The translations under genes were made by a program, and so were the position numbers. Under the pieces are notes generated by a model. It was not told where the DNA came from. It was given only the letters and a program-made list of their open reading frames with translations, and did no database searches. 51,284 nucleotides of DNA from an uncultured Spirochaetaceae bacterium (lineage in GTDB: Bacteria; Spirochaetota; Spirochaetia; Sphaerochaetales; Sphaerochaetaceae): NCBI GenBank assembly GCA_900321635.1, contig ONWV01000004.1, positions 1 to 51,284 of the forward strand, given 5' to 3'. Position 1 is the stretch's first letter. Each line of letters begins with the position of its first letter. Positions 1 to 51,284 of this stretch are shown here, in pieces.

Positions 1-164
1 GAACGATTTCTCCGGAGAATGCACTGGCTGAGGCAGCCAAGATTGCCAAGGATCATTTTTCCATCTTCATCAACTTCGATGAGAGCATGGTCAATGGCAC
101 GCAAGAACCTAATGAAGGGTTTCAAAAAGCCCAGATCGATTTCAATGGAGCACAGCAAAGTTGA
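1..164 (+). CDS. 3' end of an upstream second copy of rpoA (alpha N-terminal domain only)
   Basis: This is the 3' end of a gene that enters from outside the window. Bases 1-95 (first codon incomplete) encode the end of the RNA polymerase alpha N-terminal domain. The residues match those encoded at 745-840 in the complete rpoA that follows. The two stretches differ at 10 of about 95 bases, all third-codon positions and all synonymous. After the Asn codon at 93-95 the homology stops. The frame then runs 22 more codons out of frame through the start of the next gene and ends at TGA 162-164. This copy would therefore lack the linker and the alpha C-terminal domain that contacts UP elements and activators. 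It could be a real NTD-only alpha paralogue, the remnant of a tandem duplication, or a strain chimera at a contig end. Confidence 0.6.
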
Positions 165-1146
165 AGCCAACTATGGTAAGTTCACCGCCTATCCGTTTGA
201 GAGAGGATTCGGAACTACCATCGGCAACACCCTGCGCAGAGTTCTCTTGTCTTCTATTCAGGGTTATGCAGTCACCGCTGTATGGTTCACATACTATGAT
301 GCAGACGGAACTTCCCATCTGATTTCCAGCGAGTTCGAGGCTATTCCGGGAGTCAAGCAGGATATCTGCGAGATCATCGCCCGCCTGAAGAAACTCAGAC
401 TCACAATGCCTGAAGATGTCGAGTCGACCACAATCTCCCTCGAGTGCAAGGGTCCGGGAACAATCACCGGAGCTGACTTCGAGAAGGACCGCATTGAGGT
501 CATCAACAAGGATCTTGAGATCTTCGACATGATGGATGACACCAATCTTGAGATGATGGTTCAGATTGACTTTGCCAGAGGTTATGTCCCGGCAGAGATC
601 AGCCAGAACTACGTCGAGGTCATCGGTACAATTCCCGTCGATGCAATCTTCTCACCGGTCACACGCGTGAAGTATTCCATCGAGCCGACCCGTGTCGGTC
701 AGAGGAATGACTATGACAAGCTGAATCTCGAGATCTGGACAGACGGTACAATCTCTCCGGAGAATGCACTGGCTGAGGCTGCAAAGATCGCCAAGGACCA
801 TTTTTCCATCTTCATCAACTTTGATGAGAGTATGGTCAACAGCAGTGACGAGGTTGACGAGGAAGAGGAGAAGATCAGAAAGATCCTCAACACTTCCGTC
901 GAGGAGCTGGAGCTCACAGTCCGTTCAAGCAACTGTCTGAAGAACGCCAACATCCGCACAATCGGAGACCTCACAAAGATGACGGAGGAGGAGATTGCCA
1001 AGACCAGAAACTTCGGCAAGAAGTCCCTCTCTGAAATCAAAGAAAAGCTCAAGGAGTGGAACCTTGGACTTGGAATGACAGATTACAGTGTCCTGAAGAA
1101 CTCAATCAGAGTCCCGGGCAACAAGGAAGAGAACAATGAAGCATAA
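94..1146 (+). CDS. rpoA: DNA-directed RNA polymerase subunit alpha
   Basis: Alpha subunit, whose dimer nucleates RNA polymerase assembly. At 350 aa it has the usual length. Residues 1 to about 230 form the dimerisation and assembly domain, with the conserved [20 protein letters not shown] block near residue 37. A short acidic linker (DEVDEEEE, about 250-258) follows, then a complete C-terminal domain at about 265-330 with helix-hairpin-helix motifs ([24 protein letters not shown]). The ATG at 94 is chosen because MARKNL followed by KGFKKP is the normal start in spirochaete relatives. A GAGAG at 81-85 is well spaced for ribosome binding. That site lies inside the coding sequence of the upstream rpoA copy, so the two are probably translationally coupled. 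The 3' end overlaps rplQ by 11 bases. Confidence 0.97.
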
Positions 1147-1543
1147 GATTGGATTCAACGCTCTGAGCAGAAACAACGCAGAACGCAAAGCCCTCAAGAG
1201 AAACATGGTCACAAGCCTGTTCCGCTTCGAGAGAATCGAGACAACCAAGGCTAAGGCCAAGGAAGTCCAGCGCCTTGCGGAGAAGATGATCACAAGAGCC
1301 AAGGTTGACAATGTGCACAACCGCAGACTTACCTCTGCCATCCTTTTTGATGAGGCAGTCGTAAACAAACTGTTCACCGAGATCGCTCCGCTTTATGCTG
1401 ACGTAAACGGTGGATACACCAGAATCATCAAGACAGCAAACCGCCTTGGTGATGCCGCCGAGATGGCGATCCTTGAGCTGACAAAGAAGACTGAGAAGCC
1501 GGAGAAGAAGGCCAAGGAGAAGAAGGAAGAGAAGAAGGCCTGA
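1136..1543 (+). CDS. rplQ: 50S ribosomal protein L17
   Basis: Ribosomal protein L17 of the large subunit, near the exit tunnel. The 135-aa product starts [13 protein letters not shown] and contains the family core ([21 protein letters not shown], then [17 protein letters not shown]). The C-terminal 20 residues are a low-complexity Lys/Glu tail, common in this protein. Its start codon lies inside the last codons of rpoA, the standard rpoA-rplQ order closing an alpha-operon type cluster. A strong intrinsic terminator follows at 1580-1607, so transcription of the ribosomal cluster ends here. Confidence 0.97.
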
Positions 1544-1579
1544 GGCCACCTTCCTGACAAGGCCCTGAAAACGGGCAAG

Positions 1580-1607
1580 CCGGAGTTGTTGCAACTCCGG
1601 TTTTTTT
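1580..1607 (+). terminator. Rho-independent terminator after rplQ
   Basis: A perfect 9-bp stem (CCGGAGTTG at 1580-1588, CAACTCCGG at 1592-1600) with a 3-nt loop is followed directly by seven T residues. It is 36 bases past the rplQ stop and ends the rpoA-rplQ unit. Confidence 0.93.
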
Positions 1608-1700
1608 ATACACAAAAGGTTACTAAATTCAATTTTAAATCTTGCCTTGACAGTATTTTCCTCAGCTTATAAGATTAATCAGTTAAAAAGGGGGAGTAGT

Positions 1701-3230
1701 ATGAATACACTCATATGGATCCTTCTTTGTCTATGTTGTATTGGAATCGGCTGGCTTGGCCGCTGGCTGTATGGAAAATTTAAGCTTACTTCAGTTGAGC
1801 AGCAGGCTGTGAGACTGAACCAGGAAGCTATTAAAGAAGCCGAAGCTAAAAGCAAGGAACTCTTGCTTGAGACTAGAGATACACTCCTGAAGGAGCAGAA
1901 GCAGCAGGAACGCGAAGAGCGTGACAGACGTGCAGAGCTGCAGCGCTATGAGAGGCGTCTGCTTCAGAAGGAAGAGAACTTGGAGAAAATCCAGGAAACC
2001 CTGGATTCCGTCAAGTCTAGACAACAGGATAAAGAAGCAAAGCTTGCTGTCCGTGAAAAACAGATAGCAGAAAGTGAAGCCAAATGGCAGTCTGAAATCG
2101 AGCGCGTCGCCGCAATGACAAGCGACGAGGCCAAGACCCTACTCATTGAAAAGATGCAGAACGAGGCCCGCAGAGACGGGCAGAGTCTGATCAACAAGAT
2201 TGAGCAGGAGGCCATTGCAAAGGCTGATAAAACTGCCCGCGACATCATCGTCACCACAATACAGAGACTCGCTACGGAGGTTGTCTCCGAAAGTACTGTC
2301 AGTTCTGTAAGCCTGCCAAGTGATGAGATGAAGGGTAGAATCATCGGCCGCGAGGGAAGAAACATCAGAGCTCTTGAGACGCTCACAGGTGCGGACATCA
2401 TAATCGATGATACCCCTGAAGCTGTAGTCATCTCTTGTTTCGACCCGATCAGAAAAGAGATTGCAAGAGTCTCCCTCGAGCGTCTGGTCCAGGACGGAAG
2501 AATCCATCCTGCCCGCATCGAGGAAGTTGTCACAAAGGTCACCAAGGAAGTGAACCGCATCTGTGCCGAAGAGGGAGACAAGGTCGTCTTTGACCTGGGA
2601 ATCCACAACATGAGCCAGGAAGAGGTCAGAGCCCTTGGAAGGCTGTTCTTCAGAACAAGCTACGGCCAGAACGTTCTTGCACACTCACGTGAAGTCGCAG
2701 TCATAGCCGGCATGATCGCCTCCGAAGTCGGAGCCGATGTGGCAGTGGCAAGACGCGGCGGACTTCTGCATGATATCGGAAAGGGCATTGCCTCCGAAAG
2801 CGAAGCCAACCATGCCGAACTTGGTGCCGAGCTTGCCAAGCGTCTTGGTGAGGAGCCCAGGATCGTCAATGCGATCGAGTCCCACCACAACGATGTTGAG
2901 CCGTGCTGCATTGAAAGCATCATAGTCCAGATTGCCGACGCAATCAGCGCAGCCCGCCCGGGTGCAAGACGCGAGACTCTTGATAACTACATCAAGAGAC
3001 TTGAAAGCCTTGAGGAGATTGCTGTCTCGTTCGAAGGTGTCGACAAGGCATTTGCAATCCAGGCCGGACGTGAGCTTCGCATTCTGGTCAATGCCGAGAC
3101 CGTCACAGACGACGGAGCCAAGGATATCGCCAAGGGAATCGCCAGCCGCATAGAGGCTGAGCTCAGATACCCCGGAAGAATCAAGGTCACAATCATCCGC
3201 GAGATGAGAGCCGTCGAATACGCCAGATAA
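1701..3230 (+). CDS. rny: Ribonuclease Y
   Basis: Membrane-anchored endoribonuclease that initiates mRNA decay. The 509-aa length is normal for the family. Order: an N-terminal transmembrane segment (about 2-23), a long charged coiled coil (about 30-190), a KH RNA-binding domain with GRIIGREGRNIRALE (about 211-225), and an HD domain with GGLLHDIGKGI (about 352-362) and a downstream SHHND. The ATG at 1701 is chosen over an upstream in-frame start at 1647 because a strong GGGGGAG lies just before it and the hydrophobic anchor begins immediately after. It is followed 5 bases later by the ymdB-like gene, a pairing also seen in Firmicutes, where YmdB and RNase Y are functionally linked. Confidence 0.95.
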   Translation: MNTLIWILLCLCCIGIGWLGRWLYGKFKLTSVEQQAVRLNQEAIKEAEAKSKELLLETRDTLLKEQKQQEREERDRRAELQRYERRLLQKEENLEKIQETLDSVKSRQQDKEAKLAVREKQIAESEAKWQSEIERVAAMTSDEAKTLLIEKMQNEARRDGQSLINKIEQEAIAKADKTARDIIVTTIQRLATEVVSESTVSSVSLPSDEMKGRIIGREGRNIRALETLTGADIIIDDTPEAVVISCFDPIRKEIARVSLERLVQDGRIHPARIEEVVTKVTKEVNRICAEEGDKVVFDLGIHNMSQEEVRALGRLFFRTSYGQNVLAHSREVAVIAGMIASEVGADVAVARRGGLLHDIGKGIASESEANHAELGAELAKRLGEEPRIVNAIESHHNDVEPCCIESIIVQIADAISAARPGARRETLDNYIKRLESLEEIAVSFEGVDKAFAIQAGRELRILVNAETVTDDGAKDIAKGIASRIEAELRYPGRIKVTIIREMRAVEYAR

Positions 3231-3235
3231 CAGTT

Positions 3236-4009
3236 ATGGCAAACAGAAATTTCACAACCCTGCTTCTCGGAGATGTCTACGGAGACCCCGGATGCAGGGT
3301 TCTTTCTCTAAAGCTGCAGACTCTTATGAAAAAGTACCGAAGCGATTTTGTGATCGTTAACGGTGAGAATGCATTCAAGGGCTTTGGGATAAGCCCAGAA
3401 CAGGTGGATATGCTTTTTGGCATAGGTGTGGACGTAATCACATCCGGCAATCACATCTGGCATCAGGAGGAAGTTCTTCCTTATCTTGATTCAAAACCAT
3501 GCCTCCTTAGACCAGCAAACTACGGAAACCTCGTTCAGGGCCACGGCTTTGTTGTAAAGGACGGTGTTTGCGTCATGAATCTGCAGGGAAGGGTGAATAT
3601 GATGCCCATTGAGGATCCTTTCAAGTGGGCCCTTGATATCTTAAAGCGCCTTGACGGCAAGACAAAGACTGTCTTTGTGGATTTTCATGCAGAAAGCTCT
3701 GAGGAAAAAGAAGCCATGGGTCTTTTTCTGGACGGAAAGGTCACGGGTGTTGTGGGAACCCACATCCATGTGCAGACATTGGACGAAAAGATTCTTCCTC
3801 AGGGAACGGCCTACATCACGGATCTTGGAATGTGCGGCCCCAAGGGAAGCGTCATAGGAAGCGACCCTGAGATTGCACTGAAAAGGCAGCTCACCCAGAT
3901 GCCGCTCAAGGCCCAGGTTCTTGAGAGTGTGGCACAGATCCGCGGAGTCTGTATCCAGAGCGACCCGGAAACGGGCAGGGCTCTGAGCATAGAAAGGATA
4001 GCCGAGTAA
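3236..4009 (+). CDS. ymdB: YmdB-type metallophosphoesterase (TIGR00282 family)
   Basis: A 257-aa calcineurin-like phosphoesterase of the YmdB/TIGR00282 family; characterised members hydrolyse 2',3'-cyclic nucleotides. The metal-binding motifs are visible in order: GDVYGD (Asp13), NGEN (42-45), SGNHIW (Asn72, His73), DFHAE (His151) and GTHIHVQT (His176, His178). There is no signal peptide, so it is cytoplasmic. It sits 5 bases after rny and ends immediately before the tlyA start codon, implying one transcript. A link to RNA turnover is inferred from the neighbour. Confidence 0.92.
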   Translation: MANRNFTTLLLGDVYGDPGCRVLSLKLQTLMKKYRSDFVIVNGENAFKGFGISPEQVDMLFGIGVDVITSGNHIWHQEEVLPYLDSKPCLLRPANYGNLVQGHGFVVKDGVCVMNLQGRVNMMPIEDPFKWALDILKRLDGKTKTVFVDFHAESSEEKEAMGLFLDGKVTGVVGTHIHVQTLDEKILPQGTAYITDLGMCGPKGSVIGSDPEIALKRQLTQMPLKAQVLESVAQIRGVCIQSDPETGRALSIERIAE

Positions 4010-4777
4010 ATGGCAAAGCTAAGCGTCATCCAGCTTCTCAGACTCAAAGACACATCCCTTACAAAAGACAGTGCCTCGGCTCTTGTCAGCTGTCACAACG
4101 TCTATGTGGACGGAGAGCTTTGCACCGACCCCAAGCAGATGTTTCCCAAGGATGCAACTGTCGAGGTTGTTTTTCCCAAGTATGTCTCAAGAGGCGGCTT
4201 CAAACTGGAAAAAGCCTTAAGCGAATTCGGCCTTGATGTGAGCGGCCTTGTGATGCTTGATGCAGGATCTTCCACAGGCGGCTTTACGGACTGTCTTCTT
4301 CAAAACGGTGCCCGCGCCGTACACAGCGTTGATGTTGGATTCAACCTTCTTGATTTCAAGCTCAGAAGCGATAGTCGTGTCATTGTCCATGAAAAGCAGA
4401 ACATAATGACACTTTCTCGGAACGATCTGGATCCCAAACCCGATGCCGCAGTAGCGGATCTGTCGTTTCGTTCTATCAACGGAGCTGCAAGCCATGTTCT
4501 TGAGCTTGTGGGAGGTTCGTGGATGGTAGCGCTAATCAAGCCTCAGTTCGAGGTTCCCAAGTGGCAGGAGAACTTTTTCGGTGTCATAGAGGACCCCGCG
4601 CTTCTTAAAACCACATTGGAAAATGTCTATGAGGCTCTTTCAAAAGACGGCGTGGGAATCTACAACGCAACAGTTTCTCCGATCAAGGGCCATAAGGGGA
4701 ACACCGAGTTTCTTGCACTTCTCAAGGGCGGCCCTTCAATGGACTGCAAGAGCTTTCTTGAGCACTGCGGTGTTTAA
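4010..4777 (+). CDS. tlyA: TlyA family rRNA 2'-O-methyltransferase
   Basis: S4-domain plus FtsJ-type methyltransferase, 255 aa. TlyA enzymes methylate rRNA riboses; some are annotated as hemolysin A for historical reasons. An N-terminal S4 RNA-binding domain (about 1-60) leads into YVSRGGFKLEKAL. The SAM-binding motif is MLDAGSSTGGFTDCLLQ (about 82-98), followed by DVGFNLLDFKLR. The K-D-K-E set expected of 2'-O-methyltransferases is present in SRGGFK, VADLSF, LIKPQFE and KGNTEF. The start codon directly abuts the ymdB stop, so it is the third gene of the rny operon. No terminator is evident downstream; instead there is a 9-bp tandem repeat. Confidence 0.93.
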   Translation: MAKLSVIQLLRLKDTSLTKDSASALVSCHNVYVDGELCTDPKQMFPKDATVEVVFPKYVSRGGFKLEKALSEFGLDVSGLVMLDAGSSTGGFTDCLLQNGARAVHSVDVGFNLLDFKLRSDSRVIVHEKQNIMTLSRNDLDPKPDAAVADLSFRSINGAASHVLELVGGSWMVALIKPQFEVPKWQENFFGVIEDPALLKTTLENVYEALSKDGVGIYNATVSPIKGHKGNTEFLALLKGGPSMDCKSFLEHCGV

Positions 4778-4785
4778 TTTGCAGA

Positions 4786-4848
4786 GATTTGCAAGATTTG
4801 CAAGATTTGCAAAGTGTGCAAGATTTCCAAGATTTCCAAGATTTGCAA
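4786..4848. repeat. 9-bp minisatellite between convergent genes
   Basis: Seven contiguous 9-bp units with consensus GATTTGCAA. Four are exact, two read GATTTCCAA and one is diverged (AGTGTGCAA). A further partial unit lies at 4778-4785. The array fills the whole gap between the stop codons of tlyA and the leftward GerMN gene. Confidence 0.9.
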
Positions 4849-4851
4849 GAA

Positions 4852-5451
4852 TCAAATCTCAAGCTTGTCGCCTTCCACAAGGATTATCACATCTTTAATC
4901 TCAGGATTCAGAATCTGAAGTGTCTTTGTTATCTGCCTATATGCAGTTTCAAGACCGCTGGGACCCCAGTAGCTTCCGGAGCTGGTAAAAGCCTCGGACA
5001 GATTCACAAAGGCAGTGCTGCCTGAGACGGTAAGTCCTATAAGTGAAGTTCCTTTTCCTATGTAGCTGATGGCGCCTGAGGAAAGAGCTTCTTCCTTAGG
5101 GCCTGCAAGAAGACCCTCAATCACATCGTGATACTCAGTGGCGCCTGTCTTCTCAATTTTCTGATTACAGACAACAAGTGTTGTAGATCCGTCTGCCTTG
5201 GGAATGACAAAACAAAGCTTGGCATCCCGTGTCTGGGCTGATCGTCTTACTTCTTTGAGATTTGAAATGGTGCCTGAAAGGTCTGATTCCCTGACAGCCA
5301 CAAGAATCCTTGGCAGGGATGAAAGAATTATGATTGCGGCATAGATGACCCATACGACAAAGACGAAAAACAGCACTGCTGTTCTGCTGTGGGTCTTCTT
5401 TGCCTTCTCTGGCTGGTCTTTCTGTAGTTCATCCTGAAGATCTTCAATCAT
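4852..5451 (-). CDS. GerMN-domain membrane-anchored protein
   Basis: 199 aa. A charged cytoplasmic N-terminus (about 1-24) is followed by one transmembrane helix (about 25-48), then an extracytoplasmic region ending in a GerMN-like domain: YHDVIEGLLAGPKEEA, GTSLIGLTVSGSTAFVNLS and YRQITKTLQIL. GerMN domains occur in spore-germination proteins and in envelope lipoproteins of non-sporulating bacteria, where their role is unclear. It lies 12 bases after the HAD phosphatase on the same strand and is probably co-transcribed with it. Its 3' end touches the minisatellite. Confidence 0.8.
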   Translation of the reverse strand: MIEDLQDELQKDQPEKAKKTHSRTAVLFFVFVVWVIYAAIIILSSLPRILVAVRESDLSGTISNLKEVRRSAQTRDAKLCFVIPKADGSTTLVVCNQKIEKTGATEYHDVIEGLLAGPKEEALSSGAISYIGKGTSLIGLTVSGSTAFVNLSEAFTSSGSYWGPSGLETAYRQITKTLQILNPEIKDVIILVEGDKLEI

Positions 5452-5463
5452 TTCAAGGATAGA

Positions 5464-6231
5464 TTATACCATGAGACCGAAATGGAGAAGAGCGTTTCTG
5501 ATTCCGTCGTCATCTACCGATGTTGTGACGTAGTCGGCAGCCTCTTTTGCAGAATCTGCTCCGTTACCCATAGCTATTCCCAAAGGTGCGCTCTTTATCA
5601 TATCAACATCGTTCATTCCGTCACCGAATACCATGTAGTCGGTTTCGGCTATGTTGTAGTAATTAAGAAAAGCCTTGATTCCGGCGGGTTTTCCACGGCC
5701 TTCGGGAACTACATCCACACCCGGGGCGCCCCAACGAAGGAGCCTTCCTCCAGGAAGAAGAGAAGAAAGCCACTTCTCCTTTTCGGGCTCTATATAAACT
5801 ACGCCCATGTAGAGGGGTTTTCCCGTATACTCTCCGACGCTGTGACGTATAAGTGTAATGGTAGCGTCACTGCTCTGCTTGGGAGTGTTTGCATACATGC
5901 GGTCTTTTTCTATAAGAATCACATGGGCCTTCTTTGAGTCAAAAAGGCTTACAAGGCTTTCAAGAAGCTTACCTTCAAGACGGCTTGAACTGATGACATT
6001 AAAGTCTTTATCAAGGCAAATCTGTCCGTCTATGGTCACAAAACCGTCCAGGCCAAGTTCAAAGGCCTGAGGAAAGTGCCTTAGCTCCACCAGATGTCTT
6101 CCTGTTGCAAGAACGCACATAATGCCTTTGCTCTGAAGAGCCTTCACGGCATCCCTGGCGCTTTGGGGAATATCCTTCTGAGTGTGGGAATAGAGAGTGT
6201 GGTCAAAATCAAAGAAAACGGCACGTACCAT
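5464..6231 (-). CDS. HAD-superfamily (Cof-type) phosphatase
   Basis: 255-aa haloacid dehalogenase-like hydrolase of the Cof/IIB class. The nucleophile motif is FFDFDHTLYSH (residues 5-15). Motif II is the Thr of LATGRHLVELRHF, and motif IV is YMVFGDGMNDVDMIKSA near the C-terminus. The substrate is probably a sugar phosphate or nucleotide, but this cannot be read from the sequence. The ATG at 6231 is chosen because the HAD motif starts five residues later; the longer in-frame extension has no family similarity. No Shine-Dalgarno sequence precedes it. Instead a TTGATT-17-TAAACT promoter ends 7 nt before the ATG, suggesting a leaderless transcript. It is divergent from der. Confidence 0.88.
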   Translation of the reverse strand: MVRAVFFDFDHTLYSHTQKDIPQSARDAVKALQSKGIMCVLATGRHLVELRHFPQAFELGLDGFVTIDGQICLDKDFNVISSSRLEGKLLESLVSLFDSKKAHVILIEKDRMYANTPKQSSDATITLIRHSVGEYTGKPLYMGVVYIEPEKEKWLSSLLPGGRLLRWGAPGVDVVPEGRGKPAGIKAFLNYYNIAETDYMVFGDGMNDVDMIKSAPLGIAMGNGADSAKEAADYVTTSVDDDGIRNALLHFGLMV

Positions 6232-6238
6232 CAGATAG

Positions 6239-6267
6239 AGTTTACTGATTAAGTTTTCCTCAATCAA
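6239..6267 (-). promoter_or_regulatory. Putative leaderless promoter of the HAD-GerMN pair
   Basis: On the minus strand: -35 TTGATT (6262-6267), a 17-nt spacer, and -10 TAAACT (6239-6244). Seven bases separate the -10 from the ATG at 6231, so the transcript would start at or next to the start codon. No ribosome binding site is visible. Confidence 0.5.
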
Positions 6268-6293
6268 GAAAGTGCGGCAAAAGATTGAAACAC

Positions 6294-6322
6294 TTGGATT
6301 AAAAGCGTTTGTACGATAAAGT
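6294..6322 (+). promoter_or_regulatory. Putative leaderless promoter of der
   Basis: TTGGAT (6294-6299), a 17-nt spacer, TAAAGT (6317-6322), then 7 nt to the ATG at 6330. There is no Shine-Dalgarno sequence before der. The layout mirrors the divergent promoter on the other strand. Confidence 0.42.
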
Positions 6323-6329
6323 AGAGCCC

Positions 6330-7871
6330 ATGAAGAACGTGGTAATAATCGGAAGACCCAATGTGGGCAAATCAACCCTGTTCAACAGGCTGATCGGAAA
6401 AAGAAGGGCAATTACGGACCCCACCCCTGGTGTGACAAGGGACCCTATCTCCGAAAAATGGATTCTCAACGGCCACGCCGTGAACCTGACAGACAGCGGG
6501 GGAGTCAAACTTGACCTTGAGGGCTTTGACGAGCTTGTCTCCAAAAAGAGCCTTTCCCTTCTTGATGATGCCGATGCCATTCTCTTCATGATGGACTGCA
6601 CCGAGGTCACACCCGAGGACCAGATGCTGATCAAGACCCTGCGTCCCTACACGGACAAGATTGTCCTTGTGGTCAACAAGATAGATGATGTTGCGCGTGA
6701 GGACCTTATCTGGAACTACTTCTCATTCGGCTATCAGCGCATTGTGGGAATCTCTTCATCGCACGGCCTTGGAATCGATGCCCTTGAGGAGACTTTGATG
6801 GGCATGCTGGATCTTGAGGACGATACGGAGGATGTAGAGGACCTTCAGGCCGAGGACGACAGAAACAGCATCAAGATTGCTGTTCTTGGAAAACCGAATA
6901 CGGGAAAGAGTACGCTTACGAATCTTCTTACGGGAATGGATCTTTCGATAGTAAGTCCCATTGCAGGAACAACGCGTGATGTTGTGAAGGGCGATTTTTC
7001 CTACAAGGGACGTGAGTTCACTATCCTGGATACCGCAGGAATCAGAAGAAAAAGCAAGGTTGAAGAGGATGTGGAGTATTATTCGGTCAACAGAGCCATA
7101 AAGACCATTGACGATGCAGATGTGGTTCTTCTGGTTGTTGATACCATAGAAGGCCTTTCCGAGCAGGACAAGAAGATTGCCAATCTCATAGTCCGTCGAG
7201 GAAAGGGTGTAGTCATTGTCCTTAACAAGACAGACCTCCTCAAGGGCCTTCCCAATGAGAGGCAGGCTATAGAAGACAGGGTACGTTTTCAGTTCCCGAT
7301 TTTAAACTTCGCACCTATAAGATTCATCTCGGCTGCCACGGCAGATGGAATCGGTCTTATGCTGGATACAGTTTTGAAGATAAACGACCAGCTTTCCCGC
7401 AGAGTGGACACGGCCATGCTCAACAATGCCTTAAAGGCCTGGGGAGAGGCATACCAGCCAACACGCGGATCTGAGGGTCATTTCAAGGTCTATTACGGAA
7501 CCCAGATCAGCGCAAAGCCTGTGAAGTTCCTCTTTTTCATCAACAGAAAGAAGGACTTTCCGCAGACCTATGTGCAGTATCTTAAAAACTGCATAAGACG
7601 CGATCTGTTGTTCGGCGATGTTCCCATTGAGATCGACCTGAGAGAGCGCCAGAGAAGCGAAAGCAACCACAAGCTCGGACAGAAGGCCAAGGTAAGACCG
7701 ACCTCGGAAACTCAGACTCCCAAGCGTCCTGAGACAAAATCTGCTCAAAAGGGCGGAAAGGCCAAGGCAAAGCCTGCCGCAAAGAAGGTCGGAGCCAAGG
7801 CAAAGGCCAATGCCGTGAAGAAGGCCCGCGAAAGCTATAAGCAAAGCAAGGCGGTGAAACGGGGAAAATGA
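6330..7871 (+). CDS. der: Ribosome biogenesis GTPase Der (EngA)
   Basis: Double-GTPase required for 50S subunit assembly, 513 aa. The first G domain starts at once (GRPNVGKSTLFNRL, about 8-21) with DSGG and NKID motifs. The second begins near residue 184 (GKPNTGKSTLTNLL), with DTAGIRRKSK and NKTD. A KH-like domain follows (about 350-440). The last 60 residues are a very basic Lys/Ala tail (repeats such as KAKPAAKK), longer than in most homologues and probably RNA-binding. The ATG at 6330 is preferred over a TTG at 6309 because family members begin a few residues before the P-loop. Its last bases overlap the next gene by 4. Confidence 0.95.
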   Translation: MKNVVIIGRPNVGKSTLFNRLIGKRRAITDPTPGVTRDPISEKWILNGHAVNLTDSGGVKLDLEGFDELVSKKSLSLLDDADAILFMMDCTEVTPEDQMLIKTLRPYTDKIVLVVNKIDDVAREDLIWNYFSFGYQRIVGISSSHGLGIDALEETLMGMLDLEDDTEDVEDLQAEDDRNSIKIAVLGKPNTGKSTLTNLLTGMDLSIVSPIAGTTRDVVKGDFSYKGREFTILDTAGIRRKSKVEEDVEYYSVNRAIKTIDDADVVLLVVDTIEGLSEQDKKIANLIVRRGKGVVIVLNKTDLLKGLPNERQAIEDRVRFQFPILNFAPIRFISAATADGIGLMLDTVLKINDQLSRRVDTAMLNNALKAWGEAYQPTRGSEGHFKVYYGTQISAKPVKFLFFINRKKDFPQTYVQYLKNCIRRDLLFGDVPIEIDLRERQRSESNHKLGQKAKVRPTSETQTPKRPETKSAQKGGKAKAKPAAKKVGAKAKANAVKKARESYKQSKAVKRGK

Positions 7872-8572
7872 GATACAAGGCCATCTGCTTTGACATTGAC
7901 GGAACCCTCTATCCATTCTCTCTGATGCAGAAAAGACTTCTTCGTATCTGGCTGCGTCATCCGTTTTTCGTGACACGTTACAACCGCATGAGGAAACAGT
8001 TCCGCCTCTGGCAGAAGAGCTTTAAGCAGGACATTCCTTTCAGGTGGCGTGAGGCTGTGATAATACAGAACGGAACCGGAGAAGAACTAGACAAGAGCTT
8101 CTTGGAGTCTGATTATCAGAAGACCTATGACAGTCTCAAGCGCAAGATGTACGACCCCATGGAGAATCTTTACAGAAAGACAGAGCCTTTTGACGGGGTG
8201 AGGGAAACCTTTCGTAACATCAAGGCCCACGGACTGAAAATAGGGGTGTTCACCGATTTTCCGATGTACGAGAAGCTTAAGAGCATGGGTCTTGATGAAT
8301 ATGTGGATTTCGGGGCCTCAAGCGATGATGCAGGGTTTCTGAAACCGGATTCACACTGTTTCGGATATTTGCTGTATAATCTTAAGATGGAGCCAAGCGA
8401 TGTTCTTTACGTCGGAGACAGTTACGTAAAGGATATTGTCGGTGCCCATAATGCGGGAATCGATGCTGTCTTGGTCAATGTGAAGCCGTCCGAATACCCT
8501 CTGGCCAAGGAAGTTTTCGGAAGCTGGAAAGAATTTGACGCCTGGCTTGCCTCAGGCATGGAGGATAGATAA
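7868..8572 (+). CDS. HAD family hydrolase
   Basis: 234-aa phosphatase-like protein of HAD subfamily I. Motif I is CFDIDGTLYPF (7-17). A helical cap of about 100 residues rich in Arg, Trp and Phe follows. Motif II is GVFTDFP, motif III the Lys of FLKPDS, and motif IV YVGDSYVKDIVGAHNAG. The arrangement resembles phosphoglycolate phosphatase and YjjG-type nucleotidases; the substrate is unknown. It overlaps der by ATGA and its stop overlaps the start of the coiled-coil gene by one base, so the three are one operon. Confidence 0.88.
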   Translation: MRYKAICFDIDGTLYPFSLMQKRLLRIWLRHPFFVTRYNRMRKQFRLWQKSFKQDIPFRWREAVIIQNGTGEELDKSFLESDYQKTYDSLKRKMYDPMENLYRKTEPFDGVRETFRNIKAHGLKIGVFTDFPMYEKLKSMGLDEYVDFGASSDDAGFLKPDSHCFGYLLYNLKMEPSDVLYVGDSYVKDIVGAHNAGIDAVLVNVKPSEYPLAKEVFGSWKEFDAWLASGMEDR

Positions 8573-9732
8573 TGAACGTTATTTCGATGCTGCCTGTGCT
8601 TCTTCCCATAGCGCTGTTTGTAGTCACCCTTATCATCATTTTCACTCTCAGAGCAAGTGACAAACGCAGCAAGAGTCTTTCCAACGTCAAGAAGCTTCTG
8701 GACATCTATAAGGGAAACATCGAGGCAAGCGACAATTCCTTCAAGCAGTATGCAAGCGAGCTTGAGCAGACTGTGGCAAAAAAGGATGCCGAGGTTAAGA
8801 GCCTGATTCAGACGGTCAACACCCAGCTGGGTGAGCTCAAGTCCTATTCCGAAGATCTTGTCAGACTCAAGAACGCCATGGAGACCTACAGAGAGGCCCT
8901 GGGCGGCCTTGCCCGTCTTACTAGCGATGCTGACGACAAGGTCCAGACAGTCCAGAACGAAGTAGACAGACTGGATAAGGTCAGGGACGTCATCGAGGGC
9001 TTCAGACAGGACATGAAGGATGCAGATGAGCATCTGAGAAAGCACGAGCAGCGTGTAATCCAGCTTGAGCGCGAATCAATCGGCCGCATGAACCAGGCAG
9101 TCAGCGAAACCGACAGCAGCATGGACGAGGCCATGGAAGGCCTTCACAAGGAAAGCAACGAGGTCTTTGAGGAATTCAAGGCAAAGACCACAAATGATAC
9201 TGAGTTCAGACTCAGAAAGCTCGATGACGCCTTCCAGGCGGTCATCCACACCGTACAGCAGTTCTTCGGCGAGCTTGAGAATAAAATCGATGAGGCCCGC
9301 ACAGTTGCCCAGCGTCTTGAGGTGACGGCAAAGGCCGAGGTTCCGCAGACATCTGAAGCTGAAACCGAAGAGGTTTCTGATATCAGCAAGCCGGACCTCA
9401 AGAGCGAAATCGCACAGCTTTCAGAGCCTGTTCCCGAAAAAGAAGTCGAGTCTACCGGGCTCAAATTCAAGGCCCCCAAGTTCACTCCCAAGACAGAAGA
9501 GGAGTACGGTGAAGACACCTACATTGAGCAGGCCACCAAGACCGAGGATGAGACCTACGGCGGCGGTTATGATGAAAACGATGACTTTGCATCCTTCGGA
9601 GGCGTTGAGGAAGAATCCGACTCGGACCTTCGCGGAATGGACATAATGGACATGGACTTTGACACCTTCACAGAAGGACGCGAGGCAGGCCGCTGGACAC
9701 GGGACGGGCAGAACCAAGACGACAAGTCCTGA
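8572..9732 (+). CDS. SpiroCoCo-like membrane-anchored coiled-coil protein
   Basis: 386 aa. An N-terminal hydrophobic helix (about 5-26) anchors a long coiled coil (about 35-260) with continuous heptad-like Leu/Lys/Glu/Asp spacing. An acidic, probably disordered tail follows (repeats such as EEYGEDTY, then DIMDMDFDTF). The layout matches a spirochaete-restricted coiled-coil family that I recognise as SpiroCoCo; its function is not established. The start overlaps the previous stop (TAATG). A cytoskeletal or envelope-organising role is plausible but unproven. Confidence 0.75.
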   Translation: MNVISMLPVLLPIALFVVTLIIIFTLRASDKRSKSLSNVKKLLDIYKGNIEASDNSFKQYASELEQTVAKKDAEVKSLIQTVNTQLGELKSYSEDLVRLKNAMETYREALGGLARLTSDADDKVQTVQNEVDRLDKVRDVIEGFRQDMKDADEHLRKHEQRVIQLERESIGRMNQAVSETDSSMDEAMEGLHKESNEVFEEFKAKTTNDTEFRLRKLDDAFQAVIHTVQQFFGELENKIDEARTVAQRLEVTAKAEVPQTSEAETEEVSDISKPDLKSEIAQLSEPVPEKEVESTGLKFKAPKFTPKTEEEYGEDTYIEQATKTEDETYGGGYDENDDFASFGGVEEESDSDLRGMDIMDMDFDTFTEGREAGRWTRDGQNQDDKS

Positions 9733-9787
9733 AATTCTTGACGATAACTAAACTCCTTATTAACTTTCACATATCGGAAGGAAAACT

Positions 9788-10375
9788 ATGAGCAAATCAA
9801 AAGCAGAAAAAGAAAAGAACCTTGAGCAGGAAATCCTTGAGGATCAGAAGCTCGAGGAGTCTGTAGATAATCAGGAAGAAGAGCAGGTAGAGGAGGTCTC
9901 CCAGGAGGAGATTCTTTCTCAGAAGGTCGATGAACTTGAGAAGGCCAATGCCGAGCTCAAGGACCAGATGCTCAGACGCCAGGCAGAGCTTGAAAACTAT
10001 AGAAAGCGCCTTATCAGAGACAAGGAAGAAGCAATCCAGTTCTCAAATGAAAACCTCATCAAGGATCTTCTGGGCTTTCTGGATAATATGGACAGAGCCC
10101 TGGCTGCAGCCAAAAACGGCGGCGACCTGGACGGCCTTATCAAGGGTTTTGAGATGACAAGAGACCAGCTTCTGTCAACTTTGGACAAGAACTGGGGCCT
10201 TAAGGCAATAGAAGCTGTGGGTAGCGAGTTTGACCCCAGCCTCCACGAAGCCTGCATGATGGCAGTTGACGAGAGCCTTGACAAGGAGACTGTTTTGGAG
10301 GAATTCCAGAAAGGCTATACCTTGCATGACAGAGTAATTCGCCCTGCCAAGGTCAAAATCGGCAAACCCGAGTGA
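9788..10375 (+). CDS. grpE: Nucleotide exchange factor GrpE
   Basis: 195-aa GrpE, the ADP-release factor for DnaK. The N-terminal 60 residues are acidic and low-complexity, then the long dimerising helix runs through LENYRKRLIRDKEEAIQFSN. The C-terminal beta domain contains GSEFDPSLHEACM and a VIRPAKVKI ending typical of the family. A clear GGAAGGA lies upstream. It heads a grpE-dnaK-dnaJ series. No hrcA repressor gene and no CIRCE element is found next to it, unlike in many bacteria with this gene order. Confidence 0.94.
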   Translation: MSKSKAEKEKNLEQEILEDQKLEESVDNQEEEQVEEVSQEEILSQKVDELEKANAELKDQMLRRQAELENYRKRLIRDKEEAIQFSNENLIKDLLGFLDNMDRALAAAKNGGDLDGLIKGFEMTRDQLLSTLDKNWGLKAIEAVGSEFDPSLHEACMMAVDESLDKETVLEEFQKGYTLHDRVIRPAKVKIGKPE

Positions 10376-10472
10376 TTTTCTTTGAGATTTCTGCGCTTTG
10401 GCTCGGTGCCGTGCACAGAGCACTGTCACCTCGCCGCATCGCAGTCTTTCGAAGAAATTTTGTATAGAAAAT

Positions 10473-10501
10473 TTGACGATTTTGATTGCTCTGAGTAAAT
10501 T
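10473..10501 (+). promoter_or_regulatory. dnaK promoter (sigma-70 type)
   Basis: TTGACG (10473-10478), a 17-nt spacer and TAAATT (10496-10501) lie 43 bases before the dnaK ATG. The -10 sits between the arms of an inverted repeat. Confidence 0.6.
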
Positions 10502-10511
10502 TAGCTCAGAG
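10489..10511. promoter_or_regulatory. Candidate heat-shock operator: 7-N9-7 inverted repeat over the dnaK -10
   Basis: CTCTGAG (10489-10495) and CTCAGAG (10505-10511) are perfect complements separated by 9 bases that contain the -10 hexamer. The 9-base spacing equals that of CIRCE, but the arms do not match TTAGCACTC. A repressor-binding site is inferred from its position. As RNA it could also fold into a hairpin in the 5' leader. Confidence 0.45.
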
Positions 10512-10544
10512 GAAATCTTTTGAAGATAATTAGGAGAAACATAT

Positions 10545-12467
10545 ATGGGAAAGATTATTGGAATTGATCTTGGAACAACAAACAGCTGCGTCGCAGTCAT
10601 GGAGGGTTCGGAGCCTGTCGTCATGGCAAACTCAGAGGGACAGAGAACCACTCCTTCTGTCGTCGGATTCACAGCAAAGGGCGATCGTCTTGTGGGACAG
10701 CCTGCAAAGAACCAGATCGTCACAAATGCGGAGAACACCGTCTACTCAATTAAGCGCTTCATGGGACACAAGTACAACGAGGTTCCAAATGAGCTTTCTA
10801 TGATTCCATACAAGGTGGTCTCCGGAAATAACGGAGCAGTCAGAATCGCAATCCGCGGCACCGAATACAGCCCGGAGGAGATTTCAGCAAATATTCTGCA
10901 GAAGATGAAGAAGACTGCCGAGGATTATCTCGGAGAGCCGGTCACAGAAGCGGTCATCACCGTTCCTGCATACTTCAACGATGCACAGAGACAGGCCACA
11001 AAGGATGCCGGAAAGATTGCAGGTCTTGAGGTCAAGAGAATCGTCAACGAGCCTACTGCCGCTGCTTTGGCATATGGTTTCGGAAAGGATTCTTCCAAGG
11101 ACGAGAAGATTGCAGTCTACGACCTTGGCGGCGGTACATTCGATATCTCCATTCTTGAGCTCGGAGACGGAGTCTTTGAGGTCAAGTCAACAAACGGTGA
11201 TACCCACCTCGGAGGAGATAACTTCGACCAGAGAATCATCGAGTGGATGGTCTCATCCTTCAAGAAGGACACGGGCATTGACCTGTCAACAGATAAGATG
11301 GCTCTTCAGAGACTGAAAGAGGCTGCTGAGAAGGCAAAGATTGAGCTTTCCAACTCAACCTCCACAGACATCAATCTGCCGTTCATCTCTGCTGACGCAA
11401 CAGGCCCGAAGCACCTTCAGATGACCCTTACAAGAGCCGCATTCGAGCAGCTGATCGATGACCTTATTGAAAGGACAAAGATTCCTTGCCAGAATGCCCT
11501 CAGGGATGCAGGACTTAGCGCATCTGACATTGATGAGGTCATTCTTGTCGGTGGTTCAACACGTGTTCCTAAGGTCCAGGAGACCGTAAAGGCACTGTTC
11601 GGTAAGGATCCTCACAAGGGAGTCAACCCGGATGAGGTCGTTGCAATGGGTGCTGCAATTCAGGGAGGAATTCTCGGCGGATCTGTTAAGGATGTTCTTC
11701 TTCTTGATGTCACACCGCTTTCACTGGGTATCGAGACCCTGGGCGGAGTCACAACAAGACTGATTGAGAGAAATACAACCATTCCTACCAGAAAGAGCCA
11801 GGTCTTCTCAACCGCAGCCGACGGACAGACAGCAGTAAGCATTCATGTCCTTCAAGGTGAGCGTGAGATGGCTTCCCAGAACAGAACACTCGGAACCTTC
11901 GACTTGGTCGGAATTCCTGCAGCTCCGCGTGGAGTACCTCAGATCGAGGTCACATTCGACATCGATGCAAACGGTATCGTCCATGTTTCTGCAAAGGATC
12001 TCGGAACCGGTAAGGAGCAGAGCATCCAGATTCAGAGTTCCAGCGGACTTGATGAGAGCGAGATTGACAGAATGGTCAAGGATGCCGAGGCACATGCCGA
12101 GGAAGACAAGAAGGAGCGTGAGAAGATCGATGCCCGTAACAACGCCGACAGCCTGGTCTACCAGACAGAGAAGGCAATGAAGGATTACGGAGACAAGGTC
12201 GATGCATCAAGCAAGGCTGCCATCGAGAGTGCTCTCTCTGACCTGAAGGCCGTTCTTGCCAACCAGAATGCAAGCGTCGATGAGCTCAAGGCCAAGACAG
12301 AGGCACTTCAGAATGCTTCCTACAAGCTTGCAGAGGAAATGTACAAGAATGCAAACCCGCAGGGCGGTGCAGGTCCTCAGGCCGGACCGCAGGCAGGACC
12401 TCAGGGCCCTCAGGGCGGACCGAGCAATGCAGGTGCAGATGACGCCGACTACGAGGTTGTCAACTAA
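10545..12467 (+). CDS. dnaK: Chaperone DnaK (Hsp70)
   Basis: 640-aa Hsp70 chaperone with all landmarks. The ATPase domain begins [20 protein letters not shown], with [31 protein letters not shown] and the [10 protein letters not shown] loop. The linker [19 protein letters not shown] leads into the substrate-binding domain. The C-terminal tail is Gly/Pro/Gln-rich with AGPQ-type repeats and ends in an acidic stretch. A TAGGAGAAA ribosome binding site precedes the ATG. It has its own promoter after grpE, so it can be expressed above the level of grpE. Confidence 0.98.
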
Positions 12468-12554
12468 TTCAAATGAAATCTGCGATGCCGTTCGGCATGC
12501 ATCTTCCATTTGAAGATTAATATCTAAAAGAGGGGAATCGCAAAAGCGGTTCCC
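12468..12554 (+). terminator. Two hairpins between dnaK and dnaJ; the second is terminator-like
   Basis: First, a long imperfect hairpin at 12468-12514: TTCAAATG directly after the dnaK stop pairs with CATTTGAA (12507-12514), with further pairing inside. Second, GGGAATCGC (12533-12541), loop AAAA, GCGGTTCCC (12546-12554), with one G-U pair. It is followed by a weak U-rich stretch, and an eight-T run lies further down at about 12572. Together they could attenuate read-through into dnaJ or protect the dnaK 3' end. Confidence 0.55.
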
Positions 12555-12616
12555 TTCTTGTGTACTATTCCGATTTTTTTTGTTAATTTATCTTTTGAAA
12601 AGGATAATCAAGCATC

Positions 12617-13744
12617 ATGGCTGATAAGAGAGATTACTACGAAGTTCTCGGCGTTGCCAAGAACGCATCACAGGAAGATATTAAAAAGGCATACAGGAAG
12701 CTTGCCATAGAGAACCATCCTGACAGAAACCCAGGCGACAAGGCCGCTGAGGAGAGGTTCAAGGAAGCTACCGAGGCCTATGAAGTTCTGTCTGACGAGA
12801 CTAAGCGCAAGAACTACGACAACTACGGATTTGCAGGAGTCGACGGTTCACAGGGCTTTGGCGGGGCTGCATACAGAGACTTCAGCGATCTTTTCTCGGG
12901 TGGATTCGGAAGTATCTTCGAAGACCTTTTCGGCGGCGGATTCGGCGGTGGTTCAAGACAGAGAGCTCAGGCAAATCCGAACGTAGGACAGAGCATCAGA
13001 GTCAACATTGAAGTTGATCTTCAGGATATTGTTGCTGATTTCAAGAAGGAGATGACCTATTCGCACCAGGTCGCATGTGAAGCCTGCCACGGAACAGGAT
13101 CGTCAAAGGGAAGCTCTTCAAACAAGACTTGTCCCACATGCGGCGGAATGGGCCAGATCAGACAGTCCAGCGGATTCTTTTCAATGTCACGTACCTGTCC
13201 GACCTGCGGAGGACGGGGTTTTGTCATCTCAGATCCTTGTCCCAACTGTCGTGGAACCGGAACTGTCAGAAAGAGCCAGACACTTAAAATCAAGATTCCC
13301 GCAGGAATCGAGAGCGGAAGCGACATCATTATCCCGCAGATGGGAAATGCCGTTGCAAACTGCCCGACCCCCGGTGACCTTTATGTCCGCGTGAATGTAA
13401 GACCTCACAAGTACTTTGTAAGAAGCGGTGAGGATCTTTATGTTCAGATTCCTATTTCGATGACCCAGGCGGCGTTGGGACTTGATATAAACGTCAAGAA
13501 CCTTCAGAACGAGACCATCAAAGTCAGCATCCCTGCCGGTGTTCAGAACGGAAAGATCATCAGAGTCAAAGGTCAGGGTCTTCCCAGATACAGGAATCAG
13601 GATTCAAAGGGCGATATGTACATCAAGGTCCAGATTGAGACTCCCAAGAGACTCGGACTTAAGGCCCGCCAGATAATGCGCGAGCTTTCCGAGGCAATGG
13701 GAGAGAACGAGAATCCCACCCCGGTTCCGTTTGAAAACAACTAA
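12617..13744 (+). CDS. dnaJ: Chaperone DnaJ (Hsp40)
   Basis: 375-aa type I J-protein. The J domain (1-70) carries the HPD motif at 34-36, which stimulates DnaK ATPase. A Gly/Phe-rich segment follows (about 74-115). The zinc-binding region (about 152-220) has four cysteine repeats: [24 protein letters not shown] and CPNCRGTG. Two C-terminal substrate-binding beta domains complete the protein. The 149-base gap after dnaK contains two hairpins, so dnaJ is probably expressed below dnaK. It is followed 11 bases later by rlmB. Confidence 0.97.
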
Positions 13745-13755
13745 GGAGAAGCCAT

Positions 13756-14508
13756 ATGGGCACAAAGATCACAGGAATCCATGCCATTGAAGAGGCCTTA
13801 AAGAATGCCTCAAGAGGAAGCACCCTTTATCTTCTCAGAGGAGACAAGAGAAACAGCTCTCTTGAGATGAAGGCAATCTCCAACGGAAAGACTGCGGTCA
13901 AGAAGGTGTCCGAGGCCGAGATGAACAAGCTTGCCGGAACAGAGGACCACAGGGGCGCAGTTCTGGATCTTGGAACAAGATCTGCCCAGAGTCAGGGCGG
14001 AAGAATCCGAGAGATGTCCGTCATTGACTTCTGTAAGAGCCTTAAAGAAGATCAGGGTGCTTTGGTTCTGGCTTTGGATGAGATTACAGACCCGCACAAC
14101 CTTGGTGCAATTCTGAGAAGCGCAGACCAGTTCTCCGCATCATTGATAATTGTTCCGGAAAGAAGAAGTGCAAGTGCAAACGAGACAGTCATAAGAATTT
14201 CCTCCGGAGCTGCACAGTATGTGACCATGTCCACAGTGACAAACCTTTCCAGAGAGCTGGAAGTCCTTAAGGATTACGGATTCTGGGTCTACGGTGCCGA
14301 CATGGACGGAGATCCGTCTTACAACACAAAGTTCTCAAAGAGGTCTGTTCTTGTTATGGGAAGCGAGGGAAGCGGAATGCGCTCGCTTGTCAGAACCAAG
14401 TGCGACCACATAGTCTCCATTCCCATGTCAGGCCACATTGATTCTCTGAATGTCTCTGTCGCCGCAGGAATTCTGATGTACGAATACAGAAGGACAAATC
14501 CCGTCTGA
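13756..14508 (+). CDS. rlmB: 23S rRNA 2'-O-ribose methyltransferase, RlmB/TrmH family
   Basis: 250-aa SpoU-type methyltransferase. An N-terminal RNA-binding substrate domain (GIHAIEEAL) precedes the SPOUT knot domain. The three motifs are LALDEITDPHNLGAILRSA, VLVMGSEGSGM and IPMSGHIDSLNVSVAAGIL. This matches RlmB, which methylates a guanosine of the 23S peptidyl-transferase loop, better than tRNA-specific TrmH. A strong AAGGAG lies before the ATG at 13756. It is the last gene of the rightward chaperone block; a single base separates its stop from the convergent PAP2 gene. Confidence 0.88.
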   Translation: MGTKITGIHAIEEALKNASRGSTLYLLRGDKRNSSLEMKAISNGKTAVKKVSEAEMNKLAGTEDHRGAVLDLGTRSAQSQGGRIREMSVIDFCKSLKEDQGALVLALDEITDPHNLGAILRSADQFSASLIIVPERRSASANETVIRISSGAAQYVTMSTVTNLSRELEVLKDYGFWVYGADMDGDPSYNTKFSKRSVLVMGSEGSGMRSLVRTKCDHIVSIPMSGHIDSLNVSVAAGILMYEYRRTNPV

Positions 14509-14509
14509 A

Positions 14510-15187
14510 TCAAAGCCCGATCTTGATTGCAAGACCGAAGGGTGAGACAGAAGCCTCAACGTTTTTATCCGCGAACAAGGTATGAAGGGCAGGGATGCCG
14601 TAGCCTATTGCCGTACCCAAAAGAGCCCCTACCAGAACATCCGATGCAAAATGCTCTCCGCTTGCGACCCTGAGAATCCCGGTCAATGCGGCCAATGAGT
14701 AAGAAGCTGCAATCACAGGAACCTTCCATTTTGAGTCAGGATAGTATTTGGAAAAGATGTAGGTGTTTGCGGCAGCTACAGAGAAGGCCACCGAAGTGTG
14801 ACCTGAGCAGAATGACTTGTTGTAATCTCCGTTCTTCAGTGCCTCTTCAGGGTAGCCTTCGAAGTAAAGATAAGGCCTTTCTCGGGGAATTGCCCACTTT
14901 AAGAGTTCTTTCATAGCATATGTAAGGCCCACAGTCTCGGCATATATCACACCTACAGTGAAGTATTGGTTTGAAGGAAGTGCCAGCATCACGGCAGAAG
15001 TGGCGGCAGTTGTGAAAACCGATATGTCCGATGCTACGGAAAGAGCCTTGTTGTAAGGCTGCATGGTAAATCTGTCAAAGGGATTGACAGTGTTCTTATC
15101 AAGGGGGTAGGACTCGCTGAAAAGAGGAACTGCAGTTGCCAGAACAAAGAGCAGAATCAAAGCTATGAGTTTTGAACTGACTTTCAC
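14510..15187 (-). CDS. PAP2 family phosphatase with signal peptide
   Basis: 225-aa type 2 phosphatidic-acid phosphatase-like protein. The N-terminus is a signal peptide or anchor (about 1-22). The three catalytic motifs are intact: KWAIPRERP, CSGHTSV and RVASGEHFASD. Family members dephosphorylate lipid phosphates, including undecaprenyl pyrophosphate. As it opens a surface-glycan locus, carrier-lipid recycling is a reasonable inference. It overlaps the upstream secreted-protein gene by 4 bases (ATGA). Confidence 0.88.
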   Translation of the reverse strand: MKVSSKLIALILLFVLATAVPLFSESYPLDKNTVNPFDRFTMQPYNKALSVASDISVFTTAATSAVMLALPSNQYFTVGVIYAETVGLTYAMKELLKWAIPRERPYLYFEGYPEEALKNGDYNKSFCSGHTSVAFSVAAANTYIFSKYYPDSKWKVPVIAASYSLAALTGILRVASGEHFASDVLVGALLGTAIGYGIPALHTLFADKNVEASVSPFGLAIKIGL

Positions 15188-15993
15188 TGGGCGTTGACCC
15201 TCTCTTCAAACCAGTCTGAAAGAGCTGTGGTTCTTCTTAGGAATGCGCTGGGAAGGTCTACTGTGATGAACAAAACCTTGACCTGTGGCTCTCTGCCTGA
15301 AACCATTGCGTTTGTGAAAAGAACAAAGCCTTCCTCGGCTTCGATCACTTCCAGATACATGTGAAGGGCACCCTTGTCCACGCAGGAGAAGCCCATATAT
15401 TTCATATTGGTGTAGTTGCTGATTTCCATCAGGAAGTCGCCTTCCTTGATTGTGTATTTTACACTGTAGACGTTGCTTCCGAATCTGTTGTCTTTCTGAT
15501 ATGCATAGCAGTCGAATCTGGATGGGACGCTACTTGAGACGGGGTCTTCTATCTTGCTATTTGTCTTATCGGGATTGCTGATCATGTAGGAATCCTTGAA
15601 CAGTGTAGTTGGCTTTTCTCCTGCAAGGTGGGAGATGTACTGAAGACCCTTCATGGTTGAAACGCTTCTGAGCAGGTTGTAAAGGTAAACTTCCTTCTCA
15701 TTCTGTGAGAGGCTTTGAAAACTCTCAGGGTATGGTATGAATTTGACAGAAGAGACTGCAAAACCGTCGTACAGTCTGTCTGATTTTGCCGCAAGGTTCA
15801 TTCCCTGGCACCCGCGTGGTGCAATGCTTGTGATTTTCTGACCGTCACTTGTGACAGCCTCGAATACCGAACCCTGCATCAGACTCTGTATCTGCTGCTC
15901 TGAAAAGTTTGGGAAAATAGTTGAAAGGGATGGGGCTGCACATAATGCTGCGCAGACCATAAGTAATGCTGTTATAGTAAAAATGCGTCTCAT
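15184..15993 (-). CDS. Secreted protein of unknown function
   Basis: 269 aa with a clear signal peptide (MRRIFTITALLMVCAALCAA, cleavage near residue 20) and no further membrane segment, so it is periplasmic or surface-exposed. The mature part is globular, with recognisable but unassigned blocks (RGCQGMNLAAKSDRLYDGF, YISHLAGEKPTTLFKDSYMI). I do not recognise the family with confidence; it may be one of the spirochaete-specific DUFs. It lies 9 bases after the polyprenyl glycosylphosphotransferase and overlaps the PAP2 gene, so it probably belongs to the glycan operon. Confidence 0.7.
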   Translation of the reverse strand: MRRIFTITALLMVCAALCAAPSLSTIFPNFSEQQIQSLMQGSVFEAVTSDGQKITSIAPRGCQGMNLAAKSDRLYDGFAVSSVKFIPYPESFQSLSQNEKEVYLYNLLRSVSTMKGLQYISHLAGEKPTTLFKDSYMISNPDKTNSKIEDPVSSSVPSRFDCYAYQKDNRFGSNVYSVKYTIKEGDFLMEISNYTNMKYMGFSCVDKGALHMYLEVIEAEEGFVLFTNAMVSGREPQVKVLFITVDLPSAFLRRTTALSDWFEERVNAQ

Positions 15994-16002
15994 AAGCTCT
16001 CT

Positions 16003-17397
16003 TTAATAGGCGTTCTTGTTTATAAAACCCTTGAAGAACGTAAGAATTACAATTTTGAAGTCAAAGAATATGGACCAGTTTCTGATGTAGTAAAGATCGT
16101 ACGAAACTCTCTTTTCAATCGAGGTGTTTCCCCTAAGCCCGTTGACCTGTGCCCAGCCCGAGATTCCGGCCTTTACCTTATGCCTCAGGTCATAGCCCGG
16201 AATGGTCTTCTTGAACTCTTCGACAAGCTCGGGTCTTTCAGGACGCGGACCTATGAGGCTCATTGTTCCTGAAAGAACATTGAAGAACTGCGGAAGCTCG
16301 TCCAGACTGGTCTTTCTGAGAATTCGTCCGATTTTTGTGACTCTGGGATCGTCCTCTTCCGTCCAGTGTGGTCCGTTCTGCTCTGGCATATCTATGCGCA
16401 TTGATCTGAACTTGAGCATGTCAAAGACCTTGCCGCCTCTGGTGACTCTCTTCTGCCTGAAGAATACTGGGCCCTTGGATGAAAGCTTGACCAAAAGAGC
16501 CAAAAACAGGAAAAGCGGGGAAAGAATCACCACAGCCAAAGAACAGGAGATAATGTCAAAGGTCCTTTTTACGAATCTTTTGCCCAGGGACATTTCCGAG
16601 TTGTTCAGCTGTACAGATGGAATTGTGTAGAAGTCAGTGATTTCCGATCCTGCATAGGATCTGGGAATATCTGAAAGAAGGAAGACCTTGGCGTTAAGAA
16701 GTTCAAGACCCTGACGGATAGCCTTACCTTTGCTTTCCGAAGCATCTGTCGGCGGGAAGCTTATGACGACCATGTCTATGTCATTTTCTTTGACAGCCGC
16801 TTCAAGATTCTTGGCCTCTATTTGAGCAAGAGCTCCTATCTGAGATGATCCTCCCATGAACTGTCCTACAAACTTGATTCTGGCGGAAGCTCCGTGAGAC
16901 ATATTGGTGTCATAGAAGTCCTGCATCTTCTTTCCGTATCCGACAAGAAGTGCCCTCTGAAGGAATTTTCCTGATCTGACCTTCATTCCGATTATTGAGT
17001 TGACGATACGGCGCCCGATGAACAGGAAAAGAAAGTGGATGATAAGGAAGATTCCAAGGGCAACACGGCTGACGACTATGTTCATCAGATAGTAGTAGAA
17101 AACTACAAAGGTCAGAAACACATCGATAGAAACCCTGAGCAGGGATCCAACCTCACGGCTCCATTTTGACACGACATTGGATTCATAGAGTCTGTTGTAA
17201 AAAAGGAAGAAGAGGCTGGAAAGAAGAGCAAGGAAGGAAAGTGCTGTAAACAGACCTAGAGAGTCTCTGGCACCACCCGGGAGGATAAAGAATCTGAGAT
17301 AGTAAGATAGAAACCACGCCGACCAAGTGGCTACGATATCCGTGAACAAGCGTAGCTTGAACTGGAATCTTTCGAAGTTTCCCTTCTTTTGCTTCAT
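16003..17397 (-). CDS. Undecaprenyl-phosphate sugar-1-phosphate transferase (WcaJ/WbaP type)
   Basis: Initiating enzyme for a surface polysaccharide: it transfers a sugar-1-phosphate to the carrier lipid. About 464 aa. Four N-terminal transmembrane helices (about 15-115) and a Rossmann-like central domain (VGYGKK) precede the catalytic domain (about 265-464). That domain holds KRTFDIISCSLAVVILSPLF, FRQKRVTRGGKVFDMLKFRSM, RKTSLDELPQFFNVLSG, IGPRPERPE and KAGISGWAQVNGLRG. The start is the ATG at 17397, or a GTG two codons earlier. There is no Shine-Dalgarno sequence. A consensus TATAAT ends 7 nt before the ATG, suggesting a leaderless transcript. Confidence 0.9.
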   Translation of the reverse strand: MKQKKGNFERFQFKLRLFTDIVATWSAWFLSYYLRFFILPGGARDSLGLFTALSFLALLSSLFFLFYNRLYESNVVSKWSREVGSLLRVSIDVFLTFVVFYYYLMNIVVSRVALGIFLIIHFLFLFIGRRIVNSIIGMKVRSGKFLQRALLVGYGKKMQDFYDTNMSHGASARIKFVGQFMGGSSQIGALAQIEAKNLEAAVKENDIDMVVISFPPTDASESKGKAIRQGLELLNAKVFLLSDIPRSYAGSEITDFYTIPSVQLNNSEMSLGKRFVKRTFDIISCSLAVVILSPLFLFLALLVKLSSKGPVFFRQKRVTRGGKVFDMLKFRSMRIDMPEQNGPHWTEEDDPRVTKIGRILRKTSLDELPQFFNVLSGTMSLIGPRPERPELVEEFKKTIPGYDLRHKVKAGISGWAQVNGLRGNTSIEKRVSYDLYYIRNWSIFFDFKIVILTFFKGFINKNAY

Positions 17398-17404
17398 AAG
17401 CACG

Positions 17405-17432
17405 ATTATAGACTATCGGACAATAAATTCAA
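17405..17432 (-). promoter_or_regulatory. Promoter of the glycosylphosphotransferase gene
   Basis: On the minus strand: TTGAAT (17427-17432), a 16-nt spacer and a perfect TATAAT (17405-17410). The -35 overlaps the stop codon of the upstream barrel gene. The start site would fall at the ATG at 17397. Confidence 0.6.
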
Positions 17433-19249
17433 AGTGAGTATTTAAGACCCACTACGAACTGTGCGTCACTGGCGTTTTCATCTTTTTTGTTGTACACGTT
17501 CCAGATTCGGATAAAATCTGCCTGACCGTAGACCTTCAGATTCTCCTTGATGTGATACTGGCAGAAAAGACCCAGATCCAGCGTGTAGCATACTGCATTG
17601 CGGCTCTGTGCATCAGCATATCTGTAGTTTTCTGTCTCATGGCCTGAAGAGGGGGTAACAGAGTACTTTTTCCAATCCTCATCACCTGTTCCTCCGACCT
17701 CTGACCACCTTGTCCACTTGTCATGCGTTCCATGAGCCATGAAGAATGCGTTTGCAGAAAGGGTGAGGAAGTTGGGCCTTTTCCACTCTACGTTCAGATT
17801 GGCAACAATGCTGTCCGGTCCGTGTTTATATCCGAGCCAGTACTCATCGTATACAAGTGAGTCAGGCCCGTTTCCAGAGGCATAATCGCGTATGGCAACA
17901 ACATAGCTTAGTCCATATTTTTCTTCACTCAGGGCTGTGGTGTTGTGGTTGTAACGGATATAGGTGTAGGGCTCAATAAATGCTCCTTCTGCATTGACTG
18001 TCATCAGTCCATTCAGCATTCCTGTTGAATATGTAGCACCAGCCAGCACCCCGGTGGCATTAGGGTAGCCATTATTAGTAGGACTGCCGGCCTTTTCTCC
18101 TGCAATTGCTAGATCGTCCACAAGAAGTTGTGCATAGATATTCAGGCCTTTGATAGGAGTAAAATCGATTTCTCCGGTTATTGTCGAGTTGGAATTAGAT
18201 GGAATGTAAAGGTTGTGATAAATGGAAATGGGGCTGAAGATTCTCCAGTCTATTGTTCCTGTTTCAGAAGCGTATAGGATGGCTTCCGTGATGGAGAAGG
18301 AGAGTTTGTCCTTAATTACACGTCCTTCAAATCTGTGTGCTAGATAAAGTTTTATTCCCTGAATAGGCTCTTTTTCTATGTTGCCTCGCTTGCTTGAACC
18401 TTCGTACTTTGGAACATAAAACATTTCTTCATGGGGGAACGAGCTTACAAGGAAAGTGTATTTGAAACTCTTTGAGAACGCCGTAAACCTTGCAATATCA
18501 TGGTAGGGAAGGTTATCGCTGATTGCCAGATTGCCAGTTTTTCCAAGTCCCCAGTTAAGTCTGTCTCGTCCAATCTGCATAGTCCAGTGGTCTGATCCGA
18601 ATGAGGCGAAAGATCTATATGGCATGTTGGGGTCAATGGACAGATGTGGTTTTTCTCCTAGATTCTGAAGAAACGGAATAGTTGTTCCGAAATGACCTGA
18701 TCCGAATTCATTCTCCCAGCCTGTTCCGAAATGAAAGCCGTTTTTGATATCTATAGCCATCAGGAAGTAAAAATGGTCTTTTACATCAAACTCAAGGTTT
18801 ATGTTCAGAAACGGATTTGAATGAACAACATCATAAGACCAGGCGCTTCTTCCAGTGAAAACCTTTTCAGTCACGCCGTTTTTGTCTGTTCTTACCTGTC
18901 CATCGGTGTTTGTATGCGCATATAGTTCAACATTGGTGTTTGCAGAGAACTGAAGGGACATGAAATCAAAATCCCTGTTCAGGTTTTTACCTAGTTCAGC
19001 TATCACATGGCTATAGCTGTCTTTCAGATAATCAGGGACTTCTGCAAATGGAATTCTGTCAATCATTGAAGAAAGTTCTGCCGCACTCCATGGACCTGTG
19101 GGGGAGGGCATTGCGTGGCCTGTTGCAAGGTATATGTCCTTTATTTCCTGATACACCGGACTATCTACCGGAAATATCTTTTGAGAGACAGCGGCAAATG
19201 CTTGCAGTGAGGCGATAAACAGTATCAGAAGCAGAAGGACTTTTCTCAT
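17429..19249 (-). CDS. Wzi-like outer-membrane beta-barrel protein (copy 1)
   Basis: 606 aa with a signal peptide (about 1-20) and a barrel-like remainder ending in an aromatic strand (FVVGLKYSL). The N-terminal helical block (FPVDSPVYQEIKDIYLATGH, then PSPTGPWSAAEL) recurs in the barrels at 20990 and, more weakly, at 33609. The GRDRLNWGLGKTGNLAISDN stretch resembles the GR..WWGPG signature of capsule-assembly Wzi proteins. A role in anchoring or exporting surface glycan is inferred from this and from the adjacent glycosylphosphotransferase. An AAAGGAAA ribosome binding site lies before the ATG at 19249. Confidence 0.72.
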   Translation of the reverse strand: MRKVLLLLILFIASLQAFAAVSQKIFPVDSPVYQEIKDIYLATGHAMPSPTGPWSAAELSSMIDRIPFAEVPDYLKDSYSHVIAELGKNLNRDFDFMSLQFSANTNVELYAHTNTDGQVRTDKNGVTEKVFTGRSAWSYDVVHSNPFLNINLEFDVKDHFYFLMAIDIKNGFHFGTGWENEFGSGHFGTTIPFLQNLGEKPHLSIDPNMPYRSFASFGSDHWTMQIGRDRLNWGLGKTGNLAISDNLPYHDIARFTAFSKSFKYTFLVSSFPHEEMFYVPKYEGSSKRGNIEKEPIQGIKLYLAHRFEGRVIKDKLSFSITEAILYASETGTIDWRIFSPISIYHNLYIPSNSNSTITGEIDFTPIKGLNIYAQLLVDDLAIAGEKAGSPTNNGYPNATGVLAGATYSTGMLNGLMTVNAEGAFIEPYTYIRYNHNTTALSEEKYGLSYVVAIRDYASGNGPDSLVYDEYWLGYKHGPDSIVANLNVEWKRPNFLTLSANAFFMAHGTHDKWTRWSEVGGTGDEDWKKYSVTPSSGHETENYRYADAQSRNAVCYTLDLGLFCQYHIKENLKVYGQADFIRIWNVYNKKDENASDAQFVVGLKYSL

Positions 19250-19287
19250 AATCGTTTCCTTTTAATGGCGATTGAACCCTTTTTCAA

Positions 19288-19315
19288 TTGACCATAAAAC
19301 ACTGTAACATATATT
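19288..19315 (+). promoter_or_regulatory. Promoter of the rightward barrel gene pair
   Basis: TTGACC (19288-19293), a 16-nt spacer and TATATT (19310-19315) in the divergent gap. An alternative -10, TATTAT, with an 18-nt spacer overlaps it. The leader is about 30 nt and carries AGGGAG before the GTG start at 19354. Confidence 0.58.
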
Positions 19316-19353
19316 ATAGCGTTTGTGTTTTGCATATTGTTAGGGAGAAGAGT

Positions 19354-20982
19354 GTGAAAAGGATAATTGCGGCATTGGTGTTCATCCTGATTTCCTGTCA
19401 GGTGTTCGCCTCCACATATAAGGTCAGAAGTTATTCGTTTGATGTTAAGGGTAAGACAAAGCAATCAATTTTGCTTGAGTTTGTAGATTCAAAAGATAAA
19501 GAGAAAGACAAGACTTTTGATTCGTTGGAGAAAATGGTTGCATTCCTGGATGACAAGAGGCAACAACTTGTCAACACAAGGGTATTCTACATCATCGAAT
19601 ACACTTATGAGCTCGAAGAAACAAGTGCGGATGTTTTTGAAGCTGATGTTTCGTTCTTTATTCAGGACTCAGACACCTTTATTATTGTCCCATATCCAAA
19701 ATATGACTCCAACTACGGAATCAACCTGAAGCTCAAGGCAAAAGATGCCAACTTTCTTGGGACTTTTACAACGCTGGATTCTTCGCTGGCTTTCACACAG
19801 AGAAACAACTCATTCAAGGACGGAAAGCTGGAATGGGATTTTTCTGTCGATGAGATGAGACTTGGAGATGCAAAGCTTTCTTTCTCCCACTACGGAGCTG
19901 CAGACTTTCTCACTTGGACAGATACATTTTTGAAGGGAAGCATTAATATCAGTAATGTGAAGTTCTGGGGTGTTGCTGTCAACGGATCTTTTTCTTTCAA
20001 GGCTGCTCCGAAGGGGCCTGAAAAAGACAGCCGCTGGGGTGGAAAAGAGTTGAGTTCTTCTGTAGGTGTAACTTTCCTGAATTCTAAGATGAACAATGCA
20101 TCTATCTCAAACTCAATCACATATACATTCGGTTCAAAAGAATTTAAGACATCCACTTCTTTTTCATTTCTTTACAGTGAAAAGCTTGGGGTGACCAGTT
20201 CAACAAGTGTAGAAACAGTTCAGTATGATTTCGGAGAAGGTCTTCATTCAATTAAGGTCGGAACTGGTGCCAGTAAAGGCTTTACTCTTTTCCAGAAGGT
20301 GAACTTCTCCCCGAGCCTTTGGGTCTATGTTTCGTATACATTCCCGTCAAAAAGTATTGATCCATATCCTGTTCTCACGCTTCCGTTTTCATTCGGAAGA
20401 ATCGACTGGGTGGGTGACAACAATTTCAGAAAAGGTCTGACATTCTCCTTCACAGCATCAGATGAGTACCATGTTCTTTATGACGCTGATTTCCTTGACA
20501 AGCAACGGGCAAAGCTCACAGGTAATGTTACTTTTCATTACCCTGTCACATCCTGGTTCAATCCGTCTGCAAGGTTGATTTTTATCCTTGCCAATACTGA
20601 ACAGAACATCAATGACAGTAACACCTACTCATGGAACATGAGAGGAATCATGGATAATAATGAGACCATCAACAAGTACAGGAAGTTCGGAATGACTTTC
20701 AATCTTGATTTGATGTTCAACTTCATTAAAATCAACGGATTCTGTAAGACATATGCCATTGCCTTCTCGGATTTCTTCTTGGGAAGAAATGCTGACGGAA
20801 GCTTTGACAAGCTTATTACCGTTGGCGGTGAGGGTATTATAATCCTGGACAACCATCCTAGATATCCAATCCGTGGATCCTTGAGCTTCAATGCGGACCA
20901 TCTGGTTAAGCTGATTAAGGGAGAGATGGATATAAGGGATGTCGAGTTCGAGCTGTTTATCGGACTGTACTTCTTCTATTGA
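19354..20982 (+). CDS. Outer-membrane beta-barrel protein, possibly Omp85-like
   Basis: 542 aa starting at GTG 19354, chosen because AGGGAG is well placed upstream and a signal peptide (VKRIIAALVFILISCQVFAS) follows directly. Residues 25-110 look like one POTRA-type domain (LEKMVAFLDDKRQQLVNTRVF). Then VPYPKYDSNYGINLKLKAKD and ANFLGTFTTLDSSLAF resemble the start of an Omp85/BamA-type barrel. Alternating aromatic strands continue to the C-terminus, which ends LFIGLYFFY. The Omp85 link is a reading of pattern, not a firm assignment. It is 7 bases upstream of a Wzi-like barrel and probably co-transcribed with it. Confidence 0.6.
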   Translation: MKRIIAALVFILISCQVFASTYKVRSYSFDVKGKTKQSILLEFVDSKDKEKDKTFDSLEKMVAFLDDKRQQLVNTRVFYIIEYTYELEETSADVFEADVSFFIQDSDTFIIVPYPKYDSNYGINLKLKAKDANFLGTFTTLDSSLAFTQRNNSFKDGKLEWDFSVDEMRLGDAKLSFSHYGAADFLTWTDTFLKGSINISNVKFWGVAVNGSFSFKAAPKGPEKDSRWGGKELSSSVGVTFLNSKMNNASISNSITYTFGSKEFKTSTSFSFLYSEKLGVTSSTSVETVQYDFGEGLHSIKVGTGASKGFTLFQKVNFSPSLWVYVSYTFPSKSIDPYPVLTLPFSFGRIDWVGDNNFRKGLTFSFTASDEYHVLYDADFLDKQRAKLTGNVTFHYPVTSWFNPSARLIFILANTEQNINDSNTYSWNMRGIMDNNETINKYRKFGMTFNLDLMFNFIKINGFCKTYAIAFSDFFLGRNADGSFDKLITVGGEGIIILDNHPRYPIRGSLSFNADHLVKLIKGEMDIRDVEFELFIGLYFFY

Positions 20983-20989
20983 GGTCTGA

Positions 20990-22636
20990 ATGCGCAGAGT
21001 TCTTTTATTCTTTGTTCTCATTGTATCAATTGTCTTCGCTGTCGGTGCACTTCCGGGCGAGGTGATTCCCTTCGGTTCATCCTTTTATGATGACGTTGAT
21101 ATGCTTTTTGTACTAAACGGTCAGACAATTCCGTCTGCATCAAGACCATGGACAATAGCAGAGGCAGAGAATGAACTCTCTAAAATTGATCCGTCATCTT
21201 TGAACGGGATAACACGCAGCCTTTATGACAAGGCATTGTCTTTTATCAGAAGAGACTATAAGGCTTCCATCGGATTAACAGTAGACCTCTCTCCTGAAAT
21301 CTATGCCCATACCAATCAGGATTTTGATACCGAGGATTATTGGGTTTATAACTATGAAAAGAGGAAGCAATTCGGCTTGGCCGCTCTCAACGCCGCCACA
21401 GGAGGCTTTCATGTTCATACGGAGCTGGGTTTCGGATTGGGAAGAGCCACAGCCAACGACAGACTGAAGAAGTTTGAGGATGATCTTGATAGCTTCCCTG
21501 TTGATATGACAACAAGGGATTATGTGGTTTCTTCTGATTTGTATTCTCCGTATTTCAGATTCAACTTTCCAGGATCTGGTGAGTCCGAGGTTGCAACTCC
21601 GACAATCGGGTGGCTTACCTATGCATGGGATAATGGTTCTGTGGGTATTTACAGGACCAAAAAGGAGTGGGGCAAGACATCAATCGGAAATTACATCTAT
21701 GATTCCCACATAAGTGCCTATAACTATCTGTCTGCCAAATTCTTCAACAGGTTATTCAGTTTCGATTACACGGTGATGATTCCGTTCAGTTATCTGGGTG
21801 GAAGCGCAAAGGCATACAAAGTTGAATATCAGACGCTTTTCCTTTCTCATAGACTGCAGATTCAGATTCTCAAGAATCTAAGCCTGGCATCAAGTGAGAA
21901 CGTCATGTACTGGCTTGACGGCGGATTTGAAGCCTTGTTCGCTAATCCTGCACTGTTTTTCCACAGCAACGTTCAGGACAATTTGTTCAATGCGTTGGCA
22001 CATGTTGAACTTGAGTATGTTCCGATTAACGGACTTAGAATCTATTCTCAGCTCGGAGTTGATCAAGGAAGCATGCCGTTCTTTGAGAAGGCAAGCGAAG
22101 AGGATCTGGCTGCAGGTCTGACAATCGGATCAGAATACTATTTCCCCCTTTATGGTGGTATTGCTGGCGTAAATCTTGAGGGTGCATTTGTGACTCCTTC
22201 TATGTATAGGCGTGGTGGCCAGTATCCGGATTTTATTATCGCTGATTTAGCTACAACAAACGGCAGCGGATACAACATGATTCCCTTTATTACTGCAATG
22301 GGATTTCCGTACAGCGGAGATACCCTTGCGGTGAATCTTGGATGCAGCTATAAAAAGAACTCACTGAAATGCTCGCTTTCATCTCTTCTGATGTGGAAGG
22401 GTGAGCAGACTGTAATAAAGCATAAGCCCTCAGAACCAACAGGTCTTGAGCTCACAGGCGATATTACATTTGGTATGGCAACTTCAGCTTCAGCAGAATA
22501 TAGTTTTATTATCCTGAACAGATTTCCTGCAAAAGCTATGGCAACCCTGAGTGGTGTTTACAATCAGAATAGAGGATTTGATTTGCAGTTTTCTCTAGGT
22601 GTTTCTATTAGTGCTGTTGGAGCTCTGACTCTATAA
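20990..22636 (+). CDS. Wzi-like outer-membrane beta-barrel protein (copy 2)
   Basis: 548 aa with a signal peptide (about 1-20). The mature N-terminus (EVIPFGSSFYDDVDMLFVLN, then PSASRPWTIAEAENELSKI) is clearly related to copy 1, as is the SPEIYAHTN segment (SVELYAHTN-like in copy 1). The rest is barrel-like strands, with TKKEWGKTSIGNYIYDS at the place of the Wzi signature. GAGG overlaps the previous stop region and serves as ribosome binding site. Its 3' end converges on a glycosyltransferase gene with a 9-base gap and no terminator. Confidence 0.68.
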   Translation: MRRVLLFFVLIVSIVFAVGALPGEVIPFGSSFYDDVDMLFVLNGQTIPSASRPWTIAEAENELSKIDPSSLNGITRSLYDKALSFIRRDYKASIGLTVDLSPEIYAHTNQDFDTEDYWVYNYEKRKQFGLAALNAATGGFHVHTELGFGLGRATANDRLKKFEDDLDSFPVDMTTRDYVVSSDLYSPYFRFNFPGSGESEVATPTIGWLTYAWDNGSVGIYRTKKEWGKTSIGNYIYDSHISAYNYLSAKFFNRLFSFDYTVMIPFSYLGGSAKAYKVEYQTLFLSHRLQIQILKNLSLASSENVMYWLDGGFEALFANPALFFHSNVQDNLFNALAHVELEYVPINGLRIYSQLGVDQGSMPFFEKASEEDLAAGLTIGSEYYFPLYGGIAGVNLEGAFVTPSMYRRGGQYPDFIIADLATTNGSGYNMIPFITAMGFPYSGDTLAVNLGCSYKKNSLKCSLSSLLMWKGEQTVIKHKPSEPTGLELTGDITFGMATSASAEYSFIILNRFPAKAMATLSGVYNQNRGFDLQFSLGVSISAVGALTL

Positions 22637-22645
22637 CATCTTCGA

Positions 22646-23677
22646 TTACAAGATTACGGAAATAAAGTGTTTGATTCTCTTTGGAAAGCATGCAATCTTT
22701 TCTTTGCAAATAAGCTTTTTGTAGTCAGATTTTAAAAACAGATCAAACATTTCCTGTTGTTTTCCAGATAGAACCGGTACACCGTATTTTAGAATATAAT
22801 CAATGAAATAAGGTTCCGTCTTGATATTATCAAGAATCTCCTTTTTTTTCTCAAAACGAGCTTTCAGATTTGAGATTTCCTCGAGTTTTATGGCTAATTC
22901 GTAGGTGTTGAGGATTGCCTGCTCTTCTATGTCTTTTTCAGAAAAAAAAGGCTTCTCTTTCATCAGGTTTACTACAAAAAAAGCAGAGGTGAAATCAATT
23001 TTGTATCTTGAGGCTACCCTTTCTTTGTGAAGAATGCTCCCTGGGTTGTTTCTATAGCAATACAAATCATCCGGGATGAATAAAACAGAAGATGCATTTG
23101 AAATCAGATCCATTGTCTGGTAAAAGTCTTCTCCAATTCTTAAGTTGAACAAGTGTTCCAGTCCTGAAGTGGTGAACATACTTCGTTTGAAAGCTTTTTT
23201 CCAAACTGCACAGTGAGAGGAGGTTGATAGGATTTCCCTGTACAATGCGGCTTTATCAGTAAGTAAGTATTCTTTGAAGTTGGTTCCGCTGTGAAGTTTT
23301 ACTATGCCATGCGCTGTCATCCGTGAATTTTCATAAATAACACCATCCGGATGATATTGATCTATCTTGTTATTTAAAACCTCAAGTGCATTTGGTTCAA
23401 GGATGTCATCCGAATCGACAAAAACAATATATTCTCCAACGGCTTTCTTTATTCCGTCTGTTCTAGCTGCTATCTGACCTTGATTCTGCTTGTGTATCAC
23501 GATGATGTTTTTGTTATTTTTTGCAAAATCGTCACAGATAGATCCGCTTTTATCTGTTGATCCATCATCAATAAGAATTATCTCATAATCTCTAAAACTC
23601 TGTCTCGTTACGGAATTAAGACTGTTTCTGAGAAATCTCTGAGAATTGTAGACCGGAACAATTATACTGAAGCGCAT
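22646..23677 (-). CDS. GT2 family glycosyltransferase
   Basis: 343-aa inverting GT-A fold glycosyltransferase. The N-terminal SIIVPVYNSQRFLRNSLNSV, LIDDGSTDKSGSICD and the metal-binding FVDSDD triad are typical of family 2. The C-terminal 120 residues are helical and variable, as expected for acceptor recognition. The donor sugar cannot be predicted. It overlaps the upstream GT4 gene by 16 bases, so the two form a leftward operon inside the glycan cluster. Base composition is visibly AT-richer than in the housekeeping flanks. Confidence 0.9.
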   Translation of the reverse strand: MRFSIIVPVYNSQRFLRNSLNSVTRQSFRDYEIILIDDGSTDKSGSICDDFAKNNKNIIVIHKQNQGQIAARTDGIKKAVGEYIVFVDSDDILEPNALEVLNNKIDQYHPDGVIYENSRMTAHGIVKLHSGTNFKEYLLTDKAALYREILSTSSHCAVWKKAFKRSMFTTSGLEHLFNLRIGEDFYQTMDLISNASSVLFIPDDLYCYRNNPGSILHKERVASRYKIDFTSAFFVVNLMKEKPFFSEKDIEEQAILNTYELAIKLEEISNLKARFEKKKEILDNIKTEPYFIDYILKYGVPVLSGKQQEMFDLFLKSDYKKLICKEKIACFPKRIKHFISVIL

Positions 23678-24783
23678 CTATCCTCCGAGAGTTTCATGTA
23701 GAAATTCTGAAGCATTAAAGCCGTATCCTTTATGTCATAGCCAGTATCTGCAACAGTCTTCCAAGCATCGTCTCTACGGTTCATTTGCTGACAGTTCTGA
23801 ATAATGTTGGCCCAACGGTCATCGGAAACAGAAAGATTGACTCTGTGTATGAGTTCTGGGACTAGGTCTACATCTTTCGGAACAATGTCTGAGAAAACAC
23901 AGGGTAGACCTGATGCCTGTGCTTCTATCAATACTATTCCGAGTCCTTCAGACAAAGAGGGAAGGACAAAGCAATCCATTGACATCAACAGTTCGTTTAC
24001 ATCTGTTCTTGGTCCTGTAAAAATGACTCTGTTTTCCAGCTTTAGTTTTTTTGCCGTGGCTTTAAGTTTGCTCTCAAGAGGTCCTTCTCCGACAATCATC
24101 AGAACAGATTTGTCTTCACCAGAAACCAGCTTCTTAAAGATTTCTAACAAGCGAATCTGATTCTTGTTTTCAACCATCCGTCCAATGGTTCCGATTAATC
24201 GTGTTGATTCATCTATCCCAAACTCTTTTCGTTTAATCTCTCTTGCTTCTTCCGAGAACTTGAACCTTTCCGTGATGATTCCGTTTTTTAAGATTGTGAA
24301 GTCAGCTTTGCCTCTATATAGCCATTTTCCGGCTTCTTCAGAACACGCAAACTTGTAGTCAGCTATCTTCCAAAGATTTCTCCGGAAGAAGAACCTGTAG
24401 ATATCTTTCAAGGAAAAGGGTGCAGATGCAGCATGGCTGTGGGCAATGGTAATCCGACCAAGTTTCTTTGCGATTTTGAGTGTTTTTGAAGCAGAATCCA
24501 TCAGGTGGTCATGAATAATAATGTGTTCCGGATGTGCCCTCAGAAAAGCTTTCAGATTTCTTTCATATGCGAACTTGTTATATCCCAGATATCTTGGAAT
24601 CTTATAAATCTTACCACCTAACGATAGTATTTCTTTTTCATATGCTGATTCATAGGGACAGTGGAGAAGAAAATCAAACTGAACCTTGGACCTGTCAATA
24701 TTCCTGTACAGGTTCATAAGAAGAGTCTCTGCTCCTCCCAAGTCCATGGCGTAGCTTATCTGCAGTACTCTGACTGGTTGCAT
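23662..24783 (-). CDS. GT4 family glycosyltransferase
   Basis: 373-aa retaining GT-B glycosyltransferase. The N-terminal acceptor domain has SYAMDLGGAETLLMNLYR and IIIHDHLMDSASKT. The C-terminal nucleotide-sugar domain has GTIGRMVENKNQIRLLEIF, VGEGPLESKL, and the EX7E motif in SEGLGIVLIEAQASGLPCV. It resembles EpsF-type capsule enzymes. The ATG at 24783 has only a very close GGAG; a TATCAT lies 6 nt upstream without a convincing -35. It is transcribed away from epsG and overlaps the GT2 gene downstream. Confidence 0.9.
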   Translation of the reverse strand: MQPVRVLQISYAMDLGGAETLLMNLYRNIDRSKVQFDFLLHCPYESAYEKEILSLGGKIYKIPRYLGYNKFAYERNLKAFLRAHPEHIIIHDHLMDSASKTLKIAKKLGRITIAHSHAASAPFSLKDIYRFFFRRNLWKIADYKFACSEEAGKWLYRGKADFTILKNGIITERFKFSEEAREIKRKEFGIDESTRLIGTIGRMVENKNQIRLLEIFKKLVSGEDKSVLMIVGEGPLESKLKATAKKLKLENRVIFTGPRTDVNELLMSMDCFVLPSLSEGLGIVLIEAQASGLPCVFSDIVPKDVDLVPELIHRVNLSVSDDRWANIIQNCQQMNRRDDAWKTVADTGYDIKDTALMLQNFYMKLSEDRCASV

Positions 24784-24853
24784 ACTCCAATGATAAAGCC
24801 TTTTTATGTATAGGTGGAATAGTTTTTGGTTATGTCTGTTCCTTGAAATTGTC

Positions 24854-24882
24854 TTGTTTATACATACTTAATCAATTAGAAT
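24854..24882 (+). promoter_or_regulatory. Putative leaderless promoter of the main glycan operon
   Basis: TTGTTT (24854-24859), a 17-nt spacer, TAGAAT (24877-24882), then 6 nt to the ATG at 24889. No Shine-Dalgarno sequence is present. Confidence 0.5.
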
Positions 24883-24888
24883 TTGAGC

Positions 24889-25977
24889 ATGCTCCTATAC
24901 TTGTCATTGGTATTAATAATTCCTGTTCTTTATGGTGTTTTTCTAAAAAACGACAATAGAGACAAAATAATACTTGCAACCGTTTGCTCAATGATGCTGA
25001 TTCTTCTGGCTTTACGTAAGCCGTTTTCGGATGTAGTAGCATATTTGGATATTTACAATAGCTTCAAAGGAGTTCCGTTTTCAGAGATGATACGGGATTT
25101 TCATATAATCAAAACCAGTAGCATGGCATATGGTGAGTGGGGATATTGTTTCATATGCTGGGTTTTCGTAAATCTAGGAATTCCTTTTCAGTTGTTTCTT
25201 GTTTTTGAATCTGCTTTCTGCGTTTTCTGTGTATTCAATTTCGTAAACAAAAACTCTGTGAATCTTCCCCTAAGTATCGCGCTAATAGTAGGATTCGGCG
25301 TCTTTGATTACATGTATATCATTATCAGGCAGACGATGGCGTTTGGTTTTCTTCTTCTCTCCTTTGAATACATAAAAAAGAGAAATCTTCCCGCGTTTCT
25401 TGCTTTTGTTCTAGCTGCAACAATGATGCATAGAACGGCTCTTCTTTTTCTTGTGGTTTATCCTCTTAGTTATTTACCTGTAACGAGAATTAATGTTGCC
25501 ATATTTAGTTGTGCATCATTGCTTATCATTCCTCTTTTCCCACTTGCAGAGCGTCTGTTTCTGAGAAAGATAATGGTGTTGTTCATGAAAGAGGGATATA
25601 TGGAAAACATGCCTTTTGAATTCGGAGAGCTTATCATCTTAATTTTGATAATTGCTACCTTCCTGATGGTTTTTTACGATAAGGATAAGGTTTTGAAAGA
25701 AAGAGAAAAGGCCGCCTTTTGGGCGTTCATGATTGCCCTTCCTGTTCAGGCAACCGCATGCTACATGCAAATACTTGGAAGAGTGTCTACCTTGACTTTT
25801 CTTCCATTTGCAAGTATTGCAATTCCCAATCTCTTGGAGACAAACGATAATAAAAAGCTTGTTAAAATCTTTGAAGTTCTTATTTACCTGGCAGCTCTTG
25901 CTTATTATGCTTTCTGTCTGCTCTATGACAAAAGGATTCTTGAAATTGTTCCATATAAGATGTTCTTTATGGATTAA
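24889..25977 (+). CDS. EpsG-like polysaccharide polymerase (Wzy role)
   Basis: About 362 aa, strongly hydrophobic with roughly ten transmembrane helices. Conserved EpsG features include ALRKPFSDVVAYLDIYNSF near residue 45, an RQTMAFGFLLLSFEYIKKR helix and TMMHRTALLFL. EpsG-family proteins polymerise exopolysaccharide repeat units, the task done by Wzy elsewhere. The ATG at 24889 is preferred over a TTG two codons upstream. It is the first gene of a series running unbroken to 35426, and the promoter layout suggests a leaderless mRNA. Confidence 0.82.
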   Translation: MLLYLSLVLIIPVLYGVFLKNDNRDKIILATVCSMMLILLALRKPFSDVVAYLDIYNSFKGVPFSEMIRDFHIIKTSSMAYGEWGYCFICWVFVNLGIPFQLFLVFESAFCVFCVFNFVNKNSVNLPLSIALIVGFGVFDYMYIIIRQTMAFGFLLLSFEYIKKRNLPAFLAFVLAATMMHRTALLFLVVYPLSYLPVTRINVAIFSCASLLIIPLFPLAERLFLRKIMVLFMKEGYMENMPFEFGELIILILIIATFLMVFYDKDKVLKEREKAAFWAFMIALPVQATACYMQILGRVSTLTFLPFASIAIPNLLETNDNKKLVKIFEVLIYLAALAYYAFCLLYDKRILEIVPYKMFFMD

Positions 25978-25988
25978 GGATGGGCTTA

Positions 25989-27092
25989 ATGGACAAGATA
26001 CGGATTCTACATGTCGGACTAGATACTCATCTTGGGGGAATAGAGACATATTTGCTCAAGATTTCTTCCAACATTGACCGCCGTTGTTTTGAATTCAGTT
26101 TTCTTGCCTATGATGATCAAAAGCCATGTTTTTTTGATGAACTGTCCGCACTGGGCTGTAAATTCTTTTTTGTACGAAGCAGAAGAAAAAGCTGGTTCGG
26201 CAACGCCAAGGATATAAGAGAGCTGTTTTCTAGAGAAAAGTTCGACATAATTCATTGTCATCTGAATTCTCTGACGTATATCACACCTGCAATTGAAGGG
26301 CTTAGAGCTGGCGCAAAAGTCATTATTCATAGCAGAAACGGTGGATCTGCCATGGGTTCATCTTCCAGGATTCTTGGATTAATCAACAGATTCAGAATGC
26401 CATGGAATAAGGTTAAGTGTGTGGCTGTTTCAGACCTTGCAGGGCAGTGGATGTTCGGAACGCACAGAGAATTCACGGTATTGAACAATGGACTTGATAC
26501 AGAGAAGTATCGTTATTCTGAACAAAACAGAGAAGCCATTAGAAAAGAGCTTGGAATCCCATCTGATGCAGAGGTCATAGCGAATGTGGGAGCGTTCAGA
26601 ACTCAAAAAAACCATGCTTTCCTTATAGAAGTCTTCAAACAATATCATCAGAAGCATCCGGAAAGCCGTCTGCTTCTTGTTGGAGAAGGCGAACTTGAAG
26701 ATGAAATCAAGCGAAAAGTCTCTGAATATGGAATCAGCAATAAGGTGATATTTGCAGGAAAACGAAATGACATAAGTGCAGTACTTTCTGCTTCTGACAA
26801 ATACCTGTTCCCATCATTGTATGAAGGTTTCCCAAATGCTTTGATTGAGGCTGAGACAAGCGGCCTTCTGTGCGTGTCTTCTTCTACGATTACAGAACAG
26901 GCTTGTTTAGACAACTGCCTCAGAGTTTCGCTTGATGCGCCGATTGCCGACTGGATTTCTGATCTTGAGCATCCGGTAGTATCTGATAGAGAAGGCTGTG
27001 TGGAAATGGTTGAGAAAGCAGGTTTCGGAATCAGAGAGGAAATAGAAAGACTTGAAAATCTCTATGTTTCTCTTTTAGGAGGAAAAACCTGA
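25989..27092 (+). CDS. GT4 family glycosyltransferase
   Basis: 367-aa GT-B enzyme. Features: ILHVGLDTHLGGIETYLLKI at the N-terminus, VLNNGLDTEKYRYSE, ANVGAFRTQKNHAFLIEVF, VGEGELEDEIKRK and the EX7E motif in YEGFPNALIEAETSGL. The ATG at 25989 is chosen over one at 25980 because AAGGA (25976-25980) is 8 nt away, whereas it would overlap the other start. The downstream gene starts within its stop codon (TGATG), indicating tight coupling. Acceptor and donor are unknown. Confidence 0.9.
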   Translation: MDKIRILHVGLDTHLGGIETYLLKISSNIDRRCFEFSFLAYDDQKPCFFDELSALGCKFFFVRSRRKSWFGNAKDIRELFSREKFDIIHCHLNSLTYITPAIEGLRAGAKVIIHSRNGGSAMGSSSRILGLINRFRMPWNKVKCVAVSDLAGQWMFGTHREFTVLNNGLDTEKYRYSEQNREAIRKELGIPSDAEVIANVGAFRTQKNHAFLIEVFKQYHQKHPESRLLLVGEGELEDEIKRKVSEYGISNKVIFAGKRNDISAVLSASDKYLFPSLYEGFPNALIEAETSGLLCVSSSTITEQACLDNCLRVSLDAPIADWISDLEHPVVSDREGCVEMVEKAGFGIREEIERLENLYVSLLGGKT

Positions 27093-28213
27093 TGGAAAAG
27101 TGCAGAGTACTTGAACTTATCGGTGGCTCTCTTACTGACGGTGGAGCAGAAACGCTTGTAAAAGACTATGTCCTGAATATTGATAAAAGCAGGTTTGAAA
27201 CAGCCGTTTTTGTTGACTGGAAGATTCCAGAGACGGCAAATACTAGAATACTGACCGAAAAAGGACAACTGATTTTCACTGCTTATCCGAGGTATTCCCT
27301 CTTTTGGCGTGGAATAAATAAGTTTTTCAGAAGAATATTCCTTGTCAGGGGAATAAGAAAGACAATAAAAGAATTCAATCCTGATGTTATACATGTACAT
27401 CTTGATGCTCTAACTTATTTGTCAGCGTTGGAATCTGCTCTAGATGGGAATCGGTTGCTTTATACATGCCACAATACGGTAGAAGTTATGTTCGTGGAGA
27501 ACAAAGCAGAAGAATTGGGAGCAAGAAAGCTTCTAAAGAGCAATAATCTTAGGTTTATAGCACTTCACAAAGAAATGGCTGATGATTTGAACAAATATTT
27601 TAATGTTCATAATACGGCAATTGTGAACAACGGTATTGATATTGCCAGATTTAAAAAAGTAGAAGAGTCCCGGCAAGATATAAGAAAGCAGTTGGAAATA
27701 CCTGCGGAGTCCTTTGTAATTGGTAATGTGGGACGATTTACAGAACAGAAGAATCACAGAATGATTCTTGAAATCTTCAAGAAGGTGAAGGAAAGGCAAA
27801 AAAAAGCATTCCTTCTTTTGGTGGGGGATGGGGAACTTCTTGAGAGCATTGAAAGAACTATACAAGCCATGAAACTCGATAATTCTGTATTAATCCTTTC
27901 TAACAGGGCAGATATTCCACGACTATTGAAAGCAATGGATGTTTTCCTATTTCCTTCTAAATTTGAAGGTCTTGGTATTGCTCTAATTGAAGCACAGGCT
28001 GCTGGAATCAAGTGTGTTGTTTCTAAAAATGTTCCTGAAGAAGCTTTTGTCTCCGATCTAGTAATTCCCATCGACCTCTCTGAATCAATAGAATGCTGGT
28101 GTGATGCTGTTTTGGATGAACAAAGAAGAAGCTCATATAAAAACAGGCTGAATGAGTATGATATCAAGGCTGCTGTAAAAAAACTTGAGAAAATATACTT
28201 GGGAGAAATATGA
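27092..28213 (+). CDS. GT4 family glycosyltransferase
   Basis: 373-aa GT-B enzyme related to its two GT4 neighbours. Motifs: GGSLTDGGAETLVKDYVLNI, VIHVHLDALTYLSALE, IVNNGIDIARFKK, GNVGRFTEQKNHRMILEIF, VGDGELLESIE and the EX7E pair in FEGLGIALIEAQAAGIKCV. A GGAGG site precedes the ATG inside the end of the previous gene. The stop overlaps the next start (ATGA). Composition is AT-rich with many AAA, ATA and AAT codons, consistent with an exchanged glycan cassette. Confidence 0.9.
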   Translation: MEKCRVLELIGGSLTDGGAETLVKDYVLNIDKSRFETAVFVDWKIPETANTRILTEKGQLIFTAYPRYSLFWRGINKFFRRIFLVRGIRKTIKEFNPDVIHVHLDALTYLSALESALDGNRLLYTCHNTVEVMFVENKAEELGARKLLKSNNLRFIALHKEMADDLNKYFNVHNTAIVNNGIDIARFKKVEESRQDIRKQLEIPAESFVIGNVGRFTEQKNHRMILEIFKKVKERQKKAFLLLVGDGELLESIERTIQAMKLDNSVLILSNRADIPRLLKAMDVFLFPSKFEGLGIALIEAQAAGIKCVVSKNVPEEAFVSDLVIPIDLSESIECWCDAVLDEQRRSSYKNRLNEYDIKAAVKKLEKIYLGEI

Positions 28214-29181
28214 TTAATAACCCGACTGTCTCAATCATTGTTCCCGTTTACAACGTTAGAGAGTATCTACCCAGGTGCCTAGACAGCCTAGTCTCTCAGA
28301 CACTGAAGAGTATTGAAATAATCACTATAGATGATGGTTCAACGGATGGCTCTTCTTCTATTTTAGACTCTTATGCATCTAAAGACGAAAGAATACGAGT
28401 AATACATGTTAATAATGGAGGTGTATCAAAAGCCCGGAATATCGGCCTAGATGCTTCAAAAGGAGAATACATAGGATTTGTTGATTCAGATGATTATGTA
28501 GAAAGTCAGATGTTTGAGATTCTCCTGAATGCAGCATTGGAAACAGAGTCAGACTTTGTTCAGTGTAAATTTGACATCGTTGGTGATAATTCAACAGTTC
28601 ATTCCTCTCTTAATAACAAAGAGACGACTGTTATAGATAATCAAAAAAAGATAGTTGAATTATTCTTTGATGGCGTTATTGAAGCATCTGTATGGAATAA
28701 ACTATACAATCGCTCGATTCTTTCCCAAATGCGATTTCCAATAGATTGGACGTTTGCGGAGGATTTCAGCTTAAATGTCCAGGTTGCCTTGAAGTGTAGG
28801 CGAATAGCTCTCATTAACGATGTGTTGTATCACTATTATTCAAGAGGAAACTCTGTATCCCACGAGGAGATTTCAGACCGTCATCTTAAGGGGTTTTCAA
28901 TGTACGATTTTGCAAAGAAGCAACTTAAGGATGAAGATGTTATTCGCATAGTTTCTGAAAAAGAAATATCAGAGAGTCTCCGTTTCTTGGATTCTTCAAT
29001 CGGGCACAAAGATGTATCAGAGACGAGTATTGATAATTTGGTTAGAAGAATTAGAGCTGGACGACGATTGATAAAAAGTAACAGATACATGACAAGAGGG
29101 AGAAGGTTTAGAGCTAGAATTGTTTGTTTGTCACCTACGCTCTATATTTTTGTTGTTAAAATGGCGAAGAAACTGAGGTAA
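28210..29181 (+). CDS. GT2 family glycosyltransferase
   Basis: 323-aa GT-A glycosyltransferase: SIIVPVYNVREYLPRCLDSL at the N-terminus, TIDDGSTDGSSSILD, GGVSKARNIGLDASKGEYIG and the metal-binding FVDSDDYV. The variable C-terminal half contains VWNKLYNRSIL and FAEDFSLNVQVAL, typical of capsule enzymes. Its start overlaps the previous stop, so it is the fourth gene of the operon. The specificity cannot be predicted. Confidence 0.9.
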   Translation: MINNPTVSIIVPVYNVREYLPRCLDSLVSQTLKSIEIITIDDGSTDGSSSILDSYASKDERIRVIHVNNGGVSKARNIGLDASKGEYIGFVDSDDYVESQMFEILLNAALETESDFVQCKFDIVGDNSTVHSSLNNKETTVIDNQKKIVELFFDGVIEASVWNKLYNRSILSQMRFPIDWTFAEDFSLNVQVALKCRRIALINDVLYHYYSRGNSVSHEEISDRHLKGFSMYDFAKKQLKDEDVIRIVSEKEISESLRFLDSSIGHKDVSETSIDNLVRRIRAGRRLIKSNRYMTRGRRFRARIVCLSPTLYIFVVKMAKKLR

Positions 29182-29185
29182 GCAT

Positions 29186-30121
29186 ATGCCATTGGTCTCT
29201 ATAGTTGTACCAGTATATAACGCAGAAAAGTATCTCATGAAGTGCCTTGAGAGCATAAAGAATCAAACGCTGAAGGATTTTGAATGCATTCTTGTGGATG
29301 ATGGGTCTACCGATACAAGCGGTTTTATTTGTGATTCCTTTGCTTCAGGTGATGACCGGTTTTCTGTTATCCATCTTGTAAACGGCGGAGTGAGTCGAGC
29401 TAGAAACGAGGGAATTAAAAAAGCAAGAGGCGAATACATAGGGTTTGTTGATAGCGATGACTGGATTGATTCCGATATGTTCGAAACTCTTTACCGAGAT
29501 GCTAAAAATAGTAATGCAGAGATCTCTATATGTAACATATACGAGGATAACGTAAAGAATGGCTTTACCGAAATGAATCCTGTTCAGGCAAAAATCTGTA
29601 TGTTTTCGAATGATGGATTCCAGGGATACTCTGTGAATAAACTTGTAAAAAGAGAGTTATTTGATTTCTTCCTATATGATGAAAGGCTTAAATGCTATGA
29701 GGATCTCGTGCTCTTTTTTCAGCTTTTCTCAAAGTGTACAAAAGTAATATGGGATGCACGGCCTTTTTATCATTATTTCAGACATGAAGGATCGCTTTCG
29801 ACAAACTATATTTTTGACTCATCAAAACAGGCCGGCATCAATAGACTTAAGCAATTGATGGATGATGAAACTGATTCGATGGTAATTGAAGCAATGGGAA
29901 AATTTTTCTTTTGTTATTATCTGGAAACTGCTATAGATTATGTTTCTCATAGAAATGTAAGCGCTGAAGGATACAATCTTTCATACGGGTATGTCGTAGC
30001 GAATAAAGAGCAAATAAAAGAGTGTAGCTTACGACAGAAAGTATGGATGAAAGTAATACTTCATGATTGGATAAAAAGGATTTACTGGTTCTTGAAGGGG
30101 ACAAGGAATGGGTCAAAATGA
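29186..30121 (+). CDS. GT2 family glycosyltransferase
   Basis: 311-aa GT-A glycosyltransferase closely related in its first 100 residues to the preceding gene: SIVVPVYNAEKYLMKCLESI, LVDDGSTDTSGFICD, GGVSRARNEGIKKARGEYIG and FVDSDDWI. The C-terminal halves differ, as expected if the pair arose by duplication and then changed acceptor. GAGGTAAG precedes the ATG. Its end overlaps the flippase start by 14 bases. Confidence 0.9.
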   Translation: MPLVSIVVPVYNAEKYLMKCLESIKNQTLKDFECILVDDGSTDTSGFICDSFASGDDRFSVIHLVNGGVSRARNEGIKKARGEYIGFVDSDDWIDSDMFETLYRDAKNSNAEISICNIYEDNVKNGFTEMNPVQAKICMFSNDGFQGYSVNKLVKRELFDFFLYDERLKCYEDLVLFFQLFSKCTKVIWDARPFYHYFRHEGSLSTNYIFDSSKQAGINRLKQLMDDETDSMVIEAMGKFFFCYYLETAIDYVSHRNVSAEGYNLSYGYVVANKEQIKECSLRQKVWMKVILHDWIKRIYWFLKGTRNGSK

Positions 30122-31622
30122 CAAAAGGAGAGTAGCCTCTAATTTTGTTTCCTCGTTGTTTGGCTATGTTTTGTCCATAGCTATAGGTCTAATTCTCCCA
30201 AGGTTTTTTACTCTTACATATGGATCAGAGGTAAATGGTCTTATTGGTTCTGTGAATCAGTTTGTTGTTTATCTTGGTCTTTTTGAAGCGGGAGTAGGAA
30301 CCGCAACACTTCAAGCTTTATATAAGCCGGTGGCAATTGATGATAAAACCGGTATTTCATCAATAATGAATGCCGCAGGGGCATATTACAGAAAAGCAGG
30401 ATTGTACTATCTTATTGGACTGATTGTCCTTTGTTTTGGTTATCCTTTTGCTTTTAAAACAGAGATCGGCTTCTTCAGAGTAGTTGCCATAGTTTTTCTT
30501 GTTGGCTTTATTAATGTTCTGAACTTTTGGGTTCAAGGCAAATACACAGTTCTTCTTCGTGCTGAAGGGAAGAACTATATTTTGACCAATCTTAATTCTG
30601 TAATAAACGTACTCACTGGAATACTTAAGATTGTCCTTATCCGTATGAAGGTTGATGTTGTTCTGATTATGGCCTCTGCTTTCTTGGTTAACTTCGGGAC
30701 AATGGTTTTCGTATTCATATACATGAAGGTCAACTACAAATGGTTGGATCAAACCGTTGCAGCAGACTTTAAGGCTATTGAACAGAAAAACTATGTTCTT
30801 GTTCATGAAATATCAACTCTTATCTTCAATAATACGGATATCATCATTCTGACCATATTCTGCGGATTGAAAGTCGTCAGCGTCTATACGATGTACAAAC
30901 TCGTGATAACCTATCTTGGAAATGTTTTATCAACGATTACAACATCAGTGGAATTTTCGTTGGGACAGCTTTATCAGACACAGAAAAGTGTGTTTGTTAA
31001 AAGAGTCGATTTGTGTGAGAGTGTATACAGCATTTCCTTTCATACTTTTAATTCGGTTGCTCTATTTCTGTTTGTTCCTTTCATGAGGCTATATACTTCC
31101 GGTATCACTGACATTAACTATGTTGATTACCGACTTGCTGTTCTGTTTGTGACAATTGAGCTATTGAGTTCTGTACGAATCATGATGCTCAAAACAATCA
31201 ATTTTGCCGGTCATTTCAAGCTTACGACATCAAGGACGATAACCGAATCTATAATCAATCTGTCTGTTTCCCTAGTGGCTGTTCAATTCTGGGGTATATA
31301 CGGTGTCTTAATGGGAACAGTTGTTGCTCTTCTGTATCGAACAAATGATATTATTATCTACTCTAATGTCAGGCTGATAGGCAGGAGTCCCCTTAAGACA
31401 TACAGCATTCATTTGTTGAATCTGATTCTTCTTGTTGCATTCCAGTTTGTTTATAAGCTGTTGTTCCCGGTCATTGAATCTTATGTGATGTTCGCATTGT
31501 GCGGTGCGGCTATGGTTTTGATGACAGCGGCTACAATGACAATTGTCCAGATGATAGCATTTCCTGATTTCAGGAGTATGGTAATCAACAGTTTGAAGAA
31601 GTTGCTTAGGAGAAGAAAATGA
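30108..31622 (+). CDS. Wzx-like polysaccharide flippase
   Basis: 504-aa polytopic membrane protein with about 12-14 helices, of the MOP-superfamily polysaccharide transporter type. It starts with a basic stretch and then NFVSSLFGYVLSIAIGLILP, RFFTLTYGSEVNGLIGSVNQ and a family-typical IFNNTDIIILTIFCGLKVVS in the middle. Such proteins flip lipid-linked repeat units to the periplasmic face. Together with the EpsG-like polymerase it defines a Wzx/Wzy-type pathway. It overlaps both neighbours. Confidence 0.85.
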   Translation: MGQNDKRRVASNFVSSLFGYVLSIAIGLILPRFFTLTYGSEVNGLIGSVNQFVVYLGLFEAGVGTATLQALYKPVAIDDKTGISSIMNAAGAYYRKAGLYYLIGLIVLCFGYPFAFKTEIGFFRVVAIVFLVGFINVLNFWVQGKYTVLLRAEGKNYILTNLNSVINVLTGILKIVLIRMKVDVVLIMASAFLVNFGTMVFVFIYMKVNYKWLDQTVAADFKAIEQKNYVLVHEISTLIFNNTDIIILTIFCGLKVVSVYTMYKLVITYLGNVLSTITTSVEFSLGQLYQTQKSVFVKRVDLCESVYSISFHTFNSVALFLFVPFMRLYTSGITDINYVDYRLAVLFVTIELLSSVRIMMLKTINFAGHFKLTTSRTITESIINLSVSLVAVQFWGIYGVLMGTVVALLYRTNDIIIYSNVRLIGRSPLKTYSIHLLNLILLVAFQFVYKLLFPVIESYVMFALCGAAMVLMTAATMTIVQMIAFPDFRSMVINSLKKLLRRRK

Positions 31623-32704
31623 AGATTCTTATTCTTTCAAACCTGACATCATACACATACAACTTCAGATATGAGATTCTCCAGAAGATGGTTGAAGGCG
31701 GCCACAACGTTGTGGTTGCCTGCCACAACGATGATGAAGGAAAGCAGAAGGAATTGGAAAAACTAGGCTGCAGGATGATAGAGGTTCCTTTCAATGGAAA
31801 GGGAACAAATCCTAAAGAAGAGCTTAGACTTCTGAATACTTACAAAAAGCTTGTACGAACCGAAAGGCCGGATATTGTCTTCACATTCACTATCAAGATG
31901 AATCTGTACGGTGGAGTTGCGGCAAAGAAATACAAGGTCCCATATGTTCCTATGATCACAGGTCTTGGAGAGCTTGAGAAAACCGGAAAGCTCAGAGCAA
32001 TTCTTATGTTCCTTCACAAGCGGGTTATGCCAAGGGCCAAAGCTGTTGTATTTCAGAATCAGGCCAACAGGGATTTCTTTGAGAAGAACGGAATCTCTTG
32101 TAAGAAGGCAGTCCTGGTCCCAGGTTCAGGTATCAATCTGAAGAAGTTTGAATTCTGTGATTACCCGACAGAGGACAAGGGTCTCAGATTCGCGTTTATC
32201 GGGCGGCTTACAGTTGCCAAGGGCATTGCTGAATACCTGGATATGGCAGAACGTGAGAAAACAAAGCATCCTGATTTCAGTTTTCTGATTGCAGGTGTCT
32301 GTGATGATGAGTTTAAAGAAAGGGTAAACAATCTGCAGGACAGGGGAGTTGTTGAATATCTTGGACAGCTTTCTGATACCAGAGAACTACTCAAGAGTAT
32401 TCATTGTCTAATTCTTCCGACGTTCCATCCTGAAGGTCTTTCTAATGTGCTTCTGGAAGCAGCGGCTACCGGAAGACCTGCAATCTGCACATCAAGACCC
32501 GGTTGCAGAGAAGTCGTTCAAAATAGGATCAACGGTCTTTACTGTGAAGCGAAAAACGCCGATAATCTGGTCAGCGTTGTTGATAAGTTCTGCTCCATGT
32601 CGGAGGAAGAGCATAAGAAAATGGGGCATGAAGGGCGCAATCTTGTCGAACAGCGATTTGACCGAAGCATTGTTGTGAATACGTATATGGAGCTGATTGG
32701 ATGA
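31619..32704 (+). CDS. GT4 family glycosyltransferase
   Basis: 361-aa GT-B enzyme of a different subgroup from the other GT4 genes here. N-terminus ILILSNLTSYTYNFRYEILQ, then DIVFTFTIKMNLYGGVAAKK, VPMITGLGELEKTGKLRAIL, VPGSGINLKKFEF, FIGRLTVAKGIAEYLDMAE and the EX7E motif in HPEGLSNVLLEAAATGRPA. The layout resembles enzymes that add N-acetylgalactosamine-type sugars to bacillosamine-type acceptors, but the substrate is not certain. The start and stop overlap the neighbours by 4 bases each. Confidence 0.88.
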   Translation: MKILILSNLTSYTYNFRYEILQKMVEGGHNVVVACHNDDEGKQKELEKLGCRMIEVPFNGKGTNPKEELRLLNTYKKLVRTERPDIVFTFTIKMNLYGGVAAKKYKVPYVPMITGLGELEKTGKLRAILMFLHKRVMPRAKAVVFQNQANRDFFEKNGISCKKAVLVPGSGINLKKFEFCDYPTEDKGLRFAFIGRLTVAKGIAEYLDMAEREKTKHPDFSFLIAGVCDDEFKERVNNLQDRGVVEYLGQLSDTRELLKSIHCLILPTFHPEGLSNVLLEAAATGRPAICTSRPGCREVVQNRINGLYCEAKNADNLVSVVDKFCSMSEEEHKKMGHEGRNLVEQRFDRSIVVNTYMELIG

Positions 32705-33606
32705 AATCCGAGTCAATTCAGAAGATTAAGAGGATTCTCGGAAGAAACGTAATTGAGTTTTTCTACAGATCCCTTGGTTTTCTCTCTGACGAAAAATACC
32801 TACGTCTTCTTTTCAGATTGCGTATGGGCAGAAAACTTAATCTCGATAATCCAAAGACGTTCTGTGAGAAACTGCAGTGGTTGAAGATTCACGGAAGGGA
32901 AGAAATCTATACAACAATGGCCGATAAGTATCTTGCAAAGCAGTTTATTGCTGGCAAAATCGGCGAGAAGTATGTTGTCCCTCTTTTGGGAGTATGGGAT
33001 AGATTTGATGATATAGATTTCGATGCGCTGCCGGATAAATTTGTTCTGAAATGCAATCATGACAGCGGTTCTGCCATTATTTGCAGGGACAAAACAAAAC
33101 TGGATAAGGAAAACGCTCGTAAGATTCTTGAAAAGTCTCTCAAAACTGATTATTTCATTCTGAAAAGAGAGTGGCCATATAAGAACATAAACCGAAGGAT
33201 TATTGCAGAGGAATACCTTGAAGACGAACCGGGAGTTAATCTGTTTGACTACAAATTCTTTTGCTTAAATGGTATCCCTAGGATAATGTATGTGATTGAA
33301 GGTGCTTCTGATAATCCTACGGAGGCATTTTTTGATATGGAACAGAACTATCTGGATTTGGAAATGGAAGATCCCAGACCGGAGATTCCCCCAAGATTGC
33401 CGGATTGTTTTGATGAGATGAAAAGACTTGCTGCAGAGCTGTCCGACGGTGTTCCGTTCTTAAGAGTGGATTTTTTCTGTGTGAAAGGCAGATTATATGT
33501 CGGAGAGCTTACCTTCTTCCATGAGTCCGGATTCGGAGAGATAAAGCCGAAGGAATGGGACGAGAAACTTGGAAATATGCTTGATTTAAGTCGTGTGAGG
33601 AGTTGA
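32701..33606 (+). CDS. TupA-like ATP-grasp protein (copy 1)
   Basis: 301-aa protein of the TupA-like ATP-grasp family. Conserved features: LDNPKTFCEKLQWLKIH, MADKYLAKQFI, YVVPLLGVWDRFDDIDFDAL, the nucleotide-binding FVLKCNHDSGSAIIC, RRIIAEEYLEDEPG, DYKFFCLNG, and FLRVDFFCVKGRLYVGELTFF with metal-ligand candidates. TupA is implicated in teichuronopeptide synthesis, where amino acids are linked to a polysaccharide. A related amide-forming step on this surface glycan is inferred. A second copy lies at 36867. Confidence 0.82.
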   Translation: MKSESIQKIKRILGRNVIEFFYRSLGFLSDEKYLRLLFRLRMGRKLNLDNPKTFCEKLQWLKIHGREEIYTTMADKYLAKQFIAGKIGEKYVVPLLGVWDRFDDIDFDALPDKFVLKCNHDSGSAIICRDKTKLDKENARKILEKSLKTDYFILKREWPYKNINRRIIAEEYLEDEPGVNLFDYKFFCLNGIPRIMYVIEGASDNPTEAFFDMEQNYLDLEMEDPRPEIPPRLPDCFDEMKRLAAELSDGVPFLRVDFFCVKGRLYVGELTFFHESGFGEIKPKEWDEKLGNMLDLSRVRS

Positions 33607-33608
33607 AT

Positions 33609-35426
33609 ATGAAGAGATTTGTGATTGTTATTGCTATGATTCTTGCTTTTGCCATGTGTGCATTTGCTGCGCAGTATCACAGTGTTCCAATTGGGCATGA
33701 GGCATATAGAATCATTGAAGTGGCAGTAGTTCGTGGTGCAATTCCTCCACAGACAGATGTTAAGCCTTATAACGTCAATGTTGTTAAGAATCTTCTGAGT
33801 GAGATTATGTCCAGTGACAGCTTTTCTCCGTCAGAAAAGAATCAGGTGAATAGAGTTCTGGAAGACCTTGATTCTCTGTATGGAAAAACAGAAACCTTGG
33901 ATTTCTCTGACATCTTCAAAAGGGGCTACTTCAGGACAAACCTTCCAAATACGGTTTCTATAGGTGGAAATGCCAAGTTTGATTTTATTGTCGGAAGAAC
34001 AACGAATGATTCCAATGTTCTTGATGTCAGAACAGGAATCAAGGCATACATCACCGGCGATTTGTTTGATTTCATGTCTTACGACCTGAATTTCCTAGTG
34101 AATGTCGACAAGATTGATACAAAGGCTAGACTTCTTACAGACTTACAGATTTTCTGTGATGGGTTTTACAGTAATCCGTTCAATGCTGAAGATGGCTCAG
34201 AGAGGCTGACTAAGTTGGTGGCTGATGGCAATGGCTTTAACTATGGAATTGAGAACTTCTCGGAAATATCACTCAGTTTTAAGGATGACATGTTCTTCGC
34301 CAGATTCGGAACATTAAAAAGAGACTGGGGCCCGGGATACAATAATCTTGCTCTTTCAGGAGCTGCACGTGCTTTTGAAGGAATTGAAATGAGTATCAAG
34401 CCCTCTTCGTGGTTTAATTATTCTGTCAGTGTCGGTTCTCTCGGATATGTCTCTCTTGAGTCTGTAAACGGTGTTGAATGGCCTTCGGAAGACATGGAGC
34501 ATAAAACCGGAAAGTATTCAAATAATATCAGTATTCACAGGGTAGAGTTGGGGCCGCTCAGTGGTTTCAAGTTTGCAATTTGGGAATCTGTCATTTGGAG
34601 AAAACGCTTTGAGCTTTCCTATCTCAATCCGTTTACAATCTACATGTTCGCCCAAAACGCTTTAGGTGATTACGATAATGTTCTTGCAGGTTTTGATGCT
34701 TCTTTCACATTAAAGGGAATAGGTCAGTTCTATGCAGCCTTTTCAATGGATGAGCTGAACAATGCAAAGATTCTTTCCAATCCTAGAAATATCGTCGCTT
34801 ATCAGGTCGGAGCTAAGTTTAATCCAAGAATTCTTGACTTCTCCGAGCTGATTGTTCAGGCGACATATGTGACAGCTTTCTTTGGTTCGCACTATGAGAA
34901 ATCCGATGCAAAGTTGTTCGCAAACATGCCATATACAACTGCCTATGTAAACAAGGGGCAGAATATCGGATATCCGATTAATCCTGATACTCTTGAGATT
35001 CTCACAAGTTTCAAGACTTCATTCGGAAAAGGCTGGCTACTGGATGTAGTCGTCAAAGATCAGATGAGAAGCGCACAGTACTCATACAAGACCACAGGTA
35101 CAGATATTCTCACACCGATGAATTACGAAGCCTATTATGCTGGAGATTGCGGCAGAGCCTATGGAAGATATTACAAGCGGGACTTCTTTGCCAACATATG
35201 GAACAATGCCGTTGATTTAGAGGTGTCTGTCAGTAAAAAACTGGAGTCATTCCCGGTAACATTCCACTTCGGATTGATTAGCATCTGGGATATGACTAGA
35301 ACGTTTACTCCGGAAAACGAGATTTATGCAGAACGATTATTCAATCCTGGGAAAGTTGATTTCTCAAGTGATTGGCAGAGCACACTCACAGTAAGTGCCG
35401 AGTTTGGAGCCAGAGTTTATTATTGA
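33609..35426 (+). CDS. Wzi-like outer-membrane beta-barrel protein (copy 3)
   Basis: 605 aa starting at ATG 33609, where GAGGAG is well spaced; a TTG two codons earlier is less likely. Signal peptide about 1-20. The N-terminal block (SVPIGHEAYRIIEVAVVRGA, then IPPQTDVKPYNV) matches the helical module of copies 1 and 2. The FGTLKRDWGPGYNNLALSG stretch is the closest of the three to the capsule-assembly Wzi signature. The C-terminus ends in a strand (VSAEFGARVYY). It is the last gene of the rightward glycan operon and converges on purD with 14 bases between stops. Confidence 0.75.
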   Translation: MKRFVIVIAMILAFAMCAFAAQYHSVPIGHEAYRIIEVAVVRGAIPPQTDVKPYNVNVVKNLLSEIMSSDSFSPSEKNQVNRVLEDLDSLYGKTETLDFSDIFKRGYFRTNLPNTVSIGGNAKFDFIVGRTTNDSNVLDVRTGIKAYITGDLFDFMSYDLNFLVNVDKIDTKARLLTDLQIFCDGFYSNPFNAEDGSERLTKLVADGNGFNYGIENFSEISLSFKDDMFFARFGTLKRDWGPGYNNLALSGAARAFEGIEMSIKPSSWFNYSVSVGSLGYVSLESVNGVEWPSEDMEHKTGKYSNNISIHRVELGPLSGFKFAIWESVIWRKRFELSYLNPFTIYMFAQNALGDYDNVLAGFDASFTLKGIGQFYAAFSMDELNNAKILSNPRNIVAYQVGAKFNPRILDFSELIVQATYVTAFFGSHYEKSDAKLFANMPYTTAYVNKGQNIGYPINPDTLEILTSFKTSFGKGWLLDVVVKDQMRSAQYSYKTTGTDILTPMNYEAYYAGDCGRAYGRYYKRDFFANIWNNAVDLEVSVSKKLESFPVTFHFGLISIWDMTRTFTPENEIYAERLFNPGKVDFSSDWQSTLTVSAEFGARVYY

Positions 35427-35440
35427 GAGCTATTATTCAG

Positions 35441-36739
35441 TTACTTCTCAGTCACTGTCTCAAAGAACTTGTTTCCGATGTCGCTTCTGAACCAGGAACC
35501 GTCGAAACTCACAAGGTCTATTGATTTGTAGACCCTTGAGTTGGCCAGCATGATGTTCTTGTCCACTCCGACAATTGTTGCGGCTCTTCCGCCTGTTGTG
35601 AAGATTCCGCTGTTCAGAAGGCCATCGCTTCTCTGCTCAACCGCACCGAAGAAGATGAGTGTTCCGTTATTGATTGAGTTGATCAGATAGTGCTGCGGCA
35701 TCTCCCAAAGTACCTTGCCGACTTCTGAATTCTCAGGATAACCTTCTGAAGCAATGACAACTGCGACAGTGCTGTTTCCAGTTGTCTGAAGTGTGATGTT
35801 CTTGAGAGTATTGTTTCTCATTGCAGTCATCAGCTCGCAGAGGTCGTTTTTGATAATGGGGACCATGGCCTGAGTTGCAGGGTCGTTGAGTCTTACGTGA
35901 TAGTCAACAAGAACCGGTCCGTTATCAGAAAGCAATGTAGAGAATGTGAGAATTCCCTTGTAGTAAAGCTTCTCGGCTTTCAGGGCCTTGAATGTAGGAT
36001 GGACAATCTGCTTGTAGAGCATGTCCAGATCACTTTGCTCAAGAGAAAGCGGGCAGATGGCTCCCATTCCTCCGGTTGATACTCCCTTGCCCTTGTCTGC
36101 GTGCTCTCTGTTTGTGTACTCGTAGCAGATCGGAAGAATGAAATAGCCTTCATTATCCATGAGGATTGAGATTGTGGCCTGTTTTCCGTTGATGTGATCC
36201 TCTACAACCACGTTTCCTTTCTCAAGGAGATGCTTTCCATATGAGAAAAGTGCATCATAATCTGAAGAACTGATCATGACTCTTGATGGGGAAAGGTCAT
36301 TCGGCTTGATAGTGAAGATTTTTCCCTTGTTTGCCAGAAGGAACTCTGAAAGGTCTTTCTCATTGTTGAAGATCCTGTAATCAGGAATAGGAATGTTGTG
36401 CTTCTTTGCAAATTCACGGGAGAACTTTCTGTCTGCATCAAGTTTGAGTGCATAGCTCGGAGCTCCGAAAGTTTCTATTCCGTTCTTGTTCAAATGGTCA
36501 ATGACGCCTGTCTGAAGCGGACCTTCTGTTCCGATGAAGACAAAGTCGATATTGTTTTCCTTGCATGCTGCAAGAACCTGGTTCTTGTCTGACGGATCCA
36601 CATCAGGAAGATTCACCGCAAAACTGGTTGTGCCGGGGTTGCCCGGAGCCACATAAAGCCCTTCAATCAGCTTGCTCTTTGAAAACCACCATGCAATGGC
36701 ATGGTCCTTTGCGCCAGAACCAAGTACAAGTACTCTCAT
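35441..36739 (-). CDS. purD: PurD-like ATP-grasp ligase (phosphoribosylamine-glycine ligase), divergent
   Basis: 432 aa, co-linear with glycinamide ribonucleotide synthetase of purine synthesis: VLVLGSGAKDHAIAWWFSKS, YVAPGNPGTTSFA, FIGTEGPLQTGVIDHLNKNG, LDADRKFSREFAKKHNIP and STGGMGAICPL. Several active-site blocks depart from classical PurD. The KADGLAAGKGV loop reads IKPNDLSPSRV. The metal-binding EFNCRFGDPETQ block reads DYHVRLNDPATQ, so Glu becomes Asp and Asn becomes His. It may be a lineage-specific PurD or a repurposed ligase. AAGGGAG precedes the ATG. No other purine genes are adjacent; it sits between a glycan barrel and a TupA-like ligase. Confidence 0.75.
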   Translation of the reverse strand: MRVLVLGSGAKDHAIAWWFSKSKLIEGLYVAPGNPGTTSFAVNLPDVDPSDKNQVLAACKENNIDFVFIGTEGPLQTGVIDHLNKNGIETFGAPSYALKLDADRKFSREFAKKHNIPIPDYRIFNNEKDLSEFLLANKGKIFTIKPNDLSPSRVMISSSDYDALFSYGKHLLEKGNVVVEDHINGKQATISILMDNEGYFILPICYEYTNREHADKGKGVSTGGMGAICPLSLEQSDLDMLYKQIVHPTFKALKAEKLYYKGILTFSTLLSDNGPVLVDYHVRLNDPATQAMVPIIKNDLCELMTAMRNNTLKNITLQTTGNSTVAVVIASEGYPENSEVGKVLWEMPQHYLINSINNGTLIFFGAVEQRSDGLLNSGIFTTGGRAATIVGVDKNIMLANSRVYKSIDLVSFDGSWFRSDIGNKFFETVTEK

Positions 36740-36806
36740 ACAAATCTCCCTTCAGATAGTGAAAAGCTATCATTTCTGTTTGGCAAGGTCAATTGTTGTG
36801 CCGATG

Positions 36807-36835
36807 TTGTAAAACCGGTGGATATGAAATAGTAT
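36807..36835 (+). promoter_or_regulatory. Putative promoter of the second TupA-like gene
   Basis: TTGTAA (36807-36812), a 17-nt spacer, TAGTAT (36830-36835), each 4/6 to consensus. It lies 31 nt before the TTG start, leaving room for the AAGGAG at 36854-36859. Confidence 0.35.
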
Positions 36836-36866
36836 TGATTACGTACTTGAAACAAGGAGAACAGGC

Positions 36867-37781
36867 TTGTCTTCGAAGCTTCGTAAACTTAGTCAGTTTC
36901 TTTTCAACAGCAGAAAAAGAACCCTTTATCTTTCTTATCTCGGCTTTTATGACAAGCTTGATGATGCTTCTTTCATAAGAAAAAAGGGAAAAGCTCTTTT
37001 GGGGTATTCTCTCAATCTTGAAAAGCCCAGAACCTTCAATGAGAAGATGAACTGGCTCAAACTTCATGACAGAAATCCCGCCTATGTTCCGCTTGTTGAT
37101 AAATATGAGGTCAAGAAGATAATCTCAAAGCGTCTTGGAAGTGAGTATATTATTCAGAATCTGGGAGTTTGGGACAGTGTTGATGAAATCGACTTCTCCA
37201 AGCTGCCTGAGCGTTTTGTACTCAAATGCACCCATGATTCCGGAAGCAGGGTAATCTGCACGGACAAATCAAAACTTGATATCAACAAGACAAAGGCTTC
37301 CTTGAATGAGTGGCTTAAGAAAGACTACTCCAAGCTCAACAGAGAGTGGATGTATGGGGAAGTGAAGCACCGGATAATCGCAGAGGAATACATTGAAAAC
37401 GATGGCGGTTACCTTAACGATTTCAGGTTCTACTGTTTCAACGGAGAACCGAAGTTTTTCAGCATCGATTTTCATGTGGATGGAAAGAATCATATGAATT
37501 TCTACGATGAGGATTTGAAAGTTCTCCCGTTCGGTTCCGCTGAGGAGATTCCTGTTTTTGACGCTGATGTAAGAATTCCTGGGAACGTCGGTGATATGTT
37601 TGCAATTGCCCGAAAGCTGTCTGCCGGACATCCTTTCATACGTGTGGACATGTACAACATCGGTGGAAAGATTTATTTCAGCGAGCTGACCTTCTTTACT
37701 CACGGTGGTTTTTTCATACTCTATCCTGACCAGAGCTGGGATCTCAAGATTGGGGATTATCTTGCTATTGCAGACAAATAA
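36867..37781 (+). CDS. TupA-like ATP-grasp protein (copy 2)
   Basis: 304-aa paralogue of the protein at 32701, sharing LEKPRTFNEKMNWLKLHD, LVDKYEVKKIIS, YIIQNLGVWDSVDEIDFSKL, FVLKCTHDSGSRVICTDKSK, RIIAEEYIENDGG, FRFYCFNGEPKFF, and FIRVDMYNIGGKIYFSELTF. It starts at TTG 36867, supported by AAGGAG seven bases upstream and by the absence of a nearby ATG with such a site. It stands alone with its own probable promoter, divergent from purD. A function in coupling an amino acid to a glycan is inferred from TupA. Confidence 0.8.
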   Translation: MSSKLRKLSQFLFNSRKRTLYLSYLGFYDKLDDASFIRKKGKALLGYSLNLEKPRTFNEKMNWLKLHDRNPAYVPLVDKYEVKKIISKRLGSEYIIQNLGVWDSVDEIDFSKLPERFVLKCTHDSGSRVICTDKSKLDINKTKASLNEWLKKDYSKLNREWMYGEVKHRIIAEEYIENDGGYLNDFRFYCFNGEPKFFSIDFHVDGKNHMNFYDEDLKVLPFGSAEEIPVFDADVRIPGNVGDMFAIARKLSAGHPFIRVDMYNIGGKIYFSELTFFTHGGFFILYPDQSWDLKIGDYLAIADK

Positions 37782-37836
37782 GGTTGCACTGGGCGTGCGC
37801 TGGATTACAATTGTATTGTTTTTCCTTGTGTTTTTC

Positions 37837-37865
37837 TTGTGTTCTTGAAAACCATGCCTTAAAAT
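37837..37865 (+). promoter_or_regulatory. Putative promoter of the dicarboxylate/amino-acid symporter
   Basis: TTGTGT (37837-37842), a 17-nt spacer and TAAAAT (37860-37865, 5/6). The leader is about 60 nt and carries AAAAAGGGG before the ATG at 37934. I see no riboswitch-like fold in it. Confidence 0.45.
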
Positions 37866-37933
37866 GACATCGGGACAATTTGCTGGTCGCATTTTTAGTG
37901 CGTCCAAGCCGCTAATCCGAAAAAGGGGTATAC

Positions 37934-39238
37934 ATGGAAAAGAAACGCAACGCTTTCAAAGCCTATCTGGAATTCAATGTCCTTTATAAGATCCTGATAG
38001 GTCTGATTGTCGGTGCCATCGCAGGTGTAATTCTTGCATCAGCTGGCGTCACATCTCTTCCGGCATGGATCAGCATGTTCGGAACAATCTTCACAAGGCT
38101 TTTGAAGATGATCATTATCCCGATGATCGTCGGATCCCTTGTTGTCGGTGCTTCATCAGTTTCTCCGGCAAACGTCGGTAAGATTGGTATCAGAGTGGTT
38201 ATCATCTATCTGCTCACATCGGCATGTGGAGTCATCATCGGTCTTGTCATGGCAAACATCTTCAGACCGCACGCAGCTTTGGCAGCAGTCGAGGCTCTTG
38301 CATCAGGTGCAGCCGGAAAGACAGGTTCAACCGATGTCTGGTCAGTCATCTCCAACATCATTCCGACAAGCGTTCTGACATCACTGGTCAATGAGACCGT
38401 TCTTCAGGTCATCTTCTTCGCTCTGGTGTTCGGACTCTGCCTCTCATTCCTCAAGGTTTCCAAGAACGAGAGAATCGCAGCAGCAGCTTCAACAACTTAT
38501 CAGATTTTCGACTGTCTGACAGAAGTCATGATGATGGTTGTCAGAGGAATCATGCAGTATGCACCGATTGGTGTCGCAGTCCTCATCTGTGAAGTCTTTG
38601 CAAAGAACGGAGCAAAGGTTGCCGGCGCTCTGGTCATGGTTGTCGTCGCATGTTTCATCGGATATGCAATCCATATCTTCGTTGTCTACGGCGGACTTCT
38701 CAAGATCTACAGAATCAAGATCGGTCCTTTCTTCAAGGAAGCAAGAACCCCGTTCATCACAGCATTCGTCACACGTTCTTCAAACGGAACTCTTCCGACC
38801 ACAATGACAGCAGCAGAGAACCTCGGAATCGACAAGGAAGTCTACGCTTTCTCACTTCCGCTCGGAGCTACTATCAACATGGATGGAACAGCAATCTATC
38901 AGGGTGTCTGTGCATTCTTCCTGGTCATGTCCTGCTTCGGCAGAGGCCTGACAATCGGTGAGATGGGAATGATCACACTTCTTGCAACACTCGCTTCAAT
39001 CGGAACCGCAGGTGTCCCGGGAGCCGGTGCTATCATGCTCGCCATGGTCATGCAGGGAATCGGAATGCCAATCGCCGAGGGAACAATCCTTGCCGGTGCT
39101 TATGCAATGATTCTCGGAATCGATGCTCTTCTCGATATGGGAAGAACAGCACTCAACGTCACTGGCGACCTTACATGTACAGCATGTATCGCCAAGAGGA
39201 TGAAGTTCCTCACAAAGGACTCAGTGCTTGCAAAGTAA
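37934..39238 (+). CDS. Dicarboxylate/amino acid:cation symporter (DAACS family)
   Basis: 434-aa secondary transporter of the glutamate/aspartate/C4-dicarboxylate type. The signature elements are present: the serine-rich hairpin TRSSNGTLPTTM, the NMDGTAIYQG transmembrane 7 motif, the tip GTAGVPGAGAIM, and LDMGRTALNVTGD in helix 8. The helix-8 Asp and Arg pattern is compatible with an acidic amino acid or neutral substrate; the exact substrate is open. It is followed by a strong terminator. The Asp/Glu racemase two genes on suggests linked D/L acidic amino-acid use. Confidence 0.9.
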   Translation: MEKKRNAFKAYLEFNVLYKILIGLIVGAIAGVILASAGVTSLPAWISMFGTIFTRLLKMIIIPMIVGSLVVGASSVSPANVGKIGIRVVIIYLLTSACGVIIGLVMANIFRPHAALAAVEALASGAAGKTGSTDVWSVISNIIPTSVLTSLVNETVLQVIFFALVFGLCLSFLKVSKNERIAAAASTTYQIFDCLTEVMMMVVRGIMQYAPIGVAVLICEVFAKNGAKVAGALVMVVVACFIGYAIHIFVVYGGLLKIYRIKIGPFFKEARTPFITAFVTRSSNGTLPTTMTAAENLGIDKEVYAFSLPLGATINMDGTAIYQGVCAFFLVMSCFGRGLTIGEMGMITLLATLASIGTAGVPGAGAIMLAMVMQGIGMPIAEGTILAGAYAMILGIDALLDMGRTALNVTGDLTCTACIAKRMKFLTKDSVLAK

Positions 39239-39259
39239 TGACTCACTGAAAGGAGTTGG

Positions 39260-39293
39260 GACGGAAAGCACTGAGCTGCTTTCCGTCTTTTTT
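39260..39293 (+). terminator. Rho-independent terminator after the symporter gene
   Basis: A perfect 11-bp stem (GACGGAAAGCA at 39260-39270, TGCTTTCCGTC at 39277-39287) with a 6-nt loop is followed by six T residues. It ends only 2 bases before the ATG of the next gene. Confidence 0.92.
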
Positions 39294-39295
39294 GT

Positions 39296-39688
39296 ATGGA
39301 TAAGAAATACTTAGAAGACAGGCTCAGGGAACTGGGCATTTACAGTGACTATTACCACCGCCTCGAGCTCAAGCCTCTTGCAGCTCTTCTTCCTTATGAC
39401 GAGAAGGTTAACTGCATTCTTACGGCTTTCTTTGAGGGAAGCCGCCGCATGATTGCTGTGACGGATTCAAGAATAGTGGTGGTCGCATCAGGTGTCATGG
39501 CACAGACACAGATGCTTGTGATTAAGAGAAAGGCGGTCAGAACCTGGCGCTTTAATAAAAAGTTCCTTCTTTCCAGCATAGAGATCGTCACGGATGAAAA
39601 GACTTTTGTCTTCAGTCAGACACAGGGTGCAAGGGAAAAGCTCTTCAACTGGGCAATGGAACAGCCGATAAAGGAATACGAGGAATGA
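39296..39688 (+). CDS. Small PH-domain-like protein
   Basis: 130 aa, no signal peptide. The sequence has alternating hydrophobic strands and a final helix, as in bacterial PH-like (YokE/bPH) domains: ILTAFFEGSRRMIAVTDSRI, VIKRKAVRTWRFNKKFLLSS, IEIVTDEKTFVFSQTQG and a terminal EKLFNWAMEQPI helix. The function is unknown. The ATG lies 2 bases after a terminator T-run and has no adjacent Shine-Dalgarno sequence. An AAAGGAG sits upstream of the hairpin and could be brought near by folding. Its stop overlaps the racemase start (ATGA). Confidence 0.65.
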   Translation: MDKKYLEDRLRELGIYSDYYHRLELKPLAALLPYDEKVNCILTAFFEGSRRMIAVTDSRIVVVASGVMAQTQMLVIKRKAVRTWRFNKKFLLSSIEIVTDEKTFVFSQTQGAREKLFNWAMEQPIKEYEE

Positions 39689-40452
39689 TAGCCATAGGAA
39701 TTGTCGGAGGAGTAGGGCCTTCTGCCGGAATAGATCTTGCAAGCAAGGTCTTTTCTCACACAAAGGCAAATAGGGATCAGGATCATATCAATCTGTTTCT
39801 TACATCCTGTCCGTCACTTATTCCGGACAGAACGGAGTATCTTTTAAACGGCGGAAAGGACCCTGCTCCCGGACTTGAAAAGTGCATAGCATATCTTGCA
39901 CAGTGCGGAGCCACTGCAGTGGGAGTTTCCTGCAATACGGCCCACGCCCCTCAGATCATGGGGCGTGTGAAGGTCCCCGAGGGTGTGAAGCTTCTGAATA
40001 TGATCCGCGAAACCTCGACATTCGTTTCCAAGGTCTTTGGACCCGAAGCCAAGGTCGGCCTTCTTGCAACGCTCGGAACCATCCGTTGCAATGTCTATGA
40101 CAAGTACTTTGACAGCATCATTAAGCCGGATGAGGAAGTGGCCAGGGCCGTTCATCAGGCAATATATGACAAAGAGTACGGAATCAAGGCATGCTCGGGT
40201 GTCACCGACAAGGCAAGGGAAGTTGTGAGCTCTGCTGTTGATCACCTTAAGGGCAAAGGTTGCAACGTGGTGATCCTAGGCTGTACGGAGCTTCCTCTGG
40301 TGTTTAACGGAAAGAGAAGCTACAATGGCACAGATCTTGTGGATCCCACTGAAATTCTGGCAATTGCCTTGATTCGGGAAACCGAACCTGAGAAGCTTGC
40401 ATTGGACAGTGAAATACTTTGTAAACTTGACGGGCACAAAAACCCATGCTAA
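39685..40452 (+). CDS. Aspartate/glutamate racemase family protein
   Basis: 255-aa PLP-independent racemase. The two catalytic cysteines are in VSCNTAHAP and LGCTELPLVF. The N-terminus (IGIVGGVGPSAGIDLASKV) and YDKYFDS segment favour aspartate racemase over the cell-wall MurI glutamate racemase, though amino-acid specificity is not certain. It is translationally coupled to the PH-like gene and near an acidic amino-acid symporter. It could provide D-aspartate for peptidoglycan or for an amino-acid-modified glycan. Confidence 0.85.
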   Translation: MIAIGIVGGVGPSAGIDLASKVFSHTKANRDQDHINLFLTSCPSLIPDRTEYLLNGGKDPAPGLEKCIAYLAQCGATAVGVSCNTAHAPQIMGRVKVPEGVKLLNMIRETSTFVSKVFGPEAKVGLLATLGTIRCNVYDKYFDSIIKPDEEVARAVHQAIYDKEYGIKACSGVTDKAREVVSSAVDHLKGKGCNVVILGCTELPLVFNGKRSYNGTDLVDPTEILAIALIRETEPEKLALDSEILCKLDGHKNPC

Positions 40453-40477
40453 GTTATATTTACTGAGTGCAACTTTC

Positions 40478-40489
40478 GTTTGCGCAAAC
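40478..40489. promoter_or_regulatory. 12-bp palindrome upstream of the TatD-dusB operon
   Basis: GTTTGCGCAAAC is a perfect palindrome 27 bases before the TatD start codon. It lies downstream of a weak TTGACG-17-TAAGTT promoter candidate (40427-40455). A repressor site is possible. Confidence 0.3.
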
Positions 40490-40516
40490 AAATCAATAAC
40501 ATAGGAAGTATTCTCT

Positions 40517-41293
40517 ATGCGTTTATTTGATACACATTGTCACATCGGTTTAATACACGAGGACCAGCTCGAGCAGCTTCTTGCCGTCCAGTACGCAAAG
40601 CGTGTCGGCGTGGCCCATATCATATCAATCTGCAACAGCCTCACTGACTTTGAGGTTATCTACAACAACCTCAAGAGTGCCAAGAACGTCTACCACGCAG
40701 TGGGAGTTTCTCCTACGGAAAGCGGCAACAAGCTCATAGGCTGGGACACCAAGATCCAGCAGTTTCTCAAGCTGGACAGAATAGTCGCAGTGGGTGAGAC
40801 AGGTCTTGATTACGGAAAGTACCTCCAGTTCAGAGATGTCCAGGTGGACATGTTCCTCAAACATCTGGAGATTGCCCGCCGCGCCCATCTTCCGGTCATC
40901 ATTCACAACAGAGAGGCCGGAGAGCATATTCTGGACATTCTCAAGCACAACATCCCCGAAGAGGGTGCCATCTTCCATTGCTATTCAGAGGACTGGGACT
41001 ATGCCTTCAGAGCTATGGAGCTTCCCGTGTACTTCTCGTTTGCAGGCAACATCACCTACAAGAACGTCAGAAAGCTCACCGAGACGGTCAAGAACCTTCC
41101 CGAAAACAGAATCCTTATTGAAAGCGAGGCTCCCTTCATGGTTCCTGCCAAGTACACCAAACGCAGAAACAAGCCCGAGTACCTTCCCGAGACCGCAAAG
41201 GCCATTGCCGAGATCAAGGGCATAGACTTGGAAGAGATGTCCGAGATTCTGTATCAGAACAGCCTCAACGCATTCCACATCACAGAGGCCTGA
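40517..41293 (+). CDS. TatD family metal-dependent hydrolase
   Basis: 258-aa TIM-barrel metallohydrolase. Motifs: FDTHCHIG (first metal site), GETGLDYGKY, PVIIHNREAGEHIL, and IFHCYSEDWDYA. The last motif, usually ETDxPY, reads IESEAPFMVP, so the catalytic-site Asp is Glu. TatD proteins are 3'-5' nucleases or D-aminoacyl-tRNA-type deacylases. AGGAAG precedes the ATG. A 12-bp palindrome lies upstream at 40478-40489. dusB follows 1 base after the stop. Confidence 0.88.
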   Translation: MRLFDTHCHIGLIHEDQLEQLLAVQYAKRVGVAHIISICNSLTDFEVIYNNLKSAKNVYHAVGVSPTESGNKLIGWDTKIQQFLKLDRIVAVGETGLDYGKYLQFRDVQVDMFLKHLEIARRAHLPVIIHNREAGEHILDILKHNIPEEGAIFHCYSEDWDYAFRAMELPVYFSFAGNITYKNVRKLTETVKNLPENRILIESEAPFMVPAKYTKRRNKPEYLPETAKAIAEIKGIDLEEMSEILYQNSLNAFHITEA

Positions 41294-41294
41294 C

Positions 41295-42269
41295 TTGGAA
41301 AGCCTTCTTCATCCCGTCTCAATAGGTAACGTAGAACTCCCGTGCAATCTTTTTCTGGCACCGCTTGCAGGCTACACCGACAAGGTCTTCCGCAGCATCT
41401 GCCTGAAAAAGGGCGCAGCTTTGGCCTATACCGAGATGGTCTCGAGCGAGGGCGTTGCCAGGGACAACGACAAGACAGTCATTCTCATGGAGCGCGGCGA
41501 GGGCGAAACAAACCTTGCCGTTCAGCTTTTCATGCCTGATGCCGATACCGCAAAGCGCTCTTTGGAGAACGTGATGAAGTATAATCCGGCTCTGATAGAC
41601 ATAAACTGCGGCTGTCCTGTTCCCAAGGTTGTCAAAACCGGGGCCGGTAGCGCCCTTTTGAAAAGGCCAGAGACAATCTACGAGATAGTGAAGGCCATCA
41701 AGGACAATGTCCCTGTCCCTGTTACGGTGAAAATCAGAACAGGCTGGGACACAAACTGCCTGAACTATCTGGATGTTGCAGAAAAAGCCTTCAGCGCAGG
41801 GGCCTCGGCCTTGTGCATGCATGCACGAACCAAGAGCCAGCTGTACATGCCAACGGCTCACTGGAATCTTCTGAAGGACCTGAAGGACCATTTCAAAGAC
41901 AAGATCATCATAGGGTCGGGGGACCTTTTTACGGCTGAAGACGGGGTCAGGATGCTGAAAGAAACGGGTGTTGATGCAATCTCATATGCCCGCGGCGCCA
42001 TAGGAAATCCGTTCATATTCGAGCAGACAAAGGCCCTTTTGGAGGGAAGGCCGCAGAGGACGGTCTCAACACAGGAAAAGGTGGATGCAATAATGGTCCA
42101 TCTGAACGGCCTTGTGGACTTTCTCGGGGAAAAAACAGCCTGCAGGGAAATGAGAAAGCACGTGTGTGCATATCTTAAGGGTATTCCCAACAGCGCAAAG
42201 GTCCGCCAAAGTGTGACAAGCGCCCTGACGGTGGACCAGTACAGGGAAGCTCTGGCTCTTCTTAGTTAA
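41295..42269 (+). CDS. tRNA-dihydrouridine synthase (Dus family)
   Basis: 324-aa FMN enzyme that reduces uridines in tRNA. Features: LFLAPLAGYTDKVFRSICLK at the flavin site, the catalytic-cysteine block INCGCPVPKVVKTGAGSALL, VKIRTGWD, CMHARTKSQLY, and GSGDLFTAEDGVRM with ARGAIGNPFIF. The best match is DusB. It starts at TTG 41295; AGAGG upstream supports it and the family N-terminus follows directly. The stop shares the palindrome TTAA with the stop of the convergent gene, so the two genes overlap by 4 bases. Confidence 0.9.
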   Translation: MESLLHPVSIGNVELPCNLFLAPLAGYTDKVFRSICLKKGAALAYTEMVSSEGVARDNDKTVILMERGEGETNLAVQLFMPDADTAKRSLENVMKYNPALIDINCGCPVPKVVKTGAGSALLKRPETIYEIVKAIKDNVPVPVTVKIRTGWDTNCLNYLDVAEKAFSAGASALCMHARTKSQLYMPTAHWNLLKDLKDHFKDKIIIGSGDLFTAEDGVRMLKETGVDAISYARGAIGNPFIFEQTKALLEGRPQRTVSTQEKVDAIMVHLNGLVDFLGEKTACREMRKHVCAYLKGIPNSAKVRQSVTSALTVDQYREALALLS

Positions 42270-43348
42270 GAAAAATAGTCTAGCTGCATGGCAAGCTTTG
42301 CCCAGTCGCGGTAGCCTATGCAGTCAATGCCGTCGCGGCTGTAAGTGACATCACCGAGGTATAGAATAAGTGTTTTAGAGCCATTAGATGCATGTTTTGC
42401 TTTTTTTGTGCAAAACTCGGTGACCTCGATATTCGGCTCTATGAACAGAGAATAGCCTTCCTTCCATGAGGCTTCAAAGTCACAATCCGAACCAAGATTA
42501 AGATCGCTTTCCAAAGCCTTGGCAAAACGGCCGCGTAAAAGCTCGTTTACGGCAAAGGTTCTGACAATGCGGCCCTTGTGCGGGCTCAGAATCAGATCTT
42601 CCTTTTTTGTAATCCCAAGCAGGCTGCACAAAAGACCGCTGTCGCAGAAGTAAAACACCTTGCCGACGTCTTTATCTGTAATTGTCCTTATGATGTAGTT
42701 CTTCTGTAAAACAGAAAGCCATGTTTTTGCAGTGGGGGCGGAGACTCCTGTCTTTTTTGCCAGGCTGTTTACGGAAAACATTTCTCCGCTTTCTGTTGCG
42801 CAGGCTTTCATGAATGAGAGAAAGAGAGAGAGATTCGAGACATTGATATGGGCTCTGATATTCTTTTCAAGAATCATCTTTGTGACAGAATCGGGGTCTG
42901 ACAGAAGCTGGCCGCTGAGGATGATCTGAAACGGATTTGCAATGGGAGCGTTGCTGCGCGATAAATCTTCAACCGTAAGACCCAGGACATTGCATGTGGC
43001 GATTCGGTTGTCCGGGTCCTGAAAATCAAGATTCGTTGTGGTTGTGGCTATGTATTTTCCAGGAGTGAAGCCCCATTTGCCAACATGGTAGATTACAGCA
43101 TCGATCATCTGGGGAAGCTTATCTATGGCGTGGATAATTACCCCGTCCGGAAAGGCCATGAGAAATGTTCTGGGAGATTCCTTTGCAAGTCTCAGAGTCT
43201 GAGGATTCTCAAGGTCTATGTAGTTTTTTGAAGGCATCAGACGACGCGCCATGGATTCAAGGCCGCACCCGACAGGCCCGGAAAGAAGAACCACTGGGTA
43301 CTTCTGGCACAGAGATTTCAGAGTGTGAAAAGCTGAAGTTTCTACCAT
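42266..43348 (-). CDS. DUF4143/AAA_14-type protein with degenerate ATPase motifs
   Basis: 360 aa with the layout of the AAA_14-DUF4143 family: an N-terminal P-loop-like region, a winged helix (SVNSLAKKTGVSAPTAKTWL, then SVLQKNYIIRTI) and a C-terminal nuclease-like domain (RIVRTFAVNELLRGRF). The expected Walker A GPRQVGKTTL reads SGPVGCGLESMARRL, without the essential Lys-Thr/Ser. The Walker B equivalent is IHAIDKLPQM rather than LDEIQ. ATP hydrolysis is therefore doubtful. The ATG at 43348 has no clear Shine-Dalgarno sequence and abuts a 7-bp inverted repeat (43349-43365). It is a single gene, of unknown role. Confidence 0.75.
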   Translation of the reverse strand: MVETSAFHTLKSLCQKYPVVLLSGPVGCGLESMARRLMPSKNYIDLENPQTLRLAKESPRTFLMAFPDGVIIHAIDKLPQMIDAVIYHVGKWGFTPGKYIATTTTNLDFQDPDNRIATCNVLGLTVEDLSRSNAPIANPFQIILSGQLLSDPDSVTKMILEKNIRAHINVSNLSLFLSFMKACATESGEMFSVNSLAKKTGVSAPTAKTWLSVLQKNYIIRTITDKDVGKVFYFCDSGLLCSLLGITKKEDLILSPHKGRIVRTFAVNELLRGRFAKALESDLNLGSDCDFEASWKEGYSLFIEPNIEVTEFCTKKAKHASNGSKTLILYLGDVTYSRDGIDCIGYRDWAKLAMQLDYFS

Positions 43349-43427
43349 CTTTAATGCTATTAAAGTTTAGAATTGTAAAATTGTAAAGTTTAAAATCTCA
43401 ATTATTTAAAGTATTACCCCATTTTCG

Positions 43428-43456
43428 TTGACAGCAGCCCTCCATGCCCGAATACT
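43428..43456 (+). promoter_or_regulatory. Promoter of the amino-sugar operon
   Basis: A consensus -35 TTGACA (43428-43433), a 17-nt spacer and AATACT (43451-43456, 4/6). The leader is short, with GGGGGA before the ATG at 43478. Confidence 0.6.
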
Positions 43457-43477
43457 GAAGCTGTTTGGGGGATTTTC

Positions 43478-44140
43478 ATGATCAGAACAATCGATTTGTT
43501 TGATTTGGATCACAGCATGGCCAAAGAGTATCTGAAGGGCTTTGAGTATCCGTGGCAGGCTCTTGGCGGAATCAAGGACCTGATTATTCAGCTGGGAAAG
43601 AAGCTTGACCCAAAGGAGTATGACGAAGTTTCTCCATCAGTGTGGGTTCACAAAAGCGCAAAAGTTTTCAGCTCCGCATATCTCGGATCTCCGTGCATCG
43701 TGGGTCCTGAGACAGAAGTGCGCCACTGCGCCTTTGTCAGAGGCAGCGCCCTTATCGGAGCAGGTTGTGTTATAGGAAACTCTGTTGAGCTTAAGAATGT
43801 GATCATCTTCGACAACTGTGAGGTTCCTCACTACAACTATGTCGGAGACAGCATCCTGGGATTTCATGCCCACATGGGAGCGGGATCCATCACATCGAAC
43901 ATCAAGGCAGACAAGAAGAATATCGTGGTTCATGCAGAGTCTGAGATTCCTACGGGACTTCGCAAGATGGGAGCCATGCTCGGAGACTATGCGGACATAG
44001 GATGCAACAGCGTCCTTAATCCAGGCACTGTCATAGGACGGCACACCAATGTGTATCCGCTTTCATGCGTAAGGGGCGTTGTTCCTGAGCACAGCATCTA
44101 CAAGAACCCGAAAAACATAGTAAGAAAAGAAGAGAGGTGA
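43478..44140 (+). CDS. Left-handed beta-helix sugar acyltransferase (GlmU C-terminal-like)
   Basis: 220 aa. About 55 N-terminal residues are followed by a hexapeptide-repeat beta helix. The HYNYVGDSILGFHAHMGAGS block, with TSNIKADKKN after it, corresponds to the acetyltransferase active site of GlmU (YVGDA...IGAGT). The uridyltransferase domain is absent. Probable role: N-acetylation of glucosamine-1-phosphate or a related sugar. The next genes, glmM and nagB, make and consume glucosamine phosphates and overlap in a coupled operon. Confidence 0.82.
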   Translation: MIRTIDLFDLDHSMAKEYLKGFEYPWQALGGIKDLIIQLGKKLDPKEYDEVSPSVWVHKSAKVFSSAYLGSPCIVGPETEVRHCAFVRGSALIGAGCVIGNSVELKNVIIFDNCEVPHYNYVGDSILGFHAHMGAGSITSNIKADKKNIVVHAESEIPTGLRKMGAMLGDYADIGCNSVLNPGTVIGRHTNVYPLSCVRGVVPEHSIYKNPKNIVRKEER

Positions 44141-44142
44141 AT

Positions 44143-45528
44143 ATGGGAAGATATTTCGGAACAGACGGATTCAGAGGCGAGTCAAATGTGACTCTCACAG
44201 CCGATCATGCATATAAGGTAGGCCGCTTTCTTGGCTGGTATTACAGAAGCCTTAGAGAGCAGCGCGGAGATTCGGAAAGCCCGAAGATCGTCATAGGAAA
44301 AGATACCAGAAGATCCTGCTACATGTTCGAGTACATGCTTGCAGGCGGTATTGTCGCTTCCGGTGCCGATGTTTACCTGATGCACGTCACCACCACCCCG
44401 TCTGTGGCCTATATCGCACATGTCGATGACTTTGACTGCGGCATCATGATCACCGCATCCCACAATCCGTACTACGACAACGGAATCAAGATCATCAACA
44501 AATACGGCGAGAAGATGGAAGACTCCGTACTGGACCTCTGCGAGGACTACATCGACGGCAAGCTTGAGTGCTTCGGTCAGAAATGGGAGGAAATCCCGTT
44601 CGCATCGCGCCATGACATCGGCGAGATGGTGGACTATGTCTCAGGCAGAAACCGCTACATCGGATATCTGATTTCACTTTGTAAGTATTCTTTCAGAGGT
44701 CTGAATGTCGGCCTAGACTGTGCAAACGGAACCACATGGAACATCGCCAAGGCCGTCTTTGACGCCCTGGGTGCCAAGACCTATGTCATCAACGCCGACC
44801 CGAACGGATTCAACATCAATGAGAACGCCGGGTCCACACACATCGGCGGTCTTCAGAAGCTTGTTCTGGACAAGAACCTGGATGTAGGTTTTGCCTTTGA
44901 CGGTGATGCCGACAGATGCCTTGCGGTGGACGAAAAGGGTAATGTCGTAGACGGCGACCACATCCTCTACATCTATGGAAAATACATGAAGGAGAGGGGA
45001 AAGCTCCTCAACAACACCGTGGTTGTAACCGTCATGTCCAACTTCGGTTTCTTTAAAGCCATGGAGGAAGAGGGCATTGAGACCGTCAAGACCAAGGTCG
45101 GTGACAAATATGTTCACGACTACATGGTCGAGCACGGCTGCAGAATCGGCGGCGAGCAGAGCGGTCACATCATCTTCTCAAAGTATGCCTCAACAGGTGA
45201 CGGAATCCTTACTGCATTGAAGGTCATGGAGGTCATGCTTGCCAAGAAGAAGAAACTCAGCGAGCTTGCAAGCGGCATGAAGTCCTATCCTCAGGTTCTT
45301 GAGAACATCAAAGTCAAGGATAAGCCCACTACAATAAGTGACGAGGACGTTCAGAACGCCGTGAAGAAAGTCGAGGAAAAACTCGGTGACTCGGGAAGGA
45401 TTCTTGTCCGTGAGAGTGGAACAGAGCCCCTTATCCGTGTTATGGTTGAGGCAAAGACAGAGGACATCTGCAGACAGTATGTCGGCGAGGTCATTTCAGT
45501 AATCCGCAAGAAGGGGTACGCAGTATGA
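44143..45528 (+). CDS. glmM: Phosphoglucosamine mutase
   Basis: 461-aa alpha-D-phosphohexomutase that interconverts GlcN-6-P and GlcN-1-P. The four loops are intact: the phosphoserine in [14 protein letters not shown], metal-binding [11 protein letters not shown], sugar-binding [10 protein letters not shown] and phosphate-binding [12 protein letters not shown]. The N-terminus [11 protein letters not shown] is typical. The ATG at 44143 is preceded by AGAGAGG; a GTG two codons earlier is less likely. The stop overlaps nagB (ATGA). Confidence 0.92.
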
Positions 45529-46313
45529 GAGTAATCATCCAGGAGAACTACGAGAAAATGAGCAGATGGGCTGCAGAGCACATCGCTAAAGCAATCAATT
45601 CCCACAAGGAAGCACGTCCGTTCGTCCTTGGCCTGCCCACAGGGTCATCGCCACTAGGAGTCTACAAGAAGCTCATCGAGATGAACAAAGCAGGTAAGGT
45701 TTCCTTCAAGAACGTCGTGACCTTCAATATGGATGAGTATGTCGGACTTGATCATGACCACGACCAGAGCTACTGGTATTTCATGCATGACAACTTCTTC
45801 AATCATATCGACCTTCCCGCACAGAACATCAACATGCTCAACGGCATGGCCAAAGATCCTGAGAAAGAGTGCAGGGACTATGAGAAGAAAATCGCCGCAA
45901 TGGGCGGAATAGACCTTTTCATGGGCGGAATCGGAGTTGACGGGCACATTGCCTTTAACGAGCCGTTTACCTCGCTTTCTTCCAGAACCGGCCTCAGAAC
46001 CCTGACCACCGACACAAGAATCGTCAACTCACGCTTCTTCGGAAACGACCCGTCAAAGGTTCCGGCCTATGCTCTTTCTGTCGGAGTCGGAACTGTCTTT
46101 GATTCAAAGGAAGTTCTTGTTCTCATCAACGGCCACAACAAGGCCCGTGCTCTTGCCCATACCGTAGAGGGCGGAGTCAGCCAGAAGTGGACCTGCAGCG
46201 CTCTTCAGATGCACAACAACGCAATAATCGCATGTGACGAGGATGCCTGCGGAGAGCTTAAGGTCGACACCTACAGATACTTCAAGGACGTTGAGAAAGC
46301 CGAAAGACTATAA
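45525..46313 (+). CDS. nagB: Glucosamine-6-phosphate deaminase
   Basis: 262 aa, normal length. It interconverts GlcN-6-P with fructose-6-P and ammonia. Landmarks: [19 protein letters not shown] (phosphate loop), FNMDEYVGL (catalytic Asp), and [13 protein letters not shown] with the Asp/His/Glu relay. Coupled to glmM rather than to nagA. This suggests it may work in the biosynthetic direction and supply GlcN-6-P for the mutase, but that is inference. It converges on the YfcC-like gene with 6 bases between stops. Confidence 0.94.
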
Positions 46314-46319
46314 CAGCCT

Positions 46320-47741
46320 TCAATAGCCTGCGCCTATGCCCAGGACTATGAATGATAGTACCAAAATAAAAGTGGCAATGAAGAGGGGGAGACCCCTCTT
46401 CATCCATTTGAAGTAGTCGACTTCAATCATGGAAAGCGATATCAGCAGCACGGGCGAGGTGGGGAAGATCACATTGGTGTAACCGTCTCCCAGGGTGTAG
46501 AGCAGAACCAGCATCTGGCGGCTAAGACCTGTGTTGACCATCGCAAGAAGACCCATAACAAGAATTGCCTTTGCCGTGGATGATGAAATGAAGAACTCCA
46601 GAACAAGGACGATCAGATAGATTGAAAGAGCCACGGTAACCAGGCTGTGACCGTCTATCATCACGTTGATCTGATGGACTATGGTGGGCAGGATTCCGCC
46701 TTTTTCGAATACGAACTTAACCGATGCGGCAAAGGCAATGAAGGCAAGAGTAGGCAAGGCACCCAGAATTCCGCTCAGAAAACTTCTTAATACTTTCCTG
46801 GGCTTGCCGCAGGCGATGATGCCTGCGATGATTCCGAAGATCAGGAAATAAGAAGCCAGAATCACAACGGCAAGGCCTCTTACCGAAGGAAGAAGAGATA
46901 CCGCTATTATCAGAACCAGAGCCGTCAGAAGAAAGACGCAGTATGTTTTCCTGATGCGGCTCTCGTTTTCCATTTCCTCCTTTGTTCCGTCCGCCAGATT
47001 CGAGGCTGCTATCTCAAGATCATGTTCATATGTCGGACTGCTTGACGGGTCTTTCCCGATTTTTCTGACATGCCGGAAAACAAAGAGCATCAGAACGCCG
47101 AACATTACGGCAAATATCAGAAGACGGAACCAGATATTTTCAATAGGATTCGCCCCGATGATCTGGGAAGCGAGAAGTACGGTGAACGGGTTGGTCACAG
47201 CCCCTGCGAAACCGAATCCGCATGCTATGGTGCAGCACAGAAAGCCTGAAAACGAATCAAGACCAACCGAAAGGCATAGCGATGTCACAATGGGAAGCAT
47301 GGTAAGCATCTCTTCGAAAAGGCCCAGAAACGAACCGAAGCAGTAGAAAAGAAGCGAAACCAGAACCAGAAGAAGAGTCCTGCGCTCTCTGAATCTGTGT
47401 GCAACCACATCAACGATGGATCTTATTCCGCCCGTGTCGTTCATCACCTGGAATGCGGCGGAGATGAAGAAAAGAAACAGCGACAAGGCAATCAGCGACG
47501 CCCCGTCTGATGAAAAGAAAACCAGAACCGGTGCGAAGAGTCCTTTGACCAGGGAGATTCCGCTCTGGTTGCTTCTGGGTATGTATTCAAGATAGTTCAC
47601 ACTTCCGTCCGGAAGAAGTCCGAAGTCTCCCTTGGGCACTATGAAGGTCATTATGATGGAGAAAAGAAGAAGCCCTACAAGAAGTATGCTGACATTTATG
47701 AATGTCTTTTTTGATATGTTGATCAGGGTTTTCCTTTTCAT
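46320..47741 (-). CDS. YfcC-like transporter (C4-dicarboxylate/basic amino-acid carrier type)
   Basis: 473 aa with about 11-12 transmembrane helices. Family blocks: PKGDFGLLPDGS near the N-terminus, FGSFLGLFEEMLTMLPI, FGFAGAVTNPFTVLLASQIIG, and GDGYTNVIFPTSPVLLISLS near the C-terminus. The YfcC family includes proteins annotated as arginine/ornithine antiporters or C4-dicarboxylate carriers; the substrate is unknown. GGAGAAAG precedes the ATG. It overlaps the zinc-ribbon gene by ATGA. Confidence 0.82.
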   Translation of the reverse strand: MKRKTLINISKKTFINVSILLVGLLLFSIIMTFIVPKGDFGLLPDGSVNYLEYIPRSNQSGISLVKGLFAPVLVFFSSDGASLIALSLFLFFISAAFQVMNDTGGIRSIVDVVAHRFRERRTLLLVLVSLLFYCFGSFLGLFEEMLTMLPIVTSLCLSVGLDSFSGFLCCTIACGFGFAGAVTNPFTVLLASQIIGANPIENIWFRLLIFAVMFGVLMLFVFRHVRKIGKDPSSSPTYEHDLEIAASNLADGTKEEMENESRIRKTYCVFLLTALVLIIAVSLLPSVRGLAVVILASYFLIFGIIAGIIACGKPRKVLRSFLSGILGALPTLAFIAFAASVKFVFEKGGILPTIVHQINVMIDGHSLVTVALSIYLIVLVLEFFISSSTAKAILVMGLLAMVNTGLSRQMLVLLYTLGDGYTNVIFPTSPVLLISLSMIEVDYFKWMKRGLPLFIATFILVLSFIVLGIGAGY

Positions 47742-48289
47742 TTTGTCTTTCTCCTTTCAGCGAACATGTCCACAAGAAGTGCCCAGCGCGCCGTCTGCTG
47801 GGGATTCTCCACAGGGTAGAAATAATAGAGATTGCCGTTGTGGTAGACCTCGAACTCCGTTCCGCAAGAGAATGCCAGAGCCGGCATGTTCTCCATTCTG
47901 ACCAGGAATTCGGTGGTGTCGGATTTATAGCTCAGCCCCAGGGGATTGAGTGTGCACTCTCCGAGTTCCTTCCTTATGACCTTGCCGTTTTCCGCAAACA
48001 CCTTGGTCCGTACCTTCGCGTTCAGATCCAGGTTGTCCAGATCCGCGGCCTCAAGTGCCTTGATTTTGTCATAGTATCCGGAAATGGTTGAGGGCTCTGT
48101 GGTGAAATGATAGTTTTCGCCGATGGAATGTTTTGATCCGCATGAAGTGCAGACCAGGTCGTTTCCGATGCCCTTTGTTGTGTAAAGGCTCCCGCAGTCG
48201 ATACAGCGGTAGAGGATGTTTTCAAGTCCCTTTGCCTTGTCTTTCTGAGGGAAAAGGCGGTTCGGATTCTCCGAGGATGATCTTTTCAA
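47738..48289 (-). CDS. Zinc-ribbon domain protein; probable out-of-frame C-terminal part of the PlsC gene
   Basis: 183 codons in the +1 frame relative to the preceding acyltransferase, overlapping it by 68 bases. It has a zinc ribbon (YRCIDCGSLY, then CTSCGSKHSIG), followed by a beta-rich domain ending in YYFYPVENPQQTARWALLVD. In related acyltransferases this zinc-ribbon module follows the PlsC domain in one polypeptide. The only in-frame start here is a TTG at 48289 with GAGGAG one base away, too close to work well. A frameshift, a sequencing error in the GGGAAAAGG run, or a +1 recoding event is more likely than an independent gene. Confidence 0.65.
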   Translation of the reverse strand: MKRSSSENPNRLFPQKDKAKGLENILYRCIDCGSLYTTKGIGNDLVCTSCGSKHSIGENYHFTTEPSTISGYYDKIKALEAADLDNLDLNAKVRTKVFAENGKVIRKELGECTLNPLGLSYKSDTTEFLVRMENMPALAFSCGTEFEVYHNGNLYYFYPVENPQQTARWALLVDMFAERRKTK

Positions 48290-49571
48290 GCTCCTCGGCG
48301 CTCATGTTCTGCATCTCGTCCTTCTTGATGACACGCTGAACCTTGACCTTGATGTCGGACATAAAGCGCTTTTTGCGCCACTTGGGATTTGCAAGATAAG
48401 CCCCGGTGATTTTGACAAGAACAAGGTCTACGCCGAGTTTCTTGTAAAGTGCCGCACCCGGCAGAAAGGTGTTCGACCTTCCGTCCGGAGAAAGCCTTCC
48501 TTCAGGAAACAGCACCACGGGGTAGCCTCTCTTGATGTTTCTCATAATGGAAAGAGGGGTTTTCATCTCCGTTACGAAAAGCTTCTTGGGGATTATGGAG
48601 CATCCCAGCGGAACATGTCTGGCTATGGGGCGGGTGCAGTAATACTCGTTCACGATGAACGAAGGATTCTTGGGATGGTTGAGCTTGTACAGATACAGAA
48701 AGTCAAAGAAGGACTCGTGGTTTGAAAGCATGATGTACGGTGACGAGGCCCTATCAAGAATGGCGTCGTCGATTTCCACCTTCTGTTTCTTGCCGTGAAT
48801 CATATTGAAGACTGAAATCACCGCCCCGTATACAGGGGATTCGATCTCCTTTGAATTGCCGCTTAAGAAGAACCGCTTGATGAAGATGGCGATTATGAAA
48901 AAAAGCAGGGCGGCCAGAAGTATGATGATCAGCACCAGCAACCAAAGCGGCAGGGCTTGTCCTACAAAGGCCCTTCCTGCTGCTCCCATCAGGTTTGACA
49001 CCACAATGGATGGAACAACTCCCGTTGCGACTGTGAATATGTATTTTCTGTAGGGCAGCTTTGTGCTGCTTCCGTAGTAGCAGATGGCTCCGAACGGAAT
49101 AATCGGCATGAAGAAAAGCAGATAAAGCAGGACCATCGTATTTTTATTCCGTGCGCCCTCGGAGATTCTGTCTATAATCTTCTTGCGCCTCTGATAGGCC
49201 TCGGACTGGATGTTGAAGACTCTTACAAGAATGAAGATGATGGTGGCGCCAAGACATACTCCTATGTCACATAAGGCAAGCGCGATGGGGAAGGGATAGC
49301 TCAGGCCGCTTGAGATCTGGATGAACTCGGCAGGGATGAAGATTACGACCATCTGTAGGGCTTCGACCAGGGAGACAGCGGCAAAGCCGAGAACCCCTTT
49401 TCCCCTTAAAAGTGCCGTGGCACCGTCAATGTCGTTCTGCGACTGCAATTTGATGAAAGGAATCAGAATATCCTTCAGAAAGAAGGAAAAAAGACAGATG
49501 ACGGAGATGAGAATGATGGCGATGGGAAGTTTTCCTATGCTTTTGCCTTCGTTTTTCTTTCTGTCGTCCAT
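48222..49571 (-). CDS. VTT (DedA-like) membrane domain fused to PlsC-type acyltransferase
   Basis: 449 aa. Residues about 15-230 form a VTT/SNARE-associated membrane domain (VEALQMVVIFIPAEFIQISS, FFMPIIPFGAICYYGSSTKL). About 270-430 is a lysophospholipid acyltransferase: catalytic LSNHESFFDFLYLY (HX4D variant NHESFFD), GCSIIPKK, and VLFPEGRLSPDG. It probably acylates 1-acyl-glycerol-3-phosphate for membrane lipid synthesis. The ATG at 49571 is chosen because AAAGGAG is five bases upstream; an in-frame start at 49628 lies over the promoter. Its end overlaps a zinc-ribbon reading frame that probably belonged to the same protein. Confidence 0.85.
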   Translation of the reverse strand: MDDRKKNEGKSIGKLPIAIILISVICLFSFFLKDILIPFIKLQSQNDIDGATALLRGKGVLGFAAVSLVEALQMVVIFIPAEFIQISSGLSYPFPIALALCDIGVCLGATIIFILVRVFNIQSEAYQRRKKIIDRISEGARNKNTMVLLYLLFFMPIIPFGAICYYGSSTKLPYRKYIFTVATGVVPSIVVSNLMGAAGRAFVGQALPLWLLVLIIILLAALLFFIIAIFIKRFFLSGNSKEIESPVYGAVISVFNMIHGKKQKVEIDDAILDRASSPYIMLSNHESFFDFLYLYKLNHPKNPSFIVNEYYCTRPIARHVPLGCSIIPKKLFVTEMKTPLSIMRNIKRGYPVVLFPEGRLSPDGRSNTFLPGAALYKKLGVDLVLVKITGAYLANPKWRKKRFMSDIKVKVQRVIKKDEMQNMSAEELEKIILGESEPPFPSERQGKGT

Positions 49572-49599
49572 CAGGACTCCTTTACCAATATTCCCGAAA

Positions 49600-49628
49600 A
49601 TTATACTTGTATTGTTCTTTTCTTCCAA
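49600..49628 (-). promoter_or_regulatory. Promoter of the VTT-PlsC gene
   Basis: On the minus strand: TTGGAA (49623-49628), a 17-nt spacer and a perfect TATAAT (49600-49605). The leader is about 22 nt and contains AAAGGAG. Confidence 0.68.
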
Positions 49629-49639
49629 GGTGATTTTTG

Positions 49640-49648
49640 TGATAAACT
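49640..49648 (+). promoter_or_regulatory. Extended -10 promoter of the second glmM-like gene (putative leaderless)
   Basis: TGATAAACT (49640-49648) is an extended -10 with only 6 nt to the ATG at 49655. No good -35 and no Shine-Dalgarno sequence are visible. Confidence 0.42.
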
Positions 49649-49654
49649 GACACC

Positions 49655-51007
49655 ATGGGTAACACTTTCGGAGTATCGGGTCTCAGGGGAAAGGCAAATG
49701 AATCCCTCACAGCCGATATCGTTTACAGATTCGCCCGATATCTGGGAAACCGTATGGCCGCTCTCTGTACTGACAGCAAAGACAGGCCATCTGTTGTTAT
49801 AGGCAAGGACACCAGAATCTCATCCGACATGTTTGAAGCTGCCTTAAGCTCAGGCCTTGCCGCCTCTGGGTGCGATGTCTATCTTCTCGGAGTCTGTACA
49901 ACCCCGTCCGTTTCCTACATAACCAAAACCTGCTCCTTCAGCTGCGGCGTGATGGTCACAGCCTCCCACAATCCCTACTACGACAACGGAATCAAGGTAA
50001 TCTCCTCTAGCGGCGAACCCATGGGAGACGGCATCTTCGCCCAAAGCCGCCCCTATGTCGAGGGCACTGAGCCCTCCCTTCCTTATGCCGAGACGACCTT
50101 GATCGGACGCATCATTGATTATCCTCAGGGAAAGGAAAAATACATAAAACACCTGATTTCAATTCCGTCGAATTCCATCAAGGGAATCCGTATCGGACTG
50201 GACTGTGCCAACGGGGCTTCATATGCCATTGCACACGAAGTCTTTGGCGCACTTGGCGCGGATGTTACCTTCATCAACGACAGTCCAGATGGCCTGAACA
50301 TCAACTCGGGCTGCGGATCTGAGCACCTTGAGGTAATTCGTGCCATTGTTAAGGAGAAAAAGCTTGATGTCGGCTTCTCCCTTGACGGAGATGCGGACCG
50401 CTGCATGGCCGTAGACAAAAACGGAGCCGAGGTAAACGGCGACAACTTCTCGTTCATCTATGCAAAGTATCTTAAAGACAAGGGCAAGCTTCCCAACAAC
50501 CTTGTCGTAGGAACAGTCATTTCAAACCTAGGTCTGAGAAACGCCCTTCAGGCCAACGGCATTGACTATATTGAAACCACAGTAGGAGAGCCCACCGTCA
50601 GAAAGTGCATGCTCCAGCACGGAGCCGTCATAGGAGGGGAGCAGTGCGGCCACATGGTCTTCTCTCAGGACTCGACCACAGGTGACGGAATCCTCACAGC
50701 CTTAAGAATGCTTGATATCATGGCTGAAAAGAAGGTAGGTCTTGATGTTCTTGCATCTCCTCTTGTCCGTGTCCCCCAGGAGTATATCTTTGTCAGAATC
50801 ACAGACAAGAAGGCTGTAATGGCCGATTCTGATGTCAAAGATGTCGTAAACCGTATCAGTGGGGAACTCGGCCAATCAGGACGTCTGATTGTCCGCGCAA
50901 GCGACACGGAAAATCTTATCCGCATCATGGTGGAAGCCTCCACGCAGGAGCTTTGCCGCTCCTATGCGGATCAAATCATAGCCACCATCAGACGCAAAGG
51001 CTACTGA
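49655..51007 (+). CDS. Second, diverged phosphohexomutase (GlmM-like)
   Basis: 450 aa, a paralogue of the glmM at 44143. The catalytic [15 protein letters not shown] and metal-binding LDGDADRCMAV loops are intact, so catalysis is likely. Two specificity regions differ. The N-terminal FGTDGFRG is FGVSGLRG, and the phosphate-binding RESGTEP is RASDTEN. The sugar loop is GGEQCGHMVF. This points to a different hexose phosphate or to subfunctionalisation. The ATG has no Shine-Dalgarno sequence and follows a -10-like element by 6 nt. It is the last gene of the window. Confidence 0.85.
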   Translation: MGNTFGVSGLRGKANESLTADIVYRFARYLGNRMAALCTDSKDRPSVVIGKDTRISSDMFEAALSSGLAASGCDVYLLGVCTTPSVSYITKTCSFSCGVMVTASHNPYYDNGIKVISSSGEPMGDGIFAQSRPYVEGTEPSLPYAETTLIGRIIDYPQGKEKYIKHLISIPSNSIKGIRIGLDCANGASYAIAHEVFGALGADVTFINDSPDGLNINSGCGSEHLEVIRAIVKEKKLDVGFSLDGDADRCMAVDKNGAEVNGDNFSFIYAKYLKDKGKLPNNLVVGTVISNLGLRNALQANGIDYIETTVGEPTVRKCMLQHGAVIGGEQCGHMVFSQDSTTGDGILTALRMLDIMAEKKVGLDVLASPLVRVPQEYIFVRITDKKAVMADSDVKDVVNRISGELGQSGRLIVRASDTENLIRIMVEASTQELCRSYADQIIATIRRKGY

Positions 51008-51284
51008 ACAGACAACAATAAAAAGGATTATGCAGAAAACTGGTGGGGAAAGCAGGTTACACATCATCTTACTGATATGAGGATCCGCTCATGATGCACT
51101 TGCTGGCCACTTCACAGGCTGCAAACAGCCTGCGCACAATCGCTGTTTAGCGGTTTGACTATAAAACGGACGGACTTTCGGTTTCTTATAGTCAAAAAAA
51201 ATATAAAACTCGTTGTATAGCCTGGAATTATAGCGATTTTGAAGATTTTCAAGATACGTTGACTATAAAAATGGGCTTCAGGCT
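51008..51284. repeat. Gene-free right end with short hairpins and TTGACTATAA repeats
   Basis: No coding region is evident in these 277 bases. They hold a 7-bp hairpin (CAGGCTG 51115-51121, CAGCCTG 51126-51132) and a perfect 11-bp inverted repeat (TTTGACTATAA 51154-51164, TTATAGTCAAA 51186-51196). A direct 12-bp copy TTGACTATAAAA recurs at 51259-51270. The segment may be the edge of a dispersed repeat at which the assembly stopped. Confidence 0.6.

Follow-up and report, generated by a model that had tools for sequence, protein, structure and literature searches.

A 23-base deletion probably splits one VTT-PlsC-zinc ribbon gene in an uncultured Spirochaetaceae bacterium

On the minus strand of a 51,284-nucleotide stretch of DNA from an uncultured Spirochaetaceae bacterium (the whole stretch analyzed, hereafter the window), a frame encoding a PlsC acyltransferase runs into another that encodes a zinc ribbon, raising the question of whether the locus holds two genes, one gene read with a ribosomal frameshift, or one gene that has been broken. 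The list of open reading frames placed the stop of the PlsC frame at TGA 48224-48222 and the zinc-ribbon frame at 48289..47738, with a TTG start and in +1 relative to the PlsC frame. These coordinates and frames confirmed two points of a preliminary description of the DNA, namely that the frames overlap out of register by 68 bases and that the zinc ribbon continues in the +1 frame after PlsC. The PlsC frame probably starts with the ATG at 49571. The features that we assign to the locus are collected in Table 1.

Table 1. Coordinates and basis of the features assigned to the locus
Feature	Position in window	Strand	Basis
5' part of broken gene: VTT (DedA-like) and PlsC acyltransferase	48222..49571	-	Pfam, ORF, alignment with intact relative
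Site of 23 missing bases relative to intact relative	48276..48277	-	Alignment
3' remnant, +1 frame: zinc ribbon with its four Cys, and PH-like domain at the C-terminus	47738..48276	-	Homology, start-codon scan, fold match
68-base out-of-frame overlap, by-product of deletion	48222..48289	-	ORFs, alignment
DcuC-family carrier gene; start overlaps end of broken gene	46320..47741	-	Pfam DcuC 1.3e-51

The preliminary description held that PlsC and the zinc ribbon normally form one chain, and had asked for the junction to be compared in relatives. Every orthologue showed a single continuous frame there. A search of 139 family genomes found the gene in 8 and found it split only in the genome of the window; the other seven orthologues were all single open frames of 560-632 residues, the shortest of which (G003, row L054) begins at a contig end. 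For named genomes, we kept the best 80 of 117 confirmed stretches, and in all 80 loci one frame extended across the region corresponding to residues 300-560 of the intact relative described below. Three further PlsC-zinc-ribbon paralogues in the window's genome are likewise single chains, in frames of 408-412 residues. The one-chain arrangement therefore holds for the 80 loci, the seven family orthologues and the three paralogues from the same genome.

A near-identical gene from the same genus located the difference. On G010:C3 (JAGBRG010000115.1), this gene forms one continuous frame of 622 residues, and a protein with 100% identity to it is encoded at named-genome locus L046 (JAGBRG010000115.1, 'Spirochaetales bacterium isolate RGIG9374 Yak_Abomasum'). 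When positions 45521-49585 of the window were aligned with G010:C3, we observed 49 mismatches and a single gap, of 23 bases, in 4,088 aligned columns. The gap falls in codon phase 2, has no microhomology at its ends, does not lie at a homopolymer and changes the frame, 23 not being a multiple of three. Apart from this indel, the intact homologue could be aligned base for base, the pattern that defines an indel pseudogene. The missing codons are part of an IxxTLYNDAS-like segment, located where the last PlsC helix ends and present in every orthologue examined, and the 3' remnant still matches residues 439-622 of the relative at 95% identity. PlsC homology ends at 48277 and homology in the zinc-ribbon frame begins at 48276, so that the overlap by homology is zero bases; beyond 48277, the last ~17 codons of the PlsC frame are out-of-frame sequence. 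The length of the 68-base overlap thus carries no information, because the overlap merely reaches from a TTG in the wrong frame to whichever stop came first after the shift. A short TCGGA/TCCGA inverted repeat adjoins the break; a hairpin-driven deletion was considered and rejected, as the relative's junction, folded as DNA, did no better than shuffles.

The preliminary description had proposed +1 slippage at a CCC-T, by which programmed ribosomal frameshifting would fuse both frames into a full-length protein. The CCT TTT CCC TCA that it cited is indeed present inside the overlap, with the CCC followed by T in the PlsC frame. However, among the best 80 of 117 confirmed stretches, all of them single-frame, none showed a frame transition and no orthologue needs a frameshift; CCCT occurred at the exact homologous place in only two of these 80 (L046 and L125) and anywhere in the 21-base stretch in five. 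The intact relative reads these bases as TTC CCT CAG, with CCC-T straddling two codons of ordinary inherited coding sequence. Moreover, CCCT occurs 183 times on the minus strand of the window, and a single copy in the overlap is unremarkable because ~0.24 would be expected per 68 bases. Folding the matching 141-base stretch of the relative as DNA gave a z of 0.27, not better than shuffles. In its direction the shift resembles the prfB-type +1 programmed frameshift, where, in the available text of PMC12421855, the premature stop belongs to the conserved frameshift motif. Our locus departs from the prfB type, however, in that its slip site carries TCA after the CCC instead of a premature stop, the slip motif is not conserved, and no orthologue has the shift. 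We therefore regard programmed slippage as extremely improbable. The other cause put forward, a miscount in the GGGAAAAGG run, failed on the same comparison: this run, the CCC-T and the GAGGAG before the TTG were all identical in the intact relative, where they are in-frame coding sequence, and the real difference is the 23 missing bases, ~25 bases upstream of CCC-T. Of the earlier reading, what stands is that the two frames are parts of one gene; slippage and miscounting as its cause do not.

Alternatively, the zinc-ribbon/PH-like part could be a gene of its own, translated alone from TTG 48289 or coupled to the upstream stop. A GAGGAG does lie ahead of this TTG, but the spacing between them is one base. 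As reported earlier, our start-codon scan found this TTG, directly behind GAGGAGC, to be the sole ATG, GTG or TTG in that frame after the preceding stop and before the zinc ribbon. The intact relative, however, has the GAGGAGCTTGAA stretch unchanged and reads it as EELE within the chain, and the zinc ribbon lies within a PlsC chain in all of the best 80 of 117 loci. On the relative's in-chain sequence and the scan, we rejected independent initiation at TTG 48289; a two-gene arrangement is very unlikely.

Comparison with a near-identical relative shows 23 missing bases, the orthologues examined all keep an uninterrupted frame, and no plausible internal start exists. We reasoned that a 23-base deletion in the PlsC-zinc-ribbon linker probably disrupted a single gene, which encodes a membrane acyltransferase with VTT, PlsC, zinc ribbon and PH-like domains. 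The locus is an ordinary case of gene breakage or mis-assembly, not one of programmed ribosomal frameshifting, and its annotation should be corrected: the two frames are one disrupted gene, neither a recoding case nor a gene pair. In the available text of Antonov et al. (2013; PMC3711429), frame transitions in a single member are ascribed to indels or sequencing errors. Our locus resembles the singleton frameshift genes and indel pseudogenes in that text, in that the transition is confined to one genome and the intact homologues give one chain; it differs from those singleton classes in that a near-identical relative pins the cause to 23 missing bases.

To see what the break removes, we examined the domains of both parts. 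The 5' part matched the VTT domain (PF09335, VTT_dom; 49.2 bits against a cut-off of 33.9, 9.1e-13) and PlsC (PF01553, Acyltransferase; 36.3 bits against a curated cut-off of 23, 5.6e-09) in Pfam. Upstream of the break, the PlsC frame contains NHESFFD and FPEGR, which we take to represent NHxxxxD and EGR, the PlsC/LPLAT catalytic motifs. The second frame carries two CxxC pairs, CIDC and CTSC, whose four cysteines were invariant in 52 of 52 aligned relatives; zinc-ribbon families in Pfam gave matches below cut-off only. The intact relative, modeled from 52 aligned sequences (mean pLDDT 82.5, pTM 0.67), showed a helical membrane part followed by PlsC, zinc-ribbon and C-terminal domains. Its residues 228-451 resemble the 1-acyl-sn-glycerol-3-phosphate acyltransferase PlsC of Thermotoga maritima (5kym; Z 18.4, rmsd 3.3, 207 aligned residues), from which the protein differs in that PlsC is fused to an N-terminal VTT domain and to a C-terminal zinc ribbon and PH-like domain; residues ~523-622 matched PH-like folds (Z 9-10, ~90 aligned residues, rmsd ~3). 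The 50 matches listed in the fold search included no DedA structure, which has no bearing on the VTT domain. A single-sequence fold of the remnant alone was poor (pLDDT 34) and was set aside. In the model, the break lies inside the last PlsC helix (residues 429-440 of the relative), and therefore the catalytic motifs stay, while, barring a rescue of decoding, the protein loses the zinc ribbon and the PH-like domain. Ribosomes would be expected to terminate at TGA 48222, ~17 codons past the shift, and the predicted product is a truncated VTT-PlsC protein with NHxxxxD and FPEGR, lacking the zinc ribbon and the PH-like domain.

The same picture would arise in a single draft genome if the 23 bases had been dropped in contig building, the organism's gene being intact. 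A single draft assembly (92 contigs, 80.6% complete, 3.3% contamination) shows the break, all orthologues examined are intact, and the 3' remnant is undegraded, still open and with all four cysteines kept; the deletion is therefore either very recent or not real. In the available text of Antonov et al. (2013), sequencing error, and not a true indel, is the expected cause of BLASTp-validated singletons, but a real indel is held more likely for singleton frameshifts close to the 3' end, and the break here sits ~70% along the gene. Furthermore, a gap of 23 bases without microhomology at its ends is unlike a homopolymer error, and the locus is single-copy in its genome; a search for a second intact copy elsewhere in that genome found none. 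Overall, we regard an assembly or consensus error as unlikely, and the deletion is probably a recent, real mutation in this lineage.

We also compared substitutions with G010. Nonsynonymous to synonymous differences numbered 7:3 before the break and 4:0 in the remnant, too few to show relaxed constraint, and 4:4 in dcuC, 2:24 in nagB and 8.5:58.5 in the upstream phosphohexomutase gene. The dcuC-plsC block as a whole is little diverged from G010, so the remnant cannot be singled out. Divergence from G010 was ~7% across 41417-45529, ~3% in nagB and <1% in the dcuC-plsC block, and this block (46313-49585, compared with L035) had an unusually high share of amino-acid-changing differences. On sequence comparison, the block looks as if it had recently been exchanged.

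The truncated enzyme may still work. That the deletion is both real and tolerated, with the zinc-ribbon/PH-like part split off and a working VTT-PlsC enzyme left behind, is a tentative and rather unlikely reading; if true, the locus would be a natural test of the role of the C-terminal part in a four-domain acyltransferase of rumen Spirochaetales and Clostridia.

The intact VTT-PlsC-zinc ribbon-PH-like protein is a more interesting object than the break. Literature listings yielded no description of a VTT/DedA-PlsC fusion. By record title, the intact protein occurs in Spirochaetales and Clostridia, mostly in rumen or gut assemblies; titles of 6 of the best 80 of 117 records name Spirochaetales, and the others are Clostridia or other Bacillota groups. 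This patchy spread suggests horizontal transfer. A DcuC relative lies near the gene in 71 of the best 80 of 117 loci, and the intact architecture beside a DcuC-family carrier may merit study as an enzyme that might combine transport and acylation in one chain. Among the first 20 loci, 16 listed matches had a DcuC-family gene starting 0-179 bases past the match.

The neighborhood differs from G010 in one further respect. At 45521-45529 in the window, the phosphohexomutase and nagB genes meet with a four-base overlap and glmS is missing there, whereas G010 carries a 619-residue glmS-like gene between them. No glmS scored above the family cut-off in the one genome of the window (80.6% complete), and all 14 of 14 controls were positive. 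Across the genus, 3 of the 11 genomes searched contained a match to the G010 glmS-like protein at E<=1e-60.
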